NCBI GenBank assembly: GCA_005954745.1
Contig: CP040678.1
Location: 2,790,001-2,854,000, forward strand
DNA from: Halostella pelagica
GTDB lineage: Archaea > Halobacteriota > Halobacteria > Halobacteriales > Natronoarchaeaceae
Direction of reading: 5' to 3'
Length of the DNA stretch: 64,000 bases
This document shows positions 1 through 64,000 of the stretch, in pieces. The number at the start of each line of letters is the position of its first letter. Positions within the stretch are counted from its first letter, which is position 1. The notes under the pieces were generated by a model, which saw only the letters and a program-made list of their open reading frames with translations, was not told the DNA's origin and searched no databases. Both the position numbers and the translations under genes were made by a program.

Positions 1-1284
1 GAACTCGACCTGTTCCTGCGCGAGGTCGATCCAGCGGTGAAGCGACTCCTTTTCCGGAAACAGTTCTTTGACCGCCTCGTCGGTGCGGTGGATATCGTCG
101 GGGTCGCCGGACAGCGCCATCCAGCGGAACGGGCCCCGTCCGCGGCAGAACTGCGGGCGGATGTACGCCGGGACGAACCCCGGATAATCGAACGCGTCTC
201 CCCTGTCGCGGTGGGTTTCTACCTGTCCGCGGATGTTGTTCCCGTACTCGAACGCCGTTGCGCCGCGCTCTTGCAGTTCGAGGGTGGCGTCGACGTGGCG
301 TTCCATCGTGTCTATCGATTCTTCGACGTAGCGCTCTGGGTCGTCCTCGCGGAGTTCGTCGGCTTCGGCGACCGTGTAGCCGCTGGGGTAGTACCCTTCG
401 AGTTCGTCGTGGGCGCTGGTCTGGTCCGTGACGACGTCCGGGACGAATCCGCGGTCGAGCATCGCTTCGAGCATGTCCGCGGCGTTGATGTGGACGCCGA
501 CGCTGTACGGTTCGCCGTTCTCGGCCGCCTCTTTCGCTCGTTCGAGCGCGTCGTCGAGGTCGTCCGCCTTCTCCATGCAGTACCCCGTCTCGATGCGGCG
601 GTCGATCCGCGACTCGTCGACCTCAGCGGCGATACAGACCCCCTTGTTCATCGTGACGGCGAGCGGTTGCGCGCCGCCCATGCCGCCGAGACCGCCCGTG
701 GCGACGATCTTGCCGCGCAAGTCCGCACCGGAAGACGTCCCGTCTTCCGAATCTTCGCTCGCGGAGACGCCGTACTCCTGTCTGGCGAGTTCCGCGAGCG
801 TCTCGAAGGTGCCCTGGATGATACCCTGCGTTCCGATGTACGCCCACGACCCCGCGGTCATCTGGCCGTACATGATGAGACCCTCCGCCTCAAGTTCGTG
901 GAAGTGGTCCCAGTTGTCCCACTTGCCGACGAGGTTGGAGTTCGCGATGAGCACTCTAGGTGCCTTCTCGTGCGTGCGGAACCTGCCGACCGGCTTGCCG
1001 CTTTGGACGAGGAGCGTCTCGTCGTCCTGAAGCGACCTGAGTTCGCCGAGGATCGAGTCGTAGGCGTCCCAGCTACGGGCGGCCCGGCCCGTCCCGCCGT
1101 AGACGACGAGGTCCTCGGGGTTTTCGGCGACCTCGGGGTCTAGGTTGTTGTTGAGGACGCGGAGCGCGGCCTCCTGTCGCCAGCCCTCACACTCTATGTC
1201 CGTGCCCGTGGGGGCACCCTGGTACTCGCGCCACTGGTCGCTCGGTTCTCCCAGTCGATCTGAACGCGCTTCCTGTCCAGCCAT
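1..1284 (-). CDS. hutU: Urocanate hydratase, 3' end cut by window edge
   Basis: Converts urocanate to imidazolone propionate in cytosolic histidine degradation, using a tightly bound NAD. The reading starts at ATG ([15 protein letters not shown]) and runs off the left edge after 428 codons; the family is usually about 550-590 residues, so the C-terminal quarter is missing. Family signatures visible in order: [14 protein letters not shown] near residue 63, [11 protein letters not shown] and [19 protein letters not shown] (about 90-125), [17 protein letters not shown] (about 140), [15 protein letters not shown] (NAD-binding glycine-rich stretch, about 195) and EYGNNIRGQ near 355. The next gene inward is a divergent bat-type regulator 85 bp away, which suggests local control of histidine use. 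Identification is very secure. Confidence 0.97.
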
Positions 1285-1335
1285 ATCACGTGATAGGACC
1301 TCCCACGGCGAAAGCACAGGACCGCCACACGGAGG

Positions 1336-1347
1336 TATATTTATAAG
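1336..1347 (+). promoter_or_regulatory. TATA-box promoter for the bat-type regulator
   Basis: The stretch tatatttataag lies about 25-30 nt before the ATG at 1370. This is the usual haloarchaeal TATA-to-start distance for a leaderless transcript. It also supports choosing 1370 rather than any upstream in-frame start. Confidence 0.6.
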
Positions 1348-1369
1348 CAAGCCGGGGGACTACCCGATA

Positions 1370-2014
1370 ATGTACGAGGCGACGATGCGGGTGAGAGATT
1401 CGGATCAGCCGGTGCCGACGGCCGGCCGGGACGTCCGCGTCGACCTGTGGTGTAACGACCACTGCGACCTGGTTCGCGCAGTCGGAAGCGACGCGGACGC
1501 CGTCCTCGAAGAAGTCGCAGACGGTGTCGGGATCGCGGACCGGATCGACCAGGGGGACGAACGGGTCGCGATCACGGCGGACTGCCTGGCGGCCGAGCGG
1601 ACAGACAACGTCGAGCGCTACGTGGCCGAACACGGCTGTCTGCTTCTCCCGCCGCTCCGGTACGTCGACGACGACCGCGTCTGTCGCATCCTGGCGCTCG
1701 ATTCGACTGCGTTGCGCGACGTGTACCGCGACCTGATCGCGGACGGCCACGACGTCACGGTGGTGTCGAAGCGGGACGTGACGACTGTGACGGGCGATCG
1801 ACCGCTGCTCGACCCGGGCGGACTCGTCCCGGATCTGACCAGCCGTCAGCGCGAGGTGGTTCTGACGGCGATAGAGAACGGCTACTACGAGATCCCGCGA
1901 GAAGTTTCGACCGAAGCGATCGCCGACGAGGTCGGTATCGGACGGCGGACCACCGAGGACCACCTCCGCAGGGCGGAGAAGAAACTCGTGACGGCGTTAC
2001 AGTCGTATCTCTGA
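1370..2014 (+). CDS. Bat-type helix-turn-helix transcriptional regulator
   Basis: A 214-residue probable transcription factor. The C-terminal third (about 155-214) is a bacterio-opsin-activator type HTH: LTSRQREVVLTAIENGYYEIPREV, then STEAIADEVGIGRRTTEDHLRRAEKKL. The N-terminal part is a small alpha/beta domain (about 10-140) of the kind that precedes this HTH in haloarchaeal regulators. The ATG at 1370 sits at the right distance behind a TATA box. The gene diverges from hutU, so control of the histidine-degradation genes is a reasonable inference, but no operator is identified. It converges with the membrane protein gene at 2168. Confidence 0.85.
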   Translation: MYEATMRVRDSDQPVPTAGRDVRVDLWCNDHCDLVRAVGSDADAVLEEVADGVGIADRIDQGDERVAITADCLAAERTDNVERYVAEHGCLLLPPLRYVDDDRVCRILALDSTALRDVYRDLIADGHDVTVVSKRDVTTVTGDRPLLDPGGLVPDLTSRQREVVLTAIENGYYEIPREVSTEAIADEVGIGRRTTEDHLRRAEKKLVTALQSYL

Positions 2015-2167
2015 GCGAGGGAGTCGAGGATCTGAACTGCGGGAATGGACGAGGATCTGAGCCACGAGAAGAGACGAGGAGACGACACAGTGCCGGCCGA
2101 AAGAGCGCTGAAGGAGTTCGGACAGTCGGGCAGTCCGGGGAGTGTCCCGGCGGTACAGCCGACAGTA

Positions 2168-3631
2168 TCAGAGCATTCCGAGCGCCGCGACGATATGGGT
2201 CATCACGGCGATGAGCGGAACGAGGATGACGGTCCGCATGACGAACAGCAGGACGAGGTCCCGGAACCGGATCGGGATGTCGCTGAACATGTCCATCATC
2301 ATCGGCCCCACCGCGGAGAAGAAGATGAGTTGCGTGATAGAGAGGACGGCGATGAAAAAGCGCGCCATCGGTTCCGCTTCGACCACTAGCAACGCGGGGA
2401 TGAACATCTCGGTGATGCCGATTATCATCGCCGGCGCGACGAGATCCGGGTTGGGGAGGCCGAGCGCGGCGACGACCGGCACCAGCGGTCGCGCCAGGTA
2501 GTCGAACGTCGGCGTGTACTCCGCGACGAGTACGGCCGCGAGGCCGACCGTCAGGATGGTCCCGAGGATGAGAACCGCGAGTTTGAGGCCGTCGACGAAT
2601 CCGCGGACGCCCGCGTCCACGATCGATCCGGCCTCGTCGGCCTTCCGTACGGCCTCGCTCAGTGCGAACCGACCGTAGTCGACGGGCGACCCGGCAAACG
2701 GCGTCTCGGGGTTCGGTTCGGCAACGTACGCTTCGGGAACCCGGGAGAGCGGCGGGATCCGGACGAGGATCACCCCGCAGACCGCGATACAGATGAGATA
2801 CGCCAGGAAGATGATCGGGAACAGGTGAAGCAGGTCGACCGTCGTTGCGACGACGCCGACGAAGCCGATGCTGACCGTCGCGAAGCACGTACAGATGATG
2901 TATACGTCGCGCATGCTGTACTCGCCGCGGTCGAAAACGTTCCGGGTGACGTAGAGGCCGACGCTGTAGGATCCGACCCACGAGGCGACGCTGTCGAGCG
3001 CGGCGCGCCCGGGAATGTGAAACAGGGGCCGCATGACCGGGCGGGCCATCGTCCCGACGAACTCTAGGCCGCCGAGTTCGACGAAGAGGTTGATGAATAT
3101 CGCCCCGATGGGGATGATGACCGCGACGCTGAGGATGAGCGTCCCCCACACCAGACCGCCGACCCCCGGCACGTGAAGCCACCCCGGTCCGAGTTCGAAG
3201 AACATGATCGGCGCTAGAACCGCGCCAGCGACCCGTAGCAACCAGAAGACGGTCGACGTCTCCCAGTACGGGAGTTGGAGGCGGTCTGCGACGGTCTCGT
3301 CGACGCTGACGAGTCCCCAGTCGACCAGTTCGCTTACCGTCGTGAGTAGTCCGCCGGTGACGATGAGAACCAGCGCTAACGCGCCCGAATACGTCGGATA
3401 CGTGTCCGTGACTGCCGAAACGACGATGTCGAACGGGACCGTCACTGATCCCTCCCACGGCACCGGGACGAGGAAGAACACGAACCCGACGAGGAACGCG
3501 ACGACGAACTTCGCGATCGGTTTTGGTCGGAGGTCGACGAGATCGACTTCGTCTATCGTCTTGGTCTCCTCGGGAGAAGATGGCGTATGACTCCGTTGTT
3601 CGTCTCGGTCCCATGCGTTTTCGTCGAACAT
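2168..3631 (-). CDS. YjiH-like gate-domain (nucleoside-recognition) membrane protein
   Basis: A 487-residue polytopic membrane protein with about ten hydrophobic segments. It resembles YjiH-type proteins that carry the 'gate' fold of nucleoside transporters and FeoB. The first 35 residues are polar and acidic; the first membrane segment is IAKFVVAFLVGFVFFLV. A conserved-looking stretch is PVMRPLFHIPGRAALDSVASW (split here as PVMRPLFHI and PGRAALDSVASW), near residues 190-215. The C-terminus has LVAPAMIIGITEMFIPALLV and a run of hydrophobic helices. Start chosen at ATG 3631 because the TATA box at 3685-3694 makes the longer reading impossible. Substrate unknown. Its position beside hut genes allows a role in uptake of histidine or urocanate, but this is only context. 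Confidence 0.75.
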   Translation of the reverse strand: MFDENAWDRDEQRSHTPSSPEETKTIDEVDLVDLRPKPIAKFVVAFLVGFVFFLVPVPWEGSVTVPFDIVVSAVTDTYPTYSGALALVLIVTGGLLTTVSELVDWGLVSVDETVADRLQLPYWETSTVFWLLRVAGAVLAPIMFFELGPGWLHVPGVGGLVWGTLILSVAVIIPIGAIFINLFVELGGLEFVGTMARPVMRPLFHIPGRAALDSVASWVGSYSVGLYVTRNVFDRGEYSMRDVYIICTCFATVSIGFVGVVATTVDLLHLFPIIFLAYLICIAVCGVILVRIPPLSRVPEAYVAEPNPETPFAGSPVDYGRFALSEAVRKADEAGSIVDAGVRGFVDGLKLAVLILGTILTVGLAAVLVAEYTPTFDYLARPLVPVVAALGLPNPDLVAPAMIIGITEMFIPALLVVEAEPMARFFIAVLSITQLIFFSAVGPMMMDMFSDIPIRFRDLVLLFVMRTVILVPLIAVMTHIVAALGML

Positions 3632-3684
3632 GTCCCTCTGTGTTTCCTTCACACACACAGTTCGTGGAGCGCCATATGGGCATG

Positions 3685-3694
3685 GTTTTATATA
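3685..3694 (-). promoter_or_regulatory. TATA-box promoter for the gate-domain protein
   Basis: On the minus strand the sequence reads TATATAAAAC within an AT-rich block. It lies about 55 nt before the ATG at 3631, leaving a leader of roughly 30 nt. Confidence 0.55.
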
Positions 3695-3849
3695 CATTTT
3701 TATTTCAGTGGCGGATTCGAGGTATCGATCGGCATCGTCCACAGCGCTTCGAATCCGCATCCTGACCCGACCCTGGGGTGCGTCGGCGCAGTTTCGTTGC
3801 GAACGTCTGACAAACTTTGAAGTGGATCCGCGGCGGAGAGTTCGACAGT

Positions 3850-4269
3850 ATGGGCAACAAGAACAAGACGATCTCGTTTCGCGTCAGCGAGGACGCGTTC
3901 GAGCGACTGCGCGACATCGCGGACGAACGGGACCTCTCGCTTTCGGCCGTATTTCGCGACTACGTGGACACGCTCGTTGCCCACGACGGTCAGGTTCGGG
4001 TCGTTCCCGAACACGAACTCGACGGGGGCGACGAGGACGATTCGACGTTCCCGCCCAAAGTCGAGGTGTCGAAGAGTTTCGTCCGCGAACACGAACGGCT
4101 CGAACTGGAAGCGGACCACCTCCGCGAACAGTTAGAGGAGCACAAGCGCTACGTGACGGAACTGCGACAGCGCCTGGAGGACGAAACGGCGGACGAAGAG
4201 GTGATCCATCTGGACGAACTGGACGACGAAGACGAGGCGGACGACGAGCGTCCGTACCGATACACGTAG
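3850..4269 (+). CDS. Ribbon-helix-helix protein with coiled-coil tail
   Basis: A 139-residue acidic protein. Residues 5-50 (KTISFRVSEDAFERLRDIA, then LSLSAVFRDYVDTLV) match the ribbon-helix-helix DNA-binding fold: one beta strand of alternating polar and hydrophobic residues followed by two helices. Residues 80-115 (FVREHERLELEADHLREQL and following) form a heptad-like coiled coil, and the tail is an Asp/Glu run. It is likely a dimeric DNA-binding protein; the target is unknown. There is no toxin-like gene next to it, so an antitoxin role is not supported. Start is the ATG before GNKNKT; the in-frame GTG-led extension is not needed for the fold. Confidence 0.75.
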   Translation: MGNKNKTISFRVSEDAFERLRDIADERDLSLSAVFRDYVDTLVAHDGQVRVVPEHELDGGDEDDSTFPPKVEVSKSFVREHERLELEADHLREQLEEHKRYVTELRQRLEDETADEEVIHLDELDDEDEADDERPYRYT

Positions 4270-4633
4270 CGTGACGAAGGAACTCGCTTGTTCTCTCGGT
4301 CAGGGGACGTTTCAGATCGGACTACTGTCTCTCCGTGTCGGGTTCGCGAGAGAGGGCAGTAACCGTAGGTCCGCTGGTACCAGATAAGATCCCTTACTCG
4401 GGTAACGGCCGTCTACACCGGATCCCGGCCGTCTGTACGATCGAATTTCCGCGTTTCCGTGTTCGCTCGTGGTGTTTAGGACACGCAAGGGCTGATCCGT
4501 TCGGACCAGTATAGGTATATTATTTTTGTGTGAATCTGGTTTACATATTTAATTTATCTCGTATTTCAGTAAAAACTATCTGGTCGGTTTATTCGGTCCG
4601 CAGTTGCACACTCGTCTTAGTTAGCGTGATACA
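4270..4633. promoter_or_regulatory. Intergenic region with AT-rich promoter of the Tat protein
   Basis: 364 bp with no coding signal that I can see. The first half has ordinary GC content; 4511-4600 is strongly AT-rich. TATA-like candidates are at 4511-4522 and 4585-4593 (ggtttattc), the latter about 45 nt before the ATG at 4634. No hairpin terminator is obvious after the ribbon-helix-helix gene. Confidence 0.45.
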
Positions 4634-5854
4634 ATGAGAGAGATTAGCCGGAGAACGTTCCTCAAAGCATCAGCAGCAACGACAGTTGGAGTTAGCACCC
4701 TCACCGTACCCGCCGCCGCACGCGGGCGGCCGAAAGCGCAGTCGGTTCTCGGCGATTTCGATATGGACGGCCAGTTCACGGTCGAAAACCACCGAGTCGC
4801 GGACCCGGCGACCGACGACGACCTGTGCGACGGGGACCCGCGCGCCGAGACCGAGCGCGAGAACGTGCTCCACGTAACGTCGAACGGACGCAGCACGCGC
4901 GATTACTCGGCCGGTCTCGTCAACCTCGAAGACCGCTTCGACGAACCGCTCACCCTGAACGAAGTCTCGGCAGACGAAAGCGTCGCGTTCAACTACTTCC
5001 AGGGACCGCACAACGAAAACGCCGCCCCGGACGAGGTGTTCCTGATAGTCCGGAAAAGACACGCCAGTGGCGGCGGGGACGACGATACCGGTCTGTTCGC
5101 CGCGTTCAAGACGATAAACGACGGCGTCGATCCGGACCCTCGCACCGTCTCCTGCGAGGACGACAACAAACGGTGGCGGGGGGTCGACGTCTCAGCGCAG
5201 ATAACCGGTCGCGGCCGGAGCTGGTCAGACGTTCAGGTTTCGGAAGACGAGATCCGGAGCGGACAGATGGCAGCCGAGACGGCACGGACCCTCGGGAGTC
5301 AGAGAGACCGGTTCGAGAGCCTCCTCGACCGGTACGGGGAAGGGGCCGAACTAGTCGCCGTCGGATACGGGAGAGGGAGCATCAGACAGGAGATAGCGCT
5401 CGACGTGTACTACGACAACCTGGTGGTCAGGCGGAACGGAGACGACCCCGTCGAACTCGATTTCCCGGCGACGATCCCGATGGACGTCGAGTTCAGGCCC
5501 CCACAGATCAATACCGCCGGCAGGGGCACGCTCAACGCGTCACTCTCTCTCCGTCAGGAGGAAGTCGGTCTCGATCCCAACGACGTGATCGCGGATTCGG
5601 TCAAACTGATGCCGTACACCTCCGTCGCACCGGTCGCTGGACGGGGCGCGACAGCCAGGTCTGTCAACGTGACTGGCGGCGGTCTCCGAGCCAAGTTCCG
5701 GGCGGACCGGGCCGCCGATGTCCTCGGAACGGGCGAGCAGGAAGTTCTGATCTGGGGCAGGTTCGACAACGAACCCCGAGACGTCTTCCTCGCACAGGGG
5801 TCACTGACAGTGCGTGACCCGAGCGGATTCGATCGACGCTCGTCCCGCGAATGA
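4634..5854 (+). CDS. Tat-exported protein of unknown function
   Basis: A 406-residue secreted protein. The N-terminus has a clear twin-arginine signal (ISRRTFLKASAATTVGVS, then an Ala-rich cleavage region near residue 30). There is no lipobox cysteine, so the product is probably released or held non-covalently. The mature part is acidic. About residues 275-395 (FPATIPMDVEFRPPQINTAG, then RGTLNASLSLRQEEVGLDPNDV) resemble the beta-rich repeat of bacterial surface proteins in which a value is stated for each 'component'. I do not recognise an enzyme active site. Upstream is a long AT-rich promoter region and downstream a T-run terminator, so it is probably a single-gene unit. Confidence 0.8.
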   Translation: MREISRRTFLKASAATTVGVSTLTVPAAARGRPKAQSVLGDFDMDGQFTVENHRVADPATDDDLCDGDPRAETERENVLHVTSNGRSTRDYSAGLVNLEDRFDEPLTLNEVSADESVAFNYFQGPHNENAAPDEVFLIVRKRHASGGGDDDTGLFAAFKTINDGVDPDPRTVSCEDDNKRWRGVDVSAQITGRGRSWSDVQVSEDEIRSGQMAAETARTLGSQRDRFESLLDRYGEGAELVAVGYGRGSIRQEIALDVYYDNLVVRRNGDDPVELDFPATIPMDVEFRPPQINTAGRGTLNASLSLRQEEVGLDPNDVIADSVKLMPYTSVAPVAGRGATARSVNVTGGGLRAKFRADRAADVLGTGEQEVLIWGRFDNEPRDVFLAQGSLTVRDPSGFDRRSSRE

Positions 5855-5896
5855 ACGCTGTCGGTGCCGTCGCAGTAGCGACTCCGGCACCGAACC

Positions 5897-5908
5897 CCGC
5901 CTTTTTTT
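5897..5908 (+). terminator. T-run terminator after the Tat protein
   Basis: A GC-rich stretch (accccgc) is followed by seven T residues, about 45 bp past the stop codon. This is the typical archaeal poly-T termination signal. The opposing gene ends at 5922, so it lies between two convergent genes. Confidence 0.5.
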
Positions 5909-5921
5909 GACGTGTGACCGC

Positions 5922-8021
5922 TCAGCGTGCGGTCGATATCTCCGTCGTTTCCACAGCGTCGATGATGGCGTCGACCTCCGACTCCGAGAAGCCAGTCGGC
6001 GCGTACGCTGCCCGTTCGTACGCTTCAGTCAGCCGTTCTAGCAGTCCGGCCGTCTCGCCGTCGATCCCCGCCGCCTCGCACGCCCGGTAGAACTCCCAGT
6101 GCGTCCGGACCGGCGGAACGTCGAACGCGCCGGACAACCGCCGCCGAACGTCACCGTAGGTCAGTTCAACGGCCTCGTCGGGCCGCCCGGATTCGAGCGC
6201 CGCTCGCGCACCGTCGAGCGACGGTTCATCGGTCGGACCCGGGTCTCGAACTGGAGTTTCAACGGCGTTCTCGCCGCTCGCGGCGCTCTCGGCGGGACTC
6301 GATGGGTCACTCGTCGTCCGACGCCGTCGCCACAGGAGGCCGCTGCCGACCGTCGCCATCGCGATCACCAGCGCGACCTGAAGGAAGCGACGCCACTCGG
6401 TCGGCAACAGTTGCGTCCGTTCCGCCGTTCCGCTAACGGTGATATTAGTCGACGCCCGCGCGTCGGCGAGATTCGTCCGGTTCACCGAGTAGACGGCGGC
6501 GAGACGGACCCGTCCGCTACCATCGTCGAGGACGGACGGCGGAACGGCGATAGCAGTTCCGTACCGGCCGTTGTCGTCCGTCCGGACGGTGTCGACGACT
6601 GAACCGTTCACCCTGAGTTCCACGCGCTGGTCGGCGACGGCCGTCCCGTCGACCGCGGTCAGCCGTCCAGTGGCGTTGATCCGTTCCGCACCGCTCTGGG
6701 ACGCCGAGAGCGTTATCGACGTGTCGGACTTCCGAACGGTCACCGCCGCCTCGGCGGCCGTCGACGAGAGCGCTCGCTCGCGGAACGGCAGCGACGCGTT
6801 GATCCGTCGGTCGCCCGTCGGAACCGCGGCCGGAAGCGGCGTCGTCAGGGAGAACGTTCCATCGTCGTCGGTTCGGGTCTGCCCGAGGGGGACGCCGCCG
6901 ACTCGGATCTCGACCGGTACGGCACCGACGGGATCGCCGTCGACCGACACTGAACCGGTGACGGCGGCCGACTCGTCGAACACGACATCGGACGGCGTCT
7001 CGTCGAGCGTTACCGTCGGCGTTTCCTGCGATAACTCGACGGTGACGTTCTCGGCGGCACCGAGATATATCGAGGCGTCAGACGGGACGAACCGGACGGT
7101 CGCGTTCCGCGCGTCCAGCGGTTGCACCGTCGGACGGAGCATCAGATCGAAGTGGCCGGTCGCGTTCGTGGTCGCGCGACGACGCCGGTCGCCAAACTGT
7201 AGCACGACAGTCTCGTTGTCGAGCGCCGACGCGTTCGCCGTCGTTACCCGACCGGTAACCGCGAGCGGGTCGCTGAACGACACCGTCCGGGACCGGCGCT
7301 CGACGGTGAGCGTCGTCTCGACGAACTCTACCTCCCGTATCTCGCGTTGCGTTGCGGTGACGTTTTCCGTGATGTTCGCTACTTCCCGTGACTCCGCTGT
7401 GAGGTCCCTGTCGGTTCTGTTCGAGACGATCCGATAGTCGGTACGGAGCCCGGACCCGCTGTTGTTCACGTCCCCTGCGATGCGGTCGAGCGTTCGGGCG
7501 AGGCGTCGCGCGCCGGACTCGTTCCCGTTCCGCTTGGCCTCCCGATATCGTTCTCTCGTCTCGCGGTACGCCTGTGCCGACGAGACGAACTCCTGTTGGT
7601 TCTCCTGTGCCCGTTCGAACGTCGAGCTATCGTTTCCGTCGCTTCCCGTCTCGCCCTCGACGTCGACGAGTCGTTCGAGACGGTCAGAGTACCCGTCGCC
7701 GACGACCGCTCGCGCGGCGTCGTACTCCTCCTGACTGAGGCGGAGGGTGCTCTCGCCTAACTGGTCGGCCAGTCGGGCGGTCAGCCAGTCGCTGACATCG
7801 TCCACGTCGCCCTCTTCGCCCGCCTCGGACGGGTTCTCGTGTGGCGTCGAGGTGTTGTTCTCCTGTCCGTCCGCCTGGCTGAGAGCGCGGGGATCGCGGT
7901 CAGACGGCGGCGGATCTACGGCGTCAGTTGCGGCGGCCGTTGCCGTCGACGGAACGATCGCCGCTCCACAGAGGAGGATCCCGATCGCGAGGGCAACAGC
8001 GCACTGTCGGCGGGGGTCCAT
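5922..8021 (-). CDS. Surface protein with Ig-like repeats and C-terminal DUF4129
   Basis: A 699-residue membrane-anchored protein. A signal peptide (ALAIGILLCGAAIVPSTATAA) is followed by a Gln/Glu/Arg-rich helical region (about 60-230) and then three beta-sandwich repeats of the carboxypeptidase-regulatory type. Each repeat is marked by V-x-G-R/S-V followed by a T-x-A/D-D-G-x-F/Y signature (about 255-530). A single membrane helix (LQVALVIAMATVGSGLLW, about 560) precedes a cytoplasmic DUF4129-like domain (about 605-699; ALESGRPDEAVELTYGDVRR, YAPTGFSESEVD). DUF4129 proteins commonly accompany DUF58 and MoxR proteins, as here. It diverges from the DUF58 gene at 8123. It may link outside sensing to the MoxR module; this is inference. 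Confidence 0.8.
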   Translation of the reverse strand: MDPRRQCAVALAIGILLCGAAIVPSTATAAATDAVDPPPSDRDPRALSQADGQENNTSTPHENPSEAGEEGDVDDVSDWLTARLADQLGESTLRLSQEEYDAARAVVGDGYSDRLERLVDVEGETGSDGNDSSTFERAQENQQEFVSSAQAYRETRERYREAKRNGNESGARRLARTLDRIAGDVNNSGSGLRTDYRIVSNRTDRDLTAESREVANITENVTATQREIREVEFVETTLTVERRSRTVSFSDPLAVTGRVTTANASALDNETVVLQFGDRRRRATTNATGHFDLMLRPTVQPLDARNATVRFVPSDASIYLGAAENVTVELSQETPTVTLDETPSDVVFDESAAVTGSVSVDGDPVGAVPVEIRVGGVPLGQTRTDDDGTFSLTTPLPAAVPTGDRRINASLPFRERALSSTAAEAAVTVRKSDTSITLSASQSGAERINATGRLTAVDGTAVADQRVELRVNGSVVDTVRTDDNGRYGTAIAVPPSVLDDGSGRVRLAAVYSVNRTNLADARASTNITVSGTAERTQLLPTEWRRFLQVALVIAMATVGSGLLWRRRRTTSDPSSPAESAASGENAVETPVRDPGPTDEPSLDGARAALESGRPDEAVELTYGDVRRRLSGAFDVPPVRTHWEFYRACEAAGIDGETAGLLERLTEAYERAAYAPTGFSESEVDAIIDAVETTEISTAR

Positions 8022-8122
8022 CAGCTATGGGTAACTGATTCCGGGAAGCGACAAAAACGCTTCCGTGGCCGAGGGGAGGCGACCCCCTACCTTCAATTAT
8101 CGGGGCGGAGACTAACGAAATA

Positions 8123-9580
8123 ATGGAGCCGTCACGTCGGTACTGGGCCATCGTCGCGCTCGTCGCGTTCCTCGCGGTCGGCGGGGCAGCGATCCGCCGG
8201 AAGACACTGATCGTCGGTGCGGCCGTCCTCGGTGGCTGGTTGCTCGCCCAGCAGTTCCGGTTCGTCCGAGGTTTGCGCTCGACGGTCGGGACGGTCGATA
8301 TCGAACAGACCCTCTCTCAGCGTACGGTCACGGCCGGTGACAGCGTCACCGTTGCCCTTTCCGTCACCAAACCGGCGCTGACGACACTCGATCTCGCGGT
8401 TACGGCGTCGCCGCCGCTCGGTACGACGGGAGGTGCCGAGCCGGACCGGACAGTAGCGTTAGGCGGCCAGGAGACAACGACCGCGTTCGAACTATCGCTT
8501 CCCGTCGCGGGCGAGTTCGAGTTCGACCGGCCGCGCCTCTCCGCGACCGACGCACTGGGCCTGTTCCGCGCGGTCGTTCCCGTCGGCACCGCCGAATCGA
8601 TCACCGTCGAACCGCGCGCTCCGAGAGACATGCACATCGGCGAGGCAGGCGACCGGATCGCGACGGGACTCGGCGAACACACCTCGGACCAGCGCGGGTC
8701 AGGACTCGAACCCGCGACGGTCCGACAGTACACTGCGGGCGACGACGTCCGCCGGATCGACTGGAAGGCAACGGCCCGGCTGAACCATCCCCACGTTCGC
8801 GAGTTCGAACTCGAAACCGACCCGACGACGGCGCTGTTCGTCGACCACCGTTCGGCGATGGCGACGGGACGCGACGGGCAGACGAAACTCGATTACGCCC
8901 GCGAAGTCGCCCTGGCGTTCGTCAACAGCGCGCGGTCGCTACGGAGCCGGGTCGGCCTCTACACAGTCGGGGACGCGGGGACGACGAACGCTCTCTCCCC
9001 CCACAGTTCGGCGGAACACTACCGGCGGCTCCGACGCGTTCTCGGCGACCTGCGACCGATCGGTACCGACGAGACGGCGAGCCGAACGCTCCGGCCCCGC
9101 AGAACGACGGGCGAGACGAGCCGTGCCGCCGCGTCACTGGCCGACGACGAGTCCCCGTTCGGGCGCACGCTTCGGCCGTACTTCGACGCACGTACGAGCT
9201 ACGTCCATCGGATCGCGGACCAGCCGCTTGCGAGGACCGTCCGGCAGCAATCCTTACAGTTGAACGACACGGCTTGGTCGATCATTGTCACCGACGATAC
9301 GAACCGCGAAGCGATCAGAGACGCCGTCACGGTCGGCCGCCGGGGGAACGGGCAGGTCATGGTGTTTCTCACACCGAGCACACTGTTCGAAGCCGGCGGT
9401 CTCGCCGACCTGAAGGCCGCCTACGAGGCGTACGCGTCGTTCGAGTCGTTCCGCCGCTCGCTGTCGAGTCTCGAACGGGTTTCGGCGTTCGAAGTCGGGC
9501 CGGGACGACGGCTGTCTGCCGTCCTGTCGGCACAGTCTTCGAGACGTGAACGCGCGACGCCGGGGAGGGGATCCACGTGA
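8123..9580 (+). CDS. DUF58 domain protein
   Basis: A 485-residue protein with two membrane helices at the N-terminus (about 7-45), a beta-rich domain (about 60-165), and the DUF58 core with its hallmark RQYTAGDDVRRIDWKATAR at about 202-220. After it comes a von Willebrand A-like fold: FVDHRSAM carries the D-x-S-like start of a metal site in degenerate form. DUF58 proteins are usual partners of MoxR AAA+ ATPases. Its stop codon overlaps the GTG start of the next gene by 4 nt, so the three plus-strand genes are translated together. The start ATG at 8123 lies about 100 bp from the divergent DUF4129 gene. Confidence 0.9.
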   Translation: MEPSRRYWAIVALVAFLAVGGAAIRRKTLIVGAAVLGGWLLAQQFRFVRGLRSTVGTVDIEQTLSQRTVTAGDSVTVALSVTKPALTTLDLAVTASPPLGTTGGAEPDRTVALGGQETTTAFELSLPVAGEFEFDRPRLSATDALGLFRAVVPVGTAESITVEPRAPRDMHIGEAGDRIATGLGEHTSDQRGSGLEPATVRQYTAGDDVRRIDWKATARLNHPHVREFELETDPTTALFVDHRSAMATGRDGQTKLDYAREVALAFVNSARSLRSRVGLYTVGDAGTTNALSPHSSAEHYRRLRRVLGDLRPIGTDETASRTLRPRRTTGETSRAAASLADDESPFGRTLRPYFDARTSYVHRIADQPLARTVRQQSLQLNDTAWSIIVTDDTNREAIRDAVTVGRRGNGQVMVFLTPSTLFEAGGLADLKAAYEAYASFESFRRSLSSLERVSAFEVGPGRRLSAVLSAQSSRRERATPGRGST

Positions 9581-10047
9581 GTGAGCGCCGATCGGGGTTC
9601 GTCACGGTCTCTCATGGCCCGGTCGGTGTACTGGGCGTCATCGTCGCGGCGTCGGCGCTCGCGGTCACTGCGGACCAGTACGGTCTCGTCGGCGGCGCAC
9701 TGCTGGTCCTCGCGGTGATCTTTCCGCCCCCGTACACCGTCGCGCTGGGGCACGTGCTTCTCGTTGCACTCGATCCGAATGGGCTTTCCCCGGCCGCACT
9801 GGTCGCCGTCGAGGCCGGACTGCTCGCGTCGCTCGTCGACGCGAGCGCGTCCACTGCGCGCGGTCGCGATGCGGTCGCGGTGCTGACTGCTGTCGGCCTT
9901 GTCGTCGGTGTCGTCTGGGGGAGTCTCCGCTTGGGGGCGACACACTGGACAAGCGTCGGCTTGCTGGCACTCGTTGTCGGACTCGGGAGTTACGGGCTGC
10001 ACCGCTACGAACTGGTTCGGTTCGACCTCGTGGGGACAGATAAATGA
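9577..10047 (+). CDS. Small multi-pass membrane protein of the DUF58/MoxR module
   Basis: A 156-residue, very hydrophobic protein with about five membrane segments (for example VGVLGVIVAASALAVTA and VLTAVGLVVGVVWGSLRL). It has no recognised catalytic motif. Starts at a GTG that overlaps the DUF58 stop codon, and its own TGA overlaps the next ATG, so both junctions are 4-nt couplings. I do not know the family function; the conserved neighbourhood suggests a membrane partner of the DUF58 protein. Confidence 0.8.
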   Translation: MSERRSGFVTVSHGPVGVLGVIVAASALAVTADQYGLVGGALLVLAVIFPPPYTVALGHVLLVALDPNGLSPAALVAVEAGLLASLVDASASTARGRDAVAVLTAVGLVVGVVWGSLRLGATHWTSVGLLALVVGLGSYGLHRYELVRFDLVGTDK

Positions 10048-10949
10048 GCGGGAACGAACAGCTATCGACGACCCAGGAGAAAGAGGAACCGACCGCTGGC
10101 AACGACGAACGATCGACCGGCGACGGAGACGACGAACTCCAATTACAGGTCGAACTGCTCCGCGAGGAGAACGAACGTCTGCGACGCTCGTACGCGCTGG
10201 CGAGGCGGAGTAGCTACCGGCGGAGCGCTCTCGGACTCGCCGCGGTCGGCGTGCTCGCGACGGTCGGTGCCGTACTCTTTCCCACCTCGCGGGACGTGTT
10301 ACTGGCTCTGGGCGGGACGGGGCTGTTCGGTGCCGTCCTGACGTACTACCTCACGCCGGAGCGGTTCGTCGCCGCCGACGTCGGCACCGCAGTGTACGGC
10401 GCGATGGCGGACACGGAGGGCGCTATCGTCGACGATCTCGGCCTCACCGACCGGACGGTGTACGTTCCAACCGGTGCGTCGAACCCGGAGGCGTGGCTGT
10501 TCGTCCCGCAGCACGCCGAGTACGAGATCCCCGACGGTGACGCGCTCGCCGCCCCGTTCGTCGTCGGCGACGAGCCGAGCGAGCGCGGCGTCTCGATACG
10601 GCCGACCGGGAGCCCGCTCGTCCGCGAGTTCGACGCTGTCCGGACGGGCGACCCCGGCGACGACCCGGCTGCCGTCGTCGACCAGTTCGCCGACGCCGTC
10701 ACCGAGCAGTTCGAACTCGCGGAGAGCCTGAACGCCGATGTCTCACCCGACGAGCGGCGTGCGACGGTCGGCGTGACCGACAGCGCGTTCGGCGGCGTCG
10801 ACCGGTTCGACCATCCGATCCCGTCCGTTCTCGCTGTGGGATTGGCCGGGGCACTGGACGCGCCAGTCGTTGCCGAGACGACGAGCGGGGACGCTGAGCG
10901 CGCGGACTATCTGGTGACGCTCCGCTGGCCCGAGACCGCGACGGCGTGA
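10044..10949 (+). CDS. Membrane-anchored protein of the DUF58/MoxR module, unknown function
   Basis: A 301-residue protein. Residues 1-50 are polar and acidic with a short coiled coil (LQVELLREENERLRRSYALA). Two membrane helices follow (about 58-100), then a soluble alpha/beta domain (about 105-301) with strands such as VSIRPTGSPLVREFD and DYLVTLRWPE. No enzyme motif is seen. It is the last gene of the DUF58 unit. The gene ends 4 bp from the convergent MoxR gene. The soluble C-terminal domain after a membrane anchor would face the cytoplasm if the N-terminus is inside. Confidence 0.75.
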   Translation: MSGNEQLSTTQEKEEPTAGNDERSTGDGDDELQLQVELLREENERLRRSYALARRSSYRRSALGLAAVGVLATVGAVLFPTSRDVLLALGGTGLFGAVLTYYLTPERFVAADVGTAVYGAMADTEGAIVDDLGLTDRTVYVPTGASNPEAWLFVPQHAEYEIPDGDALAAPFVVGDEPSERGVSIRPTGSPLVREFDAVRTGDPGDDPAAVVDQFADAVTEQFELAESLNADVSPDERRATVGVTDSAFGGVDRFDHPIPSVLAVGLAGALDAPVVAETTSGDAERADYLVTLRWPETATA

Positions 10950-10953
10950 CGGT

Positions 10954-11964
10954 TCAGCCGTCAGTCATCCGGCCGCCGTCCGCCGTCACTGAATCCGAGC
11001 CGGAGTCTGCCGATGTCGACTCGCCGCTCGGCGATTCGACTCCGGCGACTATCTCGTCGACGATTGCCGACGGCGAGACGTCTCCGAGTTCCGCGTCGGC
11101 GTTGAGAACGAGGCGGTGTGCGAGGATCGGTCCCGCGAGCGCCTTCACGTCGTCCGGGATGACGTACCCTCGGCCGTGGATCGCCGCACGCGCTTTCGTC
11201 GCGTCGAGGAAGGCGAGCGACGCTCGCGGCGACCCGCCGTGTTCGACGTCCGGGTGCGAGCGCGACTCGGCGACGATGTCGATGATGTACTCCCGGACCC
11301 GTTCGTCGATGTAGACGTCTTCGACGGTGTCACGGGCGTCCACGATGTCGTCCCTGTCGACGACCTGCTCGACGCTCGAGGCGTCGAGCGTGGGGTCCTC
11401 GTCGAACCGCGAGAGCAGCCGCGATTCCTCCTCGCGGTCCGGGATACCGACGGTGAGTTTGAACTGGAAGCGGTCGCGCTGTGCCTCGGGCAGTTCGAAG
11501 GTCCCTTCCATCTCGATGGGGTTTTGCGTCGCGATTACCATGAACGGGATCGGCAGTCCGAGCGTCGTCCCCTCGATCGTGACGTGGTCTTCCTGCATCG
11601 CTTCGAGCAGTGCGCTCTGAGTCTTCGGCGTCGCGCGGTTGATCTCGTCGGCGACGACGACGTTCGCGAAGACGGGGCCACGCTGAAGTTCGAACTCTCC
11701 GGTGTTCTCTCGATACACCTGCGTCCCGGTGATGTCCGCGGGGAGGATGTCCGGCGTCATCTGGATCCGCGAGTACTCCAGGCCGGAGACCTCGGCGAAA
11801 AGGTTCGCCATCGTCGTCTTGGCGGTCCCCGGAACGCCTTCCAGCAGGACGTGGCCGCGCGTCAGCAACGCGATCGTGATACGCTCGATGAGGTCGTCGT
11901 TGCCGATAAGCACCGATGACATCTCGTCCCGAGCCTCCTCGTACAACGTCGCCGGATCAGCCAT
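10954..11964 (-). CDS. MoxR-family AAA+ ATPase
   Basis: A 336-residue ATPase, likely a chaperone acting on the neighbouring DUF58 and surface proteins. Walker A GVPGTAKTT is at about 43-50, Walker B VVVADEINRATPKTQ at about 106-120, then sensor 1 ATQNPIEMEGTFELPEAQRD and sensor 2 GGSPRASLAFLDATKARA. The lid domain runs to about 305 and the tail is acidic and Ser-rich. The length is normal for MoxR. The ATG before ADPATLY is preferred over a GTG 9 nt upstream; it overlaps the end of the DUF4350 gene by 8 nt, so the two are translationally coupled. Confidence 0.95.
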   Translation of the reverse strand: MADPATLYEEARDEMSSVLIGNDDLIERITIALLTRGHVLLEGVPGTAKTTMANLFAEVSGLEYSRIQMTPDILPADITGTQVYRENTGEFELQRGPVFANVVVADEINRATPKTQSALLEAMQEDHVTIEGTTLGLPIPFMVIATQNPIEMEGTFELPEAQRDRFQFKLTVGIPDREEESRLLSRFDEDPTLDASSVEQVVDRDDIVDARDTVEDVYIDERVREYIIDIVAESRSHPDVEHGGSPRASLAFLDATKARAAIHGRGYVIPDDVKALAGPILAHRLVLNADAELGDVSPSAIVDEIVAGVESPSGESTSADSGSDSVTADGGRMTDG

Positions 11965-13030
11965 TGTTTTCACGTTCGATGCGGCGCTCCATAATGGCTT
12001 GTGTCACCCGTTGGACGCGCTCGTCGTTCCAGTCGGGATGCCGGTCGCGGACGGCGGTCGCCACGTCGTCGGCCGAGAGTTCCGGAGGCTCTGACGGCGA
12101 CTCGCCGGAACTGACGGATGGACCCCGCCTCCCGGCGGTCGGCCACTGCGCCCAGGCGGCGATGGCGATAACGCCGGTCGTCCCGAGCAGTATCTGGAGG
12201 ACAGACGACCGCTGGACGCTGATGAGGGCGGCCATGAGCGGCGGCACGTGCTCGGAGTGCGAGTAATCGAGCAGGACCCGGTCCGCGGACCCGAACAGTC
12301 CCCTGACGAACGCGCGATTCCCCGGCCGGTCCAGCATCGCGTTGATGAACAGGCTCGGGTCGCCGACGACGACGACTCGTCCGTCGCCGACGGACTCCGC
12401 CGTCGCGACCGGATACTCGGACAGTGTTTCGGAATCGTCGAGTTCGTCGTTACGGTTCCCGTCGAAATACGCGTAGGCGGAGGTCGTCGCGAGGACGGTA
12501 GTGCCGTTCGGTCGGACGGCAGTTCCGTGGTTCAACGTCAGGCGTTGGACGTCAGTCGGGAGCGAGCGGTTCGAGACGTTGGTCGCGAGCGGGAGCGCCG
12601 GCGAGCGGTAGTGTCGGCGTTCGTCGCGCAGCGGCCGCCCGTCGACGCGAGCCCTTGCACCGAGGTCGGCCAGCAGCGCGTTGCCGCTGTCGCCGAAGTC
12701 GTCCGCGACGACGAGCGTCCCGCCGTTTTCCACGTACTCGCGGAGACGCGCGGCGTCGCGGTCGTCGTACCGCTCGTCCGGAGAGAGGACGAGCGCGATG
12801 GAGTCGTTCGTCGCGACGGAGTCGTACTCGTCGACATCGCGGACGACGAACGGTTCCGCCCCGTCCGCCTCCGCGGCGCTCCGCAGGTCTGATGCGCCGT
12901 CCCAGCCCGGGTTGAACGCGCCGAACCCGGCCGCCGACGTACTCGCCGCGACGCCGACGGCGAGGACGGTGCCGAGCGCAAGCGCCGCGAGAAGCAGTTG
13001 TGGGTACCCGAGGTCGAACGGGGAGCGCAT
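11957..13030 (-). CDS. DUF4350 domain membrane protein
   Basis: A 357-residue protein. An N-terminal membrane helix (about 10-30) is followed by an extracytoplasmic glutamine-amidotransferase-like fold of the DUF4350 type. Visible elements are LVLSPDERYDDRDAARLREY, VENGGTLVVADDFGDSGNAL and GDGRVVVVGDPSLFIN. A second membrane helix lies at about 285-305, then a short cytoplasmic tail with a DNA-end-like helix pair (WNDERVQRVTQAIMERRIE). DUF4350 genes usually sit beside MoxR and DUF58, as here. The ATG overlaps the stop of the small upstream gene (ATGA), and the end overlaps the MoxR start. Confidence 0.88.
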   Translation of the reverse strand: MRSPFDLGYPQLLLAALALGTVLAVGVAASTSAAGFGAFNPGWDGASDLRSAAEADGAEPFVVRDVDEYDSVATNDSIALVLSPDERYDDRDAARLREYVENGGTLVVADDFGDSGNALLADLGARARVDGRPLRDERRHYRSPALPLATNVSNRSLPTDVQRLTLNHGTAVRPNGTTVLATTSAYAYFDGNRNDELDDSETLSEYPVATAESVGDGRVVVVGDPSLFINAMLDRPGNRAFVRGLFGSADRVLLDYSHSEHVPPLMAALISVQRSSVLQILLGTTGVIAIAAWAQWPTAGRRGPSVSSGESPSEPPELSADDVATAVRDRHPDWNDERVQRVTQAIMERRIERENNG

Positions 13031-13308
13031 CAGCCGAACACCCCCGGCGGCAGGATTTCGAGGAGTCGCCTGACGACGATAGACGCGAAGACTGCGAGTC
13101 CGAGCAGGATGATCCATTTCAACCGCGCCCGCCACCGCGGCGTGACGCCAAGCGACCCGGTGAGTTCGACCACGACGAGAAAGCCGATGAGCGAAACGAC
13201 GAAAAACAGCTCAAGCGAAAACGCCCCCAACAGCGAGAGAGAGAGGATCGTCGCGAGCAGCCAGGCTACCTGCGCGTGGATGAACCGCCAGCGTCGACGC
13301 GTGGCCAT
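13030..13308 (-). CDS. Small membrane protein at the head of the MoxR operon
   Basis: A 92-residue protein with three hydrophobic segments (VAWLLATILSLSLLGAF, LFFVVSLIGFLVVVELTG, WIILLGLAVFASIVV). It has basic patches at the N-terminus and between the helices. Function unknown. The ATG at 13308 is followed at the far end by a 4-nt ATGA overlap with the DUF4350 gene, so it belongs to the same transcript. It may be a membrane scaffold for the module. Confidence 0.7.
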   Translation of the reverse strand: MATRRRWRFIHAQVAWLLATILSLSLLGAFSLELFFVVSLIGFLVVVELTGSLGVTPRWRARLKWIILLGLAVFASIVVRRLLEILPPGVFG

Positions 13309-13398
13309 TATTTGTGAGTGATCCCGTCGAGATACAAAGTAGTGATCCATCCCGCTGTCGAAGCCGGTTTACCGTCCCCCGGAGAACGTGCGGATAGA

Positions 13399-13959
13399 AT
13401 GTGGCCCTGGGGACATCTCGCGGTCGGGTATCTGCTCTATTCGGCGTACGTGCGTCGATACGACGGCCGACCGCCGGGCGGTATCGCGGCGTTGGCGCTC
13501 GCGTTCGGGACGCAGTTTCCGGACCTGATCGACAAACCGCTCGCCTGGAGCGTCAGCGTCCTGCCGAACGGCCGGTCGCTCACACATTCGGTACTCATCG
13601 CCGCGGCGGTCGTCTGTCTCGTCGGTCTGGTCTGTCGACGCCTCCGCAACGGGCCTGTCGCCGTCGCATTCGGTTTCGGATACCTCAGCCATCTCGCCGG
13701 CGACGCCCTCCCGGTCGTCCCCGGCGGAACGGCGGACGAACTCGCATTCCTCCTCTGGCCGCTCCTGCCGCCCGTGGAGTACGACACCCAGCAGGACTTC
13801 GCCGCGCACTTTCTGGGGATCGAACCGACGCCGTTTGTCCTCTTCCAGATCGCCCTCTTCACGGCGGCGCTCGTCGTCTGGATGCGGGACGGCAAGCCCG
13901 GGGCGACCGAACTGAGAGGCCTGCTCGGGAGACGGGAAGAGAGCCCACGAACCCGGTGA
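13399..13959 (+). CDS. Membrane-bound metal-dependent hydrolase (YdjM/DUF457-like)
   Basis: A 186-residue integral membrane protein with four or five helices. The pattern is that of the DUF457/YdjM family of putative metal-dependent hydrolases. Candidate metal ligands are H in PWGHLAVGYLLY (residue 5), D in FGTQFPDLIDKP (about 42), H in RSLTHSVLIA (about 62), and H and D in GYLSHLAGDALP (about 97-101). The substrate is unknown. The start is the ATG before WPWGHLAVG; longer readings are not conserved-looking. It converges with the permease gene at 13969. Confidence 0.85.
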   Translation: MWPWGHLAVGYLLYSAYVRRYDGRPPGGIAALALAFGTQFPDLIDKPLAWSVSVLPNGRSLTHSVLIAAAVVCLVGLVCRRLRNGPVAVAFGFGYLSHLAGDALPVVPGGTADELAFLLWPLLPPVEYDTQQDFAAHFLGIEPTPFVLFQIALFTAALVVWMRDGKPGATELRGLLGRREESPRTR

Positions 13960-13968
13960 TCGGTCGTC

Positions 13969-15213
13969 TTACCGGTCCGCGACGGCGACCGAATCGTGCC
14001 GGGAAACGAGGACGGCGACCAGAAACCCGCTGACGAGACTGACGGCGATTCCGAGCCCCGCGCCGCCGACGAGTATCCGCGGCGAGAGACGGACAACGCC
14101 GTCGAAGCCGACGATAGAGCCGACGAGGCGGTTCATCCCAAACGCGACGGGAAACGTCGCGAGAACGCCCAGCACGCTTCCCAGTAGTCCCAGAAACAGC
14201 GCCCACAGCGTCGTCGTCCCGACGGTCGTCCACCGTGACCATCCAAGCGCACGGAGAACGCTCAGTTCCCGGCGTCGCTGGTAGATCACCGACGACAGGA
14301 CGTTGGCGGTCAGCGCCAGTCCGCCCGCGACGGCCAACGTAACCAGACTTGCCGCGGCCGCGAGAACGACGGCCTGTTCCCCGAGTATCGCCCGTATCTG
14401 CTCCTCGTTCGTTCGGACCTCGTAGTCGGGGTGGGCCCGTTCTATCTCCGCTTTCACCGCGGCCGTCTCCGCGTCGTCACGCACGTCCACGGTGATGAAC
14501 GTCGCCCGGTCCGAGGCGGTCGTCCCTGTGACCTCCTGGAGTTCGCTCAGATGCATCGTCACGGTGGGCGTCCCCAGAAACCGCGAGTACGTCGGCGAGA
14601 TGCCGACCACCGTGAACTCGTGGTTCCGCGCGGTTTCGATCGTTCCGCCGACGTGGAGGGTATCGCCGACGGTGACGTCGAAGCGGTTCGCCGTCTGGCG
14701 GTCGATCACCAGTTCGTGCGTCATCGGCCCGTCGTAGCTGCCGTTCGCGTAGTGGACATCGTCGTTTCGGAAGGGGTTACCCTCCGCGATAGAGACGGAC
14801 GGTCCCCGCGCCGGCGCACCCGCCCCGACGTGGGTCTGGAAGTCCGACCCGTTCGGGCTGACGTAGACGGACTGGAACGCCATCGGCACTGCCGTCTCGA
14901 CACCGTCGCGCGACTCGACACCGTCCGCGACCTCGTGTGCGTCGACCACGGTGTTCTCGATACCGCCGACAGTTCCCGGGTCGAACCTGACTGGGCCGCC
15001 GGTCACCCAGAGGTCACGGTCCGCGGCGTCGAACTTCGTCTCCGCCGTCGCGAGGACGCCGACGCCGACTCCGGCGAGCACCGTCGCCGCGAGGACCGCC
15101 AGTGCGATGCCGACGACGGCGAGCGTGGTCCGGGCCGGGTCGTGACGGATCCACGCCCCGGCGACGCCGGCCATCGCGCGGAGCCGCTGGACGGCTCGTA
15201 ACGGTCGGATCAC
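13969..15213 (-). CDS. MacB/FtsX-type ABC transporter permease (second of pair)
   Basis: A 414-residue permease. The topology is that of the MacB/LolC class: one N-terminal helix (about 28-52), a large extracytoplasmic domain (about 55-275), then three C-terminal helices. The FtsX domain has the motif VIYQRRRELSVLRALGWSRW after the second helix. Translation starts at GTG, which overlaps the stop of the neighbouring permease by 4 nt. It works with the paralogous permease at 15210 and the ATPase at 16444. Such machines move extracytoplasmic substrates or transmit force across the membrane instead of importing solutes. Confidence 0.92.
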   Translation of the reverse strand: MIRPLRAVQRLRAMAGVAGAWIRHDPARTTLAVVGIALAVLAATVLAGVGVGVLATAETKFDAADRDLWVTGGPVRFDPGTVGGIENTVVDAHEVADGVESRDGVETAVPMAFQSVYVSPNGSDFQTHVGAGAPARGPSVSIAEGNPFRNDDVHYANGSYDGPMTHELVIDRQTANRFDVTVGDTLHVGGTIETARNHEFTVVGISPTYSRFLGTPTVTMHLSELQEVTGTTASDRATFITVDVRDDAETAAVKAEIERAHPDYEVRTNEEQIRAILGEQAVVLAAAASLVTLAVAGGLALTANVLSSVIYQRRRELSVLRALGWSRWTTVGTTTLWALFLGLLGSVLGVLATFPVAFGMNRLVGSIVGFDGVVRLSPRILVGGAGLGIAVSLVSGFLVAVLVSRHDSVAVADR

Positions 15214-16451
15214 CGCGTTATCACCTCCATCGGCCGGGTGCGATAGCTCAGGTAGACCGGGTACAGCGAGGCGACGACACCGATCACGATAGCCAGACCG
15301 ATGCCGTAGGGTACCAACACGGGAGAGAAACGGGCGGGCGGGGCGTCACCGACGACCGACGCCGCGATCCGGTTCGTCCCCTCGATACCGGCGGCTCCGA
15401 GGCAGACGCCGAGAAGGCCGCCCAGGAGAGCGACCGTGAGTACTTCGACGAGAACGACCAGCGCTCGCGACCGCCGCGTGTAGCCTACCGCCGCCAGCAG
15501 TGCGAGCCGTCGGCGGTCGTTCGTGACCTCGAGTCCCATCATCGTCGCGACCGTCAGCGCGCCGACGCCGACGGCCGTGACGAACGCGGCGACGACGACG
15601 GCGAGCGGGAGTTCGTCCCCGACGCTGCGGTCGAGCCCGACGCCGTCCCGTGCGATCACGTTCGTTTCCGGATAGACGCCCTCCAGGTCGCCGCGGACGC
15701 TCGGGTCGTTCGTGATGACAAGTATCTGATTCGCGTGGTCGCCCTCGGTCGTCCCCGTGACCGACTGGAGTTCCGCGAGGTGAACGACCGCTATCGGGAC
15801 CGAGCCGACGCCCGCGGAACTCGCACCGTCGACATCCTCGACAGCCACGCGCTGCGTTCGGACGTCTCGCGTTCGAAGCCGAAGGTCTGTGCCTTCGGAA
15901 GCGTTCAGCAGGCCGGCCGCGCTCTCGCTCAGGACGACCTCGTTCGTCGGGTCGCCGCCGTAGTTCCCGTTCGCGTACCGGGGGTCGCCCGCGGTCAGTT
16001 CGCCGGTCGAGACGCCGGCCACTTCGAAGGGCTCGTCCGACGGCACGACGCCGACGACGAGGACGTACTCCCCGACCCCCGCGGAGGGGTTTTCGAGTCC
16101 GACGAACTCCAGCAACACGGGCGAGGCGTGGTCGACCCGGGAGTCGTCGGCGATGGACAGAGCCGTCGCGTGTGAATCCCCCAGTCGGAGGCCGTCCGAC
16201 GCTACCGTCATCGTCGAGGACCCGTCGTCCGGAACGATCCAGTAATCCACGTCCTCGCCGCCGACGGTCGCGCCGCTCGCGAGACCGAGCGCCACGCCGG
16301 TGACTGCGAGGGTGAATCCGACGGCGACGGCGACGCCGACGACGGTGACGAGCACCCGTCGAGAGCGCCCGCCGACCAGTCTGGCGACGGCGCTCCGGGC
16401 ACCGACCCCGACCAGTCCGACGACCCGTCTCAGCCTCGATCCCTCAGCCAT
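15210..16451 (-). CDS. MacB/FtsX-type ABC transporter permease (first of pair)
   Basis: A 413-residue paralogue of the next permease, with the same four-helix layout and large external domain (about 60-270). Both contain a similar stretch (VHLAELQSVTGTTEGDHANQ here; MHLSELQEVTGTTASDRAT in the partner), so the two external domains share origin and the pair is probably a heterodimer. The FtsX motif here is TNDRRRLALLAAVGYTRRS. The ATG overlaps the end of the ATPase gene by 8 nt. Confidence 0.92.
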   Translation of the reverse strand: MAEGSRLRRVVGLVGVGARSAVARLVGGRSRRVLVTVVGVAVAVGFTLAVTGVALGLASGATVGGEDVDYWIVPDDGSSTMTVASDGLRLGDSHATALSIADDSRVDHASPVLLEFVGLENPSAGVGEYVLVVGVVPSDEPFEVAGVSTGELTAGDPRYANGNYGGDPTNEVVLSESAAGLLNASEGTDLRLRTRDVRTQRVAVEDVDGASSAGVGSVPIAVVHLAELQSVTGTTEGDHANQILVITNDPSVRGDLEGVYPETNVIARDGVGLDRSVGDELPLAVVVAAFVTAVGVGALTVATMMGLEVTNDRRRLALLAAVGYTRRSRALVVLVEVLTVALLGGLLGVCLGAAGIEGTNRIAASVVGDAPPARFSPVLVPYGIGLAIVIGVVASLYPVYLSYRTRPMEVITR

Positions 16452-17178
16452 CGTCGATGATCTGTCCGTCCCGTAGGTGGAGAACCCGGTCGGCGCGACG
16501 CAGCGCCCGGTCGTCGTGTGACGCGAGCACCACCGCTCTGTCGTCCGCGACCTCGGTCAACAGTTCGAGAACGCGCTCGCCGGTCGCGGAGTCGAGTTCG
16601 CCGGTCGGTTCGTCGGCGAGCACGACATCGGGGTCCGTCACGAGCGCGCGGGCGATGGCGACGCGTTGCTGTTCGCCGCCGCTCAGTTCGTCCGGACTGT
16701 GTGCGGCCCGGTCACCCAGTCCCACGGTTTCGAGGAGCGATTCGGCGCGGTCGCGCCGGGCGCGCTTCGAACGGCCACGCTGGATCAGCGGGACCGCGAC
16801 GTTCCCTCGGGCGGAGAGCGAGGGAAGCAGGTAAAAGCGCTGGAAGACGACCCCGACGTGGTCCAACCGGAGTCGGGTTCGGCCGCGGCCCGAAAGCGCC
16901 GTTACGTCCGTCCCGGCGAGTTCGATCGTTCCGTCGGACGGTTCGTCGAGGCCGGCGAGGAGATGGAGCAACGTGGACTTGCCGCTCCCGCTCGGTCCCG
17001 CGATTCCGACGACCTCGCCGCGGTCGACGGCCAGCGAAACGCCATCGAGCGCGGTCACGCTCGGACGGTCCGTCGACCGAACTCGCGAGAGCCACCCGTC
17101 CGCCCCGCGGGTGTACTCCCGAGTGAGCGACCGGCACGAGAGGAGCGTCTCGTCGTTCGAGCGCGTCTCCGTCTCCAT
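16444..17178 (-). CDS. ABC transporter ATP-binding protein (LolD/MacB class)
   Basis: A 244-residue nucleotide-binding subunit for the two permeases downstream. Walker A GPSGSGKST, Q-loop VGVVFQRFYLLP, signature ELSGGEQQRVAIARAL, Walker B DVVLADEPTGELD and the H-loop ASHDD are intact. The ELD after Walker B and the gene order fit the LolD/MacB/FtsE class. The ATG at 17178 has a GGAGGAG run about 11 nt before it. An in-frame GTG at 17226 overlaps the stop of the upstream surface-protein gene by 4 nt and is a real alternative start. Confidence 0.95.
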   Translation of the reverse strand: METETRSNDETLLSCRSLTREYTRGADGWLSRVRSTDRPSVTALDGVSLAVDRGEVVGIAGPSGSGKSTLLHLLAGLDEPSDGTIELAGTDVTALSGRGRTRLRLDHVGVVFQRFYLLPSLSARGNVAVPLIQRGRSKRARRDRAESLLETVGLGDRAAHSPDELSGGEQQRVAIARALVTDPDVVLADEPTGELDSATGERVLELLTEVADDRAVVLASHDDRALRRADRVLHLRDGQIIDDG

Positions 17179-17222
17179 GATCGTCCCATCTCCTCCAGTA
17201 TTACTGTCCGAGTTCAGCCGAG

Positions 17223-19775
17223 TCACTCCGGGTCCTCGTCGACGATGTCCGTCGGATCCAGTTCGTCTTGCGCGCCGTCGGCACCGTCGTCAGTAGCCAC
17301 ACCGCCGCTGTCCGCCGCAGCGCTCGTCTCGCCCGGCGACCCGGCCGACCCGACCCCGCCGCGGTCACCGAGGGCGGCCGACGCGTCGGAATCGTCAGCG
17401 TCGGATCCGTCCCCGCCGAGTCCGCCAGACAGGAAGTGGCGGCCACCGTTTCGCAGTGTGTAGTAGAGGATGCCGGCGACGACGAGCGACGCGAGCAAGA
17501 GCGGGAGGAGTACCCCGCCGGTGCTCTCGTCTTCGTCGCCGGTCCCCGAACCGGTCGTCGCCGTCGTCGTCCGCGGCGGTTCGTAGACCGCGAGTTCGCC
17601 TGCGTCGACGCCGGCGATGCCGATCTGATACCGGCCGTTCTCGTCGAACTGTCGCGTGTACGTCACCGTCTCCGAGTCGCCGGGGCCGAGGGTGACCGAC
17701 TGTCGGTCGACGACCGTCCCGTCGACGGTCAGGTTCACCGTGAACGTCCCCGCAACGTCGGCCGTGTTGTGGACCGTGGCGCTCGCAGTCGTGGCGTTAC
17801 CTGCCGCGATCCTGTCCGAGTCGAGCGTCACGTCGGAGGTCCGGAGCGCGGACCGGGGCGCGGCCTGCGGTTCCGCGGTCGAGACGGCGAACACCGAGAG
17901 CCCGGGCGACGTAGCGGTGTAGCGGTAGCCCGCGTCCGTCGACCCGCGTACCGTGGTGTCGAGTTGTTCCCACTCGCTCCCTGTGTATCGATACAGTGTG
18001 ACGTCGCCGGGATCGAGTCCGCGCGTTTCGAGAACTGTATCGTCGACAGTGAACGTAAGGGAGACGTCGTCAGTCGGCGGGTCCTCGTCGTGAGAGACGT
18101 TGATGTACCCGATGTCCGAGTCCGTCCCGTGAACCGAGGGGACGGGCTCGGGCCCCTGCGTCACGGTCATGGCGAAGTCCGTGTCCCGTGTGAACTCGAC
18201 AGCTAACCGTTCCAGTCTGACGCCCTCGCGGTCGGCGAGCACTGACGACAGGTCGAGGTCGACGGGGTCGTACGCGGTGGCGTCGCGGATCTCGACGGCT
18301 GCCCCTTCGCCAGCGTCCGTGACAGCAACGTCCGTCTCCGGAGTCGGGTCGCGGCCGTTCGACGGCGGTGCGCCGCCGCCCGGCACGGTTCCGCCACCGT
18401 CGTCGGGAGCAGTTCCGTGGCCGCCGCCGGACGACATGCGGAACGTGTCCGTCTCGGTGTACATCGCGCCGTCGGCGTCGACGGCCACGTGAACCCACCG
18501 GTAGCGCGTATCCGTCGTCCAGTTATCGAGCGTCTCGACGGTGAGCGACTCGCTCGCTGAACCGTTGACCGCAGTCATCGAAGCGTCGAGACGTTCGCCG
18601 CCCTCCGCGGGGACGTACTCCGTGTCCGGGTTCAACTGGGCCGGCGCGACGCTATCGACGAACGTCGGGAGGGAGACCGACCCGACCCGCCGGGCGTCTG
18701 TCACCGTCGTCCCGTCGACCGTGACCGTGCCCTCGAAGCGTGCGACGCCGTTCGTCTCGGCGACCGAGTGTTCCACGACGACGTCCTCGGATGCGTTGAA
18801 ACCTGCCGAGAGGTCCTCTCGGACGTCGACGACGAAGCTCTGGTTCACGTATCCCGTCGTCTCGTCGTAGACGACGACCGTGTGGCCGACGGGACCGTCC
18901 GCGTTTTCGACTGACGCGTCGAACGTGAGATTCGTCCCCGGCGTTACCGTCGACTGCCCGTCGATAGTCGTCGGCGCGACCGACGACGCCCCCGTCCGAA
19001 CGGCCGCCTGATCGACGCCGAGCAGCGTCGCGTCCCCGTCGACAGAGAGGTTCCCGTCCGCGACGACGAATCCGTCACCGTCCGAGGCGTTCGCCAGCAG
19101 CAACACGTACTGTCCGGACTCGGGCGGGTCGAACTGGACGGTCGCCCGGCCGTCAGCGTCGAGTTCTGTATCGCCGACGTGCGTGAACGTCAGGTCCTCG
19201 TTGATCTCCCCGAGGTTCATGTCCAGCAACGAGAGCGAGTCGACCTCAGTCCCCAGAATCGTACTCCCGTCACCGGACGGTTCGAGACGCCCGGCGACGA
19301 GACGCACGTCCGTCCCGCCGAACTCCGCGGAGCTGCCGCCGGCCCGGACCGCGTCGAACTCGACGGAGACAGTGTCGCCCTCCTCGAACACAGCTATCGG
19401 ATCCGCGTTCAGGCTCGCCTCGCCGGCGTCCGGGCTCCGGACCCGCCAGTCCGCGTTCGGTACCTGCATGGCGGCGTCGGACTCGTCCGCGCGCAGTGGG
19501 AAGATCGCGCGCTCCCAGATATCGACCTCGTCCCGGAGGCGGTCGCCGGCGGCGGTTCCGTGCGTCTCCTCGCCCGACGAGTTGTCCGTTCCCGGTACGA
19601 CAGCCGCTGACGATCCGTCGGACGGCATCTCCGATGCGGACGGAACTGCCACCGCGGATCCGGTCGCCGATGCGGTTGACGGTGTAGTGGTGACCGCGAC
19701 TGCGACGCCGCTCATCACCGAAAGCGGCAGGGCGAGTGCAACGGCAACGACCGTCACATCCCGTGTGCTCGCCAT
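17223..19775 (-). CDS. Large surface protein with PGF-pre-PGF and CARDB-like domains
   Basis: An 850-residue exported protein. A signal peptide (VTVVAVALALPLSVMSGVAVA) leads into a Ser/Ala/Thr-rich stretch, then beta-rich S-layer-like domains. Residues about 520-680 match the PGF-pre-PGF type domain (YRYTGSEWEQLDTTV ... YTATSPGLSVFAV). A CARDB-like sandwich follows (DVTLDSDRIAAGNATTASAT, about 690-775). A membrane helix (GVLLPLLLASLVVAGILYYT) is near 790 and the tail is acidic. The start is the ATG with a strong Shine-Dalgarno 7 nt upstream. It heads the operon with the ABC ATPase and two permeases, so it may be the external partner or substrate of that transporter. Confidence 0.85.
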   Translation of the reverse strand: MASTRDVTVVAVALALPLSVMSGVAVAVTTTPSTASATGSAVAVPSASEMPSDGSSAAVVPGTDNSSGEETHGTAAGDRLRDEVDIWERAIFPLRADESDAAMQVPNADWRVRSPDAGEASLNADPIAVFEEGDTVSVEFDAVRAGGSSAEFGGTDVRLVAGRLEPSGDGSTILGTEVDSLSLLDMNLGEINEDLTFTHVGDTELDADGRATVQFDPPESGQYVLLLANASDGDGFVVADGNLSVDGDATLLGVDQAAVRTGASSVAPTTIDGQSTVTPGTNLTFDASVENADGPVGHTVVVYDETTGYVNQSFVVDVREDLSAGFNASEDVVVEHSVAETNGVARFEGTVTVDGTTVTDARRVGSVSLPTFVDSVAPAQLNPDTEYVPAEGGERLDASMTAVNGSASESLTVETLDNWTTDTRYRWVHVAVDADGAMYTETDTFRMSSGGGHGTAPDDGGGTVPGGGAPPSNGRDPTPETDVAVTDAGEGAAVEIRDATAYDPVDLDLSSVLADREGVRLERLAVEFTRDTDFAMTVTQGPEPVPSVHGTDSDIGYINVSHDEDPPTDDVSLTFTVDDTVLETRGLDPGDVTLYRYTGSEWEQLDTTVRGSTDAGYRYTATSPGLSVFAVSTAEPQAAPRSALRTSDVTLDSDRIAAGNATTASATVHNTADVAGTFTVNLTVDGTVVDRQSVTLGPGDSETVTYTRQFDENGRYQIGIAGVDAGELAVYEPPRTTTATTGSGTGDEDESTGGVLLPLLLASLVVAGILYYTLRNGGRHFLSGGLGGDGSDADDSDASAALGDRGGVGSAGSPGETSAAADSGGVATDDGADGAQDELDPTDIVDEDPE

Positions 19776-19782
19776 CGGTTTA

Positions 19783-19789
19783 CACCTCC
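19783..19789 (-). promoter_or_regulatory. Shine-Dalgarno site deciding the surface-protein start
   Basis: GGAGGTG on the minus strand lies 7 nt before the ATG at 19775. Strong sites like this are uncommon in haloarchaea, where many genes are leaderless. It rules out the upstream in-frame starts. Confidence 0.7.
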
Positions 19790-20053
19790 GTGACGGACTC
19801 GGCCGAGACCGCCCTCTCACGAAGGCGTCGCGCTCGATACCGCGATAGTCCCCCAGACCTCCGTGCGTTTTTATTACCTCTTGTTTTAGTCGAATCATTT
19901 ACCATATCGGATGAATCAATACACTATCTCATAATATTTTTTCACGATATCTAATATGTAATGTCCCGCATCGGCCAAAGTTCCGTGCCCGAGAACCGTC
20001 GCACCCCCCATTTTATCCACAAGTATTATTACTGAAATTGAATATCATATAGT

Positions 20054-21148
20054 GTGAATAGAACTGTCCCGGTGGCTATCGTACTTATCGCCGCCACGAT
20101 ACTCGCGGTTCCCGCCCACACGACAGCAGACACCGGACCGTCCGACCACGAACTGGCTCCTGACAGGTACGAGATGACGGTCTCGGATGCCATTGAAACG
20201 CCCGTGCGAACGGTCACGTTACAGGAGACAGACCACGAGATATCGAGTCTCACCGTCGTGGATCCCGGTGAGTCGGTCTCGGTCAGCGTCAGCGGTCCGA
20301 ACGAAACGTACCGCGTTTATCTCTACAACGGGGACGAACAGATCGTTTCGGAGAGACGCGGCGACGGAGACGGGTCGTTCACGTTCGATCTCTCGGGGTA
20401 CGACCCGGGGTCGTACATGCTGGCAGTGCAGCAGGACGGCTATTACCGGACGGTTCATCCGGTCGTAGTTCGCGGCTATGAGGTGACCGTCGACGCCACG
20501 GAGGAGGTGACTGTCGGCGACGACCTGACCGTCACCGCGAACGTGTCGCGGATCGCGGACGCGCCATCGCCTGACAGTGTCGAGGTGACAGTGGTGGACG
20601 ACGAGACCACCGTCAGAGCGACCGCGACGCAGACATCGGAGGGAACGTACACCGCATCGGTGTCGACGGGGGACATCGGAACGGGCGAGTATTCGCTCTA
20701 CGCGGGCGTGCGCTCCGACGATCCGGCGTTCGGCGAACGAGCGGTCGTCGGTATCAGCCGTTCGGTAGATCTGTCGGTCGAGCAGGACCGAACAACCACC
20801 GAAAGCGGCCCGTCGAACGGCGGACCGTCGGGAGGCGAGAGTCCGGCGACGACGCCGGCATCAGAGACGACGCCGGAAACAGTGACGCAGACGACACAGT
20901 CCTCGGCGACTGTCACGACGACGGCGACGGGTGAGAGGACCCCGACGAAAACTGAAGGAACGACTGAGTCGACGTCGAACGCCACCGGAGACGCTTCGGT
21001 TCTGACGCCTGACTCGTCGACGACAGCGCCTGATAGCGACGACGGCGGTAGCGATAGTTCGGGACAGTCAGGACTGGGGATCCTCGGCACGATCTCCGCG
21101 ATGGTGTCGATGAGTCTCCTCGCTATCAGGCGGTCTCGTTCACGGTGA
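20054..21148 (+). CDS. Cell-surface protein with Thr-rich stalk
   Basis: A 364-residue exported protein starting at GTG. It has a signal peptide (VPVAIVLIAATILAVPAHTTA), two beta-sandwich regions (about 50-130 and 135-235; for example SYMLAVQQDGYYRTVHPVVV and SPDSVEVTVVDDETTVRATA), and a Ser/Thr/Glu-rich linker (about 245-335) of the kind that is O-glycosylated in haloarchaea. The C-terminus is a short hydrophobic helix ending in RRSRSR. That layout resembles archaeosortase targets, but the PGF tripeptide is absent (QSGLGILG instead), so plain membrane anchoring is more likely. Upstream is an AT-rich promoter region. Confidence 0.8.
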   Translation: MNRTVPVAIVLIAATILAVPAHTTADTGPSDHELAPDRYEMTVSDAIETPVRTVTLQETDHEISSLTVVDPGESVSVSVSGPNETYRVYLYNGDEQIVSERRGDGDGSFTFDLSGYDPGSYMLAVQQDGYYRTVHPVVVRGYEVTVDATEEVTVGDDLTVTANVSRIADAPSPDSVEVTVVDDETTVRATATQTSEGTYTASVSTGDIGTGEYSLYAGVRSDDPAFGERAVVGISRSVDLSVEQDRTTTESGPSNGGPSGGESPATTPASETTPETVTQTTQSSATVTTTATGERTPTKTEGTTESTSNATGDASVLTPDSSTTAPDSDDGGSDSSGQSGLGILGTISAMVSMSLLAIRRSRSR

Positions 21149-21154
21149 GACCCC

Positions 21155-21164
21155 GACATTTTTT
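21155..21164 (+). terminator. T-run terminator after the stalked surface protein
   Basis: Six T residues follow ccgaca about 10 bp after the stop codon. This is a plausible archaeal terminator just before the DUF1616 gene. Confidence 0.4.
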
Positions 21165-21189
21165 GCGGTTTCCAGCGTGGGAATAATGT

Positions 21190-22380
21190 ATGTCCACAGA
21201 GACGGACTGGAGTCACCTGCTCCCCGCGCCAGTCCGTTCGCTCCCGGCCGATCTCGTCGCCATCATTGCCGTCGTTAGCCTCACGAACCTGGCAGTGCTC
21301 GGTCCAGTTCTCCGGGACACGCCAGTCCGAGTCGCGCTCGGCCTCCCGTTCGTCCTCTTCGTACCGGGATACGCGTTCATCGCGGCACTGTTTCCGGAGG
21401 ACGGGACCCCGCCGTCCGAGGTGGAACGAGACGGCCGCTTGACGACCGCGCTCCACCGCGACCGCGGCATCGACGGCATCGAGCGTGTCACGCTCTCGTT
21501 CGGACTGAGCATCGCCATCGTTCCCCTGCTCGGATTGGCGCTGAACTTCACGCCGCTGGGCGTCCGCCTCGTCCCCGTACTGGGAAGCGTCAGCGCCTTT
21601 ACGCTCCTTGCGACCGTCGTGGCCGCGCATCGCCGGCGGGACCTCCCCGAGGACGAGCGGTTTCGGGTCCCCTACCGCGCCTGGATCGCAAACGGACGGT
21701 CGGAACTGTTCGAACCAGATACCCGTGGAGACGCCGTGTTGAACGTGATTCTCGTCCTCAGTGTCTTGCTCGCCGTCGGGAGCGTGGGGTACGCCGTCGC
21801 CGCCCCGAACGAGGGTGAATCGTTCACCGAATTCTACCTCGTTACCGAGAACGAAACCGGCGACCTCGTCGCCGAGGAGCATCCGACGGAGTTCACGCGG
21901 GGCGAGAGCGAGGAGATCGTCGCGGGCGTAGTCAATCGGGAACACGAACCCGAGGAGTACCAGGTCGCGGTCGAACTTCACCGAGTCGAACTGGCGAACA
22001 ACTCGACGCGAATACTGGAACGAGAAGCGGTGTCACAGCACGCGACCGGGGAACTCGGACACAACGAGACGTGGCTCCGAACGACCAACGTCTCGCCGAC
22101 GATGACCGGTGAACGTCTCCGGCTGACGTACATGCTGTACCGTGACGGCGTCCCTGACCGGCCGACCCCCGAAAACGCATATCGGGAGTTGCATCTGTGG
22201 GTGAACGTGACGGAGTCGGAGAACGAAACGACAGCGGACAGCGACGACGCGGTTCGGGAACCGGGTCGTTCGACGGTACGGGGTGGTTCGGCCGGCCAGG
22301 ACGCGACACAGAGTCGTCTCCCTCGAGTACGAGTCCAGGTCGCCCGCGTCGGACGGGGGACCGCGACTCGGCCGCTCTGA
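21190..22380 (+). CDS. DUF1616 membrane protein
   Basis: A 396-residue protein. The N-terminal half has four membrane helices in the DUF1616 pattern, including VALGLPFVLFVPGYAFIAALFP and ERVTLSFGLSIAIVPLLGL. A fifth helix (AVLNVILVLSVLLAVGSVGYA) is near 190. The external C-terminal domain (about 210-340) is beta-rich with several N-x-S/T sites. The last 45 residues are Arg/Gly-rich and unlike the rest. DUF1616 genes often lie near surface-glycan or pilin genes in haloarchaea, and here the glycan island starts about 1 kb on. The gene ends 2 bp from the convergent regulator. Confidence 0.85.
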   Translation: MSTETDWSHLLPAPVRSLPADLVAIIAVVSLTNLAVLGPVLRDTPVRVALGLPFVLFVPGYAFIAALFPEDGTPPSEVERDGRLTTALHRDRGIDGIERVTLSFGLSIAIVPLLGLALNFTPLGVRLVPVLGSVSAFTLLATVVAAHRRRDLPEDERFRVPYRAWIANGRSELFEPDTRGDAVLNVILVLSVLLAVGSVGYAVAAPNEGESFTEFYLVTENETGDLVAEEHPTEFTRGESEEIVAGVVNREHEPEEYQVAVELHRVELANNSTRILEREAVSQHATGELGHNETWLRTTNVSPTMTGERLRLTYMLYRDGVPDRPTPENAYRELHLWVNVTESENETTADSDDAVREPGRSTVRGGSAGQDATQSRLPRVRVQVARVGRGTATRPL

Positions 22381-22382
22381 CT

Positions 22383-23165
22383 TCACTCTATTTCGGCTTC
22401 CACAACGGAGTCCGCCTGCTTGCGGTGCGATTCAAAAAGCTTCGACGCCCAGGTGACCGCCGCTCGCGTGTCGTTAACCATGAGACCAGCGATACTGCTC
22501 TGGTCGGTGTAGACGACCACACAACAGTACGTCGTCTCGTCGTGGTCGGCGATCATGAGACCGAAGGGGAGATCGCCGGTCACGTACGGCTGATAGTCGC
22601 CGGCCGCGATCCGGTCCGCTATCCAGTCGTACGTCGCCTGAACGTGTTCGTACACCGCTTTGCAGAACACGATTTCGGCGGTTGCACCCCCGTCGATCGC
22701 CATCCGAAGCGCGTCTTCGGCCTTCGGCGCAGCGTGGGCCTGCGAGAGCCCGCGGATCCGGTCGGCATCGCGAATGATCTCGGTCAGGACGGAGACCGGA
22801 ACGGCGGGAGCAGGCTCTTCGGCGACGAAGACCTCAGCGTCCCAAATGAAGTCCAGACTGATCGGTGTCTCTTTCGGGAGGTGTTGGAGCAGTTCGTCTG
22901 CAGCGACGATGGCTTCGGCGCTCTCTTCGTACCGTGAGTACTGTTCGTAAAGGAGTCGTCCACAGACCGTCAGTTCGTAGGCACTGTTTTCGTACGCGAC
23001 GAGTCCGAACTGTTCGAGGTCCTGTACACCTCGGTTTACAGTCGAGCGTGAGACATCGAGTTGGCTGACCAGTTCCCGTTTCTCCGACGGGTTCTCGGCG
23101 AGCGCGTCGAGAAACTCTATCCGCTTAAACACCGTCTCCATCATCTCGCGCAGGCCTTCGTTCAT
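22383..23165 (-). CDS. Winged-helix transcriptional regulator (FilR1/DUF1724-like)
   Basis: A 260-residue regulator. The N-terminal winged helix (about 10-75) reads IEFLDALAENPSEKRELVSQ then LDVSRSTVNRGVQDLEQFGL. The C-terminal part (about 100-250) resembles the effector-binding FilR1/DUF1724 domain found in haloarchaeal HTH proteins (EIVFCKAVYEHVQ; DLPFGLMIADHDETTYCCVVV). It lies between the surface-protein genes and the glycan island, so it may control either. It has an ATG start and an AT-rich upstream region. Confidence 0.85.
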   Translation of the reverse strand: MNEGLREMMETVFKRIEFLDALAENPSEKRELVSQLDVSRSTVNRGVQDLEQFGLVAYENSAYELTVCGRLLYEQYSRYEESAEAIVAADELLQHLPKETPISLDFIWDAEVFVAEEPAPAVPVSVLTEIIRDADRIRGLSQAHAAPKAEDALRMAIDGGATAEIVFCKAVYEHVQATYDWIADRIAAGDYQPYVTGDLPFGLMIADHDETTYCCVVVYTDQSSIAGLMVNDTRAAVTWASKLFESHRKQADSVVEAEIE

Positions 23166-23360
23166 TCGTTTCGCTCTGTGCTATAATTACAGGGAGAGGA
23201 TTTTTATATCTATTTCGTAGGCTGATTGAAATTTCAGTAGGTGAATTTACTAAATCCTCCATTGTAGCTGAAAATCATCGATGGAGGTAATCGCATCGTC
23301 ACCGTCACGTACAGTAATTACCTTAGGTAAAATTAGATAAATAAACTATATTTATAGAAG

Positions 23361-23538
23361 AATGAAACCAAGAGCACAGAGGTGGGTGTCCCGAGGAGGG
23401 GTCCATCGCGTTAGGGAACGTAGCCGACGCACTCTACCGGCCGCAGTTATCCGTGAGGGCTGGTCCAAGGGTGCCGAGTACGACGAGTGGAAAGTGGAGC
23501 CAAATGTGGGGTATACTGCAGGAAATTCCGCGTCATGA
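23361..23538 (+). CDS. Possible small leader ORF before the GT2 gene
   Basis: 58 codons, starting MKPRAQRWVSRGG and ending WKVEPNVGYTAGNSAS. The TGA overlaps the GT2 start as ATGATG, with a 4-nt overlap. The product would be basic with several Trp. A TATA-like box (actatatttataga, about 23345-23358) is only a few bases before this ATG, so transcription would probably start inside the ORF. That argues against this ATG, though a GTG at 23391 remains possible. The rest of the 370-bp gap (23166-23360) is AT-rich promoter sequence. Low confidence. Confidence 0.25.
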
Positions 23539-24569
23539 TGCAAGTACCGATCATTACCCTCGATTCGATCCTGTTACTACTTGCAATAGGCGTCCTCCTT
23601 TGGGGGTTCGAACGATATCGGTCACGGTTCGTCAAAAGCGACCTTTTCGCCGCAGTGATCTTCGCCAGTGGACTGTTGGCCATGGCCTTCGCTCCGGGGC
23701 TTTTCGGAGTACTCGGCGGGGCCCTCGATATACAACAGCGACCACTCGTGATGTCGATGGCGGCCAACCTCGGCTTGCTCACGTTCCTACTGTACGTGTC
23801 GAGCGTCGTCCAGAACGTTCGTGGCGACCTCTCGGAACTAACGCGCAATCTCGTAGTCGACGACGCGCCGATGACAGACGGCGGCCGAGAGAGCATCTAC
23901 GTAGTCATTCCGGCGTACAACGAGGCAGAGACTATCAAGTCGGTGGTTCAGTCACTCCCGGACCGAGTTCGAGGACACTACATTCAACCCGTAGTCGTTT
24001 CGGACGGGTCCGCTGACAACACCGCAGAACGGGCGCGGTACAACGGTACCATCGTCGTCGAACACCCGCTCAACCAGGGCCAGGGCGGCGCGCTGAAGAC
24101 CGGGTTCGAAATCGCGCAACGCGACGGGGCGGCAGTCGTCGTGACGATGGACGGTGACGGACAACACCCGGTCGAGGAACTCGACAGACTCGTATCGCCG
24201 ATCATCGACGGAGAAGCGGACTACGTGATGGGATCGAGACATATCGGCCAGGACGAATCCGGGAACAGTATCGTGAGACAGAGTGGAATTCGGTTCTTCA
24301 CGGTGCTGATAAACGTGCTGACGAAGGCGGACATCACCGATTGTACGAACGGTTATCGGGCGATTCGGGGGTCCGAACTGGATGAGTTAACGCTGACTGA
24401 AGAGCGGTTCAGCGCACCGGAACTGATCATCGAAGCTCGGAAGAACGGGCTGCGTATCAAAGAACTCCCGATCATGATCAAAGAGAGACAGGCCGGCGAG
24501 ACAAAGAAACCACAGATCGGCTACGCGGTCGGACTAACTCGGGCGATCCTCATCAGTTGGCTACGATAA
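23535..24569 (+). CDS. GT2 glycosyltransferase with N-terminal DUF2304-like membrane domain
   Basis: A 344-residue protein. The first 110 residues have three membrane helices in the DUF2304 pattern (ILLLLAIGVLLWGFERYRSR; FAAVIFASGLLAMAFAPGLF; ANLGLLTFLLYVSSVVQNV). The GT-A domain follows: VVIPAYNEAETI, a DGS nucleotide-binding motif, and DxD in VTMDGDGQHP. It also has the YVMGSRH block. The catalytic part resembles dolichyl-phosphate sugar synthases, so it may load a sugar on a lipid carrier for protein glycosylation. It is the first enzyme gene of the glycan island. The first of two adjacent ATGs is used. Confidence 0.88.
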   Translation: MMQVPIITLDSILLLLAIGVLLWGFERYRSRFVKSDLFAAVIFASGLLAMAFAPGLFGVLGGALDIQQRPLVMSMAANLGLLTFLLYVSSVVQNVRGDLSELTRNLVVDDAPMTDGGRESIYVVIPAYNEAETIKSVVQSLPDRVRGHYIQPVVVSDGSADNTAERARYNGTIVVEHPLNQGQGGALKTGFEIAQRDGAAVVVTMDGDGQHPVEELDRLVSPIIDGEADYVMGSRHIGQDESGNSIVRQSGIRFFTVLINVLTKADITDCTNGYRAIRGSELDELTLTEERFSAPELIIEARKNGLRIKELPIMIKERQAGETKKPQIGYAVGLTRAILISWLR

Positions 24570-24664
24570 TGACCGATCCGTCTCCCCGTTCTGGAACGAG
24601 ACCCATTCGGACGGTACTCTCCCGTGTGTAGCAGTGTGAATGTCGCAGTGAGTTCAATACAGCA

Positions 24665-25822
24665 ATGACAGATCAGTGTGAGGCCGAGAATCTGAAGATA
24701 CTACGTGTAGCTCAACAAGTGTATCCGAAAGCCCTCGGTGGCGGCGCGTATCACGTTCACGCATTAAGCAGAGACCAGGGCTTGAGAGGTCACAACGTAG
24801 AGGTAGTAACCGTGTCCGACGACAGCCGTGGATACAGAGACGACCACTACGACGTGACCGCATATCCCTGTACTGTGGAACTGTTTAAAAACCAGTTTTC
24901 CGCAGACGTTCTCAAGTCGCTGATCGACCTGGGCAAATACGACGTAGTGCATGCACATTCTCATCTGAGAGCGACGACGAATTTCTGTGCTCTGTCCAGG
25001 TGTATCAACGACACACCGTTACTCATCACGAATCACGGCAGTCACTCTCAAAGCGTCCCGTACTGGTTCTCTGAGGTGTACAACCGCACCGTTGGACGGT
25101 TCACGATGAATCGTTCGGACGTCGTTTTTTGCTACACAGCCGAAGAAAAGCGGCAACTCCGTGAGTTCGGGATCAGTACGGACATTGAAATCGTCCACAA
25201 CGGCATCGACCACGAGATGTTCCGACCGCAGACCGACTCCGACCCTCGAATAGAGTCGTCCGGTCCATCGATCCTGTTTGTCGGAAGACTTTGTGAGGGG
25301 AAACGACCGCAGGACGCTCTGATCGCGTTCGAAACGGTCAAACGGACGTATCCTGACGCGGAGTTGTTCCTGTGCGGGGGCGGCCCGTTGCGGACTGATC
25401 TCGCTGACTTGGCCGAAAGGCTTGGGTGCAGGAAATCAGTGCATTTTCTCGGCCACATCGAGTACAACGCGATGCCGTCGATCTATTCGGCCGCCGACGT
25501 TCTGGTCCTTCCGAGTCGGACGGAGGGATTTCCACGGGTCGTTTTGGAGGCGCTCTCGGCTGAAACGCCAGTCGTAGTTTCCCATCTCGAACAGATCGCC
25601 TCGCTTGTACAGCAGGTCGGCAAAACAGCACCGGTCGGGGACGCGGAGGCCTTCGCTGAGAGGGTCCTCTCGCTGCTTCGTGACCAAGAGAGACTAGCAC
25701 GGTTGGGGGAAAGCGGCAGAGAAATCGTCAAAGAGAGGTTTTCATGGTCAGAAACAGTCGAGGAGGTAACTACGGCAACCCGAAAAAAAGTCCGCAACAA
25801 ACGTGAAAATGACACGTTATAG
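24665..25822 (+). CDS. GT4 family glycosyltransferase
   Basis: A 385-residue cytosolic GT-B enzyme. The N-terminal domain has a glycine-rich acceptor loop (YPKALGGGAYHVHALSRDQ) and DVVHAHSHLRA. The C-terminal domain has ILFVGRLCEGKRPQDALIAF, LFLCGGGPLR and the E-x7-E motif region RTEGFPRVVLEALSAETPVV. It likely adds a sugar to a lipid-linked glycan. It overlaps the next gene by 14 bp. The acceptor and sugar cannot be told from sequence. Confidence 0.92.
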   Translation: MTDQCEAENLKILRVAQQVYPKALGGGAYHVHALSRDQGLRGHNVEVVTVSDDSRGYRDDHYDVTAYPCTVELFKNQFSADVLKSLIDLGKYDVVHAHSHLRATTNFCALSRCINDTPLLITNHGSHSQSVPYWFSEVYNRTVGRFTMNRSDVVFCYTAEEKRQLREFGISTDIEIVHNGIDHEMFRPQTDSDPRIESSGPSILFVGRLCEGKRPQDALIAFETVKRTYPDAELFLCGGGPLRTDLADLAERLGCRKSVHFLGHIEYNAMPSIYSAADVLVLPSRTEGFPRVVLEALSAETPVVVSHLEQIASLVQQVGKTAPVGDAEAFAERVLSLLRDQERLARLGESGREIVKERFSWSETVEEVTTATRKKVRNKRENDTL

Positions 25823-27356
25823 TCGAAGTTCGTGTCTGAAATTAGCCATTATTCTGCTGTCGTTCGTACTGATCAATTCCTCGATCATCTACTCTGGGCA
25901 GTATATGGGCTCGGGGTTTTTATTTAACCTCCGTGTGCCAGAATATATAGAAGCCGCTTCTACCGGATCTGTTAGTTTAGACGGTGGCGCATTCGAAACC
26001 TTTCCACTGTCTCCGTTTTACGTTATAACCCTCTCCGAGATCACTGGGTTGGGAGTTCTACGATCCCTGTACATCCCGGTCGTCCCGGTGCTGTCGTTTT
26101 TTATCTATGTATACGTCTGTAGCGTTCTGTTCGACGACTTTCGTGTAGCCCTCCTGCTCGGATTTAGCGCAGCGGTCTTTCACTACGGAACTGTCCTCCA
26201 TTTTGTCGAATACTCAGTCGGGTCCCTTCTATACCTCATCACTGTGACAGCTGTGTACAGGTATCTGGAATCGGGAGATAAACGTATAGGGGTCGTCTCT
26301 CTACTGCTTTTCCTGGGTGTTAAATCGTTCTCTCCCCACGCTGAAGTCTGGGCAGTGACGTTCGTTTTCGCTTTTTGTTTCCTTCTACCGTTGGTGAAAA
26401 ACGAACCCGTTCGAACAGTATCCGGATACGCAACGATAGTGTTGATCCTTTTGTTCTCGTTCAATAGTAAAGTGTACGATCAATTGCTGCCGGGACTATT
26501 AATTGGCGAACGGAGGATCCAACCGCTGACCCATTTCATGGAGTTCCTGTTCCAACTCGGGGGGAAGAACAACCCGATTAACGAGAAGTTCATTGCGCCG
26601 GGGTTTTCCCGACAGATACCGCAGTTTATCGACGCGACTTACGTTCTACTGACTGGACTGCTCGTTCTCATTGCAGTGATCAGTTACGCCCTGTTGCTGG
26701 TGTTTCAGGGAAGGGATAGTTTGTCTTCGCCGGATGTGTTCGCATTATTGTTGGTGTTCGCACTTCTCCTCGACACGCTCCTCATCTTCTCATTCGGAAA
26801 CGTGAGCTACGAGTTTTTGCGATTAGCTGGCCCGATACTGGGAGTGTACACCGTTTTCAGGATCGTCGCGGTGACTGGTAGAACAGGATATAACACGGGG
26901 TACATCGGTAAATCACTGGTCGTGGCGTTTCTCGTCCTGACGCTGCTTTCACAGGCAGCGTACTTCGCCTACGACGTTCCAGAAACGAAAGTCGACGAGA
27001 CGCAGACGGAATCCGTCGCCGTTCACCTTGAGTCGAGTTCAGATTCCGCTGTGTTCACTGGATTTAACGAATTCGGCGTGATACGGAGTTATTACGCAAA
27101 AGCCGGCGAGGAAGTGCCGTTTTCTCATTCGGAGTTCAATAGCCGCCGATATGAGTATATAATAGGCGCTAACAGCACCGAGAACGGAAGTTTCGACTCT
27201 TTGATCGTGAGCGAACAGATGTGGAACCGGAATTTCAAAGGCGACGACACCTGGCGGTATTACGAGTCCCTATCGAGATATGAAACCGAGATCGATTCGA
27301 ACCCGAGACTCAGCAAAACGTACACATCCGACGAATACACGGTGTATCAGGACTGA
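25809..27356 (+). CDS. Polytopic membrane protein of the glycan island (possible GT-C-like enzyme)
   Basis: A 515-residue protein with about eleven membrane helices (residues 8-395) and a soluble C-terminal domain (about 400-515) rich in Tyr and acidic residues. The first external loop (MGSGFLFNLRVPEYIEAAS) has a Glu near the membrane, as in GT-C glycosyltransferases, but there is no clear diagnostic motif. A polymerase or ligase of the glycan pathway is another option. ATG 25809 was chosen; a GTG 6 nt upstream is also in frame. The gene is AT-rich compared with the core genome. Confidence 0.7.
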   Translation: MTRYSRSSCLKLAIILLSFVLINSSIIYSGQYMGSGFLFNLRVPEYIEAASTGSVSLDGGAFETFPLSPFYVITLSEITGLGVLRSLYIPVVPVLSFFIYVYVCSVLFDDFRVALLLGFSAAVFHYGTVLHFVEYSVGSLLYLITVTAVYRYLESGDKRIGVVSLLLFLGVKSFSPHAEVWAVTFVFAFCFLLPLVKNEPVRTVSGYATIVLILLFSFNSKVYDQLLPGLLIGERRIQPLTHFMEFLFQLGGKNNPINEKFIAPGFSRQIPQFIDATYVLLTGLLVLIAVISYALLLVFQGRDSLSSPDVFALLLVFALLLDTLLIFSFGNVSYEFLRLAGPILGVYTVFRIVAVTGRTGYNTGYIGKSLVVAFLVLTLLSQAAYFAYDVPETKVDETQTESVAVHLESSSDSAVFTGFNEFGVIRSYYAKAGEEVPFSHSEFNSRRYEYIIGANSTENGSFDSLIVSEQMWNRNFKGDDTWRYYESLSRYETEIDSNPRLSKTYTSDEYTVYQD

Positions 27357-27403
27357 CCGGTGAGTTCTATGAATACGAAGAAACGCGTTTGGACCCGGTT
27401 CCT

Positions 27404-27625
27404 ATGTTAGAACTGCTCCTCATAATCACAGGGCTCGTAGCGGTAACAGCCCTGTTGACGTTTGAAAACACAGCGGTGGTCGGGATCTGTTGTTTAGCTA
27501 CGTCGTCTGTGATCTCTTATTGGTTGATCAACTACCACTCTCTGCCGACTATCGTCGGGGCCGGCGTGAATTCCCTTATATTCATCTCCGCGGTTGGAGG
27601 GTACTACCGATTTCGCCGCCCTTGA
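27404..27625 (+). CDS. Small two-helix membrane protein
   Basis: A 73-residue hydrophobic protein with helices LLLIITGLVAVTALLTF and VVGICCLATSSVISYWLI, and a short third (VGAGVNSLIFISAVGGYY) ending in RFRRP. It lies 47 bp after the polytopic protein and converges with the GT4 gene at 27638. Function unknown; it could be a subunit of the preceding protein. An upstream in-frame TTG is less likely as start. Confidence 0.5.
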   Translation: MLELLLIITGLVAVTALLTFENTAVVGICCLATSSVISYWLINYHSLPTIVGAGVNSLIFISAVGGYYRFRRP

Positions 27626-27637
27626 CCCCCAGAAACG

Positions 27638-28732
27638 TTAGTTACTCTTCCGTAAGATCGACTCGACGGAGCGGAGGATCTGCTCGCCGGTTACCCGGTT
27701 ACTGTGGTTCTCTTTGACGTATCTTCGTCCTTTTCGACCGATATCTCGCCGTCGAGTCGGCGAAGAGAGCAATGACCTCATCGTTCGCCGAAATTCGGCC
27801 GTATCTGAGTACGTAATAATACCGGTCGGATCGTCCGTATAATCGTCGATACCGAATGCACTGTTAGTGAGGACGGGAAGCTCCCACGCTTGAGCTTCGA
27901 GGAAGACGTTCGGCATTCCGTCCGTATAGCTCTTATAGATGAATATATTGGACATGCTGTACAGTTCGAAGATGTTATCGACGTGTCCAACAGCGTTGAT
28001 CCGACAGCGAACATCAGGAGACGGATAGACGCGGTTTATGTCTTCGAGTAACTCCGAGAGATAGTAGCCGCTACCGGCGATAACGAACCGTACCGATCGG
28101 TTCTCGGATAGGATCGGCTTCAGCGCCTCCAGCGTTTCTCGAGCCCCTACGTATTTCCCCTTGAACCGTAAGTTCGCGACAGTCAGAACGATAAAAGGGT
28201 CATCCTCTTGCAGATCGGCAGCGCCGTCGCTACTATCGCTGACCTCCTTCGGCACTGGCGTGAGTTCTATCCGCTCCGGATGACAACCCGTATACCGTTC
28301 GACGCTACGCTGAATCTCGTTGGAAACGACGAGAAATCCATGGGTGAAACGGAACGTAAACAGCCGAAGCAGACTTCTGATCTTGTATACCAGATATTTC
28401 TTATAATTACGCTGCTGAATGTGTTCTTTCCTCTTTACGCGATTGACCCGCCACGCATCGCCGCCCAGTCGGACGATCAACGTAGTTCGAGTCAGTATCG
28501 AGACTATCGTCGCAACGAAACTAGCGAACCCGTCTCCTTTCGCTAGGATAACGTCCGGCCGCTTAACTACCGCGTGATACAGTGTCGAGAGCAACAGCGT
28601 AGGATATCTCCAGACGGGGCTGCTATCCGGATTCGTAGTCAGGATGGACGCTGAGACGTCAGTCGTCGAAAGTGGCTTTGCAAGCTTCTCTGTTCTGGTA
28701 TCAGAGACGACTATGATTTCAGTGAGTGTCAT
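27638..28732 (-). CDS. GT4 family glycosyltransferase (second of three)
   Basis: A 364-residue GT-B enzyme. The N-domain has DVILAKGDGFASFVATIVS and TLIVRLGGDAWRVNR. The C-domain has ILTVANLRFKGKYVGARETL (as PFIVLTVANLRFKGKYVG) and VRFVIAGSGYYL. The donor-binding motif is YTDGMPNVFLEAQAWELPVL, with the E-x7-E spacing altered (the first E is replaced by D). It overlaps the preceding gene by 14 bp in a three-gene minus-strand operon. Confidence 0.9.
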   Translation of the reverse strand: MTLTEIIVVSDTRTEKLAKPLSTTDVSASILTTNPDSSPVWRYPTLLLSTLYHAVVKRPDVILAKGDGFASFVATIVSILTRTTLIVRLGGDAWRVNRVKRKEHIQQRNYKKYLVYKIRSLLRLFTFRFTHGFLVVSNEIQRSVERYTGCHPERIELTPVPKEVSDSSDGAADLQEDDPFIVLTVANLRFKGKYVGARETLEALKPILSENRSVRFVIAGSGYYLSELLEDINRVYPSPDVRCRINAVGHVDNIFELYSMSNIFIYKSYTDGMPNVFLEAQAWELPVLTNSAFGIDDYTDDPTGIITYSDTAEFRRTMRSLLSSPTRRRDIGRKGRRYVKENHSNRVTGEQILRSVESILRKSN

Positions 28733-29783
28733 CGATTACCTCCTCAACCGTGTTCACCAGCTTTTTTCGAACGTTTTTCCGGTAGAACCGTTCCGGGCTT
28801 TCGACAGGTAAACGCTCCCAGTTCGTCAGTTTGGACACGAATTCGCTCTTCGAGTTGAACAGATTAGACGTTGCCTCCGCGATGTCACCGACGTTGCGAG
28901 CCAGGACAGGAGTGCCCGTAGACAGCGCTTCTAAGACCACTCGTGGAACGCCCTCAGTCAAGGACGGATGAATAAGGAGGTCAGCGGCGTGTAGATACTC
29001 CGGTATTCGGCCCGGATCGACCGGGCCAACGAAATCGACGTGATCCCGTATCACCGAGAGTTCAGGTTCCGTTCCGTCTCTCTGTCCGACGAAGACAAAA
29101 TGCAGATCTTCCCGTCGTTCGACTACCCGTGGAAGCGTTTGTCTCAGTAAACGCGACCCCTTCTGCGGAGTGAACCGCCCAATGAACAGAATTACGTCCC
29201 TGTCCGTGCCGAAGTCGATTTCGCCCAACTCGTTTCGTTGAAACCGTTTAGAGTTAATCGACGGGGGGATATTGACGGTTTTTTCCTCCGGGACGTTCCG
29301 TCGGACGAGCCGTTTCCGACCGGTTTCTCCCAGAACGATGGAACGATCCGCAAGTACCGGGGGAACACGACCAAAGACGTTGTTGACAAGATACGACACG
29401 GGTTTCTTGTACCCGTCCTGATACCGGTACGAGCGAAACCGGTCACCGCTGTATCTATAGAGAAACGGAATATCGTGAAGCTCAGAGACTATGCCCACCA
29501 CTAACCCGTGTGTCGGCGGGCGAGTGATCTGCAGTATGAGGTCAGGATCATTGTGTGCGGCGTACTGCCAAGCGAGAGCCGCCTCGGCTCTCCGTCCGGA
29601 CGAGAAATTCCCTCGATACACGGTATCGTAATACTCGTCTATACGAGTGCGATAGCTCGGTTCAGTAGTCGTAACCAGATCGAGAGAATACCGCTCAAGC
29701 ATCCACCCGATGTTCGTCACGGTGTTTTTTATGTTGAATTTGTTCGTGAAACAACCCGTGAATATCGCTATTTTTGGTTCCAT
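28719..29783 (-). CDS. GT4 family glycosyltransferase (third)
   Basis: A 354-residue GT-B enzyme. It has VILFIGRFTPQKGSRLLRQ, HFVFVGQRDG and the donor motif LTEGVPRVVLEALSTGTPVL with E-x7-E intact. The N-terminus (IAIFTGCFTNKFNIKNTVTN) fits an acceptor-side Rossmann domain. Its ATG directly follows the stop of the AlkP-superfamily gene (TAG-ATG), so the two are co-translated. It probably acts on the same glycan as the neighbouring enzymes. Confidence 0.9.
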   Translation of the reverse strand: MEPKIAIFTGCFTNKFNIKNTVTNIGWMLERYSLDLVTTTEPSYRTRIDEYYDTVYRGNFSSGRRAEAALAWQYAAHNDPDLILQITRPPTHGLVVGIVSELHDIPFLYRYSGDRFRSYRYQDGYKKPVSYLVNNVFGRVPPVLADRSIVLGETGRKRLVRRNVPEEKTVNIPPSINSKRFQRNELGEIDFGTDRDVILFIGRFTPQKGSRLLRQTLPRVVERREDLHFVFVGQRDGTEPELSVIRDHVDFVGPVDPGRIPEYLHAADLLIHPSLTEGVPRVVLEALSTGTPVLARNVGDIAEATSNLFNSKSEFVSKLTNWERLPVESPERFYRKNVRKKLVNTVEEVIDDTH

Positions 29784-30704
29784 CTATGCAGTGTACCCGA
29801 GATCTCGGAGTCTCTCCTCGACTGAGCCTACGTCTTCGATCTGATATCTCTCCTTTTTAGAGCCTTTTTCGATGGAACGTCTGTTCTCGAATGGACACTC
29901 GAACCATGGGATTTTCACTAACTCATCGACGTAGATCCCCAAGGGATGGCCCCACCCACGTACGGGTATCGGCGACATAGACTCGTTGAACAGGTTCCCA
30001 TGATCCGAGGTGACAACCGTTTTCCCGTCTAACTCATCGATGATCTCCTCTACGTGTGGAATACACCTCTTCAGATTCGATTCGTAATGCGCGTAGAGTT
30101 CGTTTCTCGGCACACTCAGTTCGTTTTTCATCAATTTAGTCCACAGGTTCACCTCGTCCGTTCGTTTTTCCGACAGGTGCCCTTTATCGAAGTCGGTGTT
30201 TGAATCGATGAATGGGTAATGTGGCTGAATGTAATGTATGACGTATCTCTTGTTCGGATACTCGGCCTGTAGTTCATCGACGCGTCCGTTCATGGTTTCC
30301 GGGAGAACTGTGCCGGTTTCGGAGTCCCAACCGTCCTCCCTCCACACGTTAACGATATCAAACAGTTCCGGCGACAGGGAGTTGAAATTGTGATATAGCT
30401 GGGGGTTTGCAGTGATGTACACCGTATCGAGGAGTGACCGACCCGCAAAGTTCCCACGGAGGAATTCGATCGTACTCGATCCACGAGATGTTTTCCGGGA
30501 TAAATCGCCAGTCAGCGACCAGTTCTCGGAAAACGTATCGTATCTGCAAGCGTCGAGAACGATCAGATTATCCCAGTCCTGTTCAAATACGTTGACACCG
30601 TTTTCGTTATACCGTCTCCTGTTCAGCCGCCGATGGTATAAGTTATTTAATTTTTGTACTGCCAGTCGAGGGTGTTGAACTGCAGAGACCAGATTTGAAC
30701 CCAT
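29784..30704 (-). CDS. Alkaline-phosphatase/sulfatase superfamily protein
   Basis: A 306-residue protein with no signal peptide. The fold markers are the first metal-binding strand NLIVLDACRYDTFSENW (about 45-60) and the second metal site TVVTSDHGNLF (about 230-240), followed by GHPLG. A Ser/Thr-rich motif (SRGSSTIEFLRGNF, about 74-87) is in the place of the nucleophile. The canonical sulfatase C-x-P-S-R is missing. Gene context among glycosyltransferases suggests addition or removal of a phospho- or sulfo-group on the surface glycan. First gene of a three-gene operon behind an AT-rich promoter. Confidence 0.75.
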   Translation of the reverse strand: MGSNLVSAVQHPRLAVQKLNNLYHRRLNRRRYNENGVNVFEQDWDNLIVLDACRYDTFSENWSLTGDLSRKTSRGSSTIEFLRGNFAGRSLLDTVYITANPQLYHNFNSLSPELFDIVNVWREDGWDSETGTVLPETMNGRVDELQAEYPNKRYVIHYIQPHYPFIDSNTDFDKGHLSEKRTDEVNLWTKLMKNELSVPRNELYAHYESNLKRCIPHVEEIIDELDGKTVVTSDHGNLFNESMSPIPVRGWGHPLGIYVDELVKIPWFECPFENRRSIEKGSKKERYQIEDVGSVEERLRDLGYTA

Positions 30705-30923
30705 CAGAAGGTAGTATTCTCTTAGAGAGTAATTAAACTAATTCTCACTGATAGAAAATATAATACATTTTACTTTAATACAGATGTATTTCTAATTGAA
30801 TGTCGTTTCATTGGTCTTAAGATAAATTGATATAGGGAGGTATAATACCTACCCAGCGGAGAACAACCGTTGATGCCTGGCCCTTATGAGTCTGTTTAGC
30901 CACTACGAGAGGTGTCGTGAGTA
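30705..30923. promoter_or_regulatory. AT-rich divergent promoter region in the glycan island
   Basis: 219 bp between the divergent AlkP-superfamily and flippase genes. It is very AT-rich from 30720 to 30850, with several TATA-like runs (for example aaaatataatac near 30760). No coding sequence is seen. It most likely holds both promoters. Confidence 0.5.
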
Positions 30924-32450
30924 ATGGGGGAGGATTCTTCGTCGAAATTGATCGTCTCGTCCCTCGATTCAGTCGTTAAAGGGTCGTACTGGTATTTCCT
31001 CGGGATAGTGGCGAGTAACGTATTACTGGTTGTATTTAACCTACTACTCACGCGATCACTGGGGGCGGACCTGTACGGGATTTTCGCGTTTGCGAACTCA
31101 CTCGTCATGTCACTGCTGCTCGTCTCCAGTTTCGGTGCGAACAAGTCCATTTTGAAGTTCATACCGGAGTACGAGGACGACAAGTCCACTCAAAACGACA
31201 TATTCGGTCTAACAGTTATCAGTTCGCTATTGGGGTGTAGTTTGATCGGTGGGACGCTCTACCTGTTTTCCGGGGTAATAACGTCTCTCACATTAGAAGA
31301 TCCGCTACTAGTTCCCGCGCTTGAGATATTTTCACTTATTCTGATAGTTCTCACCTTCGTCGAAGTCATTAAAAGTTCCTTCCGTGCCATGGAGATAGCA
31401 TCGTATCCGATACTGATCGACAAAATCCTACGGCCGACGGTATACACGTTCGCTGCAGCGGCAACATACGTACTGAGTCTGTCGCTGTATGGGTTTCTGT
31501 TTTCGTTTCTGTTCTCCGTGGTTCTTTTATTCGCAGTATCACTGTTGTTGTTCATACGGAAGTCCCGAATTCGTCCAACGTTTTCGTACTCACCGAGCAG
31601 GATCTATGAGTATTACAATTATTCCCTTCCAGTCAGCCTGAAAGACGCGGCATCGATCCTATATACTAGAGTTGACGTTCTAATGGTCGGGGTCCTGCTC
31701 AGTTCCAGTTCAGTCGGAGTATACAACGTCGTCGTACTCGTATCGAGCATTATCGCGTTTCCGTTATCAGCGATAAACCAACTGTTTCCACCGATCGCCT
31801 CGAAGCTCTACTCGTCAGATCAGAAGCCAACGCTGAACGCCGTATATAAAATAGTGACACGATGGTCGTTCACAGCGTCGTTGCTTCTGGCGGCTTACCT
31901 GATAACGTTCCGAGATAGTGTGTTACAACTCTTCGGGAGCAACTTCACGACCGGAGCTACTATTCTGATACTGTTAGCGATAGCAAAGCTGATTAGTGGT
32001 TTAGTCGGTCCCAGTGGGTACGTTCTCATGATGTCTAACCATCAGTATCTGGTTCTTTGCAATCAGGTTACGGTCGGCGTATTGAACACTATACTCAACT
32101 ACGTACTGATAGTAAAGTACGGTATCGTCGGCGCTGCGATAGCAACAGCACTCTCGCTCAGCGTGATTAACCTCGTTCGGATCGCCGAGGTGTATCATAT
32201 GGAGGGGTTGTTCCCGTATTCAAAGGCGATGCTGAAACCCGCTGTGAGCGGGGTCTTCGGACTGGTAGCGATGTACGGTGTGAAGACACTGATGGGGAAT
32301 ACGCTCTCATTGCTTTTCGGGGGTGTGTTTGGGTTCGGTGTCTACTTAGCGGGCCTTGTCGTCTTAGGGTTAGAAGACGCCGAAGTGAGGATATTAGATA
32401 CCGTTCTCCCGGAGAAAGGAACGAACGCGTTACTCGGGTATCTGGAATAG
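30924..32450 (+). CDS. Polysaccharide/oligosaccharide flippase (Wzx-like, MOP superfamily)
   Basis: A 508-residue membrane protein with 13-14 helices. The N-terminal signature of the polysaccharide-transporter family is visible: VKGSYWYFLGIVASNVLLVVF, then LLLTRSLGADLYGIFAFA (about 15-60). A second half-repeat starts near 235 (YYNYSLPVSLKDAASILYTR, VDVLMVGVLLSS). It probably flips the lipid-linked glycan across the membrane so that it can be transferred to surface proteins. It stands alone on the plus strand between two minus-strand groups. It has an ATG start and an AT-rich promoter. Confidence 0.9.
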   Translation: MGEDSSSKLIVSSLDSVVKGSYWYFLGIVASNVLLVVFNLLLTRSLGADLYGIFAFANSLVMSLLLVSSFGANKSILKFIPEYEDDKSTQNDIFGLTVISSLLGCSLIGGTLYLFSGVITSLTLEDPLLVPALEIFSLILIVLTFVEVIKSSFRAMEIASYPILIDKILRPTVYTFAAAATYVLSLSLYGFLFSFLFSVVLLFAVSLLLFIRKSRIRPTFSYSPSRIYEYYNYSLPVSLKDAASILYTRVDVLMVGVLLSSSSVGVYNVVVLVSSIIAFPLSAINQLFPPIASKLYSSDQKPTLNAVYKIVTRWSFTASLLLAAYLITFRDSVLQLFGSNFTTGATILILLAIAKLISGLVGPSGYVLMMSNHQYLVLCNQVTVGVLNTILNYVLIVKYGIVGAAIATALSLSVINLVRIAEVYHMEGLFPYSKAMLKPAVSGVFGLVAMYGVKTLMGNTLSLLFGGVFGFGVYLAGLVVLGLEDAEVRILDTVLPEKGTNALLGYLE

Positions 32451-32484
32451 ATCGATCACACCCCACCGACTGAGACGTGGTAAT

Positions 32485-33966
32485 CTAAAGGTATCCCAGT
32501 TCCTCCAGTATCTCTTCAGTTTGGCGGTCAACGTCGGCGTTTTGGTCCCGAACCTCCGGTGCCATGGCTCTGGACCGTTTCCACTGATTTAGCTCTCGGT
32601 CGAGTTCGATTACAGTTTCCCGGTCTTTCGCGAAACGGTTCTCTGATTCCCGGGGGTCGTTACGGATGTCGTAAAACTCGTCGTTCGAATCAGAGGCTCG
32701 AATGAGTTTGTGTGTCTTCGTACGTATCGCCCGTAAACTTCGGTCGAACGTCCGCATACGATCATTTACCCCGGAGAGCCGTTCCGTTAGGGCTTCCATC
32801 GAAGGCTGTGGAGCCATGTATTCAGAAACCACGAAGTCGTGTCCGCTCTCTTCAGCATTCGGATGGAAAGAGTTCCCGCGGAGGTTCTCTTTCACGGACG
32901 CGTCCTCTTCGCCGATCAGGTCGAGTATCGTGGGAAAGATATCCGTGTGCTGAACCAGTTCGTCCGGGTTCGTCCCGGTCGAAAACCCACCTCCCTCGAC
33001 TATCAACGGAGTGTGTACCAGCGTATCGTACAAGCAGTACTGATGGTCCATCAGTCCGTGGTCGCCGATATTCTCCCCGTGGTCAGAGGTGATGATGAAG
33101 ATGGTGTCTCTCTCGGTGAGGGTTTCGTTGATTGTCCTCCGCAACTCGCCGATCCTGTGATCGAGGTATCGTATCTCGCCGGCGTAGAGCGCCTTCAGGC
33201 AGTCCAGTTCGTCTTCCGAAAGGGAGAGCGACCCGTTGATGTACTCCCAGGGGTTCTGCGGGACGTTCACTGCTTTCTCGTAGCTTACACCGCTTGGGAG
33301 AAACCGCGTCACAAATCGCTCGGGCGGGTCGTACTCTAGATGCGGTTCGAGGTAGTTCACGAAGAGAAACACCGGATCGTCCCGGGAATACGACTGTAAC
33401 TGCTTACGGACCCATTTGTTCGCCCTCGCCGCTCCGTTATCGGATCGAAATCGGGACCGGGTTTGATGGTACAGTCCGTTGAGAAAATTGATAACAGGGT
33501 TCCCCGACAGCGTCGTTTTCACCGCTTTCCGTAATCTGTCACGGCCTTCGTTTGTCAGACCGGCTTTTCCGAAATCCTCCCCCGTTTGAATCAGCTTCCA
33601 CCCTTTGAAGAACTTATCAAACTCCCTGATAATTCCGAACTGATCGTTGATCCAGGCGTTATTAGAGGCCCCCATTGTCGTATACCCGCACTGATGTAAA
33701 ATCGACGGGAAAGTCGGAACTGACGGATCTAAATACTTATTTCCGGCGTGGGCACCGTGTTCGGACGGATGAACACCCGTGAATATCGACGCGTGAGATG
33801 GTAAGGTCCACGGTGCTGCTGCAAACGCGTTCTGAAAGGACGTTCCCCGAGAGGCAATATCGGCGAGGTTCGGAGTGACATTCCGTCCGGTTTTCCCGAC
33901 AAAATCGTATCTAGCGGTGTCCATAACGATCAGTACAATATTCGGATCCGCCTCATTTTCACGCAT
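32485..33966 (-). CDS. Sulfatase-like AlkP-superfamily enzyme with Thr at the nucleophile site
   Basis: A 493-residue enzyme of the sulfatase/AlkP superfamily. First metal ligands are in IVLIVMDTARYDFVG (about 10-25), the second site is IITSDHGENIGDHG (about 290-300), and HTPLIVEGG follows. The catalytic motif reads PWTLPSHASIFTG where true arylsulfatases have C/S-x-P-S-R-x3-L-T-G. The nucleophile would therefore be Thr, as in phosphoethanolamine and phosphoglycerol transferases. No signal peptide is seen. In this glycan island it may handle a phospho-substituent, not sulfate. The end is convergent with the flippase. Confidence 0.85.
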   Translation of the reverse strand: MRENEADPNIVLIVMDTARYDFVGKTGRNVTPNLADIASRGTSFQNAFAAAPWTLPSHASIFTGVHPSEHGAHAGNKYLDPSVPTFPSILHQCGYTTMGASNNAWINDQFGIIREFDKFFKGWKLIQTGEDFGKAGLTNEGRDRLRKAVKTTLSGNPVINFLNGLYHQTRSRFRSDNGAARANKWVRKQLQSYSRDDPVFLFVNYLEPHLEYDPPERFVTRFLPSGVSYEKAVNVPQNPWEYINGSLSLSEDELDCLKALYAGEIRYLDHRIGELRRTINETLTERDTIFIITSDHGENIGDHGLMDHQYCLYDTLVHTPLIVEGGGFSTGTNPDELVQHTDIFPTILDLIGEEDASVKENLRGNSFHPNAEESGHDFVVSEYMAPQPSMEALTERLSGVNDRMRTFDRSLRAIRTKTHKLIRASDSNDEFYDIRNDPRESENRFAKDRETVIELDRELNQWKRSRAMAPEVRDQNADVDRQTEEILEELGYL

Positions 33967-34034
33967 AATTACAGTTGTGTGAATTACTACTTACGAGTTA
34001 ATCAAACTATTCCCTGAGAGGAATATAATATGGG

Positions 34035-34892
34035 CTAGCGGGTCCGCTTCGTGGCCTTCAATATTTCGTCTGTCAGTTCCACGATATCGAATCCGTATTC
34101 CGCCAGCAGGGTTCGGACTTCGTCTTCGCTGCTGCCCTTTCGGTTCAGGGCAGCGGGATGAACTTCAATATATGCGAGTCGGCATTCGTCCGAAGACAGA
34201 ACTTTCGGAGCCCCACGGATCAAGTTGCCCTCTTCACCGAGAATGTCTGATTTAACGATAGTTGGTGGGGTTACGTTTTCGTCTTCCACGACGGCATCAA
34301 GTGTCGTAACTGGAACTGTCGGACCGGATCCGGATTGCCGAACGGCACCCATTCCCCCCGCCGCCTCTCGGCGAATATCGAATCGTATCTCCCCCTCATC
34401 GTTTGAAACTGCGTAGTTTTTCGCGTTCGCATCTACGTCATTTAACTCTAAATTCCGAACCAAACTGTCGAAGGTTTTCGGATGGGGTTCGAAACAGACG
34501 ATATCAACCTCCGCCTCCTGGAGACCGACGATGCAACTTATGAGTCCGATATGAGCACCGATATCGTAGAAAACGTCCCCGTCAGTTAACTCGTGAAGTA
34601 AATCGTCGAACAGTTGGTTCTCGTAGCTAGATGTAACGTCAGGGAGAAAGTTGTGTTCTCGTGCGGACTGTTTCCGAAAGGTCGCCTCCGTCCCGTCAAT
34701 GGTTATCGCTTGTGTCGTCTCATCAAGGTTCCGTTTCTCGAACCGGTCCATGTAATTGAACAGTTGATAGTACGTCCTGTCGAGAGCGACATCAAGTCCC
34801 GTTCGCTGCATGACGTTTCTTACTGGTCCGCGGTATCCGTACTGGAGGAACTTTGACCGGACGGTGTGTAGGAACCGTTGAACGGATCTCAT
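34035..34892 (-). CDS. FkbM-family methyltransferase
   Basis: A 285-residue SAM-dependent methyltransferase. The SAM-binding strand is VFYDIGAHIGLISCIVG (about 100-115), then IVCFEPHPKTFDSLVRNLEL. The FkbM signature appears as TIVKSDILGEEGNLIRGA (about 210-225; the family pattern is I-K-x-D-V-E-G-x-E, with one Glu replaced by Leu). It probably O-methylates a sugar of the surface glycan, as FkbM proteins in glycan loci do. The start is the ATG before RSVQRFL. It is the last gene of the AT-rich island. Confidence 0.88.
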   Translation of the reverse strand: MRSVQRFLHTVRSKFLQYGYRGPVRNVMQRTGLDVALDRTYYQLFNYMDRFEKRNLDETTQAITIDGTEATFRKQSAREHNFLPDVTSSYENQLFDDLLHELTDGDVFYDIGAHIGLISCIVGLQEAEVDIVCFEPHPKTFDSLVRNLELNDVDANAKNYAVSNDEGEIRFDIRREAAGGMGAVRQSGSGPTVPVTTLDAVVEDENVTPPTIVKSDILGEEGNLIRGAPKVLSSDECRLAYIEVHPAALNRKGSSEDEVRTLLAEYGFDIVELTDEILKATKRTR

Positions 34893-35215
34893 AGTACAAC
34901 ACGATGTTGTTTTCCGTATTAAATACAATGTACTAGTACTATTGTAATTAAGTCAATGAATACGCGATACCGGTGAGGGATGGCGCTAATGTTTCCTAGG
35001 TCAGGCCCCCCCTGTATCAGCGATGTCACAGGAACGCCCCATGTGTAGTAGCCGCTGACAGTGATTGTACATCTGATCGCAGGACAGCGATGCGATCAGC
35101 GTGTCAACCGCTTCAGTGACTACAGTAGTTCGTCACCGGCGTCCGTCAGTATCCACAACAATATTCACCGGAGACGCGGATATCCCTATATGGTGAAGTC
35201 AGTGCCGGTGACTCG
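34893..35215. other. Intergenic region with a hairpin at the right end of the glycan island
   Basis: 323 bp without a gene. 34893-34960 is AT-rich and probably the FkbM promoter. At 35073-35099 there is an 8-bp inverted repeat (ctgatcgc / gcgatcag) with an 11-nt loop. Base composition changes here from AT-rich to the GC-rich core. The MFS promoter is likely near 35185 (atccctatatgg). Confidence 0.5.
35129..35152 (+). repeat. Sequence related to one end of the 37.2-kb palindrome
   Basis: cgtccgtcagtat at 35140-35152 is identical to 13 bp at one end of the nested palindrome at 37145-37226. In both places it is preceded by ttcgtcac (35132-35139 here, separated by few bases). I see no partner end nearby, so it could be a single remaining end of a related element. 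Confidence 0.4.
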
Positions 35216-36496
35216 ATGGGGATAGCGAGTCGATTGGAGATCGATCCGCAGGTGTTGACCCTCGCGCTCGCCCGCATGACCGAGTCGGTCGGAAACTCCT
35301 TTCTCATCGTGGTGCTCCCGCTTTTCATCGGGAGTGGAGTGATCCAGGGGAACACGTACGGCTTGACAGAGGTCGCAGTAACGGGCATCGTCCTCTCCCT
35401 GTTCGGGTTCGTCAACAGTCCGTTGCAACCGGTTACTGGTCGACTGTCCGACCGAACCGGCCGTCGAAAGATGTTCGTTCTGATAGGCCTGGTACTCATC
35501 GGTGTGGCCAGTTTCTCGTACTCGCTTGCGTCGACGTACTGGCATCTCGTCGGGTTGCGCGTACTGCAGGGCATCGCTGGCGCGCTGATCATCCCAACGA
35601 CCGTGGCCCTGGTAAACGACCTGGCGACGGCGACGAACCGGGGCGGAAACATGGGCACCTACAACACCTTCAGACTCGTCGGCTTCGGGGTCGGTCCCAT
35701 CGCCGCCGGTGCCGTGGTGTCGGCCGGTCCGTACGCACTGGAGTTGAGTACCGTGCAACTCGAGTTTAGCGGGTTCGACGCCGCGTTCTACTTCGCGACG
35801 CTGACGGCTACCCTCAGTTTCGTTCTGGTGGCGTTCCTGATCCGCGATCCCGACGTGGAATCGGCCGAAGCGGGCGATTCGATGGCCGGGATCACCATGA
35901 TCGACCGCACTGGCCAAGGGGTACTCGACCCCGTCTTCACTCTCGGCGTGGTCTCGTTTTTCATGGCCGTCGGGATCGCGATGTTCGCCACGCTCGGGGA
36001 TATCATCAACGCGCGACTGAACCAGGGGCCGACGTTGTTCGGACTCCAGTTCGCGGCGTTCGTCCTGGCGCAGATCCTGCTCCAGATGCCGATCGGACGG
36101 GCGACCGACTTCTACGGTCGAAAGGGGTTCATCGTACTCGGCATGATTCTTCTCGTACCGACGACGTTCGTACAGGGGGTCCTGTACGACCCGTGGCTCA
36201 TGTTCGCCGCCAGATTCGCTCAGGGCGTCGCCGGGGCGATGGTGTTCGCCCCCGCGCTCGCGCTCGCTGGTGACATCGCCCCGGACGGGCAGTCCGGATC
36301 GACGCTGTCCGTGTTGACGATGGCGTTCGGATTCGGCGTCGCTTTCGGGCCGCTAGTGTCGGGGTTTCTCGTCGAGTTCGGGTTCGTGGTCCCCTTCGCG
36401 TTCGGCGCGTTCCTCGCCGCTATCGGGGTGGTACTGGTATGGTCGCAGGTCGAAGAAACGGTGACGTCGAAGAAGTCGGTCTTCCCGACCGACTGA
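35216..36496 (+). CDS. MFS transporter
   Basis: A 426-residue major facilitator with 12 helices. The loop 2-3 motif is visible as GRLSDRTGRRKMFVLIGL (about 79-96) and its second-half equivalent as IGRATDFYGRKGFIVLG (about 297-313). Motif C-like FRLVGFGVGPIAAGAV lies in helix 5, consistent with an antiporter/drug-efflux type. Substrate unknown. The ATG (MGIASRLEIDP) lies just behind a TATA-like stretch. Monocistronic. Confidence 0.92.
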   Translation: MGIASRLEIDPQVLTLALARMTESVGNSFLIVVLPLFIGSGVIQGNTYGLTEVAVTGIVLSLFGFVNSPLQPVTGRLSDRTGRRKMFVLIGLVLIGVASFSYSLASTYWHLVGLRVLQGIAGALIIPTTVALVNDLATATNRGGNMGTYNTFRLVGFGVGPIAAGAVVSAGPYALELSTVQLEFSGFDAAFYFATLTATLSFVLVAFLIRDPDVESAEAGDSMAGITMIDRTGQGVLDPVFTLGVVSFFMAVGIAMFATLGDIINARLNQGPTLFGLQFAAFVLAQILLQMPIGRATDFYGRKGFIVLGMILLVPTTFVQGVLYDPWLMFAARFAQGVAGAMVFAPALALAGDIAPDGQSGSTLSVLTMAFGFGVAFGPLVSGFLVEFGFVVPFAFGAFLAAIGVVLVWSQVEETVTSKKSVFPTD

Positions 36497-36642
36497 CTCG
36501 GAACCGGCCTCGGAGTCGGGAACGCGAGAGGCTCGTCCGACGCATTCGGAAAACCTTCGGCCGATGCCTCCTGATACGAGCGGCCGGCGCGGGACGACGG
36601 GGAGAAACGCAGACTACTACAGTCTCAGAGAACTGCTGTCGC

Positions 36643-37098
36643 TCAGCCCGACAGCGTCTCCTTTTCGTCGCGGATCCGCCGCTGCATCTCCTCGTTTCCG
36701 TCGACCTGCGCGAGCTGTTCGGCCGCTTCGAGCGTCCGGACGCCGTTGTCGAGAAACGACAGAACGTCGCCCTCGTAGGCGTACAGCATGTAGTCGTCGC
36801 CCATCACGTCGACGATAGCCGCGGGACCGAGACCCTGCGCGCGCAGTTCCAGCAGGTAGCGAACGAACTTCTCCTCGGGATGTCCGCAGTACGGGTTGTT
36901 GTTACAGCCGCAGTCCAGAAAGTCCTCCGCGAAGTCGAGTACCTTGTCCCGCGTCGCCTCGTTCAGTTTCTCCAGACCGTCGCCCTGAAAGAGCACGTCG
37001 AGCGTCGCCCCCTTGAACGCCCCCTTCGGGATGTTCGTCTCCAGCTGGGAGGCGAGCTGGCGGTGGTTCTTGACGTATATCTTGTCCGTGATGGCCAC
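36643..37098 (-). CDS. Conserved cytosolic protein with Cys cluster
   Basis: A 151-residue protein starting at GTG (reads as M-AITDKIYVKNHRQLASQL). A compact cysteine cluster, DFLDCGCNNNPYCGHPEEKF (about 82-101), could bind zinc or an iron-sulfur cluster. The stretch after it (YLLELRAQGLGPAAIVDVMG, then DDYMLYAYEGDVLSFLD) resembles a helical domain found at the end of some archaeal DUF5814-type helicases. I do not know the function. It is a stand-alone gene between MFS and Yip1-like genes, with an 82-bp palindrome in its upstream region. Confidence 0.75.
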   Translation of the reverse strand: MAITDKIYVKNHRQLASQLETNIPKGAFKGATLDVLFQGDGLEKLNEATRDKVLDFAEDFLDCGCNNNPYCGHPEEKFVRYLLELRAQGLGPAAIVDVMGDDYMLYAYEGDVLSFLDNGVRTLEAAEQLAQVDGNEEMQRRIRDEKETLSG

Positions 37099-37144
37099 TG
37101 TTGACCGTTCGTAGGCGCGGCGTGAGCAAAAGCGTCCCGGATTC

Positions 37145-37226
37145 TATACTGTCGGACGTGCCTGTTTCAGATATTTCGCGGGAACGTCCCCGCGAAATTC
37201 GTCACTGACTTCCGTCCGTCAGTATA
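37145..37226. repeat. 82-bp nested palindrome (MITE-like or regulatory)
   Basis: Outer 14-bp inverted repeats pair at 13 of 14 positions (tatactgtcggacg at 37145-37158 and cgtccgtcagtata at 37213-37226). Inside is a perfect 10-bp stem (atttcgcggg at 37173-37182 and cccgcgaaat at 37189-37198) with a 6-nt loop. No target-site duplication is obvious. It lies between two minus-strand genes, so it could be a non-autonomous mobile element, a terminator for the Yip1-like gene, or an operator. Confidence 0.6.
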
Positions 37227-37240
37227 CAGTCCGCCGCAGG

Positions 37241-37957
37241 TCAGGCCGCGCCGAACAGGAACATGAAAACGGCCACCGCGCCGGCCACGATCGATGCCCC
37301 AGTACCCGAGAGGTTTCGACCGTCTTCGAGACCGAACCGCCAGATGACCGCACCCCAGAGCGTCCCCAGCAGTCCGAAGACTGCTCCGACGGTATGGAGT
37401 ACGCCCAACTCGCCGATCACGTCGTCGCGAAACACCGTCGGGTCAGTTCCGGCAGTGACAGTCACTGGATCGAACGTGAGAGACAGGACGACGAGGACGG
37501 CGGCGAAGCTCACGACGCTCGGGACCAGCCCCCAGGCCGCGACGACCCAGGCGTTCGATCTCGGCCCGTCGCCATCGAACAGCCACGACCCGGCGTACAA
37601 CAGCAGGCCGACGAACAACCAGAGGACCGGGACCCCGACGATCATCTGCCCCGCGACGCTGCCGACGGCCTTCCAGAGGAAGACGTCGATGTCCTTGTCG
37701 ACCGTCGCCGGTTCATCGCAGTCAGCGTTGCTGTTCGCACTTTCGAACGTGCCGTCGCAGAAGTTCTCCGGCGGGCGGTCGGGGTTGTCGACCGTGACAG
37801 TGCCGTCGATGTTTTCGGTCAGGATAAACCCGAGAGAGTACACTCCGGCCGTCAGCCCAACGGTAACGAGAAGTACGACTGCGATGCCGCGAGCGAGGCT
37901 GATCTGGCGTCCGTCGAAATACCTGTCAGGTCTGAGGAGGGGTGTGCGAGGGGACAC
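37241..37957 (-). CDS. Yip1-family membrane protein
   Basis: A protein of about 238 residues with five helices. The N-terminal signature TPLLRPDRYFDGRQISLARG is typical of haloarchaeal Yip1-domain proteins. A Cys/Asn-rich external loop (NFCDGTFESANSNADCDEP, about 65-85) may carry a disulfide. Function unknown; Yip1 proteins are membrane organisers. The start is uncertain: GTG at 37957 (VSPRTPLL) was chosen because the upstream part is basic, lacks the family pattern, and a TATA box is at about 38048-38055. A TTG at 38038 is possible. Confidence 0.75.
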   Translation of the reverse strand: MSPRTPLLRPDRYFDGRQISLARGIAVVLLVTVGLTAGVYSLGFILTENIDGTVTVDNPDRPPENFCDGTFESANSNADCDEPATVDKDIDVFLWKAVGSVAGQMIVGVPVLWLFVGLLLYAGSWLFDGDGPRSNAWVVAAWGLVPSVVSFAAVLVVLSLTFDPVTVTAGTDPTVFRDDVIGELGVLHTVGAVFGLLGTLWGAVIWRFGLEDGRNLSGTGASIVAGAVAVFMFLFGAA

Positions 37958-38130
37958 AGTTCTGGTATTTAATTTCGCGTGTAAATCTCTTTTGAACCAT
38001 CGTACCGATAGCCACCCACAGAAGCGACGGACACGCAAGTACTCGGGTATAAAACCGCATCTAAACGCACGATACCGTCGTCAATCCGTCGAAAAACCGT
38101 TTTTGCGCTGCCTGTGTGTTGTCTGGTACC

Positions 38131-38961
38131 ATGCCAGATCGCCATCTCTCCCGTCGGTCAGTACTGCGGACCACGTCCGGCGCGTTCGGTGTCGCGCCCA
38201 TCGGCGTTCGCCACGCCAGCGGAGAGGCTATCGGTACCGCCGGACGCTGTCCCGAGGCGACGATCCGGCCGGGGATGGAACACTGTACGGACGCACACGG
38301 AGACGGCTGCAGCGACGACCATCCGGAGACGGAGGCGATTCAGGACGCAGTCAGCCGAACGCTCGAAGACCGCTACCCGAACGTCGGAACGCTGATCGAC
38401 GAAGGGTTCATCCCCTACTTCGACCTCGCGTCGTCCGGCGAGGAAGGCGGGTACTCCCACTGGATCAATCCGGACTATCTCGGCGACGAGACGGTACTTG
38501 ATCCTGAGCGCCCGGAGTCCGTTCTCGTCGACAACAAGTGGTGGCGACCGATCGGCGTGATGTTCATTGCGACCGAGGACGGCGAAGCCGTCGACGACCC
38601 CCCGGCAGTCTACGGCGAGGGCGACGAGGCGTGTGCCCCGTGGCATTACCACACCGGCGTTCCCGGGCGGTTCGCCTGGTGGTACTACCAAAAGGTGTAC
38701 GGATCGGACGGGAAGACGAGCCTGAAACTCCCCTGCCGAACCCCCTGTATGCTCCACGTCTGGACGTATCCGAACCCGAACGGCGTCTACGCTCACGGAC
38801 CGCCGCCGCGCGGGAACCGCGGCGGTCCGCCCGCTGAGGATCCGGGGTTCGACACGTGGGCGACTCCCGGCGATGACGAACTGGAGTGGGATACGTTACC
38901 CGACGGCTTCGTCAGTCGGTTCAAACCGGACACGTCGCTCCGTGACCTGCTGTTCGGGTAG
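38131..38961 (+). CDS. Tat-exported Cys/His-rich protein of unknown function
   Basis: A 276-residue protein. The twin-arginine motif LSRRSVLRTTSGAFG starts at residue 5; the hydrophobic stretch is short, so export is probable, not certain. The mature part has six Cys: GRCPEA, EHCTDAHGDGCSDDH, ACAPWHYHTG and LKLPCRTPCMLHVW. It also has many His and Trp (WWYYQKVYG; WHYHTGVPG). This composition suggests disulfides or metal binding outside the cell. I know no enzyme with this pattern. The ATG before PDRHLSRR is used. Surroundings give no clue. Confidence 0.7.
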   Translation: MPDRHLSRRSVLRTTSGAFGVAPIGVRHASGEAIGTAGRCPEATIRPGMEHCTDAHGDGCSDDHPETEAIQDAVSRTLEDRYPNVGTLIDEGFIPYFDLASSGEEGGYSHWINPDYLGDETVLDPERPESVLVDNKWWRPIGVMFIATEDGEAVDDPPAVYGEGDEACAPWHYHTGVPGRFAWWYYQKVYGSDGKTSLKLPCRTPCMLHVWTYPNPNGVYAHGPPPRGNRGGPPAEDPGFDTWATPGDDELEWDTLPDGFVSRFKPDTSLRDLLFG

Positions 38962-39199
38962 ATGCATCCGTTACGCCGTCGAAAGACAGCAGGAGATTTC
39001 ACGGGCCGTTCGAACAGATCGGTGTGAGTCTCGACGACGAATACGAGGCGGGCTGTCGGCACCGCCCGCTGGTGGATGTCGCAAGCCGTCAGTTCTCCGC
39101 ACACCCCGTCGGGAAACGGTCGTTCCCGTAGATGGTATAAATGGCCTCACAAATCCGAGAACGCGCTATCTGCGGCAATCCCCGAGAACAAACCGAGAC

Positions 39200-39979
39200 A
39201 TGCGGACAGTAACAGCCCCTGACGGCATCGAGATAGCCTACGAACGCAGCGGCGACGGACCGCCGCTGATCCTCCTACACGGCGGGTCGGGGTGCCACCG
39301 GCACTGGGACGCGCTCCGACCTCACCTCGACGAGGATTTCACTCTCGTCACTCCCGACCGACGCGGACGGGGTGAGAGTGGCGACGCCGAACAGTACGAT
39401 CTCGACCGCGAAGTCGAGGACCTGCGGACGCTCGTCGCCGCCGTCGACGGCGACCCCGTCGTGTTCGGCCATTCGTTCGGTGGACTGGTCGCACTCGCGG
39501 CCGCCGACGAGGTGGACCTCGACGCACTCGTCCTTTACGAACCGGCGCTTCTGGTCGGCGAACACCGCGGCGACGACCTGGCCGACCGGATGCAAGACCG
39601 GCTAGACGCCGGCGAGCGCCGCGCGGCGATGCGGTTGTTCATCGAGGAAGGCGGCGGCATTCCGGACGTCGAAGCGTTGCCGTGGTGGCCCGACGAGGCG
39701 AATCTCGACCGCACCGAGACGGTCATCCGGGAAAACCGCGCCGTCGAGGAGTTTCGACTGCCGGAGGAGCCTGATATCGACGTCCCCACGCTTCTCCTGA
39801 CCGGCGAACGCGGGCCCGAACACCTGCGAGACGCCGTGTTCGCGCTCCGCGAGCGCCTTCCGGACACTCGTCTCGTAGAACTCGATGGCGTCGGGCACGT
39901 CGCGACCGAGTCGGCCCCGGAACGAGTCGCCGACGCGGTGCGCCCGTTTCTTCGTGACAGTCACAGCCCGGAGTCGTAA
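39200..39979 (+). CDS. Alpha/beta hydrolase
   Basis: A 259-residue hydrolase of the haloperoxidase/esterase type. The oxyanion segment is LILLHGGSGCHRHW (about 24-37), the nucleophile elbow GHSFGG has Ser at about 94, the acid Asp or Glu lies near TLLLTGERGPEHL (about 200), and the catalytic His is in DGVGHVATESAP (about 237). Substrate unknown. The ATG before RTVTAPDG fits a TATA box at about 39133-39141 (ggtataaat). A tRNA-His gene follows 35 bp later on the same strand. Confidence 0.9.
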   Translation: MRTVTAPDGIEIAYERSGDGPPLILLHGGSGCHRHWDALRPHLDEDFTLVTPDRRGRGESGDAEQYDLDREVEDLRTLVAAVDGDPVVFGHSFGGLVALAAADEVDLDALVLYEPALLVGEHRGDDLADRMQDRLDAGERRAAMRLFIEEGGGIPDVEALPWWPDEANLDRTETVIRENRAVEEFRLPEEPDIDVPTLLLTGERGPEHLRDAVFALRERLPDTRLVELDGVGHVATESAPERVADAVRPFLRDSHSPES

Positions 39980-40014
39980 CGTATTTTAATTCCTCACCTG
40001 TTACGAATAGGTGT

Positions 40015-40088
40015 GTCCGGGTTGGGGTAGTGGACTATCCTTCAGCCTTGTGGAGGCTGAGACGCGGGTTCGATTCTCGCACCTGGAC
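40015..40088 (+). tRNA. tRNA-His (GTG anticodon)
   Basis: A complete cloverleaf folds: acceptor tccgggt / acctgga with the histidine-specific extra G at -1 (40015) facing C73 (40088); D stem gggt / atcc; anticodon stem cagcc / ggctg with loop ttgtgga (anticodon at 40050-40052); T stem gcggg / ctcgc with loop ttcgatt. CCA is not encoded and no intron is present. A TATA-like stretch (tattttaat) lies about 30 bp upstream. The 3' end is duplicated 108 bp downstream. Confidence 0.97.
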
Positions 40089-40198
40089 CTTCTCGCGACG
40101 AACGGACGTGAGGAGCGTGCCGTCCCCCGAAAGAGAATCGAATCACGCGAGACGAGAGACCGGGTCTCGCACCGGGTTCGATTCTCGCACCTGGACCT
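40089..40198 (+). repeat. tRNA-His 3'-end duplication with hairpin spacer
   Basis: The 26 bp at 40173-40198 repeat exactly 40065-40090, that is most of the T arm, the acceptor 3' strand, C73 and two more bases. Just before the copy is a 7-bp stem (gcgagac 40147-40153 / gtctcgc 40164-40170) with a 10-nt loop. The spacer contains gagg, cgtg, ccccc and gagaat blocks also found in the same order behind tRNA-Pro. It looks like an att-site pair or a small tRNA-associated element. The copy cannot make a full cloverleaf. Confidence 0.75.
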
Positions 40199-40240
40199 CG
40201 CTTTTCGAGGCGACGAACCCACTCGTCAGGAACTTCGAGA

Positions 40241-42595
40241 TCAGTCGTTAGCCCCCTCCTGTACGTCCGGAACGGTAAACGAGACCGTAGTTCCCTCGCC
40301 CGGGGTGGACTCGACCCAGATCTCCCCGTCGTGCCGTTCGATGATCCGCTCACAGAGCGCGAGGCCGATCCCCGTGCCGGAGTGTTCGGTGTGGCTGTGT
40401 GCCCGCTGGAAGACCTCGAAGATCCGGTCCTGGTCCTCCGGAGCGATACCGACCCCCTCGTCGGAAACTGACACCGTCCACTCCGCGCCGCTCCGTTCGG
40501 CGAAGACATGAATTCGCGGCGGTTCGTCGCCGCTGTACGTTATCGCGTTAGAAAGCAGGTTCTGGAGGACTTGACGGAGTTGCTCCGGGTCGCCACGGAC
40601 TCGCGGGAGCGACTCTGCCGTAACCTCGGCGTCGTACCCCTCGATTTTTATCCGGAGGTCCTCGCGAACGGCCGCAAGGACGTCCGTCAGATCAACAGGC
40701 TGGAACTCGTCGCCTCGGGTTTCGACCCGCGAGTACTGGAGCAACCCGTTGATCATCCCGCGCATACGGTCCGCGCCATCGACCGCGAATTCGAGGAACT
40801 CCCGGCCCTCCTCGTCGAGGGCGTCGCCGTACCGGGTCTCGATCAGTTGCAGGTAACTCGAAACCATGCGCAGAGGCTCTTGCAGGTCGTGAGAGGCGGC
40901 GTACGCGAACTGTTCGAGCCGTTTGTTCGACTCCTCTAACTGCCGCTGATACTCCCTGCGTTTGGTAACGTCCTGTACCACGAGCATCCCCGCGAACACC
41001 TCGTCGTCGGCGTTTCTGATCGGCAGCGTGTGGGCGAACAGGTGACGGTCATGATAGTCGGTCTCGAAAGAATGTGACTCTCCGTCAAGCGCCGCGTTGA
41101 AGTACGGTTCGACCTCCTCGACTATCTCGTCGGGATAGATGTCGTAGACGCTGTTTCCGATCCGCTCCTCCGAATCGACGCTGGATACGTCCAGAAGCCC
41201 TCCGCCGACAGCGGTGTAGCGCAGGTTCTCGTCGAACAGGCCGACCGCGCCGTTCGGGAAGTTCTCGACAAGCGTTCGGTACCGGCGTTCGGACTTCTCG
41301 AGTTTCCGCCGCTGTTTCTCGCGCTCGGTCACGTCTCGGACGACGCCGACTCGCTCCTGACCCCCGTCAGTCGGGAGCGACGTGAACGTCACTTCGACCG
41401 GAACGCGATTCCCGTCCGCCGTCCGGATCGTCGTGGCAAGCGTCGGGCTTGCCGCATCGCCGTCCGCCATCTCCGCCCGTAGCTCCGACGCCCGTTCGAT
41501 GGTCGCCTCGTCGACGATACGAGTAGCGTGCTCACCGAGCAACTCCTCGCGGCTGTAGCCGGTCAACTCGGTGTACGCGTCGTTGACCATCGTGTAATGG
41601 CCGTTCTCGTCGACCACGTAGATTCCATCGTCGATCGTTTCGACGATCCGCTCGTACTTGGCCAGTTCCCGGTCGCGTTCTCTCCGGTCCGTTATGTCGC
41701 GCCCGATGCCGGCCAGCACGGGGGTCCCGTCGGGGGCTTCGAGCCCGGAGGCGACGAACTCGTACGGGATCCGCTCACCGTCCTTGGTCAGGACGTCCGC
41801 TTCGATCCGCGAGCTCCCGGTTTCGAATAGCTCCGCCATCCCGTTCGCGAGCGCGTCCCGGTCCGGTTCGGCGACGAACTCCAGCGGCTGCATCGACTCG
41901 ATCTCCGCGTCCGAATACCCGGTGACTCTGTTCAGGCTCTCGTTCCACCGCTGGAAGTTGCCCGCACGGTCGACGACGTAAAACAGGTCGTCGACGGCGG
42001 CGAAGATGTCGTCGGAGTACTCCTTGTATCGCTTGAGCCGTCGTTCGCGTTCGTGCAGGCGACGCTCTTTCTCCGTGCGATCGATCGCAGCGGCCAGAAC
42101 GTTCGCGACGTTTTTGACGAACGTCGCGTCGTCCTGCGTGAATTCGCGGCAGTCCGTCGTGTGGGTGCCCAGGATCCCCCACGGCTCTTCGAGCGGTCCG
42201 ATGATGACGCTGATCCCGCTGACGACGTCGTGACTGGTGAGTAGTTCGGGGCCGGAGAACCGGTCCTCGGTGCGCAGGTCGTCGACGATGACTGGTTCCT
42301 CGGAGAGCAGCGTAAAGCCCGCCTGCGAGTCAGTGTCCGTCGGGACGGTTTCAGTTCCGACGAGCCCGTCGCGCCAGCCGACGCCCTGGCGGAGCAGGAC
42401 CTCGTCACCGTCGGGTAACAGTTCCAGAACCTTGCAGTACTCGGTGTCGAGCGTCTCAGCGACGGCGACCGAGGCGTCGTGCATGAGCCGGTCGAGGTCG
42501 TCAGTTTCCAGGGCGCGCTCGCCCAGATCGGCGACGACCTCCTGCTGACGGACCCGTTTGCGGAGCGCGGCGTTCGCCTCGGAAGACGGTCCCAT
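40241..42595 (-). CDS. Sensor histidine kinase with GAF and three PAS domains
   Basis: A 784-residue soluble kinase. Order: GAF (about 20-170; ECGV-like TEYCKVLELLPDGDEVLLRQ), a short coiled coil, PAS 1 (about 195-310), PAS 2 (about 315-435, YERIVETIDDGIYVVDENGH), PAS 3 (about 440-560), HisKA with the phospho-acceptor His in FAYAASHDLQEPLRMVSSYL (about 577), and HATPase_c with N box LQNLLSNAITYSGD and G boxes DEGVGIAPEDQD and GTGIGLALCERI. There are no membrane helices, so the signal is cytosolic or redox/ligand-based. No response regulator is adjacent. The ATG before GPSSEANAALR is used. Confidence 0.95.
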   Translation of the reverse strand: MGPSSEANAALRKRVRQQEVVADLGERALETDDLDRLMHDASVAVAETLDTEYCKVLELLPDGDEVLLRQGVGWRDGLVGTETVPTDTDSQAGFTLLSEEPVIVDDLRTEDRFSGPELLTSHDVVSGISVIIGPLEEPWGILGTHTTDCREFTQDDATFVKNVANVLAAAIDRTEKERRLHERERRLKRYKEYSDDIFAAVDDLFYVVDRAGNFQRWNESLNRVTGYSDAEIESMQPLEFVAEPDRDALANGMAELFETGSSRIEADVLTKDGERIPYEFVASGLEAPDGTPVLAGIGRDITDRRERDRELAKYERIVETIDDGIYVVDENGHYTMVNDAYTELTGYSREELLGEHATRIVDEATIERASELRAEMADGDAASPTLATTIRTADGNRVPVEVTFTSLPTDGGQERVGVVRDVTEREKQRRKLEKSERRYRTLVENFPNGAVGLFDENLRYTAVGGGLLDVSSVDSEERIGNSVYDIYPDEIVEEVEPYFNAALDGESHSFETDYHDRHLFAHTLPIRNADDEVFAGMLVVQDVTKRREYQRQLEESNKRLEQFAYAASHDLQEPLRMVSSYLQLIETRYGDALDEEGREFLEFAVDGADRMRGMINGLLQYSRVETRGDEFQPVDLTDVLAAVREDLRIKIEGYDAEVTAESLPRVRGDPEQLRQVLQNLLSNAITYSGDEPPRIHVFAERSGAEWTVSVSDEGVGIAPEDQDRIFEVFQRAHSHTEHSGTGIGLALCERIIERHDGEIWVESTPGEGTTVSFTVPDVQEGAND

Positions 42596-42743
42596 TTGGC
42601 ACTGATAGTCGAGGGACGACTGTAAACCCTTCTTTGGAAACGGCCCGCGGCGTAGTGCGTCTCTGACAGCCGAGCGGGATGCGACGCGGCCGGCGGATCG
42701 CGGGCCGACGATTCCCCGCCACCGCACGCCCGTCGACGCGCCC

Positions 42744-43913
42744 TCAGGGCGTCAGCACTACCTTGATGCAGCCGTCCTCCTTGTCGCGGAACGTCTCGTA
42801 CATCTCCGGCCCCTTCTCCAGCGGTTCCTGATGAGTAATGACGAACGACGGGTCGATGTCGCCGTCCTCGATCCGTTGCAAAAGCGGGTCGAGATAGCGT
42901 TGTACGTGCGTTTGCCCCGTCTTCACCGTCAGGGCTTTGTTCATCAGCGGACCCACTGGGACGTTGTCCGCGTGTCCGAGGTAGACGCCGGGAACCGACA
43001 GCGTCCCGCCCTTCCGACAGCATCTGATCGCTTGCCGAAGGACGTGCGGGCGGTCAGCTTCGAGTTTCGCCTGTTGTTTCACCTTGTCGGCGACCCCCAT
43101 GACGCCCGTTCCGTGGGCCTCCGTCCCGACCGCGTCGATACACCGGTCCGGGCCGCGGCCGCCGGTCATCCCCATTAGCTGGTCGTAAACGTTGTCTTCC
43201 TCGAAGTGGACGGTCTCCGCCTCCCCGTGTTCTCGCGCCATCTGTAACCGATCCGGAACGCGGTCGATGGCGATCACCCGACCCGCGCCGAGCATCCAGG
43301 CGCTCTGAATGGCGAATTGTCCGACCGGCCCGCACCCCCAGACTGCGACCGTGTCATCCTCCTCGATCTCTGCGTTCTCGGCGGCCATGTAGCCCGTGGG
43401 GAAGATGTCCGAGAGGAAAAGCACCTGCTCGTCCGGCAGGTCCGATTCGATCTTGACCGGCCCCACGTCGGCGTACGGCACCCGAAGGTACTCCGCCTGC
43501 CCCCCGGCGTATCCCCCAAGCATGTGCGAATACCCGAACAGTCCAGCCGGCGACTGACCCATCATCTCGCGGGCGATTTCCGCGTTCGGATTCGAGTTGT
43601 CACAGAGCGAGTAGAGCCCCTCCTCACAGAACCAGCACGAGCCACAGCTGATCGTGAAGGGGACGACCACGCGGTCGCCCTCCTGGAGAGTCTCGACGCC
43701 GCTTCCCACGTCGACGACCTCCCCCATCGGTTCGTGGCCCAGCACGTCGCCCTCTCGCATCGTCGGAACGTAGCCGTCGTACAGATGGAGGTCGGATCCG
43801 CAGATCGCGGTGGCGGTGACCTCGATGATCGCGTCGTGCGGATTGACGAGTTCGGGCTCCGGCACCTCCTCGACGCGAACGTCTTCCGTCCCGTGCCAAG
43901 TGAGCGCTCTCAT
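42744..43913 (-). CDS. Zinc-dependent alcohol dehydrogenase (formaldehyde dehydrogenase-like)
   Basis: A 389-residue medium-chain dehydrogenase. Catalytic zinc residues: C in [14 protein letters not shown] (about 38) and [12 protein letters not shown]. The structural zinc cluster [15 protein letters not shown] is complete. The cofactor motif is [20 protein letters not shown] with acidic ID after the second strand, so NAD is likely. The insertion around 105-145 ([20 protein letters not shown]) and the length match the glutathione-independent formaldehyde dehydrogenase subgroup. It probably oxidises alcohols or aldehydes. Single gene. Confidence 0.92.
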
Positions 43914-44274
43914 CGGCCCCTCCCGGTTCGGCCGTGGACGCTAACTCCTCTCCACGGCCGTCGTTCGGTAGGTCGGCACGTCCTGCCGGTTTCATCGTCC
44001 CTACCGGTGGCGTTCTCGGTGCCCTCGATAGGACCCGTCGGTCCGTCGAACTCGATACCCCCGTCGCGTCGGCGCGACGAACACTGCACCGTCCGTGATC
44101 CGAGTCTGTCTCTCACTGTATCCCCCGATATCTACGACCACGGAACGTTCATTAAAAATTGTGTAGTGTATCCAAATCGAGAGACGCAACGCACTTGCAA
44201 GTCGGGTTCTCGACCCCGAGCGAGTTCGGGAGATCGTGCAGCAGGTATATTCCGTCAGCGTGTCAGGTATACGT
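43914..44274. promoter_or_regulatory. Divergent promoter region between ADH and APC permease
   Basis: 361 bp without a convincing gene. A TATA box for the permease is likely caggtatatt at about 44242-44251, some 25-30 nt before its ATG, which implies a leaderless transcript. An AT-rich patch at 44150-44163 (cattaaaaattgtg) may serve the dehydrogenase. Nothing else stands out. Confidence 0.45.
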
Positions 44275-45720
44275 ATGGGCGGCACACCAGCTGAAGGGGG
44301 CGTTTCTCCGGAAGAACCGGCAAACCGGGACGGAGAGACACCGGTCCTCGAACAACCGACCACTGCCGACGAAGCGACGGTCACGGAGGAAGGGACCGAA
44401 CTAGAGCGAACCATCGGCCTGACGGGAGGCATCGCCATCGGCGTCGGCACGATGATCGGAGCGGGCATCTTCGTGTTCCCGGGAATCGCGGCTGGACAGG
44501 CCGGTCCCGCGGCTGCGGGGTCGTTCGCAATCGGCGCTGTGGTCGCGCTCCTAGTCGCGTTACCGGCCTCAGAGCTGGCGACGGCCATGCCCCGTAGCGG
44601 CGGCGGCTACTACTTCATCTCGCGGGGAATGGGGTCGCTTTTCGGGGCGGTCGTCGGGCTCTCGCTGTGGTTCGGTCTTGTGTTTGCCTCGGCGTTTTAC
44701 CTCGTCGGGTTCGGCTTCTACGCGGAGGCGGTGCTCGCCAGACTGGGCGTCTCGCTCGGCGGGTTCGACATCGTCGTCCCCCTGGCACTGCTGTTCGGCG
44801 TGTTCCTGACGGTGTTGAACGTGACTGGGACGGAAAACGCCGCGAAGCTTCAGAACGGAGTGGTCGCGGTCCTGTTGGCGATCATCGTCGGGTTTCTCAG
44901 CTTCGGTGGCCTCTCCGCGCTCGGACTCATCGGCGATCCCGAACCCGTCAGTGAGCCCTTTCTGTCGAAGGGTGCGTTTCCCGTGCTGACGACCGCCGCA
45001 CTCGTGTTTACCTCCTATCTCGGCTTCGCACAAGTCGCCACCGTCGCGGGCGAGATCAAACAGCCCGGACGAAATCTGCCGCTGGCCATGGTGGGGTCGG
45101 TTCTCATCGTCGGCGTGCTTTACGTCGCGACCATCTTCGTGGCTGTCAGCGCGTTCGGCAGCGATCGGCTCGCCGCGTTCGGGGAGACGGCGATGGTGTC
45201 AGTCGCCGAGAGCTTCCTCGGTCCAGTCGGCGCGTTCGCCATCCTCGTGGGCGGCCTGCTGGCGACGGTATCGAGCGCGAACGCCTCGATCCTGAGTACG
45301 TCGCGGGCGATCTACGCGGTGAGCAAAGACGCGTTGCTCCCGCGGGTCGCGAGTCGGATCAACCTGCGATACGGGACTCCACACGTCGCGCTCGGGTTGG
45401 CCGGCGGTCCGATCATCGTCCTTATCCTCCTCGGTGAGGTCGAGGTTCTCGCCGAGGTCGCCTCGTTTCTGCATCTCGTCATGTACGGACTGCTGTGTGT
45501 TGCGCTGATCGCGCTCAGACGGGACGAACCCGAGTGGTACGACCCTGAGTTCCGGACCCCCGGATATCCGGTCGTACCCGTCCTCGGAGCGCTGGCGAGT
45601 TTCGCACTCATCGGATTCATGCAACTGGCGTCCCAACTGATCGGCCTCGTCGTCATGGCGCTGTCCGCAGGGTGGTACCTCTATTACGCTCGCGACGTGA
45701 AACTCAAGGGGGTTCTGTAA
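44275..45720 (+). CDS. APC-family amino-acid permease
   Basis: A 481-residue transporter with 12 helices. Helix 1 carries the amino-acid-binding motif [20 protein letters not shown] (about 57-75), and the family stretch [20 protein letters not shown] follows. The N-terminal 45 residues are acidic and cytosolic. It probably imports an amino acid or polyamine. A universal-stress-protein gene starts in its stop codon (TAATG), an arrangement seen for APC permeases in archaea, so the Usp may regulate the transporter. Confidence 0.93.
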
Positions 45721-46463
45721 TGTCCGGATCCGACTGGAACGTCCTCGTACCGATAGAAGTCCTCGAAGGGGAGTCGGTCCCCGAGACCGTCATCGAACTC
45801 CTGTCGACGCTGCCGGTGGTTTTGCTCGGGTATCACGTCCTCCCGGAGCAGACCCCGCCGGGACAGGCGCGAATGCAGTTCGAGGACCAGGCACAGGCGA
45901 AACTCGACGACCTCGTTGCCGCCTTCGATTCGGCCGACGGGACCGCCGAGACTCGCCTGGTGTTCACCCACGACGAAGACCAGACGGTTGAGCGAGTCGC
46001 GGACGAAACCGGGTGCGAGGCGATCCTCCACCCGAACCCATCGTCCCGGATCGAACGGCTACTGCTCCCGGTGGGTGCCGATGCCGACCTCGATCGAATC
46101 GCGGGGTTCGTGGCATCAGTCGTCGGTGACCGAGACATCGAACTCACCCTGTACTACGTCGCGGAGACGGATGCGGACGTTCCGTCGGGAGAAGCGGTAG
46201 TCGAGGAGGCGACGGGTCTCCTCCGCGAGCGTGGCGTCGCCGCTGATGCGATCACCGGAGACGTGACTGTTTCCGGAGCGCCGGTCCGGGCCATCGCGAC
46301 GGCGGCCGCGGATCACGACGCCGTCGTGATGGGGGAGAGCGAACCCTCGCTTGGGAGCGTTCTCTTCGGGGACCCGTCGGAACAGGTCGCCGACCGCTCG
46401 CTCGGACCAGTCATCGTCGTCCGCAACGAGCGCGACGCGGACGCGAGCGCCCCCGCCGAGTGA
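45720..46463 (+). CDS. Universal stress protein (UspA family), paired with APC permease
   Basis: A 247-residue protein. Strands WNVLVPIEVLEGESVPETV and RIERLLLPVGADADLDRIAG mark a tandem Usp arrangement. The second half ends with the nucleotide-binding pattern G-x2-G-x9-G-S/T in MGESEPSLGSVLFGDPSEQV, though the spacing is modified. The ATG overlaps the permease stop by one base, so translation is coupled. It probably binds ATP and modulates the permease under stress. Confidence 0.88.
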   Translation: MSGSDWNVLVPIEVLEGESVPETVIELLSTLPVVLLGYHVLPEQTPPGQARMQFEDQAQAKLDDLVAAFDSADGTAETRLVFTHDEDQTVERVADETGCEAILHPNPSSRIERLLLPVGADADLDRIAGFVASVVGDRDIELTLYYVAETDADVPSGEAVVEEATGLLRERGVAADAITGDVTVSGAPVRAIATAAADHDAVVMGESEPSLGSVLFGDPSEQVADRSLGPVIVVRNERDADASAPAE

Positions 46464-46644
46464 CTACCGCGTCGACGCGAGCGAGCCCAATCACTGCATC
46501 TCAGCGCACTCATCCGGGGATAGTACCAGTAGTGGCGTCGACGGCGGTACTATGCGGTGACGGTACCTCGTGTCGTGTCGCTGTGAAGGCGAGTAGAAGC
46601 GGGAACGTAGCCGGTACGAGCAGTTCACAACCTGTGAGGACTCG

Positions 46645-46941
46645 CTAGTCGGGGGTTGCTGGCCGCCGCCGCGTGAGGTACTGGTCTTCCCACTCCTTGC
46701 GCGCCTCTATCTCGCGCTGTCCGCGGTCCGTGAGCCGATACTCGTTCGTTCGGCGGTCCTTCTCTCCCTTCTCGACCAACCCCTTCTCGACGATAGTGTC
46801 GAGATTGGGGTAGAGACGGCCGTGATGGATGTCTTTCTCGTAATACTCCTCTAACTCCTCTTTGATCGCGAGACCGTGGAGGTTCTGCTGTCCAGCGATA
46901 ATGTAGAGCAGGTCACGCTGGAAACCGGTTAGATCGTACAT
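46645..46941 (-). CDS. PadR-like winged-helix transcriptional regulator
   Basis: A 98-residue regulator. The PadR pattern is clear: TGFQRDLLYIIAGQQNLHGL (helix 1-2), then AIKEELEEYYEKDIHHGRLY (recognition helix), PNLDTIVEKGLVEKGEKDRR (the wing) and NEYRLTDRGQREIEARKEW. Haloarchaeal relatives include virus phiH-type repressors. The ATG before YDLTGFQ is used. A TATA-like element (tataattaat) is just upstream at about 46980-46990. Target unknown. Confidence 0.88.
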   Translation of the reverse strand: MYDLTGFQRDLLYIIAGQQNLHGLAIKEELEEYYEKDIHHGRLYPNLDTIVEKGLVEKGEKDRRTNEYRLTDRGQREIEARKEWEDQYLTRRRPATPD

Positions 46942-47093
46942 TGTCTCTCTACTCGGCACGTATATTAGTGCGCCTACACTTATAATTAATTATTAGTTTC
47001 TGAGAGTGAATCGAATCGATCATCCCGAGGTTTGTTGCGTTCGGGAGTCCGACCCCATCGGTTTTGGACGTGGCGACCGACCAGTACGAACGC

Positions 47094-47651
47094 ATGAACG
47101 GGAGAGACATCGCTACGGAACCGAGAAACACCGCCGGCAGAGAGCGGGGCGAGGCGAGTACCGGCTACACGAACGGCTCGAAGGCGAAACGGACCGTACG
47201 GCGGGCCATCAACTCCGGCGCGGTAGCGGGGTTCAGCGGTGGTGTCGGGCTCCTCTGGGGGATAGTGACGCTCGGACGCGGTGACAGCGAACGGGGGATA
47301 ACGCGGCTTCTCCTCGGCGGATCACTGATCGCGATCGCCAGCGGACAGCGCCAGTCCCCCGGCGATAGCGCGGGCGAACAGCCCGATATCGACCAGACGG
47401 ACGTCATCGGTTCGACTGACATCGAAGCGGCCGCTTCGGGGGGCAAGACCGGAGATAGTCAGCGAGCGAGCGGCGACGAAGCGCAGGAGGTCGTCGGGAG
47501 TTCGGTCGACATCGAGGACGCGGGTCCCGGCACCGAACTCGACAGTGACCCGGCTGAGTCGACAGTCGATCAGACGGACGTAGCCGGGAGTAGCCTCGAC
47601 GATCCCAACCTGAACGATTCAGGCTCGGACGACGCAGACACCGGCGGTTAA
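47094..47651 (+). CDS. Small protein with Gly-rich membrane segment and acidic repeat tail
   Basis: A 185-residue protein. A basic start is followed by a hydrophobic Gly-rich stretch (SGAVAGFSGGVGLLWGIVTL and ITRLLLGGSLIAIASG, about 40-80), which may form a membrane hairpin. The C-terminal half is acidic and disordered, with three degenerate repeats around DQTDVIGSTDIE, EVVGSSVDIEDA and DQTDVAGSSLDD. Function unknown; no similar family comes to mind. Upstream in-frame TTG/GTG starts are possible. A small inverted-repeat element lies 32 bp after the stop. Confidence 0.6.
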   Translation: MNGRDIATEPRNTAGRERGEASTGYTNGSKAKRTVRRAINSGAVAGFSGGVGLLWGIVTLGRGDSERGITRLLLGGSLIAIASGQRQSPGDSAGEQPDIDQTDVIGSTDIEAAASGGKTGDSQRASGDEAQEVVGSSVDIEDAGPGTELDSDPAESTVDQTDVAGSSLDDPNLNDSGSDDADTGG

Positions 47652-47682
47652 CCGGACGAGCCGAACGGGTAACTAACTGATC

Positions 47683-47757
47683 GGGACTGTTGCAAGTCAG
47701 TTCGGTAGTTCGCCGACACGGGGGCAGTGAATACCCGGACACAGTTACGACAGTCCC
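47683..47757 (+). mobile_element. 75-bp MITE-like element, copy A
   Basis: Ends are imperfect inverted repeats: gggactgttgcaa at 47683-47695 and ttacgacagtccc at 47745-47757 (11 of 13 pairs). The interior (cagttcggta ... acagttac) is clearly similar to copy B at 50104-50171 in the opposite orientation. There is no room for a transposase. No target duplication is evident. Confidence 0.6.
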
Positions 47758-47869
47758 TACGAGTCGTTCGGATGGCCGGGAGGGGCCGGTCCGACCGTTC
47801 TCCGCAGGCCGGCGTGCTCCGCCGAGGGTAACTGAACCCTCAAGAGGGTCGCCCGCGTAGTGTCCCGGA

Positions 47870-48229
47870 GTGACCGAGACACTCGAACTCCCGAACGGCG
47901 AGGAGGTCACGCCGGAGGACGTCTTCCTCTACAACAACTACCCGTACCGCTTCGTCCCGGAAACCGACGAAGGAGACGCGTTCAAACTCTCGCCGCTGTA
48001 CTGGGGCGACAGCGAGATGGACGTGCCGTTCCCCGACGAGGACGCCCTCACCGAACAGTGGGGTGACGGTTCCCGCGGAACCCTATCGACCGAGGAGTGG
48101 GAGCAGTGGCTCCGAGACGCCCGCCGCGACGAACGGTTCGGAGAGGCGGAACTCGACGCCATCGAGGACGAACTCTCGACGACGGAACGCGGGATCGTCA
48201 CGTCGCTTCGGGACGCGCTCGGCCTGTAA
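47870..48229 (+). CDS. Small acidic conserved haloarchaeal protein
   Basis: A 119-residue cytosolic protein starting at GTG. It is strongly acidic with aromatic residues in the first half (VFLYNNYPYRFVPETDEG; KLSPLYWGDSEMDVPFP) and a helical second half (TEEWEQWLRDARRDERFGEA). No catalytic motif is seen and no function is known to me. The preceding gap (47652-47869) contains the MITE-like copy A. Probably a single gene. Confidence 0.7.
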   Translation: MTETLELPNGEEVTPEDVFLYNNYPYRFVPETDEGDAFKLSPLYWGDSEMDVPFPDEDALTEQWGDGSRGTLSTEEWEQWLRDARRDERFGEAELDAIEDELSTTERGIVTSLRDALGL

Positions 48230-48437
48230 CCGAGGAATGACCCGTCGACGGCACCGAGGCCGACCGGCGATCCCCCACCGGAATTCGCATTGGCCAAATA
48301 ACATATATATGAACGCTGTGAACCTCCGAACGGGTGATATCCCATCGTCACCCACCCCCACCCCCCATTTGCGGTTTTCGTAGATCACCCGGAGACACGC
48401 GGCTGATCCGGTACTGACTGCCAGAGTCGCCTTCCGG

Positions 48438-48448
48438 ACCGCTTTTTT
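48438..48448 (+). terminator. T-run upstream of the MFS gene
   Basis: accgc is followed by six T residues. It may end transcription from the gene at 47870, although it lies over 200 bp after its stop. The gap before it has a C-rich tract at about 48350-48366. Confidence 0.3.
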
Positions 48449-48475
48449 GACGCCGCCGCGAACCGTCCCGGTGGC

Positions 48476-49705
48476 GTGTTCCCTTCGTCCGCGACATCGA
48501 CGGTCCGTCGGCTTCGACGGTTCGACGCGCTGATCGTGACCGCGCTCATCTGGTTTCTCGCGAAGTTCCTTCGGTACGCGTTCCCGCCGCTGTTCGAGAC
48601 GTTTCAGGGGTCGTACGACGCATCGTACGCCGTTCTCGGCGCGGCGTACACCGGGCTGATGCTCGTGTACGCCGCGATGCAGTTCCCCTCGGGACTGCTC
48701 GCCGACCGGGTCGGGTCGGTAACAGTGATCACGGCGGGCGCGTTACTGGCGGCGGCGGGCGCACTCGCACTGGTCGTCGACTCGCCGTTTGTCGTGCTCG
48801 TCGGGGCGATGCTGCTCGTCGGCGTGGGAACGGGCGTTCACAAGACGGTCGCGGTTCGCCTCCTGTCGCGTACGTACCCCGACCGTACGGGACGGGCGCT
48901 CGGCGTAATGGACACCGTCGGCGCGTTCGGGGGCGTCGCCGCACCCGCCGCAGTCGCCGTCTTTCTCGGGTCGGCCGGACTGGTCGGCGCGGGGTGGCGG
49001 ACGCTGTTTCTCCTGGCCGGGGTCGCGGGTGTCGTGCTGGCGGCGGCGTTCGCCGTTCGCGTTCCCGGTCGGATCGCCGCGAGTACGGCCGAGCGCGCCG
49101 GTGCGGGCGACGCCGAGACGGGGGTCCGACAGTACGTCGCGCTGTTTCGGGAGTGGCGCTTCGCGGCGTTCGTCCTCGCGACGGTGCTCTTTTCGTTCAC
49201 GTACAACGGGTTCGTCGCGTTCCTACCGGTGTATCTCACCAGCGAGGCGGGTCTCGGGACGGCGACGGCGAGCCTGCTGTACAGCGCGCTCTTCGTTGCG
49301 AGTCTCGTCCAGATACTCTCCGGCGAGGCGAGCGACCGCGTCGGCGAACTGCCGGTCATCGGAGCCACGCTCGGGCTAGCGACCGTCGCGCTCGTCGCGC
49401 TCGTTCTCCTGACGCCGACCGGCGACCCGCTACTGTTGGGGGTCGCCGTCGTCGCGACGGGTCTGGGGAGCCACGGTTACCGACCGGTGCGGGGCGCGTA
49501 CCTGATGGCGGCCGTGCCGGAATCGATCGCCGGAGGGAGCCTCGGCGTCGTCCGGACGCTTCTGATGGGAGCGGGCGCCGTCTCGCCCGCGGTCGTCGGC
49601 GTCCTCTCGGAGACGGTCGGCTTCCGACCGGCGTTCTGGCTGCTCACAGCGTCGATAGCGTGCGCGACGGCGCTCGCCGGGGTGCTGTGGGCCGACGACC
49701 GCTGA
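48476..49705 (+). CDS. MFS transporter
   Basis: A 409-residue major facilitator with 12 helices, starting at GTG. The loop 2-3 motif is GLLADRVGSVTVITAG (about 74-89). Helix 4-5 has GVGTGVHKTVAVRLLSRTYP and ALGVMDTVGAFGGVAAP. The second half has SGEASDRVGELPVIGATLG as the equivalent loop. Substrate unknown; the shape fits drug or sugar MFS families. No neighbour on the same transcript. Confidence 0.9.
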   Translation: MFPSSATSTVRRLRRFDALIVTALIWFLAKFLRYAFPPLFETFQGSYDASYAVLGAAYTGLMLVYAAMQFPSGLLADRVGSVTVITAGALLAAAGALALVVDSPFVVLVGAMLLVGVGTGVHKTVAVRLLSRTYPDRTGRALGVMDTVGAFGGVAAPAAVAVFLGSAGLVGAGWRTLFLLAGVAGVVLAAAFAVRVPGRIAASTAERAGAGDAETGVRQYVALFREWRFAAFVLATVLFSFTYNGFVAFLPVYLTSEAGLGTATASLLYSALFVASLVQILSGEASDRVGELPVIGATLGLATVALVALVLLTPTGDPLLLGVAVVATGLGSHGYRPVRGAYLMAAVPESIAGGSLGVVRTLLMGAGAVSPAVVGVLSETVGFRPAFWLLTASIACATALAGVLWADDR

Positions 49706-49915
49706 CCGACCGCCGCCCCGGAATAGTCCGTTTCCAGTCGTCACCGCCAATTGCAGACGATGCGGACGCGGGGGAGACAGGGGAAGCCTTTCGGCGCTCG
49801 GCGGACGCCATCGCCTGCTGACCGCGGCTACGCGCCGGTCGGTGACAGGGCCGAGCGCGTCTCACCGATCTGACGCCAGCGAGCGCATAACTGTGTGGGT
49901 GTCGTACTCATCCCC

Positions 49916-50101
49916 ATGCCGGTACCCGGATACGACCCGGAAGACATCGACGACACTCTCGAATCGCACCTCGGCGAGGATGGGCTCAGAGAGCGACTTT
50001 CCGACGAAGAGTGGGAGGCCTACCAGCACGAAGACGCGAGCCTGGTCGACATCCTCGACGAGAGCGAGATAGAACGGTTACTCGACGCGGACGGGAACTG
50101 A
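49916..50101 (+). CDS. Small acidic protein
   Basis: A 61-residue very acidic protein: MPVPGYDPEDIDDTLESHL, then helices GLRERLSDEEWEAYQHED and SLVDILDESEIERLLDADGN. Function unknown. The ATG before PVPGYDPE is chosen. The stop codon is immediately followed (50104) by MITE-like copy B. Codon usage fits a real haloarchaeal gene. Confidence 0.65.
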   Translation: MPVPGYDPEDIDDTLESHLGEDGLRERLSDEEWEAYQHEDASLVDILDESEIERLLDADGN

Positions 50102-50103
50102 CA

Positions 50104-50171
50104 GGGCTTGTTGTAACTGTTTCCCGGCGTTCGCGAGCCCGCGTCGCCAAGATACCGAACTGAATAGTCCC
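50104..50171 (-). mobile_element. 68-bp MITE-like element, copy B
   Basis: In inverse orientation this matches copy A: gggcttgttgtaactgt at the left end corresponds to the right end of copy A read on the other strand, and ccgaactgaatagtccc at the right end to its left end. The right-hand flank ctacgag follows both copies on the plus strand. Size and lack of coding make it non-autonomous. Confidence 0.6.
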
Positions 50172-50290
50172 TACGAGACGGCAGAACCGCCGACGCGGGC
50201 GGCAGTACAGTCGAGGCGAACGTCACGGATTCGGGCGATACGGCCGGCTGACGCCGAAGCCACTTTCTATCAGCGCACGAACCACCCCGT

Positions 50291-51349
50291 ATGCGCGCTG
50301 TCGTTCTGGAGGAGTACGGCGAACCACCGGCGGTGCGGGACCGGCCCGAACCGACCGCAGACCCCGACGGCGTCGTCGTGGAGACGGAGGCCTGCGGCGT
50401 CTGCCGGAGCGACTGGCACGCCTGGCAGGGCCACGGCGACTGGGCCGACGACCGAGTTCCGATCGGTCAGGTTCTCGGCCACGAACCCGTCGGCGTCGTC
50501 CGCGAAGCGGGCGCGGCCGTCGAGACGGTCGATGTCGGCGACCGCGTCGTCGTTCCGTTCAACCTCGCCGACGGGTCCTGTCCCGCGTGTCGCCGCGGCC
50601 GGACGAACTACTGCGAGGACGCGACGGCGCTCGGGTTCGGCCCGGACGCGCCGGGGGCGTTCGCGGAGTCGTTCCACGTCCCGCGGGCCGACATCAACGC
50701 GGTGGAACTTCCGGACGGCGTCTCCTCGGTCGCCGCGGCGAGCATGGGCTGTCGGTTCGTCACCGCGTTCGAGGCGCTAGACGCCGTCGCCGGCGTGAGC
50801 GGCGGCGACAGGGTTGTCGTCGTCGGGTGCGGCGGCGTCGGCCTCTCGGCGGTCCAGGTCGCGGCGGCGCTCGGCGGAACCGTCGTCGCGGTCGACGTCC
50901 GCGACGAACCGCTCGACCTCGCCGCGGAGATGGGCGCGTCCGAGACGGTGAACGCCGACGAAGTCGCGGACGTGCCGGCGCTGGTCCGCGAATCGCTCGG
51001 CGGTGCGGACGTCTCAGTCGACGCCCTCGGAAGCGCGGAGACGTGTCGCACTGCCGTCGACTCGCTGGCGAGCGGCGGCACCCACGTTCAGGTCGGCCTG
51101 ACCGGCGAGGACGACCGCGGAGAGATACCGCTTCCGATGGACGAGATCGTACAGGGCGGCCTCACGGTCCGGGGCTCTCGCGGGATGCCGCCGGCGCGCT
51201 ACGGGGACCTGTTCCGCATGGTCGCGACCGACCGGGTCGACCCCGAAGCGCTGGTGACCGACACCGTCTCCCTCGACGAGGTGCCGGACCGCCTCGCCGC
51301 GATGAGCGAGTTCGACACTGTCGGCGTGGAAGTCGTGACGGAGTTCTAG
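50291..51349 (+). CDS. Zinc-dependent alcohol dehydrogenase
   Basis: A 352-residue medium-chain dehydrogenase. The catalytic zinc site is CGVCRSDWHAWQG (about 36-48) and GHEPVGVVREAG. The structural zinc lobe has C-P-A-C-R-R-G-R-T-N-Y-C, with an Asp in place of the first of four cysteines, as in some archaeal ADHs. The cofactor motif is VVVVGCGGVGLSAVQVAAAL followed by VAVDVRDEPLD, indicating NAD. It oxidises an alcohol of unknown identity. Monocistronic. Confidence 0.93.
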   Translation: MRAVVLEEYGEPPAVRDRPEPTADPDGVVVETEACGVCRSDWHAWQGHGDWADDRVPIGQVLGHEPVGVVREAGAAVETVDVGDRVVVPFNLADGSCPACRRGRTNYCEDATALGFGPDAPGAFAESFHVPRADINAVELPDGVSSVAAASMGCRFVTAFEALDAVAGVSGGDRVVVVGCGGVGLSAVQVAAALGGTVVAVDVRDEPLDLAAEMGASETVNADEVADVPALVRESLGGADVSVDALGSAETCRTAVDSLASGGTHVQVGLTGEDDRGEIPLPMDEIVQGGLTVRGSRGMPPARYGDLFRMVATDRVDPEALVTDTVSLDEVPDRLAAMSEFDTVGVEVVTEF

Positions 51350-51383
51350 CGGCGCGGCTTCACAGCGGGGAACGGCCAAGTCG

Positions 51384-51704
51384 TCAGGGCGCGCCGGCGA
51401 GGACGAACGTGCTCTCCGCGTCGCCGTTCTCTATCTGTCGCTCGGCGTCCGGTGGAAGCCGGACCGCATCGCCCGGAGACATGTCGACGGACTCCCCGTC
51501 GACCGACACCGTTGCCTCGCCCTCGACGAGTACGTACACCTCTTCGTGCCCGTCGTCCGCGTGGTCGTGTGGTTTCCCCTCCCACCCGGGGTCGCATTCG
51601 AGCACCGATACGCCGAGGTTCTCGCAGTCGAGCGAGTCCCGCAGCATGTGCAGGCCGCCGCCGACCGATTCTACGTCCTCGTAGTTCGCTTTCGTGTACG
51701 CCAT
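51384..51704 (-). CDS. Cupin-domain protein
   Basis: A 106-residue single-domain cupin. Motif 1 is KPHDHADDGHEEVYVLVEGE (metal ligands His, His and Glu) and motif 2 is DMSPGDAVRLPPDAERQI (lacks the usual His). The ATG before AYTKANYEDV is used. It lies 95 bp behind the dioxygenase gene on the same strand and may be in the same transcript. Function unclear: a sensor or small dioxygenase-like protein. Confidence 0.85.
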   Translation of the reverse strand: MAYTKANYEDVESVGGGLHMLRDSLDCENLGVSVLECDPGWEGKPHDHADDGHEEVYVLVEGEATVSVDGESVDMSPGDAVRLPPDAERQIENGDAESTFVLAGAP

Positions 51705-51799
51705 ACTCGGACTATCGACGCGCTGGACCAAAACCGATCCGGCGAACGCGCGCCCGAGTCCAGGCGGTGATGGCCGCGGCTCAGGGTTCCCCGTTTGGA

Positions 51800-52741
51800 T
51801 CAGCTGTCCGGAGTGTCGATAGCCGGCAGTTGCCCCTCGATCATCGCGCGGTCCTGCTCGAACCACGACGGCAACTGGAGCGACGACCCGAGGTCGGCGG
51901 GAGTCTCGTCGACGGTGAGACCCGGTTCGTCCGTCGCGACCTCGAAGAGAATGCCGCCCGGTTCGCGGACGTACACGGACTCGAAGTACTTTCGGTCAGT
52001 GACCCGCGTCGGTTCCAGCCCGGCTTCGTCGAGGCGCTCGCGCCACGCCGAGAGAGGGAACTCGCCCGCGCGAACGGCGACGTGGTGGATCGTCCCGGCC
52101 CCCTCGCGGCCGTACTCGGCGTCCCGGTCGAGCAGGTCGACGGTCGCGCCGTCACCGGCAGCATCCGGTACGCGGTACCGGACGCGGTCGCCCTCCTGGT
52201 CGAGCAGGTCGAAGCCGAGCACTTCGAGCGTGCTGGCGGTGTGGTAGACGCTCGTCGACAGCAACGTCACGCTGTGGACGCCGCGGATCGCGTACTCGGA
52301 CGGGACATCTCCGCTCGTTCCGTCCGCCGCGGGCGGCGACGCACTCGCAACGAGTTCCAGAGGTTGCCCGTCCCCGTCGCGGAACGGGACGACCGTCTCC
52401 CCGAAGCGCTCGACCGGGTCGTCGACTGCGACGCCGCGCGCCGCGAGGCGGTCCCGCCAGTAGCCGACCGACCCTGTCGGAACGACGAACGCCAGCGCGG
52501 ACGGCTGAGGCTTCCCGACGCGGCCCACCTGCCCCCGCTGATAGGGAAAGAACGTCGCGAGCGTTCCCGGCGAACCGGTGTCGTCGCCGAAGTAGAGATG
52601 ATACATGAACTTCTCGTCGAAGTTCACCGTCTTCTTGACGAAGCGGAGGTCGAGCGCGTCGGCGTAGAAGTCCACGGTCGCCTGCGGGTCGCCCGAAATA
52701 GCGGAGACGTGGTGGATCCCCGGCGTCGGTGGCCGCGCCAT
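51800..52741 (-). CDS. Ring-cleaving dioxygenase / VOC family (MhqO-like)
   Basis: A 313-residue protein with two glyoxalase/VOC halves. The first starts GIHHVSAISGDPQATVDFYA (metal-binding His) and contains LYFGDDTGSPGTLATFFPY; the second starts RGVHSVTLLSTSVYHTASTL with HHVAVRAGEF and FEVATDEPG (metal-binding Glu). It matches the MhqO/catechol-dioxygenase-like group that helps cells cope with quinones. Located 4 bp after the hydrolase gene, the same pairing as mhqO-mhqD in Bacillus. Metal is probably Fe(II). Confidence 0.9.
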   Translation of the reverse strand: MARPPTPGIHHVSAISGDPQATVDFYADALDLRFVKKTVNFDEKFMYHLYFGDDTGSPGTLATFFPYQRGQVGRVGKPQPSALAFVVPTGSVGYWRDRLAARGVAVDDPVERFGETVVPFRDGDGQPLELVASASPPAADGTSGDVPSEYAIRGVHSVTLLSTSVYHTASTLEVLGFDLLDQEGDRVRYRVPDAAGDGATVDLLDRDAEYGREGAGTIHHVAVRAGEFPLSAWRERLDEAGLEPTRVTDRKYFESVYVREPGGILFEVATDEPGLTVDETPADLGSSLQLPSWFEQDRAMIEGQLPAIDTPDS

Positions 52742-52745
52742 CTGA

Positions 52746-53399
52746 CTACTGATCTCCGTCCCCGTCGACGAGGTCGGCTAACATCCCCGAAACGAACCCG
52801 ATCTCGTCCTCGTTGACCCCGTGGCCCATCCCCTCATAGATCCGCTCGGTCACGTCTCCGTCGAGACGCTCGAACGTCTCGGTCGTCTCGTGAACGCGTT
52901 CGAGCGGGATGTGGGGGTCCTCGTCGCTACAGCCGAGAAACACGGGGGTCCCCGCTATCGACCCCTGATACGACTCGGGGTCGACCTCCGGCCCGATGAG
53001 ACCGCCCGAGAGAGCGACGAGGCCACCGTAGCGTCGGGGGTTTCGGGCGACGTACTCGCTGGCGAGACAGCCGCCCTGCGAGAAGCCGAGCAGGAGGACG
53101 CGCTCGGTTGGGATGCCGACGTCCTCGGCCGCTTCGACGGCGTCCTCGATCGCCTGCAGGCCCGAGGAACGGCCCGGCTCGTTCGACTCGACGGGCGCGA
53201 GAAAGGAGTTCGGATACCAGGCGTTGCGCGCGGCCTGCGGCGCGAAGTAGGCCACGCCGCGCTGTCGGAACTCGTCGGCCATCGCCACGATGCTCTCCGC
53301 GGTTGCGCCCCGACCGTGAACCAGCACGGCGGCGGCCTCCGCCGCCTCCGGTGGCGCGCCGGCGGTGACGAGCGGCTGGTCCTGGTGCGGTCCGTTCAC
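52746..53399 (-). CDS. Phospholipase/carboxylesterase-type hydrolase (MhqD-like)
   Basis: A 217-residue alpha/beta hydrolase starting at GTG. Conserved parts: AAVLVHGRGATAESIVAMAD, the nucleophile elbow GFSQGGCLASEY (Ser about 117), FLGCSDEDPHIP (Asp) and YEGMGHGVNEDE (His). The family includes MhqD and carboxylesterases. It is followed after 4 bp by the MhqO-like dioxygenase, which supports a shared role in quinone or electrophile resistance. A repressor like MhqR is not adjacent. Confidence 0.9.
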   Translation of the reverse strand: MNGPHQDQPLVTAGAPPEAAEAAAVLVHGRGATAESIVAMADEFRQRGVAYFAPQAARNAWYPNSFLAPVESNEPGRSSGLQAIEDAVEAAEDVGIPTERVLLLGFSQGGCLASEYVARNPRRYGGLVALSGGLIGPEVDPESYQGSIAGTPVFLGCSDEDPHIPLERVHETTETFERLDGDVTERIYEGMGHGVNEDEIGFVSGMLADLVDGDGDQ

Positions 53400-53624
53400 G
53401 GCGCTTCACCCGCGGTTGCGACGGCGTCGGTGTCGGCTCGAACGCCGGTCGTGGTCGTCCGGGCCGAGCGGTTTCCCCCCTCGTTCGTTCGCTGTTCGTC
53501 GAGGATCATCTTGTCTCCTCGTACGGTTCAGAATCATATACGCATTGGCTAACGGGAACACGACCAGGTAACGGTACCGTCACCGGCGGCCGGGAAACGC
53601 TCCGAGGCCGCCGTGGCGTCCGGC

Positions 53625-54404
53625 TTATTGATCCAGACTCGGCGGCGCGACCGATTCGATCCCTCGCTCCTGCAGGAGTTCCTCCAGAAACGCCGCGCGG
53701 TCGCCGATCTCGTCGGGGGCGTGCGAATCGGTTCCGACGGTGACGTCGACGCCGTGCTCTCGCAGGACCGCCAGAAACGTCTCAGTGGGGTGGACGACCG
53801 CCTCGTCGCGGAGCGCCCGCCCAGCGTTGATCTCCGGCACCGTCCGCGAGTCGGCGAAGGCCGACGCGGCGCGGCGGTAGTGGTCCTCGGTGGCTCGCCC
53901 CCGTAGCGGTTCGACGCGCTCGATCAGGTCGGGGTGTGCGGCCACGTCGAACAGTTCCGACTCCGCGAGTGCGACCAGGTTCTCGAAGTACGAGTCGACG
54001 ACCGCGTCGCGCTCCGCCCCGGTCATCTCCGCGAAGTTCGACGGGTTCTGTACGTCCATCCCGTCGACACCGTGGACGCTCCCGATACCGTAATCGAAGT
54101 CGGCGTCTCCGAGGAACTCCCGGATCGCGTCCTCGTCGCGAGGGTCGTAGTCCATCTCGACCGCGTCGTACACCTCGATATCGGCCTCGTCGCGCACCTG
54201 CTCGATACCGTGGCGGCGACGCTCGTACGTGCGGTCGAGGTTGAATCCCAACTTGGCCCGCACGTCCCGCATCGACGCCCGCTCGGAGACGTTGCAGTGG
54301 TCGGCGACTCCCACGCCGTCGAGACCGGCCTCGCTCGCGGCCCGAACCATCCACGGCAGGAACCGGCCGTCCGAGTAGTTCGAGTGAAGGTGAAAGTCGT
54401 GCAC
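53625..54404 (-). CDS. PHP-domain phosphoesterase (histidinol-phosphatase-like)
   Basis: A 259-residue PHP metallo-phosphoesterase starting at GTG. The four motifs are present: HDFHLHSNYSDGR (HxH), GVADHCNVS (DH), AHPDLIERV (the third H-x-D region) and GTDSHAPDEIGD. A YDAVEMDYDPRD strand gives the Glu ligand. It may act as histidinol phosphatase or on another phosphate ester. A hut gene elsewhere in the window deals with histidine breakdown, not synthesis, so context does not decide. Preceded by a 174-bp gap to the site-2 protease gene. Confidence 0.88.
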   Translation of the reverse strand: MHDFHLHSNYSDGRFLPWMVRAASEAGLDGVGVADHCNVSERASMRDVRAKLGFNLDRTYERRRHGIEQVRDEADIEVYDAVEMDYDPRDEDAIREFLGDADFDYGIGSVHGVDGMDVQNPSNFAEMTGAERDAVVDSYFENLVALAESELFDVAAHPDLIERVEPLRGRATEDHYRRAASAFADSRTVPEINAGRALRDEAVVHPTETFLAVLREHGVDVTVGTDSHAPDEIGDRAAFLEELLQERGIESVAPPSLDQ

Positions 54405-54578
54405 TCCTCGGCCAACGGAGGCGGAAGGCTTGTAGGTTGTGCAAGGGAGACAGAGGCGGTCGCCGAGGCCGCGGCGCTCGGTTGTCGGTCGGCGACGGCA
54501 GCCGATATCTGTCCGGCGAGCGTTCCGAACGCAGACGACCCAACGCGCAGCGAGACGCCCGACGAGAGACAGTCCCGC

Positions 54579-55742
54579 TCAGTCGGCCGTCTCCGACCGC
54601 CGGGCGGGTTCGAGCGATCCGGTCTCCTGAATGATGTTGAACGCGGTCATGAGGTCGGTCCGAGAGATGAGGCCGACCAGGTCGCCGAACTGGTCGACCA
54701 CGAGCAGGCGTCCGATCCCGTTCCCCTGCATCTCGTTGATCGCGGTCATGGCGTCCGTATCGGGCGTGACGGTCCGGAGGTCCTCGCTCATCACTTCGTC
54801 GACAGTGTAGGCGTCGCGCTCGACCTCTCTGACGTCGCGGGCGTCGTCCAGCGTGACGAGTCCGACGAGGTTGCCGTTTTCGACGACGGGGTAGCCGGTG
54901 TGGCGCTCGGTGAACATCCGCCGCATCAGTTCCGCGACCGAGGTGTCGGGGGAGACGGTGTGAAGGTCATCCCGCGGCGTCATCAGGTCGCGGACGCTGA
55001 CGTCCTGAAAGGCGGCTTTCATCGTCACCTGCTGGGACTCGCTGGAGGCACCGATGTAGATGAAGAAGGCGATGCCGACCAGCAGGATCTGGAGGTTGAA
55101 CAGGCCCCAGAGGCCGAGCAGGATCGCGAACGCTTTGCCGACCTCCGCGGCGATCTGGGTGGCGCGGGCGTACGGACGAGTCCGGGCGAGCAGTGCGCGA
55201 AGCACGCGGCCGCCGTCCATCGGGAACCCAGGAAGCATGTTGAACACCGCGAGGACGAAGTTGAGCAGGGCGAGATAGCCGAGGACGAACCGGACCGTAT
55301 CGAGCGACGACGGCAGGGAGACGAATCCGACATAGCAGACGGCCCCGACCAGAACGCTGACGACGGGACCCGCGATGGCGATCTGTAGCTCCTGCTTCCA
55401 GTCTTCCGGCATTTCCGTGAACGAGGCGATGCCGCCGAAGATCCACAGCGTGATAGAGTCGATGGAGAAGCCGTAGTGCATGGCGGTCAGCGAGTGGCCT
55501 AACTCGTGGAGCACGACGCCGACGAACAGGCCGAGCGCGGCGGCGATGCCCAGTATCCACGGCGTTAGCCCGCCGGTGAGACCGTCGGTCACGAGGCCCG
55601 CGTTCCACACCGTATTGAGCATTTCCGCCGTTCTCCCGACCTCGTTTCCGATCAGATACGCGAAGATCGGTAAGATGATCAGAAACGTGAGATCAAGCTT
55701 GATCGGGATCCCGAACAGGGACCCGATTCGAAAACTACGCAT
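54579..55742 (-). CDS. Site-2 protease family metalloprotease with two CBS domains
   Basis: A 387-residue intramembrane protease (M50). The zinc motif HELGH is in GVVLHELGHSLTAMHYG (about 79-83), and the second motif is FNMLPGFPMDGGRVLRALLA (Asp about 180). About six helices occupy residues 15-235. Two CBS domains follow (about 250-305 and 312-372; SVRDLMTPRDDLHTVSPDTS and TVDEVMSEDLRTVTPDTDAM), which may sense adenylate nucleotides. It cleaves membrane-spanning regulators; the target is unknown. Start at the ATG MRSFRIGSLFG. Confidence 0.95.
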   Translation of the reverse strand: MRSFRIGSLFGIPIKLDLTFLIILPIFAYLIGNEVGRTAEMLNTVWNAGLVTDGLTGGLTPWILGIAAALGLFVGVVLHELGHSLTAMHYGFSIDSITLWIFGGIASFTEMPEDWKQELQIAIAGPVVSVLVGAVCYVGFVSLPSSLDTVRFVLGYLALLNFVLAVFNMLPGFPMDGGRVLRALLARTRPYARATQIAAEVGKAFAILLGLWGLFNLQILLVGIAFFIYIGASSESQQVTMKAAFQDVSVRDLMTPRDDLHTVSPDTSVAELMRRMFTERHTGYPVVENGNLVGLVTLDDARDVREVERDAYTVDEVMSEDLRTVTPDTDAMTAINEMQGNGIGRLLVVDQFGDLVGLISRTDLMTAFNIIQETGSLEPARRSETAD

Positions 55743-55816
55743 ACGGGACTGTTGGTGTGGCTAAAACATAAAACACGTCCCGATAGGATTACGTCGCGGA
55801 ACGCGTAACGCAGAGT

Positions 55817-56182
55817 ATGACGCAACCGCTTCTCAGGCGGGCGGATGACGTATCGTACGAGTCAGTCGACGCCGCCGACGGGCTTTCGAAGGGCGTCCTC
55901 GTCGACGAGGACGACGGCGCGCCGAACTTCGCGCTCCGGCGGTTCACACTGGACCCGGGTGCCGAAGTCCCAGAGCACACGAACGAGGTCGAACACGAGC
56001 AGTACGTGCTGTCCGGAGAGTACGTCGTCGGTATCGAGGGGGAGGAACACGTCGTGAGCGAGGGCGACGCGCTCCTGATCCCGGCGGGGGCCGTCCACTG
56101 GTATCGCAACGAGAGCGACGAACCCGGCGCGTTCCTCTGTGCTGTGCCGAACGGTGACGACGAGATACGCCTCGCAGAGTGA
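55817..56182 (+). CDS. Cupin-domain protein
   Basis: A 121-residue cupin. Motif 1 is EVPEHTNEVEHEQYVLSGEY (His, His, Glu ligands) and motif 2 is DALLIPAGAVHWYRNESDEP (His ligand). All four typical metal ligands are therefore present, in contrast to the cupin at 51384. Function unknown. Monocistronic, divergent from the site-2 protease gene across 74 bp. Confidence 0.88.
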   Translation: MTQPLLRRADDVSYESVDAADGLSKGVLVDEDDGAPNFALRRFTLDPGAEVPEHTNEVEHEQYVLSGEYVVGIEGEEHVVSEGDALLIPAGAVHWYRNESDEPGAFLCAVPNGDDEIRLAE

Positions 56183-56294
56183 GGGGAGTCACCGTCGAGC
56201 ACACCTCCGTCGCGTGACCTGACAGAGTGAGAATGACAGGATCGATCCGACGCAGTCACGGGGTTTTTGCACGCTGAACGCCTAGCAATGAGTA

Positions 56295-56522
56295 ATGAAT
56301 CGCCCGGAATCATCCACCCCCCGTAGTGGCGCACAACGGTCCCGGAAGGCGATACTCGTCTGTCCGGAGTGCGGCCACGAGAGTCCCCCTGACGGCGACT
56401 GGGACGTCCACGAAGAGAACCACGAAAACCGAGTTCGAGAAACGTACAGTTGCCCGGTCTGCGGCGCGACGGTGACGACTCGCCCGCGGTTCACCGAGCG
56501 ACACGTCGTGACCCCGCGGTGA
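56295..56522 (+). CDS. Small two-CPxC zinc-finger protein
   Basis: A 75-residue protein with two C-P-x-C knuckles: ILVCPECGHESP (about 22-27) and YSCPVCGATVTT (about 52-57). This is a zinc-ribbon of the type common in small haloarchaeal proteins. A basic tail (RPRFTERHVVTPR) could bind nucleic acid. The region between has His and Glu that may also contact zinc. Function unknown. Confidence 0.75.
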   Translation: MNRPESSTPRSGAQRSRKAILVCPECGHESPPDGDWDVHEENHENRVRETYSCPVCGATVTTRPRFTERHVVTPR

Positions 56523-56678
56523 GAACACCCGCACGTCGCGAGCTATCACGTAGATGTATCGGTCGAAACGGCGTTTAGGTCGTTCGGCAGTCTCTCCCGT
56601 CTCGAACGCGAAAACGGTAGTCGCGCGCTGTAGCCGTTTTCCGAACGCCTGAAATACCCGCATCTCGTACCCGTTCAC

Positions 56679-58733
56679 GTGTCACGGCAGGTCCAGCAGG
56701 TGGACACCCTGTTCCTCCACGAGTCCGGCGACGACTACTTCGTCGTCGTCGAACGCGACGGTACCAGGGTGTTCCGCGCGAAGCTCGAACTGAAGGAGAC
56801 GAGCGCGGGCCCACGTCCCGGGAAGTTCCGTATCAAGCAAGACTCCAGCGAGGAGCCACGGAACCCCGACGAGTTCGTGGAGATCGCCCGCGGAGCGTCG
56901 CGTATACGCATCTCACAGCAGACCTCGCCGGAAGCGCGCGAGGAGTTACAGGCGATGCTCGACGGCTATCAGCTAGAGGCGAAAGCCGTCCGGACCTGTC
57001 GCTACTGCGCCTCGAACGGGCGATATTCGCCCATCACCGCCGAAACCGCGATCGAAGCCGACGGCGAGCACATCTGTCCGGACTGCGCCAAGCGGGAACT
57101 CGAACGCGAACTGTCCTATCAGGGGGAGATGACGGGTGCCGCGCGGGACCGCCTCGAAGAGCTCCTACTGGACGTACAGGACTTGGAGCGGATCACGAGT
57201 CTTCTGAAGGGGCATCTCGACCCGGACCTGACGAAGTTCGACGAGATAAGCGCGACGACCGACGAGGTGGACAACGTCCGCGTGGACGAACTGAACCTCC
57301 ACCCCGGCGTCCAGGGACTGCTAGAGGACCGCTTCGAGGAGCTCCTGCCGGTCCAGAGCCTGGCCGTCGAGAACGGGCTGTTCGACGGCCGCGACCAGCT
57401 CGTCGTCAGCGCAACGGCGACCGGGAAGACGCTAGTCGGGGAGATGACCGGACTGAACCGGGCGTTGAACGGGAACGGGAAGATGCTGTTTCTCGTCCCG
57501 CTCGTCGCTCTCGCCAACCAGAAACACGAGGATTTCCGCGACGAGTACGGCGACGTGGTCGACGTTTCCATCCGGGTCGGCGCGAGTCGCGTCCGCGACA
57601 ACGGCAACCAGTTCGACCCGAACGCCGACGTCATCGTCGGCACCTACGAGGGGATAGACCACGCCCTGCGGACGGGCCGCGACCTGGGCGACATCGGGAC
57701 AGTCGTCATCGACGAGGTCCACACCCTCCAGGAGGAGGACCGCGGCCACCGCCTCGACGGACTCATCTCCCGTCTCAAACACTACTGCGAGACTCGCGCC
57801 GAGAACCGGAGCGAGTACGACGGCGGCCAGTGGGTCTACCTCTCCGCGACAGTGGGCAACCCCGGGGAACTCGCCGAGCAGTTGCGCGCCAACCTCGTCG
57901 AGTTCGAGGAACGGCCCGTCCCTATCGAGCGCCACGTTACCTTCGCTGACGGCAAGGAAAAGCCCCGCATCGAGAACAAACTCGTCAGGCGGGAGTTCGA
58001 CTCGGAGTCGTCGAAGGGGTATCGCGGGCAGACGATCATCTTCACGAACTCCCGACGGCGCTGTCACGAGATAAGCCGGAAACTGGAGTACGACTCAGCG
58101 CCCTACCACGCCGGCCTCGATTACGGCCGACGAAAGAAGGTCGAGCGGATGTTCGGCGACCAGGACCTCGCCGCCGTCGTCACGACCGCGGCGCTTGCGG
58201 CGGGGGTCGACTTCCCGGCGTCGCAAGTCATTTTCGACACGCTGGCGATGGGGATCGAGTGGCTCACCGTCCAGGAGTTCCACCAGATGCTCGGCCGCGC
58301 CGGTCGCCCCGACTACCACGACAAGGGGAAGGTGTACGTCCTCGTCGAACCGGACGGCGGCTATCACGGCAGCATGGAGATGACCGAGGACGAGGTGGCG
58401 TTCAAGCTCCTCAAAGGCGACATGGAAGACGTCCGGACCCGCTACGACGAGAGCTCCGCCGTCGAGGAGACGCTTGCGAACATCACCGTCGCCGGCAAAC
58501 AGGCGAAGAAGCTCAACGACCGGATGATCGGCGACGTTCCGACGAAACACGCGCTGGGCAAACTGCTCCAGTACGAGTTCATCGACGGGTTCGAGCCGAC
58601 CGACCTGGGTCGAGCCGTGACGAGTCACTTCCTCGACCCCGAGGACGCGTTCATCCTGCTGGACGGCGTCCGCAAGGAGAAACACCCCTACAGTATCGTC
58701 GCCGACATCGAGTTGAACGAGGACGAACTCTAA
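56679..58733 (+). CDS. DEAD/DEAH-box helicase with DUF5814 N-terminal domain
   Basis: A 684-residue superfamily 2 helicase starting at GTG. The N-terminal DUF5814 part (about 1-150) ends with a zinc finger, CRYCASNGRYSPITAETAI, then HICPDCAKREL. Helicase motifs: Walker A VSATATGKTLVGEM (about 245), motif II VIDEVHTLQEED, motif III YLSATVGNPGEL, motif V AALAAGVDFPASQV and motif VI QMLGRAGRPDYHDKG. The pattern is like Ski2/Hel308 enzymes. Likely role: DNA or RNA unwinding in repair or RNA metabolism. Single gene; 13 bp from a convergent gene. Confidence 0.95.
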   Translation: MSRQVQQVDTLFLHESGDDYFVVVERDGTRVFRAKLELKETSAGPRPGKFRIKQDSSEEPRNPDEFVEIARGASRIRISQQTSPEAREELQAMLDGYQLEAKAVRTCRYCASNGRYSPITAETAIEADGEHICPDCAKRELERELSYQGEMTGAARDRLEELLLDVQDLERITSLLKGHLDPDLTKFDEISATTDEVDNVRVDELNLHPGVQGLLEDRFEELLPVQSLAVENGLFDGRDQLVVSATATGKTLVGEMTGLNRALNGNGKMLFLVPLVALANQKHEDFRDEYGDVVDVSIRVGASRVRDNGNQFDPNADVIVGTYEGIDHALRTGRDLGDIGTVVIDEVHTLQEEDRGHRLDGLISRLKHYCETRAENRSEYDGGQWVYLSATVGNPGELAEQLRANLVEFEERPVPIERHVTFADGKEKPRIENKLVRREFDSESSKGYRGQTIIFTNSRRRCHEISRKLEYDSAPYHAGLDYGRRKKVERMFGDQDLAAVVTTAALAAGVDFPASQVIFDTLAMGIEWLTVQEFHQMLGRAGRPDYHDKGKVYVLVEPDGGYHGSMEMTEDEVAFKLLKGDMEDVRTRYDESSAVEETLANITVAGKQAKKLNDRMIGDVPTKHALGKLLQYEFIDGFEPTDLGRAVTSHFLDPEDAFILLDGVRKEKHPYSIVADIELNEDEL

Positions 58734-58746
58734 CGGCCCACGTTCC

Positions 58747-59205
58747 TCATCGAAGCCGCCCGGGTTCCGCGCCGCTCCGAACGAACTCGACTCCGAGGCT
58801 TCCGAGATATCCGACGGCGAACGCGACCGTCCCGATGACGACGCCTTCTACCGCGAGAAAGGCCAGTCCGTCGACTCTGATGAAGTAGCCGAGCCGATAC
58901 TGGACGGTACGGTTGGAGAGGCCCAGGAACGCATGGTCTGCGTGGTAGCCGAGCAACGGCGCGTACGCGACGAGCCAGGCGAACACGAGTCCACCCCGAG
59001 AGTAGCCCACCGCGGCCGCGGCGATACTGCCGACGACCGCGGCGTCTCCCGGGATGAACACGACGCAGCCGGAGACCGCAAAGACGCCGAACGCGTACGC
59101 TGCGAACGTTGCGACGAACAGCGTTCCGGCGGCCAGGAGACCGAGATAGCGGCCGAACGAGTTCTCGGCAGGACCGATGAGCAGGCGACGGAGGGCGGGA
59201 TGCAT
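58747..59205 (-). CDS. Conserved membrane protein, unknown function
   Basis: A 152-residue protein with about four helices (LGLLAAGTLFVATFAAYAFG, VVFIPGDAAVVGSIAAAAVG, LAFLAVEGVVIGTVAFAVGY among them). The N-terminus MHPALRRLLIGPAENSFGR is amphipathic. A loop with HADHAFLGLSNRTVQYRLGY is polar with His. No family is recognised. It converges with the helicase and lies 127 bp from the divergent SLC13 gene. Confidence 0.7.
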   Translation of the reverse strand: MHPALRRLLIGPAENSFGRYLGLLAAGTLFVATFAAYAFGVFAVSGCVVFIPGDAAVVGSIAAAAVGYSRGGLVFAWLVAYAPLLGYHADHAFLGLSNRTVQYRLGYFIRVDGLAFLAVEGVVIGTVAFAVGYLGSLGVEFVRSGAEPGRLR

Positions 59206-59332
59206 ACACCTCCGTTCTCCGACAGGGGATGTAAAAACTAGGCCCACACCGATAGAACGAACGGCCGAACGGTGCAACACGCCGACGAATTCACGTCACA
59301 GGCTTTTTTCGGTCCCCCAACGTCTCACCACT

Positions 59333-61189
59333 GTGGCATCCGTAACGCCGGCTATCGTCGTCGTGTTCGCTATCATCCTCGTCGCCCTCGTCCTGTTCGC
59401 GACGGAGGCGATCCCCGTCGACATGACGGCGCTCGGGATCATGGTGGCGCTCCTGCTGGTCGACCCGGTGACCGGCGCGTTCGCGGACCTCGGACTGCTC
59501 GCTGACTCCATCACCGTTCTGGACACTCCTGAACAGGGCGTCTCCGGATTCGCCAGCACGGCGACGATCACCGTCCTGGCGATGTTCATCCTCAGCGACG
59601 GCGTCCAGCGGACCGGCATCGTCCAGATCCTCGGTCGCACGATAGCGACCTACACCCGCGACGACGAAGGCAAGCAACTCGGCGCGACGATCGGTATCGT
59701 CGGCCCCATCTCCGGCTTTATCAACAACACGGCCGCAGTCGCCATCCTCCTGCCGATGGTCACGAACCTCGCTCACGAGGGGAAGACATCGCCGTCGAAA
59801 CTCCTCATCCCGCTGTCGTACGCCTCGATGTTCGGCGGGACACTGACGCTGATCGGCACGTCGACGAACATCCTCGCCAGCGACATCATGTCTCGCCCCG
59901 AGTTCCTCGGTCGCGGGTTCGGGATGTTCGAGTTCACGGCGCTCGGCCTCCTCGTCAGCGTCGTCGGCACCGTCTACCTGCTCACGGTGGGACGGTGGCT
60001 CCTCCCCGAGCGGATCAAACCGGTCGGAGACCTGACCGAGGAGTTCGGGATGGGCGAGTACCTCACCGAGGTGGTCGTCCGCGAGAACTCGCCGCTCGTC
60101 GGCCAGACAGTCAAGGAGATACTCGACGAGACCGAGTACGACGTCGACATCGTCCAACTGGTTCGCGGAGACAGGGTGTTCATCGAACCGCTCAACCCCA
60201 AAACGGTCCGGAGCGGAGACATCTTCGCGGTGCGTACCGACCGCGACACGCTGCTTTCGCTCTCCGACGAGGAAGGACTCGACCTGCTTCCCGAGGTGAC
60301 CGTCGACGAGGCGGAACTGGAGGCCGCGAGCGAGGAACAGAACCTCGTCGAGATAGTTATCCCGCCCGGGTCGGCGCTGCTCGGCGAAACGTTCGTCTCC
60401 TCGAACTTCCGGCAGCGCTACGACGCGACGGTGCTCGCACTCCGGCGCGGTGGCGACGTGATCCGAAGACGCCTCGACCACGTCCCGCTCCGGATCGGCG
60501 ACACGCTGCTCGTCCAGGCGACGCCGGACAGCATCGACCGCCTCGACCGCAACCGCGATTTCACCGTCGCTCGCGAGATCGAGCGCAAGTCCTTTCGGGA
60601 ATCGAAAATACCCGTCGCGCTGGGCATCGTCGCCGGCGTCGTCGCCGTCGCCGCGGTGGATTTCCTCCCGATCATGGTCGCCGCGCTGGCCGGCGCGCTC
60701 TTGATGGTGCTGACTGGCTGTCTCAAACCGGGCGAAGTGTACGAGTCCGTTCAGTGGGACGTTATCGTTCTGCTCGCGGGCGTCATCCCGCTCGGTCTCG
60801 CAATGGAGAACTCCGGCGCGGCCGAACTGATCGCCGACGTGATCGTCAGGAGTTCCTTGGCGCTCCCCCCCGTCGCGGTACTCGGTCTGCTGTACGTCGT
60901 CACCGCACTTCTGACGAACGTCATCAGCAACAACGCCAGCGTCGTGCTCATGGTCCCGGTCGCCTTCGAGGCGGCACAGCGTCTCGACGCGAATGCGTTC
61001 TCATTCATCCTCGCCGTGACGTTCGCCGCAAGCACTGCGTTCATGACGCCCGTCGGCTACCAGACCAACCTGTTCGTCTACGGTCCCGGCGGCTACCGAT
61101 TCACGGATTACCTCCGGGTCGGCGGCCCCCTCCAGTTGCTGTTCGCTATCGTCACGACGGCCGGTATCGCGGTGTTGTGGGGGGTGTAG
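59333..61189 (+). CDS. SLC13-type permease with two TrkA-C (RCK_C) domains
   Basis: A 618-residue transporter starting at GTG. The first half (about 1-215) and last quarter (about 410-618) are membrane regions of the Na+/anion (DASS, CitMHS-like) family, with ISGFINNTAAVAILLPMVTN and the matching TNVISNNASVVLMVPVAF (re-entrant hairpin sites) and GTLTLIGTSTNILAS. Between them are two RCK_C domains (about 220-300 and 318-400; VVRENSPLVGQTVKEILD and IVIPPGSALLGETFVSSNF). It probably imports sulfate or dicarboxylate under ligand control. Start at the GTG before ASVTPAIVV. Confidence 0.92.
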   Translation: MASVTPAIVVVFAIILVALVLFATEAIPVDMTALGIMVALLLVDPVTGAFADLGLLADSITVLDTPEQGVSGFASTATITVLAMFILSDGVQRTGIVQILGRTIATYTRDDEGKQLGATIGIVGPISGFINNTAAVAILLPMVTNLAHEGKTSPSKLLIPLSYASMFGGTLTLIGTSTNILASDIMSRPEFLGRGFGMFEFTALGLLVSVVGTVYLLTVGRWLLPERIKPVGDLTEEFGMGEYLTEVVVRENSPLVGQTVKEILDETEYDVDIVQLVRGDRVFIEPLNPKTVRSGDIFAVRTDRDTLLSLSDEEGLDLLPEVTVDEAELEAASEEQNLVEIVIPPGSALLGETFVSSNFRQRYDATVLALRRGGDVIRRRLDHVPLRIGDTLLVQATPDSIDRLDRNRDFTVAREIERKSFRESKIPVALGIVAGVVAVAAVDFLPIMVAALAGALLMVLTGCLKPGEVYESVQWDVIVLLAGVIPLGLAMENSGAAELIADVIVRSSLALPPVAVLGLLYVVTALLTNVISNNASVVLMVPVAFEAAQRLDANAFSFILAVTFAASTAFMTPVGYQTNLFVYGPGGYRFTDYLRVGGPLQLLFAIVTTAGIAVLWGV

Positions 61190-61256
61190 CGAGGGGTGGC
61201 GGCGCTGCGTCGTTGAACGAAACCCTTTACACCGCAACGGCCGAAGGAGGTCATGC

Positions 61257-61327
61257 GGGACCGTGGGTTAGTGGTATACTCCGAGCCTTGGGTGCTCGTG
61301 ACCGCGGTTCAAATCCGCGCGGTCCCA
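61257..61327 (+). tRNA. tRNA-Pro (TGG anticodon)
   Basis: A 71-nt cloverleaf: perfect acceptor gggaccg / cggtccc, anticodon stem cgagc / gctcg with loop cttgggt (anticodon at 61289-61291), T stem cgcgg / ccgcg with loop ttcaaat, discriminator A. CCA is not encoded and no intron is present. TATA-like aaaccctttac lies about 35 bp upstream. The 3' end is repeated 142 bp downstream. Confidence 0.97.
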
Positions 61328-61473
61328 TTTCTGCCGCGAGACTTCAGAGCACCGCCGAGCGACAGCGAGGCGTGTGCGAACCCCCTTCGCGGAGAATGGA
61401 CGACTGGATCTGTAACCCTGGAAGACGAGCGAAGCGAGTCTTCCGCTGGTTCAAATCCGCGCGGTCCCATTTC
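61328..61473 (+). repeat. tRNA-Pro 3'-end duplication with hairpin spacer
   Basis: The 26 bp at 61448-61473 repeat exactly 61306-61331, that is most of the T arm, the 3' acceptor strand, A73 and four more bases. A 7-bp stem (ggaagac 61420-61426 / gtcttcc 61438-61444) with an 11-nt loop stands 3 bp before the copy. Blocks gagg, cgtg, ccccc and gagaat occur in the same order as behind tRNA-His. The copy cannot form a full tRNA because no 5' acceptor strand is present. Confidence 0.75.
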
Positions 61474-61480
61474 CTGCATC

Positions 61481-62356
61481 TCAGTCAAGCACGTTCACCG
61501 TCACGTCCCCGGTATCTGTCTCGACCGAGAACGTGTGCGCGCCCTCGCCGAGCGTCGTCTCGTAGGAGTTCTCAGTCTCTGTCGTCTCACCGTCACTTCC
61601 CCAGAACATGATGTCGCCAGTGTCGACGGTAACCTCGATCCTGGCGTCGAGCGACGACGGTAGCGTGAGGTCGACATCGCCGGTGTCAGTCTTGATGCGT
61701 GCGTCCCCGTCAAGCGCCCGAACGTCAGCCGTAACATCACCGGTGTCTACCGTCACCTCGTCTACGGCCGCCTCGCGGACCGTCACGTCACCCGTGTCCG
61801 CCGACGCGGTCACGACGCCGTCGACGCTGTCGATCCGTTGATCGCCGGTGTCGGTCCGGGCGGTGACGTCGCCAGCGACGTCGGAAACGTCGACATCGGC
61901 CGTGTCGCCGGTCACGTTCGTCGGCCCCGAAACGTTCTCCACGTTGATATCGCCGGTGTCCGCTTCGACGCGGGTAATGCGGAAACTCTCTGGAACTGTC
62001 ACCGTCAGGTCGACAAGCGGCGGGACAGAGAGCAGGCCGCCGCTGTCCTGGTTGCCCTCGACCGATATGTCGATAGTGTCGCCGGAACGATCGACGGAGA
62101 TCGACACCTCGTCTAGCGCGTCTTCGTCGGTGGCCCGCTTGATGCCCTCGACGCCGATGTCGTCACGGTCTTCGCCCCGAACGACGACGTTGCCCAGGTT
62201 ACCAACGATGGAGGCCCCGTTCGCGTCGCGAATATCGACAGATCTACTCACGGTTTCTTCGGCGGTCCGTTCGCCGAACAGACAGCCGGCAATTCCTGCG
62301 ATCATCGCACTCGCGCCGCCAGCGAGAACCTGACGGCGAGTCGTCGTGTGAACCAT
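61481..62356 (-). CDS. DUF4097-type Tat lipoprotein
   Basis: A 291-residue exported protein. The N-terminus combines a twin-arginine motif (TTRRQVLAGG) and a lipobox (AGIAGC, Cys at 25), so it is a Tat-dependent lipoprotein anchored outside. The rest is a right-handed beta-helix-like repeat array of the DUF4097 family. The turn DTGDV or DTGDI recurs at least seven times, about every 18-24 residues. Function unknown; family members are thought to be adhesin-like. The stop lies only 8 bp from the tRNA-Pro duplication. Confidence 0.88.
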   Translation of the reverse strand: MVHTTTRRQVLAGGASAMIAGIAGCLFGERTAEETVSRSVDIRDANGASIVGNLGNVVVRGEDRDDIGVEGIKRATDEDALDEVSISVDRSGDTIDISVEGNQDSGGLLSVPPLVDLTVTVPESFRITRVEADTGDINVENVSGPTNVTGDTADVDVSDVAGDVTARTDTGDQRIDSVDGVVTASADTGDVTVREAAVDEVTVDTGDVTADVRALDGDARIKTDTGDVDLTLPSSLDARIEVTVDTGDIMFWGSDGETTETENSYETTLGEGAHTFSVETDTGDVTVNVLD

Positions 62357-62473
62357 ATCACACCTTGATCAACCGGTTACAAAAGGGCCGACCGACGGTT
62401 ACACGGGCTGCCACTCTGAGCAAAGCATAAATAGGGGAAGGTGACGTTTTGGGCGACGGCCGACTCTCCGCGC

Positions 62474-63286
62474 CTACCAGTTCCACGGCCCGTGGTCGGG
62501 GTCGATGAGTCGGCGTTCCGTTTCGATCCCGTCGATTCTGGCGATGTCCTCGTCGTCGAGCGGGAGGTCCTGCGCAGCGAGGTTGTCGCGCATGTGGTCT
62601 CTGCTGCTGGATTTCGGGATGGTTGCGACGTTGTCCTTCGAGAGGAGCCATGCGAGGCTCACCTGTGCAGGAGAGGCGTCGTGTTTGTCGGCTATCTCCC
62701 GGATCACAGGAACGTCGAACACGTCGCCCTGCGCGAGCGGTGAGTACGCGACCAGCCAGTGGTCGTGACGCTGGGCGTACTCGACAAGGTCGTCCTGCTG
62801 GAGGAGCGGGTGCATCTCGACCTGATGGGCGAAAAGCGGCGCATCGAGCACGTCGCGCGCCTCGTCCAACAGTTCCGGCGTGAAGTTCGAGAGGCCGACG
62901 TGGCGGACCTTCCCGGCGTCGCGAGCGGCGTCGAACGCCGGTAGAACGGCTTCGGCGTCGTACATTCCGGAGGGCCAGTGGACGTAGAGCAGGTCGACAG
63001 CGTCGACGCCGAGGCGGTCGAGGCAGCCGTCGATGGCTTCCCCGACCTCGTCAGGCGACGGCGGAACGTCGTGGTGGACGGTCTTGGTCGCGAGGAACAC
63101 GTCGTCGCGGTCCACGTTCGCGGCGGCGAGGCCTTCGCCGACGTACTGCTCGTTCTCGTACACCTGCGCGGTGTCGACGTGGCGGTAGCCGACATCGAGC
63201 GCGGTTTGGACGTTTTTGGCCCACTGGCTACGGTCGTCTTCGGAGTACGTTCCGAACCCGAGCCGCGGGAGGTCGTCGACGGTCAT
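62474..63286 (-). CDS. Aldo/keto reductase
   Basis: A 270-residue NAD(P)H-dependent reductase with a TIM-barrel fold. The catalytic tetrad is visible: D in RHVDTAQVYENEQ (Asp), Y in the same motif (Tyr), K in LATKTVHHD (Lys) and H in LLYVHWPSG (His). Cofactor end: ATIPKSSSRDHMRDN. It reduces aldehydes or ketones, substrate unknown. It is monocistronic and divergent from the MCM gene side. Confidence 0.93.
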   Translation of the reverse strand: MTVDDLPRLGFGTYSEDDRSQWAKNVQTALDVGYRHVDTAQVYENEQYVGEGLAAANVDRDDVFLATKTVHHDVPPSPDEVGEAIDGCLDRLGVDAVDLLYVHWPSGMYDAEAVLPAFDAARDAGKVRHVGLSNFTPELLDEARDVLDAPLFAHQVEMHPLLQQDDLVEYAQRHDHWLVAYSPLAQGDVFDVPVIREIADKHDASPAQVSLAWLLSKDNVATIPKSSSRDHMRDNLAAQDLPLDDEDIARIDGIETERRLIDPDHGPWNW

Positions 63287-63353
63287 AGGAACCAGATCCC
63301 GCCGGGTCTCCTTGGGAGTACGTGTTCCGGCAGGGCTGACGAAGTGACAAGCG

Positions 63354-63506
63354 TCAGTCGGCCGCGGATTCGAACGTCAGTCCCGCATCTGCGATTCGAG
63401 CAGGTGGCGCTGCCAGGCGACGAGACCGCGGGGCGAGTACGGTCACAGCGGCCGCATCGACGCGCTCGACGGCTTCACTTTCACTCTGCGGTTTGCCAAC
63501 CTTCAT
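63354..63506 (-). CDS. Possible small ORF upstream of mcm
   Basis: A 50-codon reading frame starting MKVGKPQSESEAVERVDAAA and ending GLTFESAAD. It has an acidic start and an Arg/Pro-rich middle. There is no clear promoter or ribosome site and no family that I know. The alternative is plain promoter sequence for mcm (gap 63287-63533). Low confidence. Confidence 0.25.
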   Translation of the reverse strand: MKVGKPQSESEAVERVDAAAVTVLAPRSRRLAAPPARIADAGLTFESAAD

Positions 63507-63533
63507 AGGGGATCCGGAACTACGGAGTTGTGA

Positions 63534-64000
63534 ATGGCCCAGGCGGAAAACACCGAACTCGTCGATGCGTTCGAGCAGTTCTACAGGAGTTACTACCGCG
63601 ACGAGATCGGGTCGCTTGCGCAGAACTATCCGAACGAGCAGCGTTCGCTGTACGTCGACTGGCAGGACCTCTACCGCTACGACCCGGACCTGGCCGACGA
63701 TTACCTCTCGAAGCCCGAGCAGTTACAGGAGTACGCAGAAGAGGCGCTCAGACTGTACGACCTCCCCGTCGACGTGAGCCTGGGACAGGCACACGTCCGA
63801 ATCCGAAACCTCCCCGAGACGACCGAGATCCGCCAGATCCGCTCCCGGCACGTCAACAAACTGGTCGCCGTCCGCGGTATCGTCCGGAAGGCGACGAACG
63901 TCCGCCCGAAGATCGAGGAGGCGGCGTTCGAGTGCCAGCGCTGCGGGACGCTCACGCGTGTCCCCCAGTCCAGCGGCGACTTTCAGGAACCCCACGAGTG
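63534..64000 (+). CDS. mcm: MCM replicative helicase, 5' end only
   Basis: The first 155 residues of the archaeal replicative DNA helicase, cut by the right window edge. The N-terminal A domain (ELVDAFEQFYRSYYRDEIGS, about 9-28; LYVDWQDLYRYDPDLADDYL) is followed by the OB-fold start (VRIRNLPETTEIRQIRSRHV; KLVAVRGIVRKATNVRPKI) and the first half of the zinc finger (FECQRCGTLTRVPQS). The ATP-binding core is outside. The ATG before AQAENTELVD is used. Confidence 0.97.
   Translation, partial: MAQAENTELVDAFEQFYRSYYRDEIGSLAQNYPNEQRSLYVDWQDLYRYDPDLADDYLSKPEQLQEYAEEALRLYDLPVDVSLGQAHVRIRNLPETTEIRQIRSRHVNKLVAVRGIVRKATNVRPKIEEAAFECQRCGTLTRVPQSSGDFQEPHE

Follow-up and report, generated by a model that had tools for sequence, protein, structure and literature searches.

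The stretch of DNA analyzed here (the window; 64,000 nucleotides) is part of a 3.94-Mb haloarchaeal genome (labelled G000, contig C1). A tRNA-Pro and a tRNA-His gene lie in it, and each is followed by a copy of its own 3′ end. The initial annotation had described an exact 26-bp repeat at tRNA-Pro, starting within the T stem and ending a few bases beyond the gene, as well as a copy of the same type at the other tRNA gene of the window. Both descriptions held. The copies at tRNA-Pro were identical over 26 of 26 bp, with a start-to-start distance of 142 bp and a spacer of 116 bp, and reached from G52 to 4 bases 3′ of the gene, and the tRNA-His repeat at 40065-40090 recurred at 40173-40198. The features of the two loci are the following.

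61257-61327, plus strand: tRNA-Pro(TGG) gene (ARAGORN; Rfam RF00005, 59.8 bits)
61308-61327, plus strand: tail of tRNA-Pro (T54 to A73)
61306-61331, plus strand: 26-bp repeat, copy 1 (G52 of tRNA-Pro to 4 bases beyond the gene)
61448-61473, plus strand: 26-bp repeat, copy 2, with the displaced tRNA-Pro tail (T54 to A73) at 61450-61469
61308-61449, plus strand: inserted unit at tRNA-Pro, 142 bp (limits from the profile of 217 copies described below)
61328-61405, plus strand: trailer of this unit, with a T-rich start and then a stem-loop at about 61329-61396 (predicted fold, -33.2 kcal/mol)
61406-61416, plus strand: inverted T arm of this unit, decayed (GGATCTGTAAC; expected, GGATTTGAAC; intact in other units)
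61417-61449, plus strand: hairpin core of this unit, CCTGGAAGACGAGCGAAGCGAGTCTTCCGCTGG, with a GCGAAGC tip (type A by comparison with other units)
40016-40088, plus strand: tRNA-His(GTG) gene (ARAGORN; tail, 40069-40088)
40069-40176, plus strand: unit at tRNA-His, 108 bp (tail, trailer at 40089-40131, core at 40143-40176)
40132-40142, plus strand: inverted T arm of the tRNA-His unit, AGAGAATCGAA, intact
40173-40198, plus strand: 26-bp copy of the tRNA-His 3′ end (40065-40090), with the displaced tail at 40177-40196

The unit at tRNA-Pro is arranged as tail, trailer, inverted T arm, and core, and its GG end lies directly 5′ of the displaced tail. Its hairpin (61406-61458) gave a predicted fold of -22.4 kcal/mol, and a similarity search of phages and plasmids with this unit returned 0 matches. 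The core of the tRNA-His unit is type C-like.

The limits of such units were derived from 217 copies at 148 tRNA genes. The edges of the copied block were sharp, at bases 52/53 and 73. Copy identity was 0.94 to 1.00 at bases 54 to 73, which had been used in selecting the copies; independently of this selection, it was 0.90 at base 52 and 0.96 at base 53 and, in the outer flanks, 0.34 at base 51, 0.57 at position +1, and about 0.38 by +5, with base 51 and the positions from +5 onward being near background. Units were mostly 100 to 150 bp long, had GTTC[AG]AA as the sequence of their insertion site, and lay on the strand of the tRNA wherever a tRNA was close by. They followed one plan, consisting of a tail, a T-rich trailer usually with a stem-loop, an inverted copy of the T arm of the tRNA concerned, and a core hairpin ending in GG, after which the next tail begins. 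In 78 units picked regardless of the inverted arm, this arm matched the unit's own T arm at 9.12 of 11 positions, compared to 8.06 when tails were shuffled among the units (standard deviation, 0.095; best of 5000 shuffles, 8.40) and 6.39 of 11 for random upstream DNA used as a control. Unusual T arms were mirrored by unusual inverted arms (e.g., TTCAATTCTCG/CGAGAATTGAA). As in an attC-like site, the outer stem thus covaried with the T arm, and in 45 of 55 type A units the variable inner triplet of the core was complementary at all of its positions, although many different triplets were represented. The strand that folded better was the tRNA-sense strand in 72 of 87 units with DNA parameters and in 67 of 87 with RNA parameters. 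Core families with constant flanks were common to different tRNAs and genera; the letters A to E are our own naming.

Family A: CCCTnnn..nnnTCCGG
Family B: TCAGGGA..GACCGTGG
Family C: TCACGC..CATCGGG
Family D: GTAGAGA..CGCGTGG
Family E: GCACGGA..TTCAGGCGG

The initial annotation had considered the two copies unlikely to be due to chance and the arrangement common in this genome, and a genome-wide scan for downstream copies of each tRNA's own end bore out both suppositions, with many matches beyond tRNA-His and tRNA-Pro. Stretches around all chromosomal tRNA genes found in G000 were searched for the own tail (T54 to base 73, 20 of 20 bases) within 700 bp downstream. Exact copies stood 106 to 145 bp downstream at 9 of 45 tRNA genes of the chromosome (Lys-TTT, Met-CAT [two genes], Ser-CGA, Arg-CCT [two genes], Glu-TTC, His, and Pro), and decayed tail copies were seen at Cys, Gly-GCC, Ile, and Asp. 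A tenth downstream match was not counted, being an adjacent tandem tRNA-Asp gene. The upstream control (700 bp) gave 1 match in the 45 genes, which we read as the same tRNA-Asp pair, and 0 to 1 per genome overall, and foreign tails reached at least 18 of 20 bases in 0 to 0.4% of trials in three haloarchaeal genomes. When every detected tRNA gene was scanned in genomes of other haloarchaeal families, tails matching at least 18 of 20 bases were found at 20 of 42 tRNA genes (G015) and 19 of 46 (G044), while a methanogen of the same phylum but outside the class (G174) had a tail copy at 1 of 30 tRNA loci. The converse situation, with other tRNA genes lacking copies and a single known integrative element behind the tRNA-Pro copy, was not what we found.

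A search for the hairpin signature GGATTYGAA-N24-54-GGTTCRAATCC revealed a spread across the class: it was present in 134 of 145 genomes and 54 of 58 genera of Halobacteria; of 204 genomes from the rest of the phylum, 1 carried it. These counts are a lower bound, as G000 yielded 1 signature match yet has 9 tRNA genes with exact tail copies. A reversed control pattern had 0 matches in any of the 145 Halobacteria genomes. Among the named GTDB genomes, haloarchaeal matches lay mostly 3′ of tRNA genes on the same strand. Matches in bacteria, across all GTDB genomes, were nearly all tRNA-Ser variable arms or chance and were discarded, and those in IMG/VR were mostly tRNA-Ser, with one tRNA-Glu plus unit.

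A few individual cases stand apart. In Butyricicoccus pullicaecorum (L177) and in L259, a tRNA-Pro(CGG) gene is followed by 142- to 143-bp units in which the tail recurs exactly and an inverted T arm is present, which is the same plan outside the archaea. In the Woesearchaeota MAG UBA10192 (L209), a tRNA-Ser(GCT) gene is followed by a 113-bp unit with an inverted T arm and a hairpin core, which may point to a DPANN organism living in partnership with haloarchaea or to an error in binning. Near-perfect palindromes of the form GGATTTGAACC(A/G)TGTTCCTCTGG..CCAGAGGAACA(T/C)GGTTCAAATCC, with no tRNA nearby, occurred in L493, L521, L253, and L258.

Comparison of related genomes showed units being gained and lost. 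Within the genus of the window, the tRNA-Pro site of G003 is empty, with an aldo/keto-reductase-like gene directly following the tRNA, whereas in G002 the same neighbors are separated by one unit and an exact copy of the tail. The sister species G015 and G009 differed at 27 of 27 unit-bearing tRNA loci, 22 of them in unit number, with flanks that were 85 to 100% (mostly 93 to 99%) identical, although the tail threshold of the script accounts for some of these differences; 15 loci were free of units in both genomes. Units formed tandem arrays on the same strand, in which trailers repeat while cores differ and vice versa, and a block of identical units was present at Lys-TTT in G044. Most tail copies were identical to the tail of the host tRNA. 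Tails within an array were sometimes unlike each other and unlike the host tRNA (Met-CAT, Arg-TCT), which fits with units bringing their own tails; such foreign tails were very rare (2 of about 110). On a Haloarcula plasmid, a 69-bp type A unit sits exactly at G53/T54 of a tRNA-Cys gene, and ARAGORN predicts a complete tRNA-Cys when the unit is removed. This split gene fixes the insertion point. The site has no duplicated tail, and this may speak against the tail being a fixed target-site duplication; the unit could also have lost its tail through later deletion. The plasmid (Haloarcula halophila, NZ_CP119561.1; L562) carries, densely packed and virus-like, more than 20 predicted tRNA genes, and a type B DNA polymerase lies next to them.

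We consider it rather probable that the copies are insertions of small, gene-less, non-autonomous, integron-like cassettes of about 100 to 150 bp that use the tRNA T arm and are nearly confined to Halobacteria. Such a cassette would begin with a spare tRNA tail (T54 to 73), followed by a trailer with a hairpin, and end with a hairpin recombination site composed of the inverted T arm, the structured core, and GG. It would join the tRNA gene at G53|T54, so that the incoming tail would complete the gene and the old tail would be displaced downstream of the cassette; same-strand tandem arrays would then arise by repeated insertion, deletion, and exchange. By analogy to cassette capture in integrons, the T arm would play the part of the insertion site, and the hairpin that of the cassette site. 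We infer that insertion is enzymatic, with the folded single strand as substrate and a tyrosine recombinase as the enzyme. Exact tails deep in arrays and the blocks of identical units also need tandem duplication or homologous exchange, the separate reassortment of core and trailer is beyond what a single crossover at G53|T54 explains, and part of the shuffling may stem from replication and homologous exchange.

Similar to the arrays built by IntI from attI and attC sites, the units are tandem, equally oriented, and placed beside a fixed entry site; they end in a hairpin whose structure is conserved while its sequence varies, share the G|TT junction, and are gained and lost. They differ in that the integron integrase IntI (TIGR02249) was above the curated cutoff in 0 of 97 Halobacteria genomes, the site is GTTRRRY in integrons, and the haloarchaeal units are gene-less, contain a tRNA tail, and enter at a tRNA gene. 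That they work like integron cassettes but stand outside the integron family is the best account of these features. Downstream of E. coli tyrT, tandem 178-bp repeats (rtT RNA) likewise each contain the tRNA 3′ end; these are limited to a single locus, however, and we know of no T-arm inverted hairpin in them. Rfam covariance models run on the unit arrays of 12 loci matched only tRNA and one L4 leader, with no match to the units and none to rtT. An open-access literature search yielded nothing beyond classical tRNA-integrated elements and archaeal integrons, and the cassette family appears novel on the strength of these negative literature and Rfam searches, with an earlier description elsewhere being possible. 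If our reading is right, a family of mobile repeats that spans an entire archaeal class, and that lies next to a fifth to half of the tRNA genes of the three scanned genomes, has so far escaped description. It would represent a further route, besides integrons and integrases, of adding DNA at a fixed site without damage to an essential gene, and tRNA 3′ ends would be replaced by incoming copies.

The units might instead be by-products of replication or recombination. The T arm, whose sequence (GGTTCRAATCC) is nearly universal, would offer short homology, and segments of tRNA ends would be copied by template switching at hairpins or by homologous exchange, with no dedicated mobile unit and with quasipalindrome correction maintaining the perfect inverted arms. 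Haloarchaea are polyploid and recombine readily, and both the reassortment of trailers and cores and the duplication of identical units in blocks fit such an origin. We nevertheless regard it as unlikely, given that a few conserved core hairpin families with constant flanks recur across genera, that the signature is restricted to one class (1 of 204 genomes outside) despite the universal T arm, and that the tRNA-Cys unit has an exact G53|T54 junction without a tail copy. The units also resemble non-autonomous derivatives of IS200/IS605 elements and REP/RAYT hairpins, in which a hairpin is combined with a guide complementary to the adjacent target, and the layout of guide, hairpin, and cleavage site at IS200/IS605 ends. 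The inverted arm would then be a guide pairing with the target next to the hairpin of an HUH (Y1) single-strand element. Y1_Tnp was indeed present in G003, G009, G015, and G044, whereas G000 and G002 had no Y1_Tnp match although both bear units, and the tRNA tail within each unit has no counterpart in these elements. An earlier loss of the transposase in G000 and G002 is possible; overall, we find this origin quite improbable.

A functional noncoding RNA or terminator kept behind tRNA genes by selection would account for the better-folding tRNA-sense strand and for the covariation, yet it is hard to reconcile with the lack of an Rfam match and with the variation in presence, number, and type between sister species whose flanks are mostly 93 to 99% identical, and we give it almost no weight. 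It is also very doubtful that the units are scars left by the loss or reduction of ordinary integrative elements or proviruses that target tRNA genes. Elements of this kind, with tyrosine integrases (SSV/pNOB8 type, haloarchaeal proviruses), have been described in haloarchaea (PMC3119063), and their incoming 3′ part restores the tRNA while the old part is displaced. The same restoration and displacement are seen here in the comparison of the empty and the filled site and in the 217 displaced tails. G000 itself has classical integrated elements that regenerate tRNA ends at Tyr (10.4 kb), Val-CAC (9.5 kb), and Ala-GGC (15.7 kb). These elements, however, usually span many kilobases and encode an integrase, while the units, at about 120 bp (100 to 150 bp), are gene-less and too small for an integrase gene. 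With 35 to 39 bp, the repeats at Tyr and Val exceed those of the units in length and start further 5′, and the units are narrow in size, share a two-hairpin anatomy, and stand in tandem order. Furthermore, the Ala-GGC element (G000 contig C1, 1251500-1267426), which ends in its own partial tail behind an apparent integrase C terminus, separates the tRNA from an older hairpin unit, of type D, which lies intact beyond the insertion.

Returning to integron-like cassettes, tyrosine recombinases were encoded in six of six genomes examined, and one orthologue was shared by all four genomes compared (G000, G009, G015, and G044), with identities of about 60 to 66% across families and 89% between the two sister species. 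The protein is XerA-like, scoring 109.6 bits and thus below the archaeal XerA equivalog cutoff of 220 bits. Its close plasmid relatives are haloarchaeal only; XerA proteins also occur in archaea without units. This conserved recombinase beside DUF5805 is the best candidate for the enzyme and nothing more, and the units, if our reading of them is right, offer a ready test of its role. Possibly, though we put this forward only tentatively, haloarchaea have domesticated an integron-like single-strand recombination carried out by a core XerA-like recombinase, with T arms as insertion sites. Gene-less hairpin cassettes with spare tRNA tails would be taken up there, reshuffled, and lost again, so that the 3′ ends of tRNAs would become renewable parts. 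A DUF5805 gene lay directly or closely upstream of the recombinase gene in four of four genomes from three haloarchaeal families; in G000, the pair is located at about position 1382700 of contig C1 (L588, 410-1932; further loci, L571, L580, and L587).
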